From NCBI GenBank assembly GCA_013216005.1, contig JABSOJ010000013.1:1-43615 (forward strand): 43,615 nucleotides of DNA. The letters run 5' to 3'. Every line of letters begins with the position of its first letter. Positions within the stretch are counted from its first letter, which is position 1. This document shows, piece after piece, positions 1 to 43,615 of the stretch. Origin of the DNA: Alteromonadaceae bacterium. Its GTDB lineage: Bacteria; Pseudomonadota; Gammaproteobacteria; Enterobacterales; Alteromonadaceae. The notes beneath the pieces are model-generated. The model worked only from the letters and a program-made list of their open reading frames with translations. It did not search any database and was not told the origin of the DNA. The position numbers and the translations under genes were made by a program.

Positions 1-77
1 TATAGGTTTGAACTCATGTAAATTAACAGAAAACATTGTTGAACTGTAACCCTAATTTAGCCTATATGGTCGGTGCC
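1..77 (+). repeat. Copy 1 of a 77-nt inverted repeat; may extend beyond the left window edge
   Basis: Reverse complement of 1-77 matches 20784-20860 at 74/77 positions by direct alignment. Confidence 0.95.
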
Positions 78-154
78 TAGGTTACTTTACATTTTATATA
101 TTTTTACTTATTGTATAATAAAAAAAGCTAATGAATTCATTGTCTTTTGTTTGC

Positions 155-170
155 TGGTGTAAATATTGCA
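155..170 (+). promoter_or_regulatory. Candidate sigma-54 (-24/-12) promoter
   Basis: TGGTGTAAATATTGCA: GG and GC separated by exactly 10 nt, with TTGCA at -12; 53 nt upstream of the first ORF start. Confidence 0.5.
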
Positions 171-222
171 ATTAGTAGTGATTATTGATTCTTTCGTGCA
201 ATTCAAAGTGTTATAGGTTGGT

Positions 223-903
223 ATGAAACAAGTTAAACGGAAAGCGGGCATTACCGCAAACATGGAAATTAAAACCAGTCGTCGAGGGTTATTCAAAAAA
301 GCTGCTATTGGGGTTCCAATAGTTATGACGCTTGCTAATCGACCAGCATACGGTGCCGTATGTTCTATTTCTGGTTTTCAATCAGTTAACCCGTCTGGTG
401 TGAAAATTATAGATGGAAGTTGTGGAGGTTTTAGCCCTAGGGGTTGGACGCACCCTGACGAAGGAGGTGGCGCCACAGATGGCAGTCGCAAAGATTGGTA
501 TGACGCAGGTTATAACCCTAACCCTAGAATTTCTGAAGAAAGTGGTCGTAAAAAAAAGCGTAAAAAAGCTAGAACAAGCAATGCCACTGGCGATCCATTA
601 GGTACACTATTTTCTGATCGAAGAGCTTTCGGTAAACGTGCTCCTGGGTATCCTTCAGATGCTACACTGCACGATATACTTATTGCAGGCAATGGCACTC
701 TCGTATGGCATGCAATCGCTAATTTCTTAAATGCCGGTTTATTTGTTAATTATCGCCTTAGTCAACTTGATGTTGTTGGTTTATATTGGGCATATGTTGA
801 TTTAGATGATGAGTATACAACAGATAGTGGCACTGTAATAAACATGGCTATAGTTGAACAAAATACTGGTGGCTTACAATCGTTTTTTGATCAATACCAT
901 TAA
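223..903 (+). CDS. Tat-signal-like exported protein of unknown function; candidate substrate of the downstream PqqD/HprK-related cassette
   Basis: ORF with N-terminal TSRRGLFKKAAIGVPIVMTLANRPAYGA (twin-arginine motif, hydrophobic stretch, AxA-like cleavage site). Start could be 223 or 262. Confidence 0.75.
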   Translation: MKQVKRKAGITANMEIKTSRRGLFKKAAIGVPIVMTLANRPAYGAVCSISGFQSVNPSGVKIIDGSCGGFSPRGWTHPDEGGGATDGSRKDWYDAGYNPNPRISEESGRKKKRKKARTSNATGDPLGTLFSDRRAFGKRAPGYPSDATLHDILIAGNGTLVWHAIANFLNAGLFVNYRLSQLDVVGLYWAYVDLDDEYTTDSGTVINMAIVEQNTGGLQSFFDQYH

Positions 904-936
904 ATGTTTACTCACTGTGTTTGATGATTTAGTTAA

Positions 937-1245
937 ATGACTCAGTTTTATAAATTAAATACAAAAAATAAAATACATCACTACTTTTGTAATTCTGAAG
1001 TAGTGGTCTATATTGTTAATAGTAAGGAAACACTCTTGTTATCGTCCTATATGGCGGTAATATTTCGTTGTTTGGTTACTAAGGAAAATAATCTTCAATA
1101 TTCTCAAGAAGTGCTTATAGATTTGTGCAATTTGGATCAGGAAGTCAGTAAAGAGAAAAGTATTATTAATGATACAGATTTACACCATCATTTTGATGAA
1201 TGTCTGGCAAAACTGGTTAATTTACAATTAATTGAGTCTGTTTAG
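937..1245 (+). CDS. PqqD-like peptide chaperone (HPr-rel-A system type)
   Basis: Small ~100-aa ORF, overlapping by one base with a HprK-related kinase gene; PqqD-like length and pattern. Confidence 0.65.
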   Translation: MTQFYKLNTKNKIHHYFCNSEVVVYIVNSKETLLLSSYMAVIFRCLVTKENNLQYSQEVLIDLCNLDQEVSKEKSIINDTDLHHHFDECLAKLVNLQLIESV

Positions 1246-2153
1246 TGATTTTAAAAGAATACTCCCCCAAAGAAATAAAAAAGTTATTAATATCCTCTGG
1301 TTTGTCCTTTCGAGTTGGTCGTTTTACGGTTAATTTAAAGTCAAATATTTCAAATGTAATAAAGGGGATAAGTAAGCTTTATGCGGAAAGTGAAATCATT
1401 TCGCAGCCTTGTGATTTTTCGGTTACATTGAATCGCTCTACGGGTATTCGTTCATTTGTTAAACCTCAAGCACATTTTTCATTTAATGGTATTGAACCTT
1501 TTTCCCCTTTGCCTGTTTCCCAGGCATTTCCATTATTTGAGTGGGGTTCAAATTGGTGTGTAACCAATCATTGTCATCAATATTTAGTTATTCATGCGGC
1601 TGTTGTTGAAAAGAATGGATTTGCTTTAATATTACCCGGGCAATCAGGTTCAGGTAAAAGTACCCTGTGTGCTGCTTTGGTTACAATTGGGGGATGGCGT
1701 TTGTTATCAGATGAGTTAACGATGCTTCGTCTGGATGATCTGAAAGTAGTACCTAACCCAAGGCCAATTAGCTTAAAAAATCAGTCAATTGATATCGTAA
1801 AATCGATATCTGATCAGAATAAATTCAGTTCAGTCGTTAAAGACACTATTAAAGGGACAGTTGCACATTTATGTCCGCCAAAACAGGATGTACTCGATTT
1901 TGATGTTCTAGCCACGCCTGCTTTAATTGTTTATCCAAAATATCAAAAAGATTCAGAATGCTACTTGCAAGAGTTATCGAAAGGTGAAAGTTTTATTCGG
2001 TTAGCTGATCACTCTTTTAATTATTCAATATTAGGTCTTGAAGGTTTTGAAATCTTATCAAAGTTACATGATAAGGTTGAGTGCTATGAATATTGTTATG
2101 ATGGCGACTTTAAAGAGGCACTAAATTTAATGGATTCTTTGTTACCCTCATGA
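1245..2153 (+). CDS. HprK-related kinase A
   Basis: P-loop LPGQSGSGKSTLCAALV followed by LLSDELTML, an HPr kinase-like arrangement. Confidence 0.8.
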   Translation: MILKEYSPKEIKKLLISSGLSFRVGRFTVNLKSNISNVIKGISKLYAESEIISQPCDFSVTLNRSTGIRSFVKPQAHFSFNGIEPFSPLPVSQAFPLFEWGSNWCVTNHCHQYLVIHAAVVEKNGFALILPGQSGSGKSTLCAALVTIGGWRLLSDELTMLRLDDLKVVPNPRPISLKNQSIDIVKSISDQNKFSSVVKDTIKGTVAHLCPPKQDVLDFDVLATPALIVYPKYQKDSECYLQELSKGESFIRLADHSFNYSILGLEGFEILSKLHDKVECYEYCYDGDFKEALNLMDSLLPS

Positions 2154-3256
2154 AAAGTTCAAATGTATTAGTTAAATTTTTAATTACTCCGATAATTGTT
2201 AATCGTTGGTCTCAAAAGGAATGGCAGCAATTAATACAGCAGGCATATGTCACTAACTTAATGGCTCGGGTTCATTTTATTCTGAATGACAACAAGCTGA
2301 TTAAGTATGTACCGAACAATGTTGAATGGCATTTCACATCAGCACATAAAGTTTATCTTGCACATCAACAAGACGTTTTAAATGAAGTGTCGGTTATTTG
2401 CAATGCCCTGAAATTGGCAAATATAGCACCGGTATTCTTAAAAGGAACAGCCTATTTATTAGCTGATGATAAATGTAATCAAGGTAGATTATTTTCAGAT
2501 GTAGATATTTTTGTTATTAAATCTGAATTGGATTCGACCGAAAAAATGCTGCATTGGAATGGTTGGGTGGGTGAAGAGGTAGATCAACATGATGAGAAGT
2601 ATTATCGTGATTGGATGCATGAAATACCTCCTATGACTAATACTAAAACACATATGACAATTGATGTTCATCATAACTTGGTTCCGCTAGTAAGCAGGAT
2701 TAAATTAAATAGCGACAAATTGTTAGAAACTATTGAGACTGTAGGGGATTATAAAATACTATCAATGGAAGATAGGATCCTTCACAGCGCGGTACATTTG
2801 TTACTTGATGGTGAATTTAATCAAGGATTCAGGGATCTCCATGATCTATATTTACTTATTTCTGATGGCTTATCTGTAAATAAAGATTTTTTAGTTGTTC
2901 TATATACAAGATCTCAACAACTTGGTTTTGAATTGATCCTTTATTATTGTCTTAGTCTAATGTCTATAGTTTTTAACTTGGATGTTGATACACGAGTAAC
3001 GAAAGAATTTGAAAAAAACATCAAGTCACCTCTGACCGCAAAATTAGTTTTAAAACTGTTTTGTCAGGTGTTAAATCCTACAGAAAAACTAATAAAGTCT
3101 TATAAATACAGAATTTCATTGTTCATGTTATTTATTCGATCACATTGGATAAAAATGCCGTTTCAAATGCTCATTCCCCACTTGTTATACAAAGCGTTTA
3201 TTACACCCTATAATGAGTGGAAGAAAGCCCAAAAACAGAATGAAGAGCATAACTAA
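2150..3256 (+). CDS. Nucleotidyltransferase family protein
   Basis: FLKGTAYLLADDKCNQGRLFSDVDIFV nucleotidyltransferase-like motif; overlaps the kinase gene by 4 nt. Confidence 0.7.
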   Translation: MKSSNVLVKFLITPIIVNRWSQKEWQQLIQQAYVTNLMARVHFILNDNKLIKYVPNNVEWHFTSAHKVYLAHQQDVLNEVSVICNALKLANIAPVFLKGTAYLLADDKCNQGRLFSDVDIFVIKSELDSTEKMLHWNGWVGEEVDQHDEKYYRDWMHEIPPMTNTKTHMTIDVHHNLVPLVSRIKLNSDKLLETIETVGDYKILSMEDRILHSAVHLLLDGEFNQGFRDLHDLYLLISDGLSVNKDFLVVLYTRSQQLGFELILYYCLSLMSIVFNLDVDTRVTKEFEKNIKSPLTAKLVLKLFCQVLNPTEKLIKSYKYRISLFMLFIRSHWIKMPFQMLIPHLLYKAFITPYNEWKKAQKQNEEHN

Positions 3257-3363
3257 CCCAACTCGGGATGGGCTTTAACTAGTGCAAGAGTCGTAAAAAT
3301 TGTTGTAGGTTTTAGTTATAACTCATATGATAGTTACCTAAATACATCTGCTGGTTCAATACG

Positions 3364-5394
3364 TTGGAATTACTCGGTTTATTTGGTTATATCTTTGCAA
3401 GTTGTGCATATTTTATATTTATCCTCCTGTTATTGGCGGCTCGCAATCGCACTGTGTCTGGAACTCTGGTTTTATTGGCGAGCTCAGCTGCTTTAGCTTC
3501 TTTTACTACTGGAATTTTCCAGTTGGAACATCAGTCGTTAATTAAAACAATTTTAGTCTTTGAAACACTGAAATGCTTATTTTGGTCGTTGATCATTTTA
3601 GCAACACGTGCAGGTGTACAAACGCTCAAAGACCTCTTCAACAGTACCGCTATTAAGCAATATCTTTCTATCTGGACATTCATTACTCTGGCTAGTTGGT
3701 ATAGTGCAATTTACGTTGAAGGTGGTACTAAATTCCTATTTATGCTGTTTCTGGTCCTTAATTTATGGGCTTTGGTTATGTTGGAACAGCTCTACCGTAA
3801 CGCTGAGCTTAAGTCCAGATGGGCGTTAAAACCTTTCGTTATTGCCTTAGGCACTGTTTTTGTTTTTGATTTCATAATGTTTGCTCAAGCATCAATGCTT
3901 AATCAACTGGATTTTAATTTTTGGTATATACGTTCCATTATAGGTGCCGCCAGTGTACCTTTTTTGTTAGTAAGCACCAGAAGGATGAAAGATTGGTCAG
4001 TAAATATTTTCATCTCCCGGGATGTGGTGTTTTACAGCTCAATGTTGTTGATTTCCGGATTGTATTTATTAGTAATGGCTTTCGCTGGTTTTGTGCTTAA
4101 TTATTTTGGTGGCGAATGGGGCATTAATTTAAGCGTTGTTTTTTTAGTGATGGGTAGTATTGTATTAGCCGTATTATTGATCACTGAAAGGTTACGTAGA
4201 GAGGTTAAGGTATTTATTACTAAACATTTTTTTGCAAATAAATATGATTATCGTTTTGAATGGCTGAAGCTTATAGAAAAACTTGAAATTTGCGAAAGTG
4301 GTGATTTTTACCAAACAGCACTGAATGCTATCAGATCAACGATGAATATTCCCACAGGGATTATTGTAAAAAAACAAAATTTGGGCCGTTATGAAATTGC
4401 CTATAGTAAAGGAATAATTCCTGACCATTGTTTGTTTAGCCAGCTGAAAAATATTGAGCAATTTTGTCAGGAGAGAAATTGGATCATAGATATACGTGAA
4501 TATGAGAAGTTTGAAAATAGTTATTTAGACTTAACTATTGATAGCGATATTTTTGCACAGTTCAATATATCTATTATTGTACCAATTGTTATAGGGGGTA
4601 ATTTGTATGGCTTTTTTCTCTTATCTTCACCTATAGCTGAAAAGAGGTTATTGAATTGGGAAGATCGTGATTTACTCTCGGCTATTTCTAATCAGTTAAG
4701 TCATTATTTATCGCTAAATGAAGCGAATGATAAAATAGCAGAATCTAAGCAGTTTGATGCATTTAACCGTATGTCTGCTTTTTTAGTACATGATTTAAAA
4801 AACGTACAAGCACAATTGACCTTAATTAGTAGTAATGCCAAAAAACATCGTGATAATCCGGAGTTTGTTGATGATGCATTTGAAACTATTGAATCTGCTA
4901 CTGCAAGATTAGATCGGGTGTTAACCCAACTACGTAATAAAACAGTTGTTGAAACTGAGCATAAAAAGATTAACATTAATGAATTGCTCGAAACAGTTGT
5001 TGAACAACGTAATATTGATTTTCCTAAAGTTGAATTAGCATTGGAACAACCAATTGAAATGTTCATTGAACAGGAAACGTTTAGTGCGGTGATCAGTCAC
5101 TTAATTCAAAATGCGCAGGAAGCGACAAGTGGTGATGGATGGGTTAAGATAAAAGTATCATTTTTTGATGAGCGGTTGAATATAGCCATAGCGGATAATG
5201 GTTGTGGTATGTCAAAAAGTTTTATTGCAGAAAGGTTATTTAAGCCATTTGATACGACTAAAGGAAATGCTGGTATGGGTATTGGCGTCTTTGAAGCAAA
5301 GCAATTTATTGAAAGTTTGGGTGGCAGTATACAAGTAATAAGTTTTGAAGATAAAGGAACGAGTTTTCATTTATCAATACCAAATACAAATTGA
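3364..5394 (+). CDS. prsK: XrtA/PEP-CTERM system histidine kinase PrsK
   Basis: N-terminal multi-TM region, GAF-like region, FLVHDLKN H-box, HLIQNAQEAT N-box and ADNGCGMS / GMGIGVFEAKQF ATPase boxes; followed by a PrsR-like regulator. TTG start. Confidence 0.88.
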   Translation: MELLGLFGYIFASCAYFIFILLLLAARNRTVSGTLVLLASSAALASFTTGIFQLEHQSLIKTILVFETLKCLFWSLIILATRAGVQTLKDLFNSTAIKQYLSIWTFITLASWYSAIYVEGGTKFLFMLFLVLNLWALVMLEQLYRNAELKSRWALKPFVIALGTVFVFDFIMFAQASMLNQLDFNFWYIRSIIGAASVPFLLVSTRRMKDWSVNIFISRDVVFYSSMLLISGLYLLVMAFAGFVLNYFGGEWGINLSVVFLVMGSIVLAVLLITERLRREVKVFITKHFFANKYDYRFEWLKLIEKLEICESGDFYQTALNAIRSTMNIPTGIIVKKQNLGRYEIAYSKGIIPDHCLFSQLKNIEQFCQERNWIIDIREYEKFENSYLDLTIDSDIFAQFNISIIVPIVIGGNLYGFFLLSSPIAEKRLLNWEDRDLLSAISNQLSHYLSLNEANDKIAESKQFDAFNRMSAFLVHDLKNVQAQLTLISSNAKKHRDNPEFVDDAFETIESATARLDRVLTQLRNKTVVETEHKKININELLETVVEQRNIDFPKVELALEQPIEMFIEQETFSAVISHLIQNAQEATSGDGWVKIKVSFFDERLNIAIADNGCGMSKSFIAERLFKPFDTTKGNAGMGIGVFEAKQFIESLGGSIQVISFEDKGTSFHLSIPNTN

Positions 5395-5446
5395 ATATAG
5401 GTATTGATATAACAATTAATAATGTACTACTGGATGAATAGAGTTA

Positions 5447-6793
5447 ATGGAAAAATTACTAATAGTTGATGATGATCTTGGTATTCAAAAACAATTAAAA
5501 TGGAGCTTTACTGATTATGAGGTTGTGCTGGCGGCAGACCGTGAAAGCGCTATCACTGCTGTACGTCGTCACGAACCTAAGGTAGTTACATTAGATTTAG
5601 GTTTACCGCCGGATCCAAGCAATGCCTCTGAGGGGTTAGCTGCATTAAAAGAAATACTGGTTATTGCCCCTTTTACTAAAGTTATTGTTATAACCGGTAG
5701 TGATGATAGGGCACATGCATTACAGGCGATAGAAATAGGTGCTTATGATTTTTATCAAAAACCTGTCGATTCTGACGTTATTAATACCATTGTTTCACGA
5801 GCATATAGCGTATCCAGGATTGAAGCTGAGAATAGGGCATTAAGGTCAGTTTATAGTGCTGACAGTGGCATTATTGGTAGTAGTGAGGCAATTTCCAGGT
5901 TGCAAAGTATGGTGCAGCGTATTGCACCAACCAATATTACCGCTTTATTGTTAGGTGAAAGTGGCACAGGTAAAGAAGTTACCGCAAATGCTGTGCATTC
6001 ACTAAGCGATCGTAAGAAAAAGCCTTTTATTGCAATTAACTGTGCCTCGATACCAGAAACTTTATTGGAAAGTGAATTCTTTGGTTATGAAAAAGGGGCT
6101 TTTACGGGAGCTCATAAAACAACTAAAGGTAAAATTGAATGTGCTGAAGGTGGAACCTTATTTCTTGATGAAATAGGTGATATGCCTTATAACTTGCAGG
6201 CTAAGTTGTTGCGCTTTTTACAAGAAAAAGTGATTGAACGATTGGGTGGACGTCAAGAAATTCCCGTTGATGTCAGAGTTGTTTGTGCGACGAATCAAAA
6301 TTTGGAAGAGATGGTTAAAGAAAAAACTTTTCGTGAAGATTTGTTTTATCGAGTCAGTGAAATAACGTTGAATATTCCACCACTTAGGGATCGGGACGAA
6401 GATGTGATCATTCTTGCACAATTTTTCCTTCAGAAATATGCCTTGGAATATAAACGCAATATTAAAACTTTTTCTGAAGATGGACTTAGTGCAATAAAAG
6501 CACATCGTTGGCCTGGTAACATTCGAGAATTACAAAATAAGATAAAAAGTTCGGTTATTATGGCTACTGGAACCCAAGTTACAGCGTTTGATTTAGGCTT
6601 TTTTGATCATGAAAATAACGATTATGAACTTTCCCTCAATTTGCGCGCAGTAAGAGAACAGGCGGAAACATTAGCTATTCAAAAAGCTTATGCATTAAGT
6701 GAAGGAAATATGTCGAAAGCTGCTGATTTATTAGGTATAACGCGACCAACATTATATTCATTGATTGATAAATATTCTTTGAATATTAATTGA
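5447..6793 (+). CDS. prsR: Sigma-54-dependent response regulator PrsR
   Basis: Receiver domain (LIVDDDLGIQ, TLDLGLPPD), GESGTGKE Walker A, GAFTGA sigma-54 contact motif, C-terminal Fis-type HTH. Confidence 0.92.
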   Translation: MEKLLIVDDDLGIQKQLKWSFTDYEVVLAADRESAITAVRRHEPKVVTLDLGLPPDPSNASEGLAALKEILVIAPFTKVIVITGSDDRAHALQAIEIGAYDFYQKPVDSDVINTIVSRAYSVSRIEAENRALRSVYSADSGIIGSSEAISRLQSMVQRIAPTNITALLLGESGTGKEVTANAVHSLSDRKKKPFIAINCASIPETLLESEFFGYEKGAFTGAHKTTKGKIECAEGGTLFLDEIGDMPYNLQAKLLRFLQEKVIERLGGRQEIPVDVRVVCATNQNLEEMVKEKTFREDLFYRVSEITLNIPPLRDRDEDVIILAQFFLQKYALEYKRNIKTFSEDGLSAIKAHRWPGNIRELQNKIKSSVIMATGTQVTAFDLGFFDHENNDYELSLNLRAVREQAETLAIQKAYALSEGNMSKAADLLGITRPTLYSLIDKYSLNIN

Positions 6794-6806
6794 TGTTTTT
6801 TAGCTG

Positions 6807-6850
6807 GCTTCAACTTATAATTGGTTCTTAAACCATTGGGAAGTTGAAGC
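6807..6850 (+). terminator. Hairpin between convergent genes, possible terminator
   Basis: GCTTCAACTT ... AAGTTGAAGC perfect 10-bp outer stem with an inner TGGTT-CTTA-AACCA hairpin, followed by a T-rich stretch. Confidence 0.55.
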
Positions 6851-6863
6851 TTGTTTATATAAA

Positions 6864-7892
6864 TTATTTTTTCACGTTACTCTCTGCAAATTCACGATTT
6901 TTTTCTTTAAGCAATTTATCAACATATCGTGTCATTTTGATCTTTTCTTTTATCGTAGTTTCAAGTATATCTTCGATTTCACGTAAAACTTCCCGAATAT
7001 TTTCTATGTGTTCAGACGTGTTAACAACCACCTGTTTTTTCGGTTCTATATTTTGTAATTGTTGAGAAGTTAAAGAGCCGGTGAGCTCTAATTTCATTTC
7101 TTCAGCTACTTCATTTACTGCATCACTATTAATAATTTTTAGCTCTTCTAAAAAGGCAAATAATAATAATCGGTCAACAAAGATATTGATTTTTCTAGGT
7201 ACGCCCAAGGTTTTTTCATGAATTAGCTTAAGAGCATTCTCAGAAAATAGCTCATTATTAGTGCCATTTGCTTGCTGGAGGCGGTACAAAATGTATTCTT
7301 TAACTTCTTCACAGCTTAAAGGTTTTAAATGAGCAGAAGCAATAATTCGCTGTCGAAATTGTTCCATATCAGGCGCTTGAATTATTTCTTTCAGTTCCTC
7401 TTGTCCCAGTAAAAAGCTTTGGATTAAAGGTTTGTTGTCCAGTTGAAAATTAGATAACATCCTTAATTCTTCAACTGTTTCAGCGGGCAAGTTTTGTGCT
7501 TCATCAACCAATATCAAAGCACGTTTGCCCTGTTGATTTAGGCTTATTAAGTATTGTTCAATATGCTGTAATAATTCGGCTTTACTGCCTCGTTCAACAT
7601 GAATTTTGAATTCAGCAGCAATAAGTTCAAGTAGTTCTTGTGGGTTTAGCTTTGTCGTGACAATTTGGGCGGCAACAATATTTGTATCGCCTAAATTGCT
7701 AAGTAAGTTGCGTGCAATTGTTGTTTTCCCTGTCCCTATTGGACCCGTTATTACAATAAAACCTTCACCTTGGTCTAAGCCATATTGAAGGTACGATAGA
7801 GCTCTCTGATGGTGAGCAGAAGCAAAAAAGAAACGGGGATCCGGACTTAATTGAAAAGGACGTTCGCTAAAGCCGTAATATTCTTCATACAT
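6864..7892 (-). CDS. XrtA-associated ATPase (ExeA/GspA-like AAA)
   Basis: MYEEYYGFSERPFQLSPDPRFFF, GPIGTGKTTIARNLL Walker A, ALILVDEAQNL Walker B. Confidence 0.88.
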   Translation of the reverse strand: MYEEYYGFSERPFQLSPDPRFFFASAHHQRALSYLQYGLDQGEGFIVITGPIGTGKTTIARNLLSNLGDTNIVAAQIVTTKLNPQELLELIAAEFKIHVERGSKAELLQHIEQYLISLNQQGKRALILVDEAQNLPAETVEELRMLSNFQLDNKPLIQSFLLGQEELKEIIQAPDMEQFRQRIIASAHLKPLSCEEVKEYILYRLQQANGTNNELFSENALKLIHEKTLGVPRKINIFVDRLLLFAFLEELKIINSDAVNEVAEEMKLELTGSLTSQQLQNIEPKKQVVVNTSEHIENIREVLREIEDILETTIKEKIKMTRYVDKLLKEKNREFAESNVKK

Positions 7893-7893
7893 G

Positions 7894-9465
7894 TTAAAAA
7901 TCTTTCTTTATAGTAATTGTTGCGCGTGCCTCAGAATAAGTACGTAAAGTATTACTTGATACTCTATCAAGGTATTGCAGGGTAAAGTTTGAAGATAAAG
8001 AACGACCTATTTTTCTAGAATAAGTTGAGGAAAAAGTACGATAATCATCTTTCTGTCCCTGAGTATCTACATGCTCTTTATTGAATTCATTATGATTAAA
8101 TTTGATATTAAATCTAAGTTCACTCTTGCCACTGAGCTTTCTGGAAAGAGCAAAGCTTGCAGTTAAGATATTATCAATTATACCCGTACTCAGGCTTTCT
8201 CTCTCAGAATGAGTGGCTGATAAAGTAAAAGTGGTTCTTGCTAGGGATAAGGTAGACTTCAAACTTAATGATTTGCTCAATGAAAATTCATTAGATTCTA
8301 TCAATACCAGATCAAATAAAGAAACCAAGTTGAAATTTTCAATATCAATAGTACTATTGTTACCTGCTATACATTGGGTAATATCATCTTCAGTTTCAAT
8401 TGGACACCAATAATTTCCCAAAGCGACTCGCTGATAATTATTGCGATCAAAGGCGTTTATTGTTTCGGCATAAGAAATTTCATTTGTTAAGCGTTTCGTT
8501 TTATGAGAAAACTGTAAATTAAAGGAATTACCAAAAAATCTGCGACTGTAATCCGCATTTAATGAGGTATTATTTGAAGGTTGCCAATTGATATTAGCCG
8601 AGAGATAATCGTTGCTAGATTCTTCTTCATTGTCTATATAGTTATAAGAGGAATCTATGAATAAGTGTGGGCTTAATTGCCATCTTATTCCTGGGCCCCA
8701 AGACGACATTGCATTACTGCCTGAAGCGATATTACCGTCAGAATCTTCATTGAAATAACGAATAAATGGGGTTAAATTCATTGGTGTTAAAAAACCTATC
8801 AATACTTCAGTATCGTACATACGACCGGTTAAATTTAAATTTTTTCTTTCAGTATAATTGGCTTTTATCAGCCAAAACATATTATTAAAAGATTGATTGT
8901 TTGTTGTTTTTATTGAGGCTGAATAACCGCTACTTTCGCCAATATTATCATCTGAATCAAGTGTGTTATATATGATACTGGAATGAAAGGAAAGTTTTGA
9001 GTTGTCAATATTGTATAGAAGCCCTGTTTGTTTGTCTCTCGTTTGTACAGTATCACTGGAAACTAAATCAGCAAGACTGTTATTAGCGTTATTTTTATTA
9101 ACATTGGCAATTTTTACGCTTGCTATAATTACAGGGCCATCTGTCCATAATAAATATTTCCCCTGTCCATTTAAACTACTAAAATCATTATTTAAATCGT
9201 GATCATGACTGTAAGTGGCATAAGTAGTAGAGCTCTGTAAAGAAAAATCTGCCATTCTGGATACAAACTGGGTATCTATTGAAAAACTGGTTTGACTGAC
9301 ATAGCTCTGAATTTTGGCATTTTTTAACAACTCAACATTATCGGTATGAATGCCTTCTATTTTTATATAGGGGTCAAAAGTCCACTCATTCGCTTCAAGT
9401 TGAAGCGTAAGCGTACAAATGATTAAGGTACAAAACTGTTTATTTATCTTTTGAACTATATTCAT
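7894..9465 (-). CDS. PEP-CTERM-associated outer membrane protein (TIGR03016-like beta-barrel)
   Basis: Signal peptide, repeated aromatic/alternating beta-strand pattern, terminal aromatic (ITIKKDF); position between the ATPase and autokinase genes. Start chosen at the internal Met of the 9486 ORF. Confidence 0.75.
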   Translation of the reverse strand: MNIVQKINKQFCTLIICTLTLQLEANEWTFDPYIKIEGIHTDNVELLKNAKIQSYVSQTSFSIDTQFVSRMADFSLQSSTTYATYSHDHDLNNDFSSLNGQGKYLLWTDGPVIIASVKIANVNKNNANNSLADLVSSDTVQTRDKQTGLLYNIDNSKLSFHSSIIYNTLDSDDNIGESSGYSASIKTTNNQSFNNMFWLIKANYTERKNLNLTGRMYDTEVLIGFLTPMNLTPFIRYFNEDSDGNIASGSNAMSSWGPGIRWQLSPHLFIDSSYNYIDNEEESSNDYLSANINWQPSNNTSLNADYSRRFFGNSFNLQFSHKTKRLTNEISYAETINAFDRNNYQRVALGNYWCPIETEDDITQCIAGNNSTIDIENFNLVSLFDLVLIESNEFSLSKSLSLKSTLSLARTTFTLSATHSERESLSTGIIDNILTASFALSRKLSGKSELRFNIKFNHNEFNKEHVDTQGQKDDYRTFSSTYSRKIGRSLSSNFTLQYLDRVSSNTLRTYSEARATITIKKDF

Positions 9466-10393
9466 AGCCATAGCCGTAGTGACCATAGGAGTCCTTTGTT
9501 GATTTTAGTGTTTTGTTAATCACTATGCCGATTGCTATTTCTTCATTTAATTGTCGGGTTGCTTTTTTAACAAGTTCAAGTTTGGTTTTAGATTCTTCAA
9601 CAACAATAATTGCTTGACCCATCAGGTGAGATAATATCGGTGTTTCTGTAACACCAAGAATAGGAGGACAATCAAAAATAACGACTCGATTCGGGTATCT
9701 TTCTGCTAATTCGTTTGCTAAAGAAAACATCCTGTCACTGGCCAATAATTCATTGGTCAAAGTATGTGGTACACCTGCAGGGATGATTTTTAAATTAGGG
9801 ATGTTTGTGCTGTAAATTATCTCACCTAAAGAATCGATTTCAGAGAGCAAATATTCGAGTAAACCTCGCTTCGGACCAAAACCTAACTCATGATTCAAAC
9901 TAGGACGTAATACATCGGCATCAATAAGTAATACAGTCTTGTCTTGTTCAAGCGCTATACTTAAGGCCAAATTGATCGCAATAAAGGTTTTACCTTCGTC
10001 GGGCGTAGAACTAGATACCATGATCAAATTACTATTTTTCAGTGTCTTAGATGCGGGGCCAAAAGCATTATGTAATAATTTTCGTTTAATTGTACGAAAT
10101 TCTTCTTGCGTTTGCTTTCTGATAGTAGGATCAAATATAAACCCCCTCTCTACCAGACTTTTTCCATCTAATTTAATGTCTACAGTGAAATTTTCATCTG
10201 TGTTAAGTTCTACTTGAGTGTTTTTAAATAAATATTGCCCTCTTGAAGTTGATCCTTTCCTTATTTTTTCTTTAGTTTGTTGTTCACTTACCGATTTAGC
10301 ACTGGTTTGGACACCTGCGTTGTGTGTTTCTTTTTTAGCTTTTTCTTGTCTAGCTTTTTTTAGTTTTGCTAATGCTTTTTCAATGGTACTCAT
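9440..10393 (-). CDS. XrtA-associated tyrosine autokinase (BY-kinase)
   Basis: Walker-like SSSTPDEGKTFIAINLA, LLIDADVLRPSLN, VIFDCPPIL and a C-terminal Tyr cluster (YGHYGYGYEYSS). Confidence 0.9.
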   Translation of the reverse strand: MSTIEKALAKLKKARQEKAKKETHNAGVQTSAKSVSEQQTKEKIRKGSTSRGQYLFKNTQVELNTDENFTVDIKLDGKSLVERGFIFDPTIRKQTQEEFRTIKRKLLHNAFGPASKTLKNSNLIMVSSSTPDEGKTFIAINLALSIALEQDKTVLLIDADVLRPSLNHELGFGPKRGLLEYLLSEIDSLGEIIYSTNIPNLKIIPAGVPHTLTNELLASDRMFSLANELAERYPNRVVIFDCPPILGVTETPILSHLMGQAIIVVEESKTKLELVKKATRQLNEEIAIGIVINKTLKSTKDSYGHYGYGYEYSSKDK

Positions 10394-10396
10394 TAT

Positions 10397-11983
10397 TTAA
10401 AATATCCTATTTAATGGTGCCTGAACTAAATCGGGAAATAAAAAATAGCTGATGAAAACAGTCAATACACCTACAAGTAAAATGTTAGAGAATATAAATA
10501 AAATAGTTTTCCTCCTTTGCCAACGATGTAGACCTAAATTTTCATTGGCAGAGACTATGCCGAACACAGGAATACCCGTTGCCTTAGATACTTGGCTACC
10601 GGAAGTGACAACAGGAATTATTTGACTCATGCCTAAAGAAATGCCGACCCCCGCTCCGAAACCAACAATCAAAATGGCGATAAAGTATAATGTTCTTGGT
10701 GGGCCTGTGGGATGTGTTGCAGCCCGTGGAGGATCCATTACACGAAATTGTATGCTATCAGCGGTTTGATCTGCTTGTTGTGCAAGTTGAGCCGTTTCGT
10801 TTCGTATCAGTAACTGTTCGTATTTATCTTTTGTAATTATATAACCACGGTTTAATCCGGCTAATTCAGCTTCAATCTCGGGTAAAATGTGAATTTTACT
10901 TTTTAATTCTTTAACTCTGTTTTGATAGTTTTCGGCACGAATATTTAAGGAGGCAACCTGATTTTCTAATTGATTAACTTGTGTTTGAACTTCTTGCATT
11001 ACAGGGTTTTGATTTATAGGTGATGCAATGGATTGAGCATCATTAGTAGAAGCCAGATATTTTTCAATTTCCTGGGTACGTTGTTTATTTAAAGAGTCCA
11101 GCCGTTTATTTACCTCTCTAACATCGGGATGTTTGTCAGTATATTTTAATTCTAATGAATCTAAAATCATTTCAAGCTCAGTAATTCGCTTGTCATATGT
11201 GGTTTGAATGCTGTTATTACTGGTTATTTTATCGTTTTTATTGTTTGTTGAAATGGTATGTTTGGATAACTGTGCTTTAGCTGAATTCAGGCGTGTTTCA
11301 GTTTCCAGTAATTCCAGTTCTAGGTTTTCCAGTTGTTTGATTGATGTATTAAGTTGTGCGTAAAATCCACCCGACTGACTGGGCAACATTTCACTGTATT
11401 TTTGTTTAAAATCTGTTACACGAGATTCTGCTGCTGATAGTCGATCTTCATATTCACTTATTTGAGTACTAAGAAACTTTTGTGCGTTATCGGAATCATT
11501 TCGTGTTTCCCCTAAAGTATTCTCCATAAACACGGTTAGCGTAGATTGCACTATATTTTTAGCCATTTCAGGATCACGATCAGCAATCGCTAAAGTATAA
11601 ATATTTTCTCTGCCAGCAGTTGAAATTTTAATTCTGTTTTTTAAACTCCTTATTATTCCTTCATATTGTTCATTGTTACTGGCTTGGATATCAAGATCTG
11701 TCATTCTGGAAATACGTTCTAAATTTGGTCGACTTAATAAGGTTTTTATCATGAGACGTATTTGAATATCAGGCTTGGTTTCTACGGTCAGTCCTCGAAG
11801 TAATGGACGTAATAAGGATTGTGTATCTACATACACTTTAGCTTGAGACTGATATATATTGGGCATTTGCGCAACCATATACCAGCCAATAGGACAAATA
11901 ATCCACGTCGATATCATAATATATCGACGTTTGATCCAAATTCCTTTTAGGTAATCTATTATCTGTTCAAGTATTTCTTGCAT
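10397..11983 (-). CDS. XrtA system polysaccharide chain-length determinant (Wzz-type)
   Basis: Two terminal TM segments flanking long coiled coil; N-terminal Wzz motif IYQSQAKVYVDTQSLLRPLLRGL; Pro-rich PPRAATHPTGPPR before TM2. Confidence 0.9.
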   Translation of the reverse strand: MQEILEQIIDYLKGIWIKRRYIMISTWIICPIGWYMVAQMPNIYQSQAKVYVDTQSLLRPLLRGLTVETKPDIQIRLMIKTLLSRPNLERISRMTDLDIQASNNEQYEGIIRSLKNRIKISTAGRENIYTLAIADRDPEMAKNIVQSTLTVFMENTLGETRNDSDNAQKFLSTQISEYEDRLSAAESRVTDFKQKYSEMLPSQSGGFYAQLNTSIKQLENLELELLETETRLNSAKAQLSKHTISTNNKNDKITSNNSIQTTYDKRITELEMILDSLELKYTDKHPDVREVNKRLDSLNKQRTQEIEKYLASTNDAQSIASPINQNPVMQEVQTQVNQLENQVASLNIRAENYQNRVKELKSKIHILPEIEAELAGLNRGYIITKDKYEQLLIRNETAQLAQQADQTADSIQFRVMDPPRAATHPTGPPRTLYFIAILIVGFGAGVGISLGMSQIIPVVTSGSQVSKATGIPVFGIVSANENLGLHRWQRRKTILFIFSNILLVGVLTVFISYFLFPDLVQAPLNRIF

Positions 11984-12107
11984 TCACGACCTCTGTAACA
12001 GGCTGATAAGATATTATTATTGTAAAAATTATTTTTAGATCGAAGCTTGTTTCGAAACATTGATAAAAACACTAATATAATTGTCGATAAATTTTTTATT
12101 TATCAAC

Positions 12108-12743
12108 TTAAAACCACGCTTCTGGGATAATAATAATATCGCCGGGTAACATATCGACATTCGCACTTATTTCGCCATCTTTAATTAAGTCTTCGATATA
12201 TATTTCATACTGCTTTTGTTTGCCACTTTCAACTCGCACTATTACCGCATTGTTTCCATCGGCAAATTCAGTTAACCCGCCAACTCTTATCATTACATCA
12301 AGTAGGGTCATATTTTGAGTGTAATTAATCGCCATTGGTTGAGATGCTTCGCCTATCACGCGTATTTGTTCACTGAATGGACCAACAAAGTTATTCACAG
12401 TAACTGTTACCACTGGATCTTTCAGGTAAGTCCCTAAAATTTCTTCTACCGAACGAGCAAGTTCTGTGGGGGTTTTACCGGATACAGGAATATCTTCAAC
12501 AAGTGAAGTGGTGATCATTCCGTCGGGGCGTACTACAAATGAGCCTGAAACTTCTGCGTTTCGCCAAACAAATATATTAAGTACATCACCAGGACCAATA
12601 AGATATTTATATGAACTCGTATCAGTGGTATTTGATGCATGTATGGTTGCACTAGGCAGGGTGGGGCTACTACATCCTGTTATAAATTGTGTTAGCATTA
12701 ACAAGACTAGTATTGTTATTTTGTTGGTAAAATGTTTTTCCAT
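12108..12743 (-). CDS. XrtA system polysaccharide export lipoprotein (Wza-like)
   Basis: Lipobox FITGCSS; YLIGPGDVLNIFVWRNAEVSGSFVVRPDGMI and SLBB-like region. Confidence 0.9.
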   Translation of the reverse strand: MEKHFTNKITILVLLMLTQFITGCSSPTLPSATIHASNTTDTSSYKYLIGPGDVLNIFVWRNAEVSGSFVVRPDGMITTSLVEDIPVSGKTPTELARSVEEILGTYLKDPVVTVTVNNFVGPFSEQIRVIGEASQPMAINYTQNMTLLDVMIRVGGLTEFADGNNAVIVRVESGKQKQYEIYIEDLIKDGEISANVDMLPGDIIIIPEAWF

Positions 12744-13030
12744 GGTAATGACCTTTTTACAACTGAATTTTATAGTTATTCTAAGCTATCAGATTGTATG
12801 TGATTTTTATAGTTGTTGCACATTATTTATGTGGATTAATCCATGTTCTACGGGTTTAAAAGCTAGGCATAGCTTTACATTTAGTGGTTGATCGCTTCTA
12901 ATAGCTATTTCAATATGTAAAGAATGATTCTCATAAATATCTATCTTGTATGTACTTTGATAAAATAATAAAAATAATTAGTCTGTTACCACCCTATCCC
13001 AAGTGAACGCTAAAGGAATATTTACTATTT

Positions 13031-14434
13031 ATGTCTATCTTAAAATTTCGTGATCTATCATTAGGTAGTAAGTCTCTTGTCATTATAGAATTAATTTCCT
13101 TTGCGGGAGCTTTGTTCTTAGCTGTCTATATTAATACCTTATTTTCTTTTATTGAGCAAACACCGTTATCATCAAATATTCTTTTTATCTATGCTTTAAT
13201 ATTTGCATTGGCCGTGCAACTTTCATCACTTGCTTTAGGATTATATAACACTAAATTACGGGAAAATTTCCGCGGTGTTTTTCGTCGATTATTAATGTCG
13301 GTTGCCATTGGCTTTTTTATTATGGCATTGATAAATCCATTTTACGCAGAAGAATCTTTAGCGATTGAAATTTTGGCTGTGACTGCTGTTATTTATCTTA
13401 TTTTTATGAGCGGCTTTCGTTATTTCATTTTGCAAGTCGACTTTTTTGGATATAGTAAACGAACTGTCTTAGTTTTAGGATCGGGAGATCGTGCTTCAAT
13501 TATTGAAAAACGTATGCGCCGTGATGTTGATAGACAAGGTTTTCATTTGCATGGTTTTGTCGTCATGGCTGGCGATGCAGTCAACGGAATTGAAAGAGAA
13601 ACACGTATTACCCTAGATGGCTCTTTAGTTAATTATGCGTTAGAGCACAATATAGATGAAATAGTAGTTGCCAGTGATGAACGTCGAAATAATTTGCCTG
13701 TTGATGAATTGTTTGCATGTAAAATTCGCGGGATAGCAATTACTGAAATATTAGATTTTATTGAACGTGAAACAGCACAAATTGCCGTTAATTTAATCTA
13801 TCCGAGTTGGGTTATTTATTCAAATGGCTTTGTTTCATCTAATGATTTAAGAAATACGTTAGATTGGATCTTTAATGCGGTAATAGCGATATTGTTATTA
13901 GCCTTAACATGGCCAGTGATGTTGATTACGGTGATATTAATTAAAATTGAAGACGGTAAGTCAGCGCCTGTTTTTTATTTGCAAGAACGTGTTGGTTTAG
14001 ATGGTCAGGCATTTCAAATATATAAGTTTCGGAGTATGAAAATTGATGCCGAAAAAAATGGTGCACAAATGGCGTCTGAAAATGATAATAGAATTACGAA
14101 AATAGGTAACTTTTTACGGAAATATCGTATTGATGAGTTACCGCAAATTCTTAATGTATTGTTAGGCGAAATGGGTTTTGTTGGTCCACGTCCAGAAAGA
14201 CCTGAATTTGTTCAGCAATTAATAAAATCTATACCATACTATAATGAGCGTCATAATGTTAAACCAGGGTTAACAGGTTGGGCACAACTTAAATATCCTT
14301 ATGGCGCTACTCAGGAAGATTCTTTGGAAAAGCTCAAATACGATTTGTATTATATTAAACATCGTAGTTTTTTGTTGGATTTACTGATTTTAATACGTAC
14401 AGTTGAAATCGTTTTGTTTGGTAAAGGTAGATAA
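13031..14434 (+). CDS. TIGR03013-type XrtA/PEP-CTERM undecaprenyl-phosphate sugar transferase
   Basis: N-terminal TMs, CoA-binding-like domain and bacterial sugar transferase motifs (KFRSMKIDAEKNGAQMA, LPQILNVLLGEMGFVGPRPERPEF, PGLTGWAQ). Confidence 0.9.
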   Translation: MSILKFRDLSLGSKSLVIIELISFAGALFLAVYINTLFSFIEQTPLSSNILFIYALIFALAVQLSSLALGLYNTKLRENFRGVFRRLLMSVAIGFFIMALINPFYAEESLAIEILAVTAVIYLIFMSGFRYFILQVDFFGYSKRTVLVLGSGDRASIIEKRMRRDVDRQGFHLHGFVVMAGDAVNGIERETRITLDGSLVNYALEHNIDEIVVASDERRNNLPVDELFACKIRGIAITEILDFIERETAQIAVNLIYPSWVIYSNGFVSSNDLRNTLDWIFNAVIAILLLALTWPVMLITVILIKIEDGKSAPVFYLQERVGLDGQAFQIYKFRSMKIDAEKNGAQMASENDNRITKIGNFLRKYRIDELPQILNVLLGEMGFVGPRPERPEFVQQLIKSIPYYNERHNVKPGLTGWAQLKYPYGATQEDSLEKLKYDLYYIKHRSFLLDLLILIRTVEIVLFGKGR

Positions 14435-14477
14435 TTTTCACTTTAAAGTAAGGTAGATAATTTTCACTTTAAAGTAA
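14426..14477 (+). repeat. 26-bp tandem duplication at the end of the sugar transferase gene
   Basis: GGTAGATAATTTTCACTTTAAAGTAA exactly twice (14426-14451, 14452-14477), then a degenerate third partial unit. Confidence 0.95.
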
Positions 14478-14672
14478 GGTAGGTGATTTTAAGTAAAATA
14501 ATAGCGTTGGATGTATATGTAACTAAACAACATGGAAAAGGAATTTCAGAATTAAGCTAAGTTTGTCAAGGGGATGAACAAGGCACAATACGAATGTAAT
14601 GGTTCTCTGCAGTATTTCTAATTTGTTTAGGCAAGATTTTTAAAATTAATAAGTAAAAGGAAGCTTCTTATA

Positions 14673-16097
14673 ATGTCTAATTATTATCCAGTTATTTTAT
14701 GTGGTGGCAGTGGTACTCGTTTATGGCCATTGTCACGTAAACAACACCCAAAACAATTTATAAAGTTGTTTAACGACCATAGTTTGTTGCAAAACACTAT
14801 TTTTCGTCTACCTGAAGATACTCAAGCACCTATTTTTATTTGTAATAAAGAACACCGCTTTATTGTTGCCGAACAAACACGTGAAATTAAAATTGTTCCC
14901 AAAGGCATCATACTTGAACCTGTTGGGCGAAATACTGCCCCCGCAATCGCTCTTGCAGCTTTTAAAGCAATGAATGACAACCCCGATGCCGTATTACTCA
15001 TTTTACCGTCTGATCAAAATATACTCGATGTTAATGCTTTTAGAACCGCTATTGATGAAGCGCATAAATTAGCTTTAAAAGATAAATTAGTAACTTTTGG
15101 TATTGTACCGACGGAGCCTCACACGGGTTATGGTTATATAAAAAGAGGCAGTGAAATTTCGAGTAATTCAAATCATTATAATGTCAGTGAGTTTGTTGAA
15201 AAACCCGACGTTGATATCGCTAAAGGCTATGTTGAATCAGGTGACTATTATTGGAATAGCGGTATGTTTGTTTTTAAAGCAAATACTTATTTAGCTGAAC
15301 TCAAAAAATTCCGACCAGATATATATTATGCTTGCGCATTAGCAATTAAAAATGTTAAACACGATAGTGATTTTGTGAAAATCGATGCAGAAGCTTTTGC
15401 TGCGTGTCCTAATGAATCTGTTGATTATGCAGTAATGGAGCATTCAACAAATGCAGCTGTAGTACCTTTAGCTGCAGGGTGGAGTGATGTCGGTTCCTGG
15501 TCTTCATTGTGGCAAGAGTCTGAGAAAGATGAAAATAATAATGCGGTAAAAGGAGATGTTATTACGGAATCTACCCGTAATAGTTTCATCCTTTCATCGG
15601 GTAAGTTGGTGGCAACTATTGGTCTGGATAATGTTGTTATAGTTGAAACCCCTGATGCCATACTAGTCGCAGACAAAGATAAAGTTCAATCTGTTAAACG
15701 TATAGTCTCAAAACTTGAAACTGCTCAAAGAACTGAACATATACACAACAGAGCAGTGTACCGTCCCTGGGGGCGTTTTGATTCAATTGATATGGCTGAA
15801 CGTTTTCAAGTGAAAAGGATCACAGTAAAACCAGGCGCTAAACTTTCAGTACAAAAGCATCATCATAGATCAGAGCATTGGATAGTTGTTTTAGGTACTG
15901 CAAAAGTTAGAAATGGTGACAGGGAATTTTTATTAACTGAAAACGAATCAACTTATATCCCCATTGGGACAATTCATAGCCTTGAAAATCCAGGAAAAGT
16001 ACCACTGGAATTAATTGAAGTGCAGTCGGGTTCATATTTAGGTGAGGACGATATTATAAGGTATGAAGATAAATATGGCCGGGGTGACGATAAGTGA
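14673..16097 (+). CDS. Mannose-1-phosphate guanylyltransferase / mannose-6-phosphate isomerase
   Basis: [39 protein letters not shown] and C-terminal cupin ([17 protein letters not shown]). Confidence 0.95.
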
Positions 16098-17596
16098 AAA
16101 AATTAACCTGTTTTAAGGCTTATGATATTCGAGGGCAATTAGGTACAGAGTTGACCGAAGATATTGTTTATCGTATTGGTCGGGCGACGGGTCAATTTTT
16201 ATCCGAACACTTTACATCCGAACACTTTACATCGGAACATTATACATATGAACACTACACATCCAAACACTATACATCTGAAAATAAGACTTCTTCCATA
16301 GATAAACATACCAAAAAAGAAGAAATGCCAACAGTCATTGTTGGCGGTGATATTCGTTTATCAACCCCTGAATTGAAAGCCTCTTTAACATCGGGTTTAC
16401 TTGATTCAGGGTGTAATGTGATTGATATTGGCTTGTGTGGCACTGAAGAAATTTATTTTGCTACCGCACATCTCAAAGCAAGTGGCGGTATTGTAGTAAC
16501 AGCCAGCCATAATCCAAAAGATTACAATGGCTTAAAATTAGTTCGGGAACAAAGTAAACCTATCAGTGGGGATACCGGGTTATTAGAGATAAAAAAATTG
16601 GCTGAATTAAATCAATTTGTTCCAGTAAAACAAAAAGGTCAATTAAGTCAATCTTCAACACTTGTTCCTTATATTGAACATTTGATGGGCTATGTTGAAG
16701 CAAATAGATTCAGACCCTTAAAGTTAGTCGTTAATGCAGGAAATGGTGCAGCGGGTCACGTAATTGACGCACTTGAAACATTGTTTGAAAAGCAAAATGT
16801 TGCAGTGGAATTTATTAAGGTACACCACGAACCTGATGGGAATTTTCCTAATGGCATTCCTAACCCATTACTACCAGAAAATAGAAGCTCTACTCAGCAA
16901 GCGGTTATAAAATATGGTGCAGATATGGGGATTGCATGGGATGGTGATTTTGACCGATGTTTTTTGTTTGATGAAAATGGCGATTTTATTGAAGGTTATT
17001 ATATTGTTGGTTTGTTGGCTGAAGCTTTTTTGAAAAAACATCCTAATGAAAAAATAATTCATGATCCAAGATTAACGCTTAATACCATTGATATTGTAAA
17101 TAGTAACAATGGTGTGCCAATTCAAAGTAAGACCGGCCACGCTTTTATTAAAGAACGCATGCGCAAAGAAAATGCTATTTATGGTGGCGAAATGAGTGCT
17201 CATCATTATTTTCGTGATTTTAATTATTGCGATAGTGGTATGATCCCCTGGTTATTGGTAGCAGAGCTCATTAGTTCTACAGGTTTTAAGTTATCTGAAA
17301 TGGTGGGTGATCGAATTAAATTATATCCATCTTCTGGCGAAATTAATCGCACGGTAATTGATGCGGATCTCATTTTAAATGAAATTTCTAATTATTATTT
17401 AGCTGAGGCTATAGAAAAAGAGGATGTAGATGGTTTATCATTGTCTTTTGATAATTGGCGCTTTAATGTTAGAAAATCAAATACAGAACCTTTGTTGAGG
17501 TTAAATGTAGAGTCTTTTAATGACCAAGATTTGATGGAAGTTAAGACTTTAGAAATTTTGGCACTTATTGAAAAAATAAATAATAACGAAAAATAA
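16094..17596 (+). CDS. Phosphomannomutase (ManB/CpsG-type) with an N-terminal repeat insertion
   Basis: [52 protein letters not shown]. Confidence 0.93.
16201..16290 (+). repeat. 15-bp in-frame tandem repeat (about six units) encoding EHFTS-like pentapeptides
   Basis: ATCCGAACACTTTAC x2 exact, then four diverging units; translation [31 protein letters not shown]. Confidence 0.93.
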
Positions 17597-17621
17597 GTCT
17601 TTTGTAGCAGGAATAAATTAA

Positions 17622-18476
17622 GTGAGTACGTTAGTAAATAAACAATCTTCAAAAATAATCAACGCAATGACAGTTGATGTCGAAGATTATTTTCATGTGT
17701 CTGCATTTGAAGGTGTAATTCAATCTAAAGATTGGAATGACTTACCGTTAAGAGTCGAGAAAAACACCTATAAATTGCTTGAACTATTTGATACTTATAA
17801 GGTGAAAAGTACATTTTTTACTTTAGGTTGGGTCGCAGAGCGCTGTCCACAATTAATAAAAGCAATCGTAGAACAAGGGCATGAATTAGCAAGCCATGGT
17901 TACAGCCATCAACGGCTTGGAGCAATGACCCGTGAAGAATGTTTTGCAGATATTGCGTTAAGCAAAAAAATTCTGGAAGATACCTCTGGTCAAGAAGTTA
18001 TTGGTTATCGCGCCCCTAGTTTTTCGGTTAATGACTCTAATACCTGGATATTTGACGTATTAAAAGAATTAGGGTTTGAGTACAGTTCAAGTACTTACCC
18101 TATTAATCATGATTTGTACGGTGTACCTGACTGGCCTCGTTTTGCATATCAACGAAAAGAGGGCATATTGGAAATCCCTGTGCCAACAACGCGCAAAAAT
18201 GATGAAAATACAGGTATTGGTGGTGGAGGTTATTTTCGTTTATATCCTTACTGGTTATCAAAAAAGCGTATTGATAAGTTTCATCAGCAAGAACAACAAC
18301 CTTATAATTTTTACTTTCACCCTTGGGAAATTGATCCCAAACAACCCAAGGTGAAAGGAGCGACGTTAAAGTCGAAGATAAGGCATTATATTAATTTGTC
18401 GGCGATGGAAGGTAAGCTTGAAAGATTATTGCAAGATTACCATTGGTCGACGATGAAAGATGTTTATTTGAAATAA
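17622..18476 (+). CDS. XrtA system polysaccharide deacetylase (NodB-like)
   Basis: MTVDVEDYFHVSAFEG, STFFTLGWVAE, ELASHGYSHQRL, YRAPSFS. GTG start. Confidence 0.92.
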   Translation: MSTLVNKQSSKIINAMTVDVEDYFHVSAFEGVIQSKDWNDLPLRVEKNTYKLLELFDTYKVKSTFFTLGWVAERCPQLIKAIVEQGHELASHGYSHQRLGAMTREECFADIALSKKILEDTSGQEVIGYRAPSFSVNDSNTWIFDVLKELGFEYSSSTYPINHDLYGVPDWPRFAYQRKEGILEIPVPTTRKNDENTGIGGGGYFRLYPYWLSKKRIDKFHQQEQQPYNFYFHPWEIDPKQPKVKGATLKSKIRHYINLSAMEGKLERLLQDYHWSTMKDVYLK

Positions 18477-18517
18477 TATCAAACTGGTAAAAAAATCAGA
18501 AAAAGGATACTAGGAAA

Positions 18518-19555
18518 TTGAGTGGTAATTGCCAAATAAGTACGCTAACAAATAGTGGTTTTTCTAAATGGGATGAGTATGTAAAGCGCCATGAAAATGG
18601 GACGTTTTTTCATCTCAGTGGTTGGCAAACTGTTATTAAAAACAGTTTTTCTCATTCTTGCTATTATTTATTTGCGGAGATAGATAATAAACTCTGTGGC
18701 GTATTACCTTTAGTTGAGGTTAAAAGCGCTTTATTTGGTCATGCTTTAGTGTCAACACCATTTTGTGTTTATGGTGGCGCTATTACTGATAATGAAGAAA
18801 TCGCCCGGTATTTAGAGCAGGAAGCCGTTCAATTAGCCGAGAAGTTGGAGGTTGATTATCTTGAATTACGGTATCAGCAAGAACAACAAAATGGCATGCT
18901 GTTAAAACAAGTACACAGCAGTTTTGGTTGTGAAATTCCTGACGATAATGATCAAATTTTAGCTAAAATAAAAAAGAAACAAAGAGCCGTAATTCGACAT
19001 GCGATGAAAAATGAATTATCTTCGAGCGTTGGTGCAGATGTTGATACATTTTATCAGTTATTATCGACAAGTTACCGTAATTTAGGCACGCCAATATTTA
19101 GTAAAAAATATTTTAGAGAACTCATTAATATTTTCGGTGACGATCTAGATATCACTGTTATATCCGATAATGAGAATAGACCTTCCTCAGCAGTACTTAA
19201 TTTTTATTATAATAAGCAAGTTTTACCTTATTACGGTGGTGGTAATGCTGGCGCTCGATACTTAAAAAGTGCTGATTTTATGTATTATCAAGTAATGTGT
19301 AACGCCAGTGAAAAAGGTTTTACCTGGTTTGATTTTGGTCGCAGTAAAAATGACAGCGGTCCTTATAAATATAAGAAACATTGGGGTATGGAACCAAAAC
19401 CACTTTATTATTATTACCATTTAGTGAAAACTGATGATTTACCTAACCTCAGCCCTAATAATCCTAAGTATAAATTTTTTATTAACATGTGGCAGAAACT
19501 ACCGTTGAAATTAAGTCAGTTTCTGGGTCCATTTTTATCAAAGTATTTAGGGTAA
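18518..19555 (+). CDS. FemAB family XrtA/PEP-CTERM-associated protein
   Basis: FemAB/GNAT-like fold motifs (GTFFHLSGWQTVI, CGVLPLVEVKS, FDFGRSKNDSGPYKYKKHWG). TTG start. Confidence 0.85.
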   Translation: MSGNCQISTLTNSGFSKWDEYVKRHENGTFFHLSGWQTVIKNSFSHSCYYLFAEIDNKLCGVLPLVEVKSALFGHALVSTPFCVYGGAITDNEEIARYLEQEAVQLAEKLEVDYLELRYQQEQQNGMLLKQVHSSFGCEIPDDNDQILAKIKKKQRAVIRHAMKNELSSSVGADVDTFYQLLSTSYRNLGTPIFSKKYFRELINIFGDDLDITVISDNENRPSSAVLNFYYNKQVLPYYGGGNAGARYLKSADFMYYQVMCNASEKGFTWFDFGRSKNDSGPYKYKKHWGMEPKPLYYYYHLVKTDDLPNLSPNNPKYKFFINMWQKLPLKLSQFLGPFLSKYLG

Positions 19556-19561
19556 ACCATT

Positions 19562-20791
19562 ATGTCTCAAGAAAATAAAGAACCATTACTATTTCTTTGT
19601 CATCGGATCCCCTTTCCCCCTAACAAAGGGGATAAAATAACCACGTTTAATTTATTGAAATATCTTTCTACCCGTTACCAAGTACACCTTGGTTGCTTTC
19701 TTGATGATGAATTTGATCGGCAGTACGTAAAAGAGCTTGAAGCTTACTGTGAAACATATTTTTGTTTAGATATATGCCACAGACGTCAGGCAGTTAGCGG
19801 TATTAAAGCCCTAATTTATCGTGAATCAGTTTCAACAGCGCATTATCGTTCTGTAACCTTTCAGCAATGGGTTGATGATACTGTAGCGGATCACAATATT
19901 GATAAATTATTTGTTTATTCATCAGGAATGTCACAATTTATAGAGCATGAGCAATATCACTCCAATACACGAGTTTTAGATATGGCTGATATAGATTCAG
20001 ATAAATGGCGTCAATACGCTGAAAATAAACCTTGGTATTCCCGTTGGATTTACGCTAGAGAACAAAAAATACTGGCAAAACATGAACAACAAATCTTAAA
20101 TGATTTTGAAGCGGTAACCTTTATTACCGATGAAGAAACAAAATTATTTTGCTCTATGTCTCCAACGTCTTTAAGCCACAAAATTTATACGTTATCAAAT
20201 GGCGTAGATACAAAATATTTTAATCCTCAAGCTGATTTTGATTTAATTGATTTGCCTGAACTAAAGCGTCCTGCTATCTGCTTTACTGGTGCTATGGATT
20301 ATTGGGCCAATGTTGATGCCGTTATTTGGTTTTGTAAAAATGTTTGGCCGCAAGTACTTGCCGAAAATCCAGCCTGTATTTTTTACATCGTTGGGGGTAA
20401 ACCTCCGGTTAAAGTGAAGCAACTTGAAGCATTGCAGGGTGTTATTGTTACGGGAAGAGTGCCAGATGTCAGACCTTACGTTGATAATGCAAAAGTAACC
20501 GTTGCACCAATGCGTATAGCCCGTGGAGTACAAAATAAAGTGCTGGAAGCAATGGCGATGGCAAAACCAGTGGTAATGACAACTATGGGGCAAGAAGGTA
20601 TAAATGTTGATGAAATTCAACAGACTTTACTACATGATAAGCCTGATGAAATGGCAAAATGTATTCTTTCCTTGCTTGCTGATGATAACCTTGATTTTAG
20701 TCAAAATCGGCAATGGATTATTGAACGTTACAGCTGGAATGGCGCATTAAAAAAATTACCAGAACTATTGGCACTGAAAAACTGGCACTGA
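19562..20791 (+). CDS. TIGR03087-type PEP-CTERM/XrtA glycosyltransferase
   Basis: LFLCHRIPFPPNKGDKITTFNLLKYL, FTGAMDYWANVDAV, VAPMRIARGVQNKVLEAMAMAKPVV. Confidence 0.9.
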   Translation: MSQENKEPLLFLCHRIPFPPNKGDKITTFNLLKYLSTRYQVHLGCFLDDEFDRQYVKELEAYCETYFCLDICHRRQAVSGIKALIYRESVSTAHYRSVTFQQWVDDTVADHNIDKLFVYSSGMSQFIEHEQYHSNTRVLDMADIDSDKWRQYAENKPWYSRWIYAREQKILAKHEQQILNDFEAVTFITDEETKLFCSMSPTSLSHKIYTLSNGVDTKYFNPQADFDLIDLPELKRPAICFTGAMDYWANVDAVIWFCKNVWPQVLAENPACIFYIVGGKPPVKVKQLEALQGVIVTGRVPDVRPYVDNAKVTVAPMRIARGVQNKVLEAMAMAKPVVMTTMGQEGINVDEIQQTLLHDKPDEMAKCILSLLADDNLDFSQNRQWIIERYSWNGALKKLPELLALKNWH

Positions 20792-20860
20792 CCATATAGG
20801 CTAAATTAGGGTTACAGTTCAACAATGTTTTATGTTAATTTACATGAGTTCAAACCTACA
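20784..20860 (-). repeat. Copy 2 of the 77-nt inverted repeat, overlapping the stop codon of the preceding glycosyltransferase
   Basis: GGCACTGACCATATAGGCTAAATTAGGGTTACAGTTCAACAATGTTTTATGTTAATTTACATGAGTTCAAACCTACA versus the reverse complement of 1-77; three mismatches. Confidence 0.95.
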
Positions 20861-20963
20861 CAGGCTATGGACTGTATCAACTTAAACATGATAATACACA
20901 AATATGAACTGTTACCCGGTTTGATTGGTGCCGAAAAACTAATAAAATATAGGAATCAAGTAA

Positions 20964-21989
20964 ATGATCGTACGCTCAAAAGCTCCACTTAGAATTGGTT
21001 TAGCTGGTGGAGGCACTGACGTTTCACCATACAGTGATGTTTATGGCGGCTGTATTTTAAATGCCACGATAAATATGTTTGCTTATGCCACTATTGAAAC
21101 CAGAAGTGACGGAAAATTAAATTTTGAAGCCTCTGATATTGAGAAATCATTTTCTGCAGAAGCGTCTGCCAGTATAGAACTTGCGGGTGAATTGTTATTG
21201 CATAAAGCTATTTATAATCGTGTAGTACGTGATTTTAATAACAACCAACCTTTAGCTATAAATGTAATTACTTATTCTGACGCTCCTCCTGGTAGTGGTT
21301 TAGGTTCATCGTCAACCATGGTGGTAGCAATACTTGCCGCATACCGAGAATTACTTAAGTTACCTTTAGGTGAATATGATCTGGCGCATTTGGCGTTTGA
21401 AATTGAGCGTGAAGATTGTAATTTATCGGGAGGAAAGCAAGACCAATATGCAGCTACTTTTGGTGGCGTTAATTTTATGGAGTTCCACCAGGACAGGGTT
21501 CTAGTTAACCCACTTAGAATTCGCCCGGATATACTTAACGAACTTGAAAGTCAGATAATTTTGTATTTTACAGGAATATCAAGAGATTCAGGTAAAATTA
21601 TTGACGATCAAATAAAAGCAGCTTCAGATAAAGATGATAGTAAATCGCTGGAATCGTTACATTTGGTGAAACAACATGCTTTTTCAATGAAGGAATGTTT
21701 ACTGCGTAATGATATTAAAGGGATGTCTGATATCTTAAAGTCATCTTGGGATGCGAAAAAAGGTACATCAAGCTCAATCACTAATGCTCATGTTGAAGAG
21801 ATGTCAGAATTGGCCCTTGCCAATGGTGCTAAATCTCTTAAGTTGTCAGGTGCTGGAGGAGGAGGGTTTATGATGATTTTTGCTGAACCGACTAAAAAAT
21901 TAACCTTGATGAATTTACTTAATACGACTGACGGACAAGTGCATAAATTTCAATTAACTCAAACTGGGGTACAAGCATGGACAGTTTAA
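20964..21989 (+). CDS. hddA: GHMP kinase, probable D-glycero-alpha-D-manno-heptose 7-phosphate kinase
   Basis: RSKAPLRIGLAGGGTDVSPYSDVYGG and PPGSGLGSSSTMVVA; followed by GmhA- and HddC-like genes. Confidence 0.88.
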   Translation: MIVRSKAPLRIGLAGGGTDVSPYSDVYGGCILNATINMFAYATIETRSDGKLNFEASDIEKSFSAEASASIELAGELLLHKAIYNRVVRDFNNNQPLAINVITYSDAPPGSGLGSSSTMVVAILAAYRELLKLPLGEYDLAHLAFEIEREDCNLSGGKQDQYAATFGGVNFMEFHQDRVLVNPLRIRPDILNELESQIILYFTGISRDSGKIIDDQIKAASDKDDSKSLESLHLVKQHAFSMKECLLRNDIKGMSDILKSSWDAKKGTSSSITNAHVEEMSELALANGAKSLKLSGAGGGGFMMIFAEPTKKLTLMNLLNTTDGQVHKFQLTQTGVQAWTV

Positions 21990-22591
21990 ATTACATAAAA
22001 AGCCATATTGAAAAAACGATAGCGACGAAACAAGCCATTTTAGATGATGAAGGATTAATGAATCGCATTGTTGAGTCGGCTGAGCTATGTATTACGGCGT
22101 TAAGACAAGGTAATAAAGTTATTTTTGCGGGTAACGGCGGTAGTGCTGCGGATTCTCAGCATTTAGCTGCGGAGTTTGTCAGCAGGTTTAATTTCGATCG
22201 TCCGGGGTTAGCTTCTATTGCATTAACAACAGATACTTCTATGTTAACGGCCATTGGGAATGATTATGGTTTTTTGAAGCTCTTTGAACGTCAACTACAA
22301 GCGAATGGCCGTAAAGGCGACGTGTTTTTTGGTATCAGTACTTCCGGGAATTCTGCCAATATATTGGAAGCTGTTTATTTGGCAAAAGAAATGGGCATAA
22401 CTACGGTGGCTTTATGTGGTAATGCAGGTAAATTACCTGAAGTATGTGATTTAACCTTAAATGTTCCTTCTACCTGTACTCCTTATATTCAAGAGTCACA
22501 TATTTCTATTGGACATATTATTTGTGGAATTGTTGAAGAAACCATGTTTGCAGAATACAAACCAGAACACAAACCAGAAGAGCAAAAGTAA
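21977..22591 (+). CDS. gmhA: Phosphoheptose isomerase (SIS domain)
   Basis: FAGNGGSAADSQHLAAEFVSRF and ISTSGNSANILEA. Confidence 0.92.
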   Translation: MDSLNYIKSHIEKTIATKQAILDDEGLMNRIVESAELCITALRQGNKVIFAGNGGSAADSQHLAAEFVSRFNFDRPGLASIALTTDTSMLTAIGNDYGFLKLFERQLQANGRKGDVFFGISTSGNSANILEAVYLAKEMGITTVALCGNAGKLPEVCDLTLNVPSTCTPYIQESHISIGHIICGIVEETMFAEYKPEHKPEEQK

Positions 22592-23311
22592 ATGGAAGCT
22601 ATTTTACTCGCTGGAGGACTAGGAACCCGGCTTCACAAAGTTACCGGAGATTGTTATCCGAAATCTCTGGCAGAAGTTGATGGTCGTCCCTTTATACATT
22701 ACGTGGTGCAATATCTGGCGAGTATGGGAGTTAATCGGTTTATCTTTGCTGTCTCACATCATGCACAAATGATTGTTGATAGTATTCAAAATGAGTTTCC
22801 AGATTTAGATGTCGATTTTTCATTTGAAGATCAACCGCTAGGAACTGGTGGAGCAATAAAACAAGCGCTGAATCACGTAAAGGGAAAGCGTGTTTTAGTG
22901 GTTAATTCTGACTCTTTCATGGAATTTTCGCTGGCACAATTCATTGAATTTGCAGAAGATAAAGAATCAAACTTAAGTATTGTCTGTACTCAAGTTGAAG
23001 ATGTCAGTAGATTCGGCGCCGCAGATGTTTCAGAGCAAGGCCTGTTACTTAAGTTTTTTGAAAAAGGTCGTCAGGGCTCTGGTTACATTAATTCAGGGAT
23101 TTATTTAATTGACAAAAATCATCCAAAGCTTGCTTCATTAACGGGAAAATTCAGTTTTGAAAATGAGTTGCTTTCAAATAAAGAGGTTCCCGTATTCGCG
23201 ATCAAAAACAAAGGTTTGTTTTTTGATATAGGCACACCGGATGATTATGAAAGTGCTCAAATGTTACTAAATACGTATAACAATGCGGTTAGAAATGGAA
23301 AGGAATTGTAA
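22592..23311 (+). CDS. hddC: D-glycero-alpha-D-manno-heptose 1-phosphate guanylyltransferase-like nucleotidyltransferase
   Basis: MEAILLAGGLGTRLHKVTGDCYPKSLAEVDGRPF, QPLGTGGAIKQAL; context. Confidence 0.85.
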   Translation: MEAILLAGGLGTRLHKVTGDCYPKSLAEVDGRPFIHYVVQYLASMGVNRFIFAVSHHAQMIVDSIQNEFPDLDVDFSFEDQPLGTGGAIKQALNHVKGKRVLVVNSDSFMEFSLAQFIEFAEDKESNLSIVCTQVEDVSRFGAADVSEQGLLLKFFEKGRQGSGYINSGIYLIDKNHPKLASLTGKFSFENELLSNKEVPVFAIKNKGLFFDIGTPDDYESAQMLLNTYNNAVRNGKEL

Positions 23312-23316
23312 AGGTT

Positions 23317-24525
23317 ATGAAAATATTACACATATTTGATCATTCAATCCCATTACACAGTGGTTATACGTTTAGAAGTCGTTCTATTTTGATGTATCAG
23401 CACAAGTTAGGATTACAGACATCTCATATTACCAGTTCTAAGCAAGGGAAAGTCACTGCATCTTTAAAAGACTCTGCAGACGGTTTGGAATTTTATCGAA
23501 CACCTGAAGCTACTGGTTTCTTAGCTAGACTGCCAGTTATTGGACAATTAGTTACCATATACTCGCTTGCGAAGCGTCTTGAAGACGTCGTTTGGGAAGA
23601 ACAGCCAGATGTTTTACATGCTCACAGTCCGGCTTTAAATGGTGTTGCTGCTTTGATCGTCGGGAAAAAGTTAAAAATCCCTGTTGTGTACGAAGTCAGG
23701 GGGTTTTGGGAAGATGCGGCAGTAGATCATGGAACATGTAAAGAAGGTGATTTGAGATATAAACTTTCTAAAATGATGGAAACTTATGTTGTAAAAAAAT
23801 GCCAGGCTGTTACTGCTATTTGTGAAGGGATAAGACAAGATTTTGTTTCACGGGGGATCAAAAAAACCAAAATTACGCTTATCCCAAATGCAGTAAGTGT
23901 TGATTCTTTTCCTCAAATTACCGAACGATCTCCATCAATGCTTGAGAAATTAAAGATTGGTGATGCTTTTGTTATTGGTTTTGCTGGTTCATTTTATCAG
24001 TACGAAGGCATAGATATTCTAATTAAATCTCTTTCAATTCTTAAATTAAAGGGCTTGAATATTAAGGTTTTACTGGTCGGTGGTGGAGTTCAACAACAAA
24101 ATATTGAAAGTTTAATTAAGCAGTTAGATCTTCAAGATAATGTTATTTTAACCGGTAGGGTTCCTCACGAAGAGGTAAAAGATTACTACAGCGTTATGGA
24201 TGTTACTGTATTGCCTCGTAAGTCGATGAGATTAACAGAGTTGGTTACGCCACTAAAACCACTAGAAGCTATGGCTTTGGGTGTACCTGTTATAGCCTCT
24301 GATATTGGAGGCCATAAAGAAATAATAACAGATAATGAAACTGGCTTTTTGTTTAAAGCGGATGATGAAAAGGCATTGGCTGATGCAATTCAGTCAATAA
24401 TGGAGAATAGTGAAAAAGTTCCTGATGTCATTAAAAACGCAAGAAATTATGTCGAGGAAGTTCGTAACTGGGAAGTTTCAGTATCGAATTATCCTGCGGT
24501 ATATCAGTTTGCAAGGAAGATATAA
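23317..24525 (+). CDS. TIGR04063-type PEP-CTERM/XrtA glycosyltransferase
   Basis: MKILHIFDHSIPLHSGYTFRSRSIL, GT4 C-terminal motif PLKPLEAMALGVPVIASDIGGHKEII. Confidence 0.88.
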   Translation: MKILHIFDHSIPLHSGYTFRSRSILMYQHKLGLQTSHITSSKQGKVTASLKDSADGLEFYRTPEATGFLARLPVIGQLVTIYSLAKRLEDVVWEEQPDVLHAHSPALNGVAALIVGKKLKIPVVYEVRGFWEDAAVDHGTCKEGDLRYKLSKMMETYVVKKCQAVTAICEGIRQDFVSRGIKKTKITLIPNAVSVDSFPQITERSPSMLEKLKIGDAFVIGFAGSFYQYEGIDILIKSLSILKLKGLNIKVLLVGGGVQQQNIESLIKQLDLQDNVILTGRVPHEEVKDYYSVMDVTVLPRKSMRLTELVTPLKPLEAMALGVPVIASDIGGHKEIITDNETGFLFKADDEKALADAIQSIMENSEKVPDVIKNARNYVEEVRNWEVSVSNYPAVYQFARKI

Positions 24526-24569
24526 ATAGTGACATTTATTTTTTTACTTTGATTAGAGCACGCTGATCT

Positions 24570-25994
24570 ATGAAAATAACAGATATTCGTTTTATTACTT
24601 TATTATCAATATTAGTGAGCATTTGGGCATACGTATTTAGTGATGCTCTTTTGTCAATGGAGGGCATTTGGCGACGTTCTGACACTTTTGCACATGGCTA
24701 TTTTATTTTCCCTATTAGTGTTTGGTTGGTATGGAGAGGTAGACAGACTTTAATTGCTAATAGCACCTCATTTTCCTGGTTAGCGTTGTTAAGTTTATCT
24801 GGGGCGTTAGCTGTCTGGTTATTTTCTTATGCGGCTGATATCAATATATTAGGGCAATTATCTGCTGTAGTTGCGTTAATTTCTCTTCTTTGGTTAATGA
24901 TTGGGAATCGATTGGCTTGGCATTATAAATTTCAGTTAGTCTTTTTATTGTTTGCAGTACCAATGGGGGAAAATTTAATCCCGTGGTTACAAGATGTAAC
25001 TGCTTGGTTTACGGTTACATTTTTGAAGTTACATGGTATTCCCGTTTTTCGGGATGGCTTGTATATTCAAGTCCCCAGTGGAATGTTTGAAGTTGCTGTT
25101 GCCTGTTCAGGTATACGCTATTTAATTGCTTCACTAGCGGTTGGAACCTTATATGCGTATTTAACTTACCAAAAAGGGTATAAGCAAATCGCATTTATTA
25201 TTTTTGCTGGTATTATACCAATACTAGCTAACGGGATAAGAGCATATCTTATTGTTATTATTGCTCATTATTCTGATATGGAATATGCTACAGGGGCTGA
25301 TCACCTTATTTATGGTTGGGTGTTTTTTGGTTTGGTCATCATGTTTATGTTCTGGATTGGCGGAAAGTTTGCGGACCCTGAACCAGAGATGGATAAAGCA
25401 GTCATCTACCCTCAACCTGCTTCAATTAATTCAATTCGATACTTGTTGGTATTAATTCCGTTTTTTATTGTGGTTTTATTATCTCGTAGCATTCCTGTTA
25501 TTGAACCGCCAAGTAGTGTTCAAACTGCTTTGAAAGGACAAGAAGTTAGCCATTCTGATTGGGGGATCTCTTTTAGTGATAGTTTAAATCAATCTCATAT
25601 TTTATCTGAAGAAGGGCTTGAAATTTACAAAGCAGTTTATGCTAACAAACAGTCTAAAGGCGAGTTAATCTCTTCAATTAATTATTTGCATGAACATGAA
25701 AAATGGACGGTAATAAATCAAGAAACCTTTGAATTTAACAAGGGTAGTGTGAGCATGATTCAAATGCGGAATATCGTCGGTAAAACAAGAAGTTACATTT
25801 ATCAATATAGGGCGGGTAGTTATCGCTCATCGTCTAAAAATATTATTAAATTAGTACAAGCATGGAATAGTTTATCGAGACAATCCGACTATAGTGAGAT
25901 TGTTGCCATTTCAATAGAAAATAATGATAGCTTTGAAGTAAGCAAAAGAATTTTAAAGCAAGCTTTGCTCACCATGAATAAAATTGAACAATAA
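24570..25994 (+). CDS. xrtA: Exosortase A with fused EpsI-like C-terminal domain
   Basis: Catalytic-type Cys (VACSGIRYLIASL), Arg (NGIRAYLIV) and His (GADHLIYGWVFFG) in multi-TM region; C-terminal periplasmic EpsI-like domain. Confidence 0.93.
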   Translation: MKITDIRFITLLSILVSIWAYVFSDALLSMEGIWRRSDTFAHGYFIFPISVWLVWRGRQTLIANSTSFSWLALLSLSGALAVWLFSYAADINILGQLSAVVALISLLWLMIGNRLAWHYKFQLVFLLFAVPMGENLIPWLQDVTAWFTVTFLKLHGIPVFRDGLYIQVPSGMFEVAVACSGIRYLIASLAVGTLYAYLTYQKGYKQIAFIIFAGIIPILANGIRAYLIVIIAHYSDMEYATGADHLIYGWVFFGLVIMFMFWIGGKFADPEPEMDKAVIYPQPASINSIRYLLVLIPFFIVVLLSRSIPVIEPPSSVQTALKGQEVSHSDWGISFSDSLNQSHILSEEGLEIYKAVYANKQSKGELISSINYLHEHEKWTVINQETFEFNKGSVSMIQMRNIVGKTRSYIYQYRAGSYRSSSKNIIKLVQAWNSLSRQSDYSEIVAISIENNDSFEVSKRILKQALLTMNKIEQ

Positions 25995-25995
25995 T

Positions 25996-27147
25996 ATGAA
26001 TAAAGACGTTAAGGTTAAGCACATCGTTCATGTTGTTCATTGTTTTGCTACGGGTGGCTTGGAAAATGGTGTGGTAAATATTATTAATAAATTACCCAAA
26101 GAAGAATATAAGCACTCAATTATTTGTGTTACCAATTATGATCCTGTTTTTTTTGAAAGGATCACTACAGGTAATGTAAAAATATATAGTCTTGAAAAGC
26201 CCTCAGGAAAAGGCATTAAATGGTTATGGCAATGCTGGAAACTTTTAAAGCAACTTAAACCTGATATTTGTCATACCAGGAATTTAAGTGCTTTAGAAGC
26301 ACAAATAGCGGCTTCTTTTGCTGGCGTGCCCTACCGAATACACGGTGAACATGGTTGGGATGTATCGGATGTCGGCGGTACTAATTATAAATACCAACAA
26401 ATACGTAGGATATTTAAGCCTTTTATTCATCGGTATGTGGCACTTTCAAGTGAAGCTCAATGTTACTTAGGTGAAAAGATCAACGTAAATCCTAATAAAG
26501 TGATGCGTATTTGTAATGGAGTCGATATTGAGAAATTTAAACCTAAACCTAAAAGTGCCTTGTATGAACTTTCTGAAGGTAAAATCGCGCCGGAAGATAT
26601 TGTTTTTGGCACGGTAGGTCGATTAGCAAAAATCAAAAATCAAACGTTTCTGGTAAAGTCATTTATTGAGTTAGTGAAAGATAATCCAATATTAAAATCT
26701 AAATTGAAATTGATTATTGTTGGGGATGGTATTTTATTGCCGCGAATTCAAAACCTCATACAAGAAGCAAAAATTGAAAGGAATGTTTGGCTTGCCGGTA
26801 GAAGGGATGATATAGCAAAACTTATGAATTTAATTGATATATTTGTTTTGCCGTCATTAGCTGAAGGTATTTCAAATACCTTGTTGGAAGCGATGGCCTC
26901 AGGCTCTCCATTTATTGCCACCAATGTTGGCGGTAATGTTGATTTAGTCTGCCCGGAACATTCAAAGAGTCATTTAGTCGATGTAAATGACATAGAAGCA
27001 CTTAAGTGTGTTATGCAAAATTATGCTGATGGAAGTTTTGATCTTAATAAAGATAGTCAGCTTGTACGTACTTATTGTGTGCGAAATTTTAGTATTGAGG
27101 CCATGGTGAGTAAATATCACCAGCTATATCAATTAGAAAAGGTATAA
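25996..27147 (+). CDS. TIGR03088-type PEP-CTERM/XrtA glycosyltransferase
   Basis: HIVHVVHCFATGGLENGVVNIINKLP; GT4 motif PSLAEGISNTLLEAMASGSPFIATNVGGN. ATG at 25996 preferred to the upstream TTG. Confidence 0.9.
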   Translation: MNKDVKVKHIVHVVHCFATGGLENGVVNIINKLPKEEYKHSIICVTNYDPVFFERITTGNVKIYSLEKPSGKGIKWLWQCWKLLKQLKPDICHTRNLSALEAQIAASFAGVPYRIHGEHGWDVSDVGGTNYKYQQIRRIFKPFIHRYVALSSEAQCYLGEKINVNPNKVMRICNGVDIEKFKPKPKSALYELSEGKIAPEDIVFGTVGRLAKIKNQTFLVKSFIELVKDNPILKSKLKLIIVGDGILLPRIQNLIQEAKIERNVWLAGRRDDIAKLMNLIDIFVLPSLAEGISNTLLEAMASGSPFIATNVGGNVDLVCPEHSKSHLVDVNDIEALKCVMQNYADGSFDLNKDSQLVRTYCVRNFSIEAMVSKYHQLYQLEKV

Positions 27148-27159
27148 GGAACAAAAGTT

Positions 27160-29061
27160 ATGTGTGGTATCGCTGGGATTTTTCATTTGTCGGGTAAGCA
27201 TGATATTGATCCAAACATTATTTCAATAATGAATGATAAACAGTTACATCGGGGACCGGATGCTGGAGATTATTTTTTTGATCCCGGTGTGTCATTGGCC
27301 CATCGTCGTTTGTCCATTATCGATTTAGAGGGAAGTCCTCAACCTATGTTAAGCGCATGTCAGCGTGCGATAATTGTTTTTAATGGTGAAATATACAACT
27401 TTAAAGAGTTACATAAAGAACTGACAGCAAAAGGTTATGTATTTAAAACTCACGGGGATACTGAAACTATTTTAAATGCATATTTAGAATGGGGAGAAGA
27501 TTGTGTTCACCATTTACGGGGAATGTTCGCTTTTGTTGTTTGGGACCGTCAAAAAGAAACGTTGTTTATGGCACGGGATCGCCTTGGTATTAAGCCCTTC
27601 TTTTTTAGTTTACTTGAAGATGGACACTTTATTTTTGGTTCAGAACTGAAAGTATTAACAGCACACCCATTATTTGATAAAAGATTACGTGACACGACGG
27701 TTGAAGATTATTTTACTTTTGGCTATGTACCTGAACCCAATACAATATATCAAAATGCATTTAAATTACCGCCGGGTCACAGATTGTTGTTGAAGAAAGG
27801 CGATAAAGCTGTCCCTAATTCTCAGGAATACTGGGATATACCAACGGATATAAATGAGTCTTTAACTAAAGAAGAAGTGAATGAACAACTAGTTGAGCGA
27901 TTGAAGGAAGCTATCGAAATAAGAATGGTGGCGGATGTACCGTTAGGTTCATTTTTGTCGGGTGGTGTAGATTCAAGTGCCATTGTGGCATTAATGTCTC
28001 AATTACAATCGGATCCGGTTAATGCTTGTTCCATTGGTTTTGATGTAAAAGAGTTTAATGAAACAGACTTTGCCATAACGGTTGCAGAACGATATAAAGC
28101 AAATCATCGAATTGATATTGTTGGTCAGGATGATTTTGATTTAGTTGATAAGTTAGCTGCTTTATATGATGAACCATACGCCGATAGTTCAGCAATGCCG
28201 ACTTATCGCGTATGCGAACTTGCCAGAAAGCATGTAACAGTAGCATTGTCAGGAGACGGAGCTGATGAGTTATTTGCTGGTTATGGACGCTACCGTTGGC
28301 ATATGAATGAAGAAAAACTTCGTGGATCACTTCCTTTAAGTCTCCGTAAAGCTATTTTTAAGCCTCTCGGAGTGTTATACCCTAAACTTGATTGGGCGCC
28401 GAAACTTTTACGGGCGAAAACAACATTTCAATCATTAGCGATGAATACGGTCGAAGGTTATCACAACTCTATATCGATTTTACGTCAAGATGAACGTAAT
28501 AAACTCTTTTCGTCGTCGTATAAACAAAAATTAAATGGTTATACTTCTTTAGAAGTTTTTAAACAATATGAAAATAAGTTAGGTTCATTGGATTCGATGA
28601 AAATAGCTCAATATCTTGATTTGAAAACATATTTAGTTGGCGATATTTTGACAAAAGTTGATAGAGCGAGTATGGCACATAGCCTGGAGGTAAGAGTACC
28701 ATTCTTAGACCATAAATTTGTTGAATGGGGGTTTAGAGTTCCTTCGTCAATTAATTTAGTGAAAGGTGTTGGGAAAAAATCATTAAAAAGAGCATTGGAA
28801 CCTCACTTACCTCATGACGTTTTGTACCGTAAAAAAATGGGATTTTCGGTACCTTTGGCCGATTGGTTTAAAGGACCATTAAAAGATCGTTTGTATGATG
28901 GGTTATTGTCATCGAAAATGAAAAACAGTGGTTATTTCAATGAAAAACAATTGCAGAACTTAATTGAACAACACGTCAAAGGGGTACGCGATAATAGTGC
29001 GCCACTTTGGTCGCTTATGATGTTTGAATCATTTTTACGGCAAAACAATATAGGTGGATAA
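27160..29061 (+). CDS. XrtA/PEP-CTERM system amidotransferase (asparagine synthase-like)
   Basis: MCGIAGIF class II amidotransferase start; SGGVDSSAIVALMS PP-loop. Confidence 0.93.
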   Translation: MCGIAGIFHLSGKHDIDPNIISIMNDKQLHRGPDAGDYFFDPGVSLAHRRLSIIDLEGSPQPMLSACQRAIIVFNGEIYNFKELHKELTAKGYVFKTHGDTETILNAYLEWGEDCVHHLRGMFAFVVWDRQKETLFMARDRLGIKPFFFSLLEDGHFIFGSELKVLTAHPLFDKRLRDTTVEDYFTFGYVPEPNTIYQNAFKLPPGHRLLLKKGDKAVPNSQEYWDIPTDINESLTKEEVNEQLVERLKEAIEIRMVADVPLGSFLSGGVDSSAIVALMSQLQSDPVNACSIGFDVKEFNETDFAITVAERYKANHRIDIVGQDDFDLVDKLAALYDEPYADSSAMPTYRVCELARKHVTVALSGDGADELFAGYGRYRWHMNEEKLRGSLPLSLRKAIFKPLGVLYPKLDWAPKLLRAKTTFQSLAMNTVEGYHNSISILRQDERNKLFSSSYKQKLNGYTSLEVFKQYENKLGSLDSMKIAQYLDLKTYLVGDILTKVDRASMAHSLEVRVPFLDHKFVEWGFRVPSSINLVKGVGKKSLKRALEPHLPHDVLYRKKMGFSVPLADWFKGPLKDRLYDGLLSSKMKNSGYFNEKQLQNLIEQHVKGVRDNSAPLWSLMMFESFLRQNNIGG

Positions 29062-29064
29062 ATC

Positions 29065-29193
29065 ATGACAATTATGGGGTTGTTAACATCTTTATATTTG
29101 TTTGGCCATTGTGGATATAAATATAAACGAAATAAAATTAAAAACTTTTTTTCTTCGGTGAAAATATCTATTTTGAGTGGGTCTTGTGGGTAA
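29065..29193 (+). CDS. Possible 42-aa small protein
   Basis: ATG at 29065 preceded by AGGTGGATAAATC; MTIMGLLTSLYLFGHCGYKYKRNKIKNFFSSVKISILSGSCG; overlaps the next gene start. Confidence 0.35.
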   Translation: MTIMGLLTSLYLFGHCGYKYKRNKIKNFFSSVKISILSGSCG

Positions 29194-30292
29194 AATTAAA
29201 CACGTTACTATCGTTGGGCCATTACCACCTCCTGCGGGTGGTATGGCAAATCAGACCAGAAAATTAGCTGAATTTTTGCGTAGCGAACAAGTTGAAGTGA
29301 ATGTTATTCAGGTTAACTCTGCTTATTGGCCTAAATTCATTGGTGGTATACCTGTAATTCGGGCAATTTTCCGTCTTTTTCAGTATATATTTACATTGCT
29401 TCGACAGTTACCAAATACGGATTTAGTCCATGTTATGGCTAACTCCGGCTGGTCTTGGCATTTATTTGCTGTACCTGCTATTTGGATAGCCAGATTGTAC
29501 AGAAAACCTGTAGTTATTAACTATCGTGGCGGATATGCGCGGGACTTTTTTAATAAATCCTGGTTTTGGGTAAAGAAGAGTGTTGATAGAAGTAGTTCAG
29601 TTATTGTGCCATCAAGCTTCTTACAAGGTGTTTTTGCAGAGTTTAGTGTTAAAGCCGACATTGTTCCGAATGTTTTAGATGAAAATTTATTTCATTCTCT
29701 AAACCGTGCTGAAGCAGTTTATAGTCCGCATATTATTGTAACGAGGAATCTTGAACTTATTTATGATGTTGAGACGGCTATTTTAGCTTTTTGCAAAATA
29801 AAGGAAAAGTATGCAGAAGCGCGATTATCAATAGCAGGCACCGGACCTGAGTTAAATAATTTAAAGCAGTTGGTATTGAAATTAAAGTTAACAAATGATG
29901 TTTATTTTACTGGTCGGTTAGAACCTTCAGAAATGGCTGAACTTTATCGTTCAGCGGATATCATGATTAATACTAGTCGAGTCGATAATACACCTAATTC
30001 TATTATCGAATCACTTGCTTGCGGTACAGCGGTGATTTCTACAAATGTTGGCGGTATCCCCAATCTCGTCACACATGAATATGACGCTTTACTGGTTGAT
30101 CCAGGTGATTGTGAAGCGATAGCAAACTATGCAGCTGAGCTGCTTGATGATAAAGAAAAATATCATGGTATTGTAGAAAATGGCTTGAAAACTATCAGTC
30201 AATTTCATTGGCGCAATGTGTGGTCGAAATTGCAGCATGTTTATGTAAATGCAACTAAAAACGCAACTGTAAACGCAACTAAGAATAGTTAG
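29177..30292 (+). CDS. Glycosyltransferase family 4
   Basis: VGPLPPPAGGMANQTRKLAEFL and NTSRVDNTPNSIIESLACGTAVISTNVGG. Start may be GTG 29186. Confidence 0.88.
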   Translation: MGLVGKIKHVTIVGPLPPPAGGMANQTRKLAEFLRSEQVEVNVIQVNSAYWPKFIGGIPVIRAIFRLFQYIFTLLRQLPNTDLVHVMANSGWSWHLFAVPAIWIARLYRKPVVINYRGGYARDFFNKSWFWVKKSVDRSSSVIVPSSFLQGVFAEFSVKADIVPNVLDENLFHSLNRAEAVYSPHIIVTRNLELIYDVETAILAFCKIKEKYAEARLSIAGTGPELNNLKQLVLKLKLTNDVYFTGRLEPSEMAELYRSADIMINTSRVDNTPNSIIESLACGTAVISTNVGGIPNLVTHEYDALLVDPGDCEAIANYAAELLDDKEKYHGIVENGLKTISQFHWRNVWSKLQHVYVNATKNATVNATKNS

Positions 30293-30306
30293 AGGAAGAG
30301 TTCAGG

Positions 30307-31677
30307 ATGTTGAATAGGCTTTATACTAAATTTGTATCGTTGTTACTTTTTCCATTGCACGAGAAAATCAAAAAGCATAAAACAGTCGCTATATTCCGCT
30401 CTTTAGAGCAGAGTCAATGGCAATCAAAACAAGAGATTCAGCGCCAACAGAATGCAAGATTAACAAAGTTTATTGATAGAGCTCGCGAAAATGTACCTTA
30501 TTATCGAAATCTGTTTGAATCACTTTCGTTGGTAAAAGGTTCAATTCAGTCTAAAGACGATTTAATAAAATTACCTTTTTTAACGAAATTAGAAATTCGT
30601 AATAACTTTGACTCACTGAAATCTAACAGTTCAGGTTCTGTTCAACCTTTCACCACAGGTGGGTCTAGCGGTACACCATTAACTTTTTTATTGAGTAACG
30701 AACGCATAAGTCATGATGTGGCTGAAAAGTGGCGAGCAACCCGGTGGTGGGATGTGGATATTGGAGATAAGGAAATTGTTGCCTGGGGATCGCCAATTGA
30801 ACTAGGCGCTCAAGATAAAGTTCGTATTCTTCGTGATAAATTGTTTCGTTCTACGTTAGTACCTGCCTTTGAGATGGATGATAAAAAAATTCTTGATTTC
30901 ATTGAGCTCATCAGCACTGTAAAGCCTAAAATGTTATTTGGTTACCCGTCCGTTTTTAGTTTGATAGCGAAAGTAGCGAAAGAAAAATCTATAGACGTTA
31001 GTCAGTTAGGCATTAAAGTTGTTTTTGTAACGTCTGAAAGGTTATATCCTTATCAGCGTGAACTTATAGAGGAAGTATTTAATGCACCTGTCGCTAATGG
31101 CTATGGTAGCCGTGACGCTGGTTTTATTGCGCACCAGTGCCCAGGTGGAAAAATGCATTTAAGTGCAGAAGATTTAGTTGTTGAAATTATAGATAAAGAG
31201 GGTAATCAGGTACCCGACGGTGAAAAAGGCGAGATTGTTGTTACTCATTTGGCTACTTCAGATTTTCCTTTTATTCGCTATCGAACCGGCGATATCGCAT
31301 CAATAGATCCTGAGCCATGTGCTTGTGGACGTGGTTTAACAGCGTTAAAAGATATAGAAGGGAGGACGACTGATTTTATTGTTGCCTATGATGGTACCGT
31401 AATGCATGGACTCGCGCTTATCTACGTGCTGAGAGAATTAGAGGGTATTGAAGAGTTTAAAATTATTCAAGAGTCAAAAACATTAACCCGCGTACAAATT
31501 GTTCCTTCTGGTGAACATGATTCTGGTGAGCTTAATGAAGATCTAAGTCAGAAGATTATTGAAGGTTTCAAACAGCGGTTAGGTAACGAAGTAACAATAG
31601 CTTTAGAGTACGTAGAACAAATATCAGCTGAGAAGTCAGGGAAGTTTCGTTATGTGATTAGCAAGGTTATGAGTTAA
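30307..31677 (+). CDS. CapK / phenylacetate-CoA ligase-like adenylate-forming protein
   Basis: TGGSSGTPLTFLLS, YGSRDAGFIAHQCPGGKMHLSAEDLVVEI, RYRTGDIA. Confidence 0.88.
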   Translation: MLNRLYTKFVSLLLFPLHEKIKKHKTVAIFRSLEQSQWQSKQEIQRQQNARLTKFIDRARENVPYYRNLFESLSLVKGSIQSKDDLIKLPFLTKLEIRNNFDSLKSNSSGSVQPFTTGGSSGTPLTFLLSNERISHDVAEKWRATRWWDVDIGDKEIVAWGSPIELGAQDKVRILRDKLFRSTLVPAFEMDDKKILDFIELISTVKPKMLFGYPSVFSLIAKVAKEKSIDVSQLGIKVVFVTSERLYPYQRELIEEVFNAPVANGYGSRDAGFIAHQCPGGKMHLSAEDLVVEIIDKEGNQVPDGEKGEIVVTHLATSDFPFIRYRTGDIASIDPEPCACGRGLTALKDIEGRTTDFIVAYDGTVMHGLALIYVLRELEGIEEFKIIQESKTLTRVQIVPSGEHDSGELNEDLSQKIIEGFKQRLGNEVTIALEYVEQISAEKSGKFRYVISKVMS

Positions 31678-31679
31678 AT

Positions 31680-31769
31680 ATGATAGATTCACTTTATTAT
31701 TTTGTTGATATTATATGTCTGATGTACCTATTTAATTGGGCGAAAAAACAAGATGATGAAGAATCATAA
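31680..31769 (+). CDS. Possible 29-aa single-TM small protein
   Basis: MIDSLYYFVDIICLMYLFNWAKKQDDEES between two tightly spaced genes; hydrophobic core and acidic tail; weak RBS. Confidence 0.3.
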   Translation: MIDSLYYFVDIICLMYLFNWAKKQDDEES

Positions 31770-31783
31770 CCTAAGGAAGGATA

Positions 31784-33079
31784 ATGCGTGACGTTGCAGT
31801 AATGATGCTGTTTGTCTATTTAATAATATATACATTCCGCAGACCTTTTATAGGTGTTGGAGCGTGGGCCTGGATATCTTTAGCTTACCCTGCTGGTTGG
31901 GCGTGGGGTTTTTCTACTAATTTCAGAATGAATTTTACTGTAGCTATTTTAACATTCATTGGATATTTTGCTTTAAAGAACAAACCTAAAGTCGAATTCG
32001 ACAGTCTTATTTTCTTGGTGATTGTATTTTGGGTTTTAGCTTTTATTTCCTCATCAGTAACTGAATCATTTTTAGTAGACTATGCTTCGGTTAAGTTTGA
32101 AGAGTTTACGAAGGTACTCATGCTTTTTGCTGCAATCATTTTAATTTTCAGCAAAAAAATTCATGTTGATGTGTTTATTTGGTCTGTAGTGTTAGCGATA
32201 TCTTCTTATGCCGCCATGGAATCTGTTAAATATATAGTATCTGGTGGCGGACACAGAATAGCCGGATTTGAAGGTCATGTGCTGGGTGATCGAAATGATC
32301 TGGCGGTTGCAATTAATATGACTATTCCTTTAATTTTATATTTGGCGAGTGAAACTAAACATAGTAAATTGAGAATGGGATTGTACGTGCTTGTTGGAAT
32401 GAATATACTTGCTATTATAGGGACATTTTCAAGAGGTGGGTTTGTTGGATTGGTTTTATTGGGGATGTACTTTTACTGGCAATCAAAGCGTAAGGCTTTA
32501 TGGTCTATAGTCATTGCCGTTTGTATAGGTATTTCTACACAAATGGGTTCGAGTGAATGGAGTAATCGAATGGATACTGTTTCTAGCGCATCATCAGCGG
32601 ACAGTTCTTTTATTGGTAGAATTTGGGCGTGGAAAATTTCGGTGAAAATTGCGAATGATAATGTGTTTGGCAATAGTTTTTTTGCTACGCAAGATCCCTA
32701 CGCCTGGCATAGATATCGGCAGTCTATTGATAATTTCGGACCTGTTTATACCCCTCCTATTCCAGAAGGTCAATTCCCTAAAGCAGCGCATAGTTTATAT
32801 TTTCAAGTGTTAGGTGACTTGGGTTATATTGGGCTTTTTGTCTATTTAATGTTACTTTCTTCTTTGTTTTTTAAAATAAAAAAATTGGGGGAACGTGCTA
32901 AAGCCATGGAGTTAAAATGGGCAATTAATCTAACTACAATGCTTTCAGTGTCAATCGTAGGTTATTGTATTACTGGCGCAAATGTAAGTATGGCTTATTT
33001 TGATTTGTTATTTGGGGTCATTGGAATTGTTTATGTTCTGGATAAACGCTTGTTGGTGAATAAAGAGACGCATCAATAA
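31784..33079 (+). CDS. Putative O-glycosylation ligase / Wzy-like, exosortase A system-associated (TIGR03097-like)
   Basis: Multi-TM protein, GHVLGDRNDLAVAINM and FSRGGFVGLVLLG polymerase/ligase-type motifs; RBS AAGGAAGG. Confidence 0.85.
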   Translation: MRDVAVMMLFVYLIIYTFRRPFIGVGAWAWISLAYPAGWAWGFSTNFRMNFTVAILTFIGYFALKNKPKVEFDSLIFLVIVFWVLAFISSSVTESFLVDYASVKFEEFTKVLMLFAAIILIFSKKIHVDVFIWSVVLAISSYAAMESVKYIVSGGGHRIAGFEGHVLGDRNDLAVAINMTIPLILYLASETKHSKLRMGLYVLVGMNILAIIGTFSRGGFVGLVLLGMYFYWQSKRKALWSIVIAVCIGISTQMGSSEWSNRMDTVSSASSADSSFIGRIWAWKISVKIANDNVFGNSFFATQDPYAWHRYRQSIDNFGPVYTPPIPEGQFPKAAHSLYFQVLGDLGYIGLFVYLMLLSSLFFKIKKLGERAKAMELKWAINLTTMLSVSIVGYCITGANVSMAYFDLLFGVIGIVYVLDKRLLVNKETHQ

Positions 33080-33129
33080 AACTTATGAAAAGTAGTATCA
33101 AAAATTACAAAAAAAAGTGATTAATTATT

Positions 33130-34116
33130 TTGAATAATTTAACGACAAGAGTAGAACGCTGTTTTTTTAAATTGTACCGAAGGGTAATAGGTAGCTCTGC
33201 GAGGAATCGTGCAACTATTTTAAATTTTCATCGGGTTTTTGATGGAGTCAATATTGGTGTTGGAGATTTTATTTCGAGAGATGAATTTGTCTTGAAAATG
33301 GAGTTTATAAAAAAATATTTTACGGTATTGTCTTTACCTGAAGCATTGGAATGTTACCGGGAAAAAAACATTCCATCTCTCGCTGTTATAATAACGATAG
33401 ATGATGGCTATCAAGACAGTTATTCTGTTATTACACCGATACTTGAAAGTTTAGGCATTCAAGGTGCTTTTTTTATTGCTACGGAAGGAATTGACAACGG
33501 ACTATTATGGAATGACAAAATTCGGAATGCTATTCACCGTACTGAAAAATTAGAAGTAAAAAACTTTTTAGGATTGCCTTGTCAAGAAATTAACACCCTA
33601 AGTAATAAGCAGTCAGCACAAAAATCTATTCATAATCTTTGTAAGTATATGACGCTTGAAAGTAGAGAAAATGCTATTGATGAACTTATTGAACTTCTTG
33701 ATGTAGATGTGTCAGATGATATGTTTTTAACTGCTGCAAATATTTTAGAGATGCATAATGCGGGTATGACAATTGGGGCGCATACACATAAACATCCAAT
33801 TTTGAACCTTGAAACAAATGAAAATGCGTATTTGGAGATATCTCAATCAAAAGACATATTAGAGGGGATTATTGAAACTTCTGTTGATTATTTTGCTTAT
33901 CCAAACGGGAAATATAATGAAGACTTTAACCAATCGCATATATTAATGTTGAAAGAGTTAGGTTTTAAGGCAGGGTTAACTACAAATTGGGGTAGTTTAC
34001 ATGTAGACAGTGATTTATATGCTATACCCAGATATACCCCTTGGGATCGAGATGTATTTCGTTTTGGTATTCGTCTTTGCCATCATTTTCGTAAGAAAGC
34101 TGATTATTGGAGGTGA
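33130..34116 (+). CDS. Polysaccharide deacetylase family protein (second in locus)
   Basis: ILNFHRVFDG, VIITIDDGYQDSYSVITPILESLGIQGAFFIAT, GAHTHKHPIL, FAYPNGKYN. TTG start. Confidence 0.88.
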   Translation: MNNLTTRVERCFFKLYRRVIGSSARNRATILNFHRVFDGVNIGVGDFISRDEFVLKMEFIKKYFTVLSLPEALECYREKNIPSLAVIITIDDGYQDSYSVITPILESLGIQGAFFIATEGIDNGLLWNDKIRNAIHRTEKLEVKNFLGLPCQEINTLSNKQSAQKSIHNLCKYMTLESRENAIDELIELLDVDVSDDMFLTAANILEMHNAGMTIGAHTHKHPILNLETNENAYLEISQSKDILEGIIETSVDYFAYPNGKYNEDFNQSHILMLKELGFKAGLTTNWGSLHVDSDLYAIPRYTPWDRDVFRFGIRLCHHFRKKADYWR

Positions 34117-34117
34117 T

Positions 34118-34219
34118 ATGACTAAAAGAATAGTGGTTATAACTTTTGAGTCTTCACCTTATTACTTCTTAGCGCAGAAAGAACTCATAAAAAATGTTGA
34201 AAACTTGCCTAACAGATAA
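34118..34219 (+). pseudogene. 33-aa ORF, possibly the truncated N-terminus of a lost glycosyltransferase
   Basis: Good RBS (GGAGGTGAT) before ATG; MTKRIVVITFESSPYYFLAQKELIKNVENLPNR then stop; followed by ~155 nt non-coding. Confidence 0.4.
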
Positions 34220-34375
34220 ATTATTTTATTCAGGATAAAGAGCAGTTGTTAAGCTGTGATGTAAGTATGTATACGAGTTAGTCGCACAAAATAATTGGTT
34301 TGTGTATTTTATTTAACCTAGTCTTATATACGGTGTAAATTATGTGTGGTGCACTGTATGGAGTCCAAATATATA

Positions 34376-35359
34376 ATGAAAAAGCTTCTTATAACTGGTG
34401 GCATTGAAAAAAAGAATCCACAGGAAGAATGGTCTGGATTTAAATCAGGAATAGCCCTGGAGCTAGATCTTGCTAGCTTAGAGTGTAAACCAGTATTGGA
34501 ATATTACACACCTGAAGAGTTTAGGCCACCTGAGCCAGATTGTTCTATTTTATTCAAATCTGGGGAGGTTCATGGCGACAAAGTTGTTATGACGACACAA
34601 ACTGAAGTTTTGATTTATCAATTGCCTGATTATCAATTAATTAAAAGAGTATCATTATCTTGTTTTAATGATATCCATCATGCGCGGTTAACAGATGATA
34701 ACTCTCTTCTGGTGTGTGTAACAGGGCTAGATAGTGTCTTTGAAATAAGTTTGGAAGGAAATGTGATCAATGAATGGTCATCAATTGATGAAGATATATG
34801 GCAGCGGTTTGAGTTGGGTAAAGATTATCGTCAAATATTAACAACGAAACCTCATTCGGCTCACCCTAATTTTTGCTTTGAATATAAAGGTGAAAAATTT
34901 GTTACTAGATTTATGCAAAAAGATGCAATTTCTCTTACTAGTAATAAACAATTTAAAATAGATGTTGGAGGCCCTCATGACGGTTATGTTTTGGGTGAAA
35001 ATGTTTACTTTACGACAGTAAATGGGTTTATCGTCGGTTTTAATTTGAATTCTTGCAAGCGAATTTTTATAAAAGACCTTAATGAAATGAATGAAAATAA
35101 AATGCGTAATCTTGGTTGGTGTAGAAGTTTGCTCATGGTTAACGAGCATGAAGCAATTGTAGGTTTTAGCAGAATGCGCACAAGTAAGTTTTCTGATTAT
35201 CTAAGTTGGGTAAAAGAAAAATCAGGCGTAGGAACCACGAATGATTTTCCAACCAGACTTATTAAGTATAATTTTAAGCAAGATGAAATAGAGTGGACCA
35301 TCAATTTAGAAAAATATGACCTGAATGCGGTATTTTCAGTTTTGGCATTAAGTGAGTAA
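34376..35359 (+). CDS. Beta-propeller-like protein of unknown function
   Basis: Repeating short beta-strand blocks (KVVMTTQTEVLIYQLPDYQLIKRVSL, SLLVCVTGLDSVFEISLEGNVINEW); no enzyme motif recognised. Confidence 0.55.
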   Translation: MKKLLITGGIEKKNPQEEWSGFKSGIALELDLASLECKPVLEYYTPEEFRPPEPDCSILFKSGEVHGDKVVMTTQTEVLIYQLPDYQLIKRVSLSCFNDIHHARLTDDNSLLVCVTGLDSVFEISLEGNVINEWSSIDEDIWQRFELGKDYRQILTTKPHSAHPNFCFEYKGEKFVTRFMQKDAISLTSNKQFKIDVGGPHDGYVLGENVYFTTVNGFIVGFNLNSCKRIFIKDLNEMNENKMRNLGWCRSLLMVNEHEAIVGFSRMRTSKFSDYLSWVKEKSGVGTTNDFPTRLIKYNFKQDEIEWTINLEKYDLNAVFSVLALSE

Positions 35360-35367
35360 AAGTTAAT

Positions 35368-36801
35368 ATGACAATTGTGAAGATGCAAGTGATCAGTGGT
35401 ATTAAATGGTCAATGTTTGCTAAAATCATATCGCAGATATTTTCGTGGATCGTTACTTTTGTCGTGATCCGAATACTAATGCCTGAAGACTACGGTATTA
35501 TTGAGTTGGCAACAGCGATGGTTTCACTTGGTTTGGTCTTGGGGATGAGTGGTTTTTCAGATGTAATAGTTCAGCGAAAAGACAAAGATCCACAGTTATA
35601 TGCACAAGTTTTTACCTTAGCTTTGTCATTAAATTTTTTGTTGTTTTTAATTTTATTTCTCAGTGCAGATTCTATAGCCGATTGGTATAACGCCCCAAAC
35701 CTTGGCCTTGTTATAAAATTTTTGAGTGTTAATCTCTTGTTTGTTTCATTGAAAGTTGTCCCTGCGGGGATTTTGAAAAGAGAGATGGATTTTAAAAAGT
35801 TATCGTTAATTCAATTAACCGTAGGATTGTTAAGTTCAGCACTTACGTTGACGCTGGCCCTTTTAGGGTATTCCTATTGGTCTATTGCTATTGGTAGTCT
35901 GGCTGCGACCATAATGTCTGCAATATTATTGAATTTTATCACACGTGCACCAATGCGATTAACTACCTCATTTAAATCATTTGGCCCTTCTTTTCACTTT
36001 GGTGTTTTTACGGTAATAAATCAATTGCTTACTTTTCTTTTTTTAAAAGTAGACTCTCTTATTATCGGTAAAGTACTTGGTATTAGTTCTTTAGGTTTTT
36101 ATTCAGCAGGTAGTCAGCTTGCTAATTTACCCTTAGAGAAAGTTGCTCAAACCCTGAATGAAGTTAGCTTTGCTGGTTATGCTAAAGTAAAGGAAGACAA
36201 AGCGGGTGTGTCTTATTATTTCTTACAGAGTAGTCGTCTTGTTTCTTTAATGGTTTTTCCTGTATTTTGGGGGATGGCATCAATTGCGGATCCGTTAGTT
36301 GATCTGTTTTTAGGCGAAAAATGGTTAAGCGCAGCACCAATTTTTCAAATTCTTGCCTTAGTTATGCCATTTAGAATATATCAACTTGTCATTCAATCGG
36401 CGATAGCTGGCATTGGTTTTCCAAAATATAATTCAAAAAATCTTCTTATCTTGTGTGTAGTAATTCCAATTTCTGTGCTTTCGGGCTTGCCTTGGGGAAT
36501 TCAAGGGGCTGCAATTGGTTGGGCATTAGGGTATCTCTTGTTTTTTCTCTGGATGATTTTCCGCTCGCTTTCTTTTTTAAATGTAATGTCTTTGGACTTC
36601 ATTAAAACATTGGCCACACCTATGATGGCGGGGTTAATAATGTTGTTAATAAATTTTCAACTTGATTATTTTATCGGTAGTTACGATGCCTGGTTGAAGT
36701 TGATCATTCTGATTGGTAGTGGTGCTGTAACTTATATAAGTTTAGTTTTTTTCGTTGAGAAACAAAGGTTGATTCTGTTGAAAAATATCATATTCAAATA
36801 G
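35368..36801 (+). CDS. Wzx-type lipopolysaccharide/EPS flippase
   Basis: Multi-TM; SGIKWSMFAKIISQIFSWIVTFVVIRILMPEDYGIIELATAMV typical of polysaccharide exporters. Confidence 0.9.
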   Translation: MTIVKMQVISGIKWSMFAKIISQIFSWIVTFVVIRILMPEDYGIIELATAMVSLGLVLGMSGFSDVIVQRKDKDPQLYAQVFTLALSLNFLLFLILFLSADSIADWYNAPNLGLVIKFLSVNLLFVSLKVVPAGILKREMDFKKLSLIQLTVGLLSSALTLTLALLGYSYWSIAIGSLAATIMSAILLNFITRAPMRLTTSFKSFGPSFHFGVFTVINQLLTFLFLKVDSLIIGKVLGISSLGFYSAGSQLANLPLEKVAQTLNEVSFAGYAKVKEDKAGVSYYFLQSSRLVSLMVFPVFWGMASIADPLVDLFLGEKWLSAAPIFQILALVMPFRIYQLVIQSAIAGIGFPKYNSKNLLILCVVIPISVLSGLPWGIQGAAIGWALGYLLFFLWMIFRSLSFLNVMSLDFIKTLATPMMAGLIMLLINFQLDYFIGSYDAWLKLIILIGSGAVTYISLVFFVEKQRLILLKNIIFK

Positions 36802-36811
36802 AGGGAAAAAA

Positions 36812-39800
36812 ATGAGCGATGAGTTAATGTTGGGGCAGACCAAAAAGGTTGATTTTGCCTGTTTTTTTATTAGCTCTCTCATATTTCTCGCTGCTGTTTT
36901 TAATATCACTTCAAGTCCCATGAGTGTTTGGTGGCTTATTCCCCTTTGTTTGTATTTTTTATTGGTGGTTTATCGACCTTACTGTGTATTTGTCATATTA
37001 CCAATAAGTATCGTGCTAATTGATAGTAAAAGTTGGATTGGCTTTAGTGTCTTTAATGAGTTTGATAGTTTAATTTGGTTAACCGTGGCGGCGGGAATTC
37101 TTCATTTCAAAAATAAAATTCAGTTTTTAGTTAATCATTCACCAATATTTCTTGTTATTTTTTTAGCCTTGGTTTTTATAAATGTGGGTCTGCAAGGTGG
37201 TTTTGGGTCATTTGTTACCGAGACTAATCCTTATTATGATAATAGTTATAGCGTTTTTATTGCGAAAGGCATTGTTTATGGGGCGCTTTTAGCTATTTTA
37301 TTTGTCACCGATTATTTTTATTATCCAGAAGAAACCAAGATGTCCTGGTTTTACGGAGCCGCAACCAGTGCGTTTTTATTATTTATAATTGTGCTTTGGG
37401 AAAGAGGTACATTATTAGCCTTATTTGAAGGAAATACATGGTGGCACGGTGTTAGTTCATTATTGAATTTCAGTGGTTCTTACAGGGTAACGGGATTTTT
37501 TGCTGAAATGCATACGGGAGGGGAAGCGTTTGATGGTATTGTCCTTTTCTTATTAGCCGTAAATTTGTTTGCTTTTTTAAATGCCAGGCAAATGTGGCAA
37601 AAAAACGTTTATCTTTTGGCGTGTTTTGCTGTCACGTACTGTGTTTTGGTTGGTTATACAAGAGCGACTTATCTTGCGGCTTTTGTATTGGTCGGCTCTT
37701 TAGTTGTCTTTTGGCAATTGAAAGTAGTTCCCCGACGGCAACGTTTTACGCTAGCTGAAGTGATACAGAGTTCATGTCTTTGTATTTGCTCTGTACTGAT
37801 ATTAAAATATAGCGGATTTGCAAGCTTAACCCTTCATTTAGTTTTATTAATCGTTTTTCCCTTGTTAATGTTTATATCAAAAAATTTAAACTTGAATAGG
37901 CTTAGTTCAAACTTCCTTTATACTTTAATTTGGTTCATTGTACTTCTATTTTCTTATGTGCAGCAATCAGAAAGTAAATGGTTTGATAATACTTTCTCCT
38001 TTCATAATAGGTTGTTCATTTTATCCTTTATATTTTTTGGCATATTACTGTTTCTTCATAAAAATTTAACCGCAAAGCTCTCTGCTACACTGTTGCGAAA
38101 TATAGTCATGGTTGTTATTTCATCTGTCTTGTCCGTTGGATCTGTTGGTTATCAAATAAATGCTAGATTAGACCATGTAGAAAGAGATTTTATGACCAGA
38201 GTGTTCCATTGGCAAAGCGTTATTCAATCAGGCGATTGGTTGACATCACAGTGGTTGTTTGGGCATGGTGTGGGTAGTTTTCCTAAGAATTATGCATTAA
38301 CTTTTCCTGAAGAAATAAAGAAAATAGGTAGCTTTGAAATAAAAGATAGTAAGTTAAATATAGGTATTGGAGAAGATTTAACTATAGGGCAAAGAATTAA
38401 GGTTGAATCTGGAAAACGTTATTTGTTGACTGGTCATTTCAGTGCTGAAGAGCAGGCAAAATTGCTGGTAGGGATATGCTATAGAAATATTCTCTACCCG
38501 ACAAATTTTGCACCTAATTGCAATTATCGACCAATTGCTTCAAACACTTTAAGTCATAAGTTTTCTGTTGATCTTTATTCACCTGAGTATAAAACATCAG
38601 GGAACTCTCTTTTGCAGTGGCCAGCTTTCTTCGTTGTAAAAAACATTTCAGATCATCAAATTATTTCTATTAATTGGTTAAAATTAGTTGGTAGTGATAA
38701 AACTACTGATCTGTTAAAAAATGGCGATTTTTCAAATAACCTTGAAAATTGGTATTTTTATAATGATTATAATCATCTCCCTTGGCATATCAAAAACATA
38801 TATTTGAGCTTTGTTTATCAATTGGGATTGATTGGCGTACTACTTTTATTCATATTGATTTTTCAAGCTTTGTGGAAACGTCATTCAGATCCCTTCATTG
38901 CTTTTTATCAGTATACCTTGGTTTCTTTATTGTTGGCGTTATGCGCTTTTGGAATGTTTGGCGATCCGTTTGATTCCCCTAAGGCTAGTACATTATTATC
39001 ATTACACTTATTTTCTTGTGTATTATTTACTGTAATTTATAAGCCCCAAAAACGGCTATTTAACGTATCAAAAGTTCAAGTTGTCACATTTTTTAGTGTG
39101 ATAGTTATTCTTCTGGGTAGTTTACATTTTGGTCTTAAATACTATTTGCAAATGAGTTACTTAGAATTTGTGAGTCAAAAACAAAGAGTAAAAGATGGTA
39201 GTGCATATGTTTCGACAAGGCGAGATGAATTATCTATTGAGGATTGGAATGAATATGAAGTTGGTCCTAAATTACAGCCGTTAAGTGCTCGTCATTCATA
39301 TTCAAAAAAATTATATAAAGTAAGTAATGTCAAAGCGTTTTTATCAAGGATCCGTGCGGCAAGACCCGGAGATTCAATTGAGCTTCAACCGGGGTACTAC
39401 ACTATTAATGGACACTCTATTGCTTTGCAAACAGCAGGCACCGAATTATTACCTATTGAAATTACTGCAAGTCAAGCTGGTAAAGTAATAATAGAGTTTA
39501 ACTTAATAGAAGGCTTTCATATTAGTCAGCCTTATTGGAATATCAATAATTTAATTATTGTAGGGATATGTAAGGTAGATAAACTATGTGAGCATGCTTT
39601 TCACATTGTTGGGAAAGGGCATAATACAAAAATAATTAACAATATAATTAAAAATTTCAACTCGCCATTTAAAATTAACCAAAAGGATGGGGATTTTCCG
39701 GATAAAGGCATAATTAAACAGAATGCGATTTATAATAATGATGCCAGAGATACAGCTACGCCTGTTACTTTTATTGATTTAGTCTCCGCTAGTGGTTGGA

Positions 39801-40477
39801 GTGTGGAAAATAATTTTGTAGCTGATTTTGCTAAGAAGGGAGGCGATCACATAAGTTACGGCATGTTTTTTAAAGGGGCCGGAGAACGAAATATTTTTAA
39901 ACGTAATCTTGTTGTTTGTGAATGGAGGCATAAAGGCGGATTTCGTATTGGAACATCGATAGGTGGTGGTGGTACGGGGGCAAAGTTTTGTCGCGATTTA
40001 AAATGTGATGTAGAGCAGAGTAATAGTAGTATTATTAATAATGTTGTAATGCATTGTCCTAATGATGTTGGCTTGTATGTCAATAAAGGTAAAAATACTT
40101 TGGTGGCGCAGAATATTTTTTATAGAACTCGTGGTATTGATGTCCGTTTTAAAGAATCGGATGCTCTTTTAAGTAATAACATTATAGACGGTAGAGTGTG
40201 GACTCGTGATGGTGGGCAAACCCAATTGATTAATAATCAATATAGTCAATTGAACGCATTCTTGGGTTTATCTTTGGTTGAGGAGCTTTATCAAGCGCCA
40301 TGGAAAGGTGACTTCAGGGTATTGGATATGGAAAGTTTAATGATGTCTGAACCTACTAACAAAGAGAGTAATGATTTTTGTCAAGTTCAGCCAATGAATC
40401 GCAGATCTATAGGGCCGTTTGAAATATTTATTGACCCTCCTTGCCAACCAAATTTTAAATTTATCCGACAAGATTAA
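36812..40477 (+). CDS. O-antigen ligase/polymerase-like membrane protein with periplasmic jelly-roll-like insertion and C-terminal parallel beta-helix domain
   Basis: 1221-aa ORF: ~12 TMs with VGYTRATYLAAFVLV and FGHGVGSFPKNY; insertion with LLKNGDFSNNLENWYFYND; C-terminal part ARPGDSIELQPGYYTINGHSIAL and repeated NNII/NNLI beta-helix rungs. Confidence 0.8.
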   Translation: MSDELMLGQTKKVDFACFFISSLIFLAAVFNITSSPMSVWWLIPLCLYFLLVVYRPYCVFVILPISIVLIDSKSWIGFSVFNEFDSLIWLTVAAGILHFKNKIQFLVNHSPIFLVIFLALVFINVGLQGGFGSFVTETNPYYDNSYSVFIAKGIVYGALLAILFVTDYFYYPEETKMSWFYGAATSAFLLFIIVLWERGTLLALFEGNTWWHGVSSLLNFSGSYRVTGFFAEMHTGGEAFDGIVLFLLAVNLFAFLNARQMWQKNVYLLACFAVTYCVLVGYTRATYLAAFVLVGSLVVFWQLKVVPRRQRFTLAEVIQSSCLCICSVLILKYSGFASLTLHLVLLIVFPLLMFISKNLNLNRLSSNFLYTLIWFIVLLFSYVQQSESKWFDNTFSFHNRLFILSFIFFGILLFLHKNLTAKLSATLLRNIVMVVISSVLSVGSVGYQINARLDHVERDFMTRVFHWQSVIQSGDWLTSQWLFGHGVGSFPKNYALTFPEEIKKIGSFEIKDSKLNIGIGEDLTIGQRIKVESGKRYLLTGHFSAEEQAKLLVGICYRNILYPTNFAPNCNYRPIASNTLSHKFSVDLYSPEYKTSGNSLLQWPAFFVVKNISDHQIISINWLKLVGSDKTTDLLKNGDFSNNLENWYFYNDYNHLPWHIKNIYLSFVYQLGLIGVLLLFILIFQALWKRHSDPFIAFYQYTLVSLLLALCAFGMFGDPFDSPKASTLLSLHLFSCVLFTVIYKPQKRLFNVSKVQVVTFFSVIVILLGSLHFGLKYYLQMSYLEFVSQKQRVKDGSAYVSTRRDELSIEDWNEYEVGPKLQPLSARHSYSKKLYKVSNVKAFLSRIRAARPGDSIELQPGYYTINGHSIALQTAGTELLPIEITASQAGKVIIEFNLIEGFHISQPYWNINNLIIVGICKVDKLCEHAFHIVGKGHNTKIINNIIKNFNSPFKINQKDGDFPDKGIIKQNAIYNNDARDTATPVTFIDLVSASGWSVENNFVADFAKKGGDHISYGMFFKGAGERNIFKRNLVVCEWRHKGGFRIGTSIGGGGTGAKFCRDLKCDVEQSNSSIINNVVMHCPNDVGLYVNKGKNTLVAQNIFYRTRGIDVRFKESDALLSNNIIDGRVWTRDGGQTQLINNQYSQLNAFLGLSLVEELYQAPWKGDFRVLDMESLMMSEPTNKESNDFCQVQPMNRRSIGPFEIFIDPPCQPNFKFIRQD

Positions 40478-40688
40478 GTGTTTTATTTACTGAGTTTCAG
40501 GATGTTTTTGTGTTGATAATATGTTTGTGATTTGTTTGTAGCCCCCTGTGTCAGGATAGATCTAACCCTCAAAGCGAATTGTCTGTGTTCTGTTCTGTGC
40601 AGAATAATCGCTTATTACCAGACGGCTATTGTGACCTTCCCATTATTCGATGTTATAAAAACAATTATCACTTTAGTCATAATAAAAA

Positions 40689-40716
40689 GGAAGATTAAAT
40701 TTCAATTTAATCTTCC
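40689..40716 (-). terminator. Rho-independent terminator for the minus-strand lipoprotein gene
   Basis: GGAAGATTAAAT-TTCA-ATTTAATCTTCC perfect 12-bp stem; on the minus strand followed by TTTTTATT. Confidence 0.85.
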
Positions 40717-40769
40717 TAATATCTTTGCAGCTAAAGATAATTAAGTTTTTGATTTAATCAACTAGGGAA

Positions 40770-43496
40770 TTACTCATTGTCTTGTTTCCTCGGCAAAATC
40801 GCCCATTTGGGATTGTCATCGTATATAGTTTTAATAGCGATGTTTTGTTTAACATACTGCCATAATTCGTGATGGTTTTTAAATCCTTCAAGGTAGGCTG
40901 CTGCGGCCATAGTTATGCTATGGTAACCATGTTCAGGATCATTATTAGTTCTTATAAAATTTTCTACTTCATTTATATATTCAGAGGTATATTGTGAATA
41001 TATATCATGCCATGTTGTGAACCATTCATTGTTTTGATCTAAGGTTGGTACTATGTAGGCACAGATCATAGCATGGGGTAGGCTTGGATCAGAAAATGGT
41101 TCTAATAATTGACTTCCGGCAAATATTAATAAACTATCTGTGTTATAGCCAAGTTCTTTTGCTCTTCCAAGAGCAATAATTACAAAATTTTGCATCCACG
41201 GAGCCAGAGCCCGGTTAACATTATCAGTATTTACTCTATCAGGGTGTACATAACTGGGACTGTGTGTACCTTCATCCCATTGCCCTATTTTAGACGGCAT
41301 TCTTGCCGTTTTAAATCCATTCTTAACTAAATCTTTTTTAACAAAACTATGCAGGTCACTATGTAAAGTGTTTGATAAAGGCAAATTCATTAAGCCTTCC
41401 CACATAGAAATAGCATTTTGATTAAGCAAATGAAAATATGATTTTTCCGGGCTGCTATCAGGCAAAATATCATAGGTGTGTACTCTGGTTCTAAAAGCCC
41501 AAGCTTGTCCTCTAACTTCTCCTGAATATAATCCCCCTTCTGAGCCGGTAGGTCCTCGACCTAATGTTGAAGAATATCCTACGGCATTATTATCACCGCT
41601 AACAAAAGCAGCTGAAAATAACATTTGTTCTAAGTAAAAATAATCTCCTGTTAGTAAGTATTGTGGGCTGGCCAACTCAGGATGATGGGCTTTATCTGCT
41701 ACCCAGTTTGTTTTTATTAAGGGGAAGAGTGGATTGATTTTATCTTCGGTTTTAACTTCATACCAATCTGGTCTGGCTGTCCAGTGAGTAGGTCGTGCAA
41801 GTGGAGCCATTGAGATTATTTTTCCAAGCGCCTCAACTGTGCCATTCATGTCAAATTTTAAGCCTGCTCTTCCTTCCCGTAAGTGAATTGGCCAGGCACT
41901 AGCCAATTCACTTTGCTTTAACGCAATTTCCTGGTGTCGCCAATCTCCTGTGTATAACCATTTTATGGTCCAGGTAGGGTATATACCTATATCAGGTCTA
42001 CCACCTCCCACTCCCATTGCTGGTTGCCACCAACCTTTTTGATATATGTCTTTATCTTTTGTCTGCCAGATATTCCAGTCATTAGTAACTATTTGTTCAC
42101 TTATGACTTTTGTGGTATCAAAATTGGGTAATGATTTCGATTTTATTAAATAGTCAATATTGTGATTAATTGATAGCGTTTGTAATTGTTCTCCAGACCA
42201 GACTTTTTTAGTCCATCGGGTCATTGCCTGGTGAGGTACATTCTCTTGTTGATAAAAGGGGTTGTCATTAAAGTCGATATATAAACTCAGGTGATAACTT
42301 TGATCTTGCAGTGCTTCCGTATTCATTGCTTCTGCGATATAACGAACTGAATATTTTTTTATTCCTGGCCAGAAAGTGACGTGGAAAATGGGACGAATAG
42401 AACGATGTTCATCGGCACCAATATCATAAAGTCTGTCAATTGAATGGTCTTTTATTATTATTGTTGTGGCAATAGGGCCTGTTAGCCAGTATTCAAAATC
42501 GTTATTTTCAAGCATTTGTCTTGCCAGAACTGTTTTCTCTTCAGGAAAGTAAAATTTCATTGTGGCATCAAAGAAGTAATCAGTTGACAACATCTGCTGC
42601 TTAGTTAAAGGTTCATTATTATTTTGTGTTGTATTGACAAAATTAACTGTTTTTGAGCTGTTTGCGGGCAACTCTGCAAGAATGAAGCTGATAATCGCGT
42701 GTTTTACACTGCCATTATGGTATCGTTGTTTGACATCTGCTTGTGTGTTTATTTTGATGCCATCAATCATAACTTGTGGAAAATTTTGAATGTCATCTTC
42801 CACAAAAGAACGGCCAAACTGAACGGGGTAATCAATTTGTTTCTTGCCATGAGGTTCGGTTATTAAAATAGTATTCGATTTTTTATTGAAAGGAACCGTG
42901 GAAAATGTGGCGTGGAGACTTTTTGATCCGTTCATCGTTATAGAGCATGATGATGTTCCTCTGCAGCCATCACTCCAGCCGTTGAAGACAAAACCATCAT
43001 TTGCTAAAGCCTTTAATTCGATAGTATCTCCTTCTGTGTAGGATCGCTGGCAATCTGGTGTACAATCGAGGATTTGGTCATCAATTTTAACTAGGCCCCC
43101 ATTGTCAATTTGTAAACTCAACACATATGTAGTCGGTAGAACTTCGAAATTAGCCGTAACATTCTTATTTTGATTCATGGTTAATTGGCATTTTGTCATA
43201 CCTTGGCAAGCACCAGACCAGCCAGTAAAAATCGGGTTTTCATCGGGTTCAGCTATAAGCTCAACTGTTGTATCTGCAAGGATGTCAACGGTACAATTTT
43301 TTTTACAGGCTTCATTTATTGGTAAAATACTGACAGTACCTAATGGAGCTGGGCCAGAGAATTCTATCGTTAAATTGTAGTTAACAGAAGTGTCAGGTGG
43401 CACTGTTTGGTTATTAGCTTCCCCGGAACCGCAAGCAGATGAAGAAAGAAATAAGGTAATAAAGAAAACCTTTTTGAAGGTAGTGATTGCTTTCAT
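40770..43496 (-). CDS. Secreted lipoprotein with two InlB B-repeat-like domains and a large putative polysaccharide-active region
   Basis: Lipobox FLSSSACGSG; two repeats (FTGWSGACQGMTKCQLTMNQNKNVTANFEV, FNGWSDGCRGTSSCSITMNGSKSLHATFS); downstream domain resembles RIFT-barrel/(alpha/alpha) polysaccharide lyase-like proteins. Confidence 0.7.
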   Translation of the reverse strand: MKAITTFKKVFFITLFLSSSACGSGEANNQTVPPDTSVNYNLTIEFSGPAPLGTVSILPINEACKKNCTVDILADTTVELIAEPDENPIFTGWSGACQGMTKCQLTMNQNKNVTANFEVLPTTYVLSLQIDNGGLVKIDDQILDCTPDCQRSYTEGDTIELKALANDGFVFNGWSDGCRGTSSCSITMNGSKSLHATFSTVPFNKKSNTILITEPHGKKQIDYPVQFGRSFVEDDIQNFPQVMIDGIKINTQADVKQRYHNGSVKHAIISFILAELPANSSKTVNFVNTTQNNNEPLTKQQMLSTDYFFDATMKFYFPEEKTVLARQMLENNDFEYWLTGPIATTIIIKDHSIDRLYDIGADEHRSIRPIFHVTFWPGIKKYSVRYIAEAMNTEALQDQSYHLSLYIDFNDNPFYQQENVPHQAMTRWTKKVWSGEQLQTLSINHNIDYLIKSKSLPNFDTTKVISEQIVTNDWNIWQTKDKDIYQKGWWQPAMGVGGGRPDIGIYPTWTIKWLYTGDWRHQEIALKQSELASAWPIHLREGRAGLKFDMNGTVEALGKIISMAPLARPTHWTARPDWYEVKTEDKINPLFPLIKTNWVADKAHHPELASPQYLLTGDYFYLEQMLFSAAFVSGDNNAVGYSSTLGRGPTGSEGGLYSGEVRGQAWAFRTRVHTYDILPDSSPEKSYFHLLNQNAISMWEGLMNLPLSNTLHSDLHSFVKKDLVKNGFKTARMPSKIGQWDEGTHSPSYVHPDRVNTDNVNRALAPWMQNFVIIALGRAKELGYNTDSLLIFAGSQLLEPFSDPSLPHAMICAYIVPTLDQNNEWFTTWHDIYSQYTSEYINEVENFIRTNNDPEHGYHSITMAAAAYLEGFKNHHELWQYVKQNIAIKTIYDDNPKWAILPRKQDNE

Positions 43497-43615
43497 GTTA
43501 AAACAGCGTCCGGTGGCTAAATGTAAATTCTAAATGAGTTGCTTGTTGAACGAAACCGCTACGCGGAAGTAAAGCAAAACCAGTCGATCCCTTAATTTTG
43601 GATAATAATTCCTCT

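Follow-up and report, generated by a model that had tools for sequence, protein, structure and literature searches.

Several described systems come close to the one considered here. The nearest by family membership is HPr-rel-A, a trio of genes that had been named computationally without a target; the family libraries name no substrate for it, and we found no direct mention of it in the literature searched. The closest chemical model, by analogy, is the tailoring of lasso peptides (PadeK and ThcoK of paeninodin, PsmK and PsmN of pseudomycoidin; PMC9266682). Lasso Ser kinases rely on a His-Lys-Asp-Asp set; in pseudomycoidin a serine is phosphorylated by PsmK, and attachment of hexose to that phosphate requires the nucleotidyltransferase homologue PsmN (PMC9266682). 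The nearest precedent for the sequence of steps, again only by analogy, is found in the bufferins and oxazolins (MNIO with HvfC/BufC; PMC12452194). Bufferin precursors are modified before Sec export, and preliminary results give the export signal a part in recognition (PMC12452194). PEP-CTERM proteins with exosortase A and PrsK/PrsR provide a regulatory parallel: the cis-site assigned to PrsR has a 17-nt motif ending in TTTACA, a spacer of 62.8 +/- 10.6 nt, a sigma-54 element and a further 71 +/- 38 nt (PMC1569441). SynChlorMet, finally, pairs an HprK-like protein (ScmC, TIGR04249) with a PqqD-like one (ScmD, TIGR04248).

The window, as we call the whole stretch of 43,615 nucleotides that was analysed, carries a four-gene cassette at 223-3256, with all genes on the plus strand. 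It encodes a 226-aa protein with a Tat leader (223..903), a 102-aa PqqD-like protein (937..1245), a 302-aa HprK-related kinase A with a GTG start (1245..2153) and a 368-aa PF14907 nucleotidyltransferase (2150..3256); the overlaps among the last three genes are 1 and 4 bases. An earlier note had described this compact arrangement, given the four products these identities and recognized HPr-rel-A in the trio, and all of this held. Directly downstream, on the same strand, lie prsK (3364..5394; TIGR02916, 730 bits) and prsR (5447..6793; TIGR02915, 752 bits), which we propose as the regulators of the cassette. Beyond these genes the contig is taken up by an exosortase-A exopolysaccharide locus with the usual XrtA-associated polysaccharide genes, the XrtA gene itself being at 24570-25994. 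The source genome has a single copy of the TIGR04352 kinase and encodes TatC (245 bits).

The trio in the window is HPr-rel-A: the kinase is over its family cut-off, the PqqD family is found in relatives, and the gene order is alike. The kinase scores 345 bits against TIGR04352 (cut-off 200) and aligns to the catalytic core of the L. casei HPr kinase/P 1jb1 (E=0.004). Its His117, its GxGK(S/T) loop with Lys138 (GSGKST in the window), Asp156 and Glu157 are kept in 138 of 138 sequences; Glu157 stands where HPr kinase has a second Asp. The nucleotidyltransferase matches PF14907 with 123 bits against a cut-off of 31, and K98-G99, R113, D117-x-D119 and D172 are invariant in all 136 sequences. An active enzyme of the polymerase-beta type would be expected to keep such residues. 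The activity of PF14907 proteins is not settled.

The window's PqqD-like protein taken alone matched no library model, TIGR04353 included. Its positional counterparts, however, match TIGR04353 (the "HPr-rel-A system PqqD family peptide chaperone") in 29 of 30 cases and PF05402 in 18 of 30, and a profile made from the counterparts without the window's protein finds the latter with E=1.2e-13. Its AlphaFold model (pLDDT 86) matches TbiB1, a leader-bound lasso RRE, with a probability of 1.00 and a TM of 0.66-0.77. The match to an RRE fold is clear, and the model predicts that this fold could bind a leader; there are no binding data.

The cassette shares with lasso tailoring an HprK-like Ser kinase, a nucleotidyltransferase inferred to act after the kinase and an RRE of the PqqD type that is predicted to bind the leader. 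It differs in several respects. The last acidic residue of its kinase is Glu instead of the Asp of the lasso set, it has no lasso precursor, B2 protease or dedicated lasso cyclase, and its putative substrate is a protein of 200-270 aa with a Tat leader. Moreover, the serines that we would regard as targets in the main class of these proteins (class A) follow the leader, whereas lasso targets sit at the C-terminus. Membership of a lasso cluster was rejected, as neither the four genes nor those next to them include the cyclase or the B2 leader peptidase. The asparagine-synthase-like gene at 27160-29061 was considered as a lasso cyclase and also rejected (270 against a model cut-off of 525); it is the XrtA amidotransferase TIGR03108 (990 bits). 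The likeness to bufferins, in part inferred, lies in an RRE-type partner, cytoplasmic modification and a cleavable export signal in recognition, but bufferins use Sec signals and iron-dependent cysteine oxidation where the cassette uses Tat, a kinase and a nucleotidyltransferase; neither an MNIO (DUF692) enzyme nor a Sec signal is present in the cassette. With SynChlorMet the similarity is weak: the score to ScmC is 27.5 bits (cut-off 125), and only 5 of 30 PqqD-like proteins fall below E=0.1 to ScmD. The PEP-CTERM system shares the upstream cis architecture, the genomes and, in the window, the locus. Unlike PEP-CTERM proteins, the cassette protein takes the Tat route, has its own cytoplasmic enzymes and bears no PEP-CTERM tail. 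The window protein ends in ...GGLQSFFDQYH, without the C-terminal PEP motif, hydrophobic helix and basic tail that membership requires, so it was rejected as a PEP-CTERM protein, and a PEP-like string occurs in only 1 of 135 relatives.

What then is the 226-aa protein? It and ten relatives matched no Pfam or NCBIfam family, and for the window protein there was no PDB match by sequence or by fold. A profile of its own family, built without it, recovers it with E=8e-28. The Tat leader (residues 1-44, 223..354) carries SRRGLFKK at residues 19-26, with the twin arginine R20-R21 kept in 97-98% of relatives; cleavage after residue 44 is inferred from the family pattern. With this leader and a genomic TatC the protein meets the criteria for a Tat substrate, export itself being an inference. 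In an alignment of 125 class-A relatives, from which the window sequence was left out, the best-conserved residues besides the twin arginine are Ser54 (99%) and Ser50 (98%), followed by Cys47 and Cys67 (both 94%), Asn170 (93%) and Phe136 (91%), with Ser58 at 79%. Both serines belong to the post-leader segment CSISGFQSVNPSG (residues 47-59, 361..399). Its class-A pattern is C-x2-S-G-x2-S-G-N-x-S, varied in many Betaproteobacteria to C-x-S-P-S-G-F-x-S-G-N-x-S. The earlier note had named a conserved SG..S.N.SG segment in its proposed test, and in class A the segment is conserved. Near-invariant serines directly after a leader are the mark one would expect of the target site of a Ser kinase, though they are no proof of one. 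A leader-bearing precursor with an invariant core segment, encoded next to its putative enzymes, also meets the criteria for a RiPP-type system, the modification of the core being inferred.

One may object that the serines are conserved for structural reasons. The C-terminal helical domain of the protein (421..900, with C67, G-x-SPR-x-W ... FLNA ...) also ends larger Sec-type surface proteins encoded outside cassettes, and in those of them that we read the serine segment is absent. The fold therefore does not require the segment, and it is unlikely to be a component of the fold. AlphaFold gives a moderate to weak model of the whole protein (pLDDT 70), with low values for the leader and for the serine segment (below 60). 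The basic RKKKRKK patch, which had been noted as a feature of the substrate, is present in the window and is not conserved in relatives; it was ruled out as a functional element.

The Tat protein and the trio occur together, which the earlier note had set as a test. In the first survey the kinase was over the cut-off in 41 of 369 genomes of the class and in 19 of 60 relatives. The Tat-leader protein was found directly upstream on the same strand in 57 of the 58 loci read, the remaining locus being cut by a contig end. The profile had been iterated on these same loci. It was then applied to an independent set, 80 named loci from 84,980 species genomes. A Tat protein of the same family stands directly upstream in 78 of the 80, and the nucleotidyltransferase is present in all 80. 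Among 7380 ORFs of this set the profile has 79 hits, 78 of them at the expected upstream place, and the post-leader part alone, used as a query, still finds 74 loci. Of the two exceptions, L167 is truncated by the end of its contig, and L173, from Nitrosospira, has the enzymes of the trio and no substrate gene that we could find. The converse holds as well: all 31 of the same 369 genomes with a strong full-length class-A hit have it at the kinase locus. A single extra, unlinked class-A copy, in a genome with the trio, retains the serine segment. The linkage is thereby shown, and with it we consider it very likely that the Tat protein is the partner of the trio. Genes of an operon are inherited together, and therefore neither tree agreement nor linkage is proof of contact between their products.

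The regulation of the cassette is informative too. A high-scoring sigma-54 -24/-12 element lies upstream of 81 of 130 substrate genes, compared with 29 of 682 control upstreams and 1.8% of shuffles. Without any prior motif, k-mer enrichment in homologous upstream regions brings out TTTACA and TGTCGGAA. The combined architecture is TGTCGGAAWWWTTTACA (17 nt), a spacer of 71 +/- 11 nt and the sigma-54 element, from which the start lies a median of 59 nt away. In full it precedes 65 of 131 homologous cassettes, as against 15 of 695 control upstreams and 1 of 655 shuffles. Several of the 15 control matches resemble true sites of neighbouring genes. For the PrsK/PrsR regulon the criteria were a 17-nt motif 1 ending in TTTACA, a spacer of about 63 nt, a sigma-54 element and 23-221 nt to the start codon. 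In the window the probable motif 1, GCCTAGGTTACTTTACA, is at 75..91 on the plus strand with its TTTACA at 86-91, followed by a 63-nt spacer and, on the same strand, the sigma-54 element TGGTGTAAATATTGCA at 155..170, which stands 52 nt before the ATG; this element is the only match to TGGYGYRNNNNTTGCW in 43.6 kb, where 0.09 would be expected. Motif 1 has its full 17 nt and keeps its TTTACA 3' end, and its TGTC half is weak. A strict scan of the window's genome for TGTC-N7-TTTACA did not recover this site because its motif 1 lacks TGTC. It is nonetheless likely that the window has a PrsR/sigma-54 site meeting the regulon criteria, an inference from sequence that rests on TTTACA, the spacing and the sigma-54 element. 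Association with the exosortase is shown at the genome level also, since XrtA is over its cut-off in 35 of 41 genomes with the kinase and in 38 of 328 without it (odds ratio 44.5, uncorrected for relatedness).

These observations suggest a pre-export protein-modification cassette, a reading as a whole to which we give a probability of about 0.55. According to it, the Tat-leader protein would be made in the cytoplasm and bound there by the PqqD-like RRE protein, probably through the leader, although there are no binding data. The RRE protein would bring it to the HprK-related kinase, which would phosphorylate Ser50 and/or Ser54 in the C-x2-SG-x2-SGN-x-S segment directly after the leader. By analogy with what is proposed for PsmN in pseudomycoidin, the nucleotidyltransferase may extend the phosphate with a nucleotidyl or sugar-phosphate group. 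The enzymes must act before export, as they are without export signals and need cytoplasmic ATP. Tat can export an already finished protein. The modified protein would leave through Tat and act outside the inner membrane, as part of a PrsK/PrsR-controlled programme of exosortase-A exopolysaccharide and PEP-CTERM surface proteins.

Confidence in the parts of this reading is not equal. That the Tat protein is the covalent substrate of the trio seems likely, but it is inferred, without biochemical or proteomic evidence. Of the substrate role proposed in the earlier note, linkage and conservation give support; the modification and its chemistry remain inference. On balance we favour the post-leader serines as the site, and phosphorylation as the first step, by a modest margin and by inference. 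The suggestion that the exported protein has a role in the matrix is likewise inferred and more tentative, and we would not bet on it at even odds. Several points speak against the main reading: the kinase has Glu157 for Asp, L173 is without a substrate, class B (see below) has another mature part, the chemistry in HvfC/bufferin-like systems is different, the substrate model is weak and the activity of PF14907 is unsettled.

Not all proteins behind this leader belong to class A. Class-B proteins, tied to one kinase clade (15 rows, support 99/99), have the same Tat leader and an unrelated mature part. Because of them the SG..S.N.SG segment is usual and not universal, and the modification site, if there is one, must differ in class B. 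Most class-B proteins end in a C-x2-S-[IL] segment (e.g. GACLKSLWG, GACLTSIYS), the serine being constant among those whose C-termini were compared. A more distant kinase clade (support 100/99) accompanies Tat peptides of 57-90 aa with GS three to five residues past the A-x-A site; PqqD-like genes lie alongside, and nucleotidyltransferase genes in some loci. The distribution of cargo types over the kinase tree requires only the smallest number of changes that is possible, which is supporting and not decisive evidence because linkage alone could produce such agreement. A bolder reading can be put forward: an HprK-like kinase, an RRE and a nucleotidyltransferase would define a class of Tat-exported, serine-modified proteins and peptides. 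We hold this to be possible and rather less probable than its opposite. The same reserve applies to its other half, in which the Tat leader is all that three or more non-homologous types of cargo have in common, and each type has a kinase clade to itself. If this is true, the Tat pathway would have its first RiPP-like products here, and they would belong to the extracellular matrix programme of exosortase-A.

Other explanations must be weighed. The target of the trio could be a different one: a small molecule, a lipid-linked sugar or some other exopolysaccharide-pathway protein. The Tat protein would then be a partner that is exported and binds the product or makes use of it, with Ser50/Ser54 as its binding site. 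The strong association with XrtA exopolysaccharide and the shared promoter would fit, and conserved serines could equally be a binding motif. However, peptides are what RRE proteins bind, and the structure matched best here is a leader-bound RRE; in the proteins that we read, the segment is missing where the C-terminal domain occurs outside the cassette; and no sugar or lipid enzyme is constant in the cassette. We find this alternative unlikely. Even less likely, in our opinion, is a proofreading role for the PqqD-like protein, as a Tat chaperone, with the kinase and the nucleotidyltransferase fitting the exported protein with a nucleotide-type cofactor in place of a serine decoration. Tat is typical for proteins completed in the cytoplasm, and the leader is common to all substrate classes, as this proposal would have it. 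Yet the mature parts of class A, class B and the short peptides are wholly different, unlike what one cofactor-binding fold would give, and no known cofactor fold was found. The flavin or molybdenum cofactors of other Tat substrates serve as the model here, a serine-linked covalent cofactor being a special case.

A further possibility, also very unlikely, is that the trio regulates exopolysaccharide production as an HPr-kinase-like module and that the Tat gene is merely a co-regulated neighbour. In its favour, the cassette adjoins prsK/prsR in the window and in some relatives. Against it, we noticed neither an HPr nor a PTS gene in the cassette, and most loci have no prsK nearby yet still have the Tat gene. 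That the latter is an ordinary neighbour was rejected, since it accompanies the trio even at loci without prsK and the other exopolysaccharide genes.

Returning to the pre-export modification reading, the Tat family appears to be the missing substrate of HPr-rel-A. If that is correct, phosphate-based chemistry and the Tat route would be added to RRE-guided modification, and an unknown secreted protein would join the PrsK/PrsR regulon for exosortase-A exopolysaccharide, a programme involved in floc and biofilm formation. A candidate substrate family with two near-invariant serines also makes the target of the trio addressable in culturable bacteria. The cassette is conserved across many environmental proteobacteria, and its carriers include Methylomonas sp. 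LW13, Thiobacillus thioparus DSM 505 and species of Massilia and Duganella.

A second class-A Tat protein, belonging to the same family as the window substrate, is encoded on the minus strand of another locus (L249:2405-3601) without adjoining trio genes. Since this protein retains CTLSGMMSGNVS and the trio is located elsewhere in the same genome, modification in trans is suggested. It is possible that the trio acts in this way, modification itself being inferred. In a Nitrosospira locus (L173) no Tat substrate was found upstream, although the kinase and nucleotidyltransferase are both there; it might have been lost, be hidden by a sequence error or be encoded elsewhere.

Class-B substrates (loci L066, L068, L079, L081, L105, L108, L110, L111, L112 and L250-L259) have the Tat leader common to class A, a different mature protein and the segment C-x2-S-[IL] at the C-terminus. 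At several such loci, the gene for the nucleotidyltransferase lies in divergent orientation.

Tat-leader peptides of only 57-90 aa, several arranged in tandem, are encoded at L143-L152 (e.g. L144:7653-8885, L145:7976-8203 and L147:4576-6391). They have GS immediately past the leader, frequently contain CNNGVGNG..C.PG, and adjoin a second, weaker clade of HprK-like kinases with its own PqqD-like protein. Together these components probably constitute a miniature system of a parallel kind, an inference made from sequence alone.

The kinase of a contig labelled Pirellulaceae (Planctomycetota; L239) pairs with a gammaproteobacterial kinase at a support of 100/100, which could reflect either gene transfer or a binning error.

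The domain that ends the substrate at its C-terminus ([ST]PG[YF]W ... AAxLNA) is un-named and occurs more widely than the substrate; multi-domain Sec-exported surface proteins carry it at their C-terminus (L243, L244, L246, L247, L248). Two proteins where the exopolysaccharide locus ends (window 36812-43496) were noted by domain similarity: one of 1221 aa weakly resembles chondroitinase B (PF14592), and one of 908 aa has divergent InlB B-repeat domains (PF18998).

Follow-up and report, generated by a model that had tools for sequence, protein, structure and literature searches.

A ligase/Wzy-like membrane protein fused to a PL6-like beta-helix in an XrtA/PEP-CTERM exopolysaccharide cluster of an Alteromonadaceae bacterium

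The fused gene and its cluster

The DNA analyzed (the window, a 43,615-nucleotide stretch of contig JABSOJ010000013.1 from a marine Alteromonadaceae bacterium) includes a complete XrtA/PEP-CTERM exopolysaccharide (EPS) cluster, at the end of which is located a gene whose product joins a ligase/Wzy-like membrane half to a periplasmic PL6-like beta-helix. The features of the region are the following.

10397-14434: XrtA chain-length determinant (minus strand) and EpsB_2 sugar-phosphate transferase (plus strand), same EPS cluster
24570-25994, plus strand: exosortase A (XrtA), same EPS cluster
31784-33079, plus strand: separate XrtA-associated O-glycosylation ligase (TIGR03097, PF04932; PEP_O_lig_1), 431 aa
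35368-36801, plus strand: Wzx/MOP-type flippase, directly upstream of the fused gene
36812-40477, plus strand: fused CDS, 1221 aa (ligase/Wzy-like membrane half, TM anchor and PL6-like beta-helix)
36812-39061, plus strand: ligase/Wzy-like half (aa 1-750), polytopic, GT121/PF04932-like
37661-37663, plus strand: R284, in the TRATY motif, invariant
38165-38200, plus strand: R452 and R463, invariant pair before HW and GxGxGSF, candidate diphosphate-binding Arg
38327-38767, plus strand: CBM4-like jelly-roll insert in the catalytic periplasmic loop (aa 506-652)
38774-38788, plus strand: H655 and H659 in HLPWHIKN, both invariant, candidate acceptor-activating His
39080-39136, plus strand: extra TM (aa 757-775) linking the halves
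39308-40243, plus strand: periplasmic right-handed beta-helix, PL6/chondroitinase B-like (aa 833-1144)
40064-40147, plus strand: region equivalent to the PL6 active site (D1085, G1087, K1092, R1112)

The products of the cluster that scored over the NCBI cut-offs are XrtA, stp2, the amidotransferase, PEP_O_lig_1, PrsK, PEP_resp_reg, the ATPase, the outer-membrane protein, the chain-length determinant and EpsB_2. The cluster also holds the GDP-mannose genes ManC and PMM, and a kinase/isomerase/guanylyltransferase set; the last member of this set is closest to the GDP-D-glycero-D-manno-heptose protein HddC, with a score below the model cut-off. UDP-sugar dehydrogenases (PF03721) are encoded in the genome, and a gene of this kind comes after the lyase-like gene both in Thalassotalea (L002) and in genome G032. 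These enzymes are consistent with uronate substrates; in the window genome they show only that uronate precursors are possible. PADLOC gave no match.

The reading frame starts with the ATG at position 36812 and runs with no internal stop to a stop codon ending at 40477, and the three regions that a sequence-only reading had proposed for the 1221-aa product (a ligase/polymerase, a soluble insertion within it, and a C-terminal beta-helix) were located where that reading had placed them. As the genome is a draft assembly of 801 contigs, a sequencing or assembly artefact could have fused two genes. However, a scan of genome contigs showed that Paraglaciecola arctica BSs20135 (L056) encodes the same fusion, as a 1271-aa protein 38% identical to that of the window. 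In addition, ATG, GTG and TTG are absent in all frames between nucleotides 39019 and 39080, so a split gene would have no start codon ahead of the anchor TM, and the other frames carry stops around the junction. The third-position GC is continuous across the two halves (0.29 and 0.26). An origin by frameshift or assembly fusion, a concern raised by the sequence-only reading, is thus unlikely, and we rejected the artefact as an extremely improbable explanation on the basis of the P. arctica fusion, the missing start codon and the stops at the junction. Homologs encoded as two genes, which had been put forward as a sign of such an error, do exist, most relatives having the halves as separate genes, but the fusion described here is not a sequencing error.

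The ligase/Wzy-like half and its insert

The AF2 model of amino acids 1-754 is polytopic (pLDDT 84.5, pTM 0.86) and, together with the TM analysis, shows a periplasmic loop domain (446-660) near the C-terminus of this half followed by three TM helices. The proposal that the N-terminal ~750 amino acids are ligase/polymerase-like is upheld by this topology, by the matches of relatives to PF04932 and by the invariant Arg/His motifs, with the correction that the half itself has no Pfam match: Wzy_C (PF04932) was not found over the gathering score in the window protein. A PDB sequence search gave no match of its own for this half and did not find WaaL, which was also absent among the best 50 Foldseek matches of the model, where the jelly roll dominates. 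PF04932 is matched weakly by 6 of 35 relatives, and one relative (L096) passes the cut-off (33.0 versus 31.7 bits). When the half was compared with the XrtA O-ligase family using hhalign an E value of 5.7e-5 was obtained, and WH659 was aligned with WH336. Kinship to PF04932 and the O-ligases is therefore probable by way of the relatives.

Residues R284, R452, R463, H655 and H659 are invariant. R284, by its motif, corresponds to the SRG of the PEP_O_lig family, and R452 and R463 are candidates for diphosphate binding by analogy with Arg191 and Arg265 of O-Lig (PMC10920833). In GT121 the mechanism is carried by two Arg and one His, and the polymerases of the clan have Asp or Glu replacing the His (PMC10920833); the His of the membrane half therefore leans, although not decisively, to a ligase rather than a polymerase.

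WaaL (GT121/PF04932) shares with the window protein the polytopic membrane organization and probably the two-Arg plus His pattern (PMC10920833), as well as a large periplasmic loop before the last TMs and the GxGxG(S/T)F and WH...GxxG motifs. Unlike WaaL, the window protein includes ~110 additional amino acids of TM segments (aa ~310-430), a CBM-like insert of ~150 amino acids, and the extra TM and beta-helix at the C-terminus, and it has no Pfam match. The PEP_O_lig_1 protein of the same cluster is O-ligase-like too; it includes neither the insert nor an appended domain.

The insert is the sole beta-rich domain of the model, with strands at amino acids 508-651 (about nucleotides 38333-38764), and sits between the GxGxGSF and HLPWHIKN motifs, which border the catalytic loop in O-ligases. 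The only fold neighbors of the insert are CBM4, CBM16 and CBM61 jelly rolls, found weakly by Foldseek (E values of 6e-3 to 6e-2), and Pfam CBM_4_9 gave weak matches in 3 of 35 relatives and none in the window protein. The soluble jelly-roll or CBM-like insertion predicted at about 38320-38760 was thus recovered as a modeled beta domain with weak CBM matches.

The membrane-tethered beta-helix

The two halves are linked by a positively charged cytoplasmic linker, YKPQKRLFNVSK, which precedes the TM at amino acids 757-775; this order places the beta-helix in the periplasm. The TM is equivalent to the N-terminal membrane anchor of the stand-alone relatives. A right-handed beta-helix had been expected from about position 39300, after the last TM, and AF2, Pfam and Foldseek all identified it at amino acids 833-1144 (pLDDT mostly 85-96), the last ~50 residues of the 1221-aa protein being modeled with low confidence. 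Pfam Chondroitinas_B matched this domain with 26 bits against a cut-off of 24, a profile of the beta-helix matched PL6 lyases in the PDB at an E value of 6e-16, and the top Foldseek matches were PL6 lyases (best E value, 2e-8) and chondroitinase B, the fold matches including also the A-modules of the AlgE4 and AlgE6 epimerases (4e-5) and the structure of RbmB, 9ozl (2e-4).

The domain has the PL6 asparagine ladder, and K1092 is, by its spacing from the ladder Asn, in register with the PL6 base; this residue, the candidate counterpart of K249 of BcelPL6, is kept by most close relatives (9 of 11). R1112, which is kept as well (9 of 10), is one residue out of register with respect to the PL6 catalytic Arg (R270 of BcelPL6), and the calcium-binding Glu/Glu that precedes the catalytic Lys in PL6 is not kept, D1085 and G1087 being found there instead. 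Because the calcium site is not conserved we call the domain PL6-like rather than a member of PL6. What it has in common with PL6/chondroitinase B (PF14592; AlyGC, BcelPL6, Pedsa3807) is the right-handed beta-helix, the significant profile match, the asparagine ladder and the Lys in register; it differs in the loss of the calcium Glu pair, in the Arg one residue off, in being tethered to the membrane and in being fused to a transferase. RbmB, a polysaccharide lyase of Vibrio, has a beta-helix too, and its gene accompanies the EPS genes of the bacterium that makes it (PMC11637428), but it is a protein of its own that carries a signal peptide, has been implicated in the dispersal of biofilms and is not joined to a polymerase or ligase.

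The missing calcium pair leaves room for activities other than cutting. The epimerases have the same fold, the AlgE4 and AlgE6 A-modules are among the fold matches, and five strongly conserved residues of the family (H928, K954, R979, Y1016 and K1021) could form a different active site; the domain might then be a tethered AlgG/AlgE-like epimerase that modifies uronic acids of the emerging chain. We consider this unlikely, as PL6 lyases and chondroitinase B rank well ahead in both profile and fold matches, and as the partner fused to the ligase family in Chromatiaceae (see below) is a homolog of heparinase II, a lyase fold in which we know of no epimerase. The incomplete PL6 catalytic set would also fit a glycan-binding scaffold without catalytic activity, serving to guide or measure the chain, and the ligase loop already holds a second glycan-binding-like domain. 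This explanation is rather improbable, since the family keeps many invariant charged and aromatic residues and the partners in other lineages are lyase families.

Distribution, different partners and a possible make-and-cut module

A sample of 399 genomes of the family Alteromonadaceae included 97 with this beta-helix. A frame of fused length was found in only two of the 97, the window and G1023 (open frame of 1272), the latter probably being P. arctica; in the other 95 the beta-helix lies outside a fused-length frame. The ligase half was absent from the eight such genomes checked. Most relatives of the beta-helix thus occur outside the fusion, the beta-helix does not depend on the pairing, and the idea that it requires the ligase half was rejected. 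The fused architecture is real and shared with P. arctica, but it is rare, and we discarded it as a general architecture of the family. ORFs of 1100 or more amino acids obtained in a class-level search were also rejected as further fusions, their additional length being a VanZ domain at the N-terminus.

The G067 cluster follows that of the window in synteny, each gene having its counterpart, from XrtA through the separate O-ligase and a flippase (53% identical to that of the window), which precedes a stand-alone beta-helix gene (42%), to an InlB-like protein. The ligase half was found neither at this locus nor in the remainder of the G067 genome, and it can therefore be considered an optional addition at this place. 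PEP_O_lig_1 is kept in the syntenic cluster (L138) from which the fused ligase half is missing. The housekeeping polymerase or ligase of the cluster would then be another protein, presumably that encoded at 31784-33079.

A total of 77 loci of the ligase family were searched with profiles of three unrelated lyase-like types: the PL6-like beta-helix, a second beta-helix type and a heparinase II-like type. A partner was fused in 4 loci, within 90 nt in 13 and within 2 kb in 3, counts that describe a pattern and are not a test, the loci being related by descent and the HMMs having been built from partners in these same loci. Only one further locus (L123) had partner matches farther away, and in two loci (L078 and L081) a beta-helix-like gene directly upstream of the ligase was judged mainly by eye.

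The PL6-like partner is found in the window, P. arctica, L067, Hahella and L087, and the second beta-helix type, which matches a PL6 protein in the PDB (E value, 1.6e-5) and whose assignment is not firm, in Thalassotalea, Colwellia, Motiliproteus and Accumulibacter. The heparinase II-like partner is fused in the Chromatiaceae Thiorhodococcus, Allochromatium and Thiocystis and is encoded by a separate gene in Halieaceae, Bowmanella and Lacimicrobium. The heparinase assignment of the Chromatiaceae domain is firm (PDB 3e7j, E value 2e-18; NCBIfam HepB, 6e-23), and in a Halieaceae MAG a TM-anchored homolog of this domain (45-46% identical) is encoded by a separate gene 48 nt downstream. By parsimony, at least seven changes of partner type and at least three of fusion were counted on the ligase tree, on which close ligases differ in their partner (those of the window and P. 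arctica from those of Thalassotalea and Colwellia). On the beta-helix tree the window and P. arctica are joined (96), and the ligase tree is compatible with one as well as two fusion events (AU p 0.15).

The fusion could be neutral, adjacent operon genes having been joined by loss of a stop while ligation and an AlgL-like clearance of polymer remained separate periplasmic jobs. The separate halves of most relatives, which often abut or overlap (L073, L067), and the finding of only two Alteromonadaceae genomes with the fusion would agree with such an origin. It is nevertheless quite improbable: fusions with unrelated partners have arisen on at least two occasions (P. arctica/window and Chromatiaceae), and the anchor TM, which keeps the domain at the membrane, has been retained.

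From the observed architecture, folds, motifs, cluster, occurrence in two genomes and recurrent pairing we infer two activities, a shared substrate and a trimming purpose. The protein may be a two-headed EPS enzyme in which a GT-CB transferase and a tethered lyase-like beta-helix act on the same chain, a proposal whose chances we judge to be even. The membrane half would be a Wzy/WaaL-type (GT-CB) transferase working on the periplasmic face: it would take the glycan from undecaprenyl-diphosphate and transfer it either to a chain that is still growing or to an end acceptor, with the conserved Arg holding the diphosphate and His655 and His659 activating the acceptor. Within the catalytic loop, the CBM-like insert would grip the chain. 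The beta-helix, kept adjacent by the extra TM, would be lyase-like in its action on that chain and would most likely cleave it, in this way setting chain length or clearing stalled chains.

The best reading is that the fused protein is an auxiliary EPS ligase or polymerase with its own chain-trimming enzyme. A coupling of polymerization or ligation with glycan recognition and trimming, suggested from the sequence beforehand, gains support from the comparative data, since members of the ligase family are fused to heparinase II in Chromatiaceae and, elsewhere, adjoin lyase-like genes of several types. Against the two-headed enzyme stand the missing PL6 calcium ligands, the Arg off register, the many beta-helix relatives found without the ligase half, and a ligase half that has no Pfam or PDB sequence match of its own and no WaaL among the best 50 fold matches of its model.

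A precedent for an O-ligase fused to a carbohydrate-active module is WadA of Brucella and Mesorhizobium, a bimodular O-antigen ligase (GT121 plus GT25) (PMC10920833), whose second module is a sugar-adding glycosyltransferase, in contrast to the periplasmic lyase-like beta-helix of the window protein. While bimodular O-ligases such as WadA and beta-helix lyases in EPS clusters such as RbmB (PMC11637428) are already known, the fusion of a ligase/polymerase to a lyase appears to be new, no description of it having been found in the open-access literature searched. The recurrent pairing and fusion with unrelated lyase-like partners suggests that the making and the trimming of the chain are coupled. 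XrtA systems are important in floc and biofilm formation, and the final length of Wzx/Wzy-type EPS and the clearance of stalled chains have been largely explained by co-polymerases and free periplasmic lyases. We tentatively propose, as a possibility that falls somewhat short of even, a general "make and cut" module in which one family of O-ligase/Wzy-like proteins, with its CBM-like insert, forms a working unit with a polysaccharide lyase tethered to the membrane; the lyase (PL6-like, of another beta-helix type, or heparinase II) would be swapped like a cassette to match the polymer and would sometimes be fused. If so, EPS chain length or release would be set by cleavage beside the transferase and not by the chain-length regulator alone, and a covalent transferase-lyase pair with unrelated recurrent partners would show a direct coupling of synthesis and cleavage that is testable in a single protein.

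Other fusions of the ligase family, and further Wzy_C proteins of the genome

At loci L033-L055, L093, L104, L106, L107, L116 and L128, which come from many other Gammaproteobacteria and from beta-proteobacteria, members of the insert-bearing ligase family instead carry a VanZ-like domain at the N-terminus, giving proteins of about 1100-1170 aa. In the purple sulfur bacteria Thiorhodococcus, Allochromatium and Thiocystis, single proteins of 1580-1710 aa include the ligase family and a heparinase II-like domain:

L079, 9734-14860, ligase and heparinase II-like fusion
L095, 9599-14341, ligase and heparinase II-like fusion
L100, 6510-11345, ligase and heparinase II-like fusion

The genome to which the window belongs encodes three more Wzy_C proteins beyond it, on contigs C444, C33 and C27; a PF04932 search of this genome at E 1e-3 did not recover the fused ligase half.

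Other neighbours of ligase genes

A gene for a periplasmic trypsin-like protease is found just upstream of the ligase gene in loci from Porticoccus, Halieaceae and Methylococcaceae that showed no lyase partner (L058, L061, L071, L077, L082 and L094). Trypsin_2 was confirmed for the L061 protein, while the trypsin-like call for L058, L071, L077, L082 and L094 is one of sequence likeness. At the Bowmanella pacifica locus the end of the ligase gene is overlapped by another gene:

L066, 12105-13775, MBOAT-like (AlgI-type) protein, called from the N-terminal sequence only

As judged from sequence, its product is a possible acylation partner in place of a downstream lyase.

Genes near the fusion in the window

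34346-35359, 337-aa protein
40770-43496, minus strand, 908-aa protein with divergent InlB B-repeats, adjoining the fusion

The 337-aa protein, which had no family match in Pfam, NCBIfam or PADLOC, looks like a soluble, propeller-like repeat protein. G067, a relative with a stand-alone beta-helix gene, has a counterpart of it in its syntenic cluster, at 62% identity. The 908-aa protein may be part of the fusion's system, since G067 and another genome, G046, also encode relatives of it, 56% and 41% identical respectively, close to their beta-helix genes.
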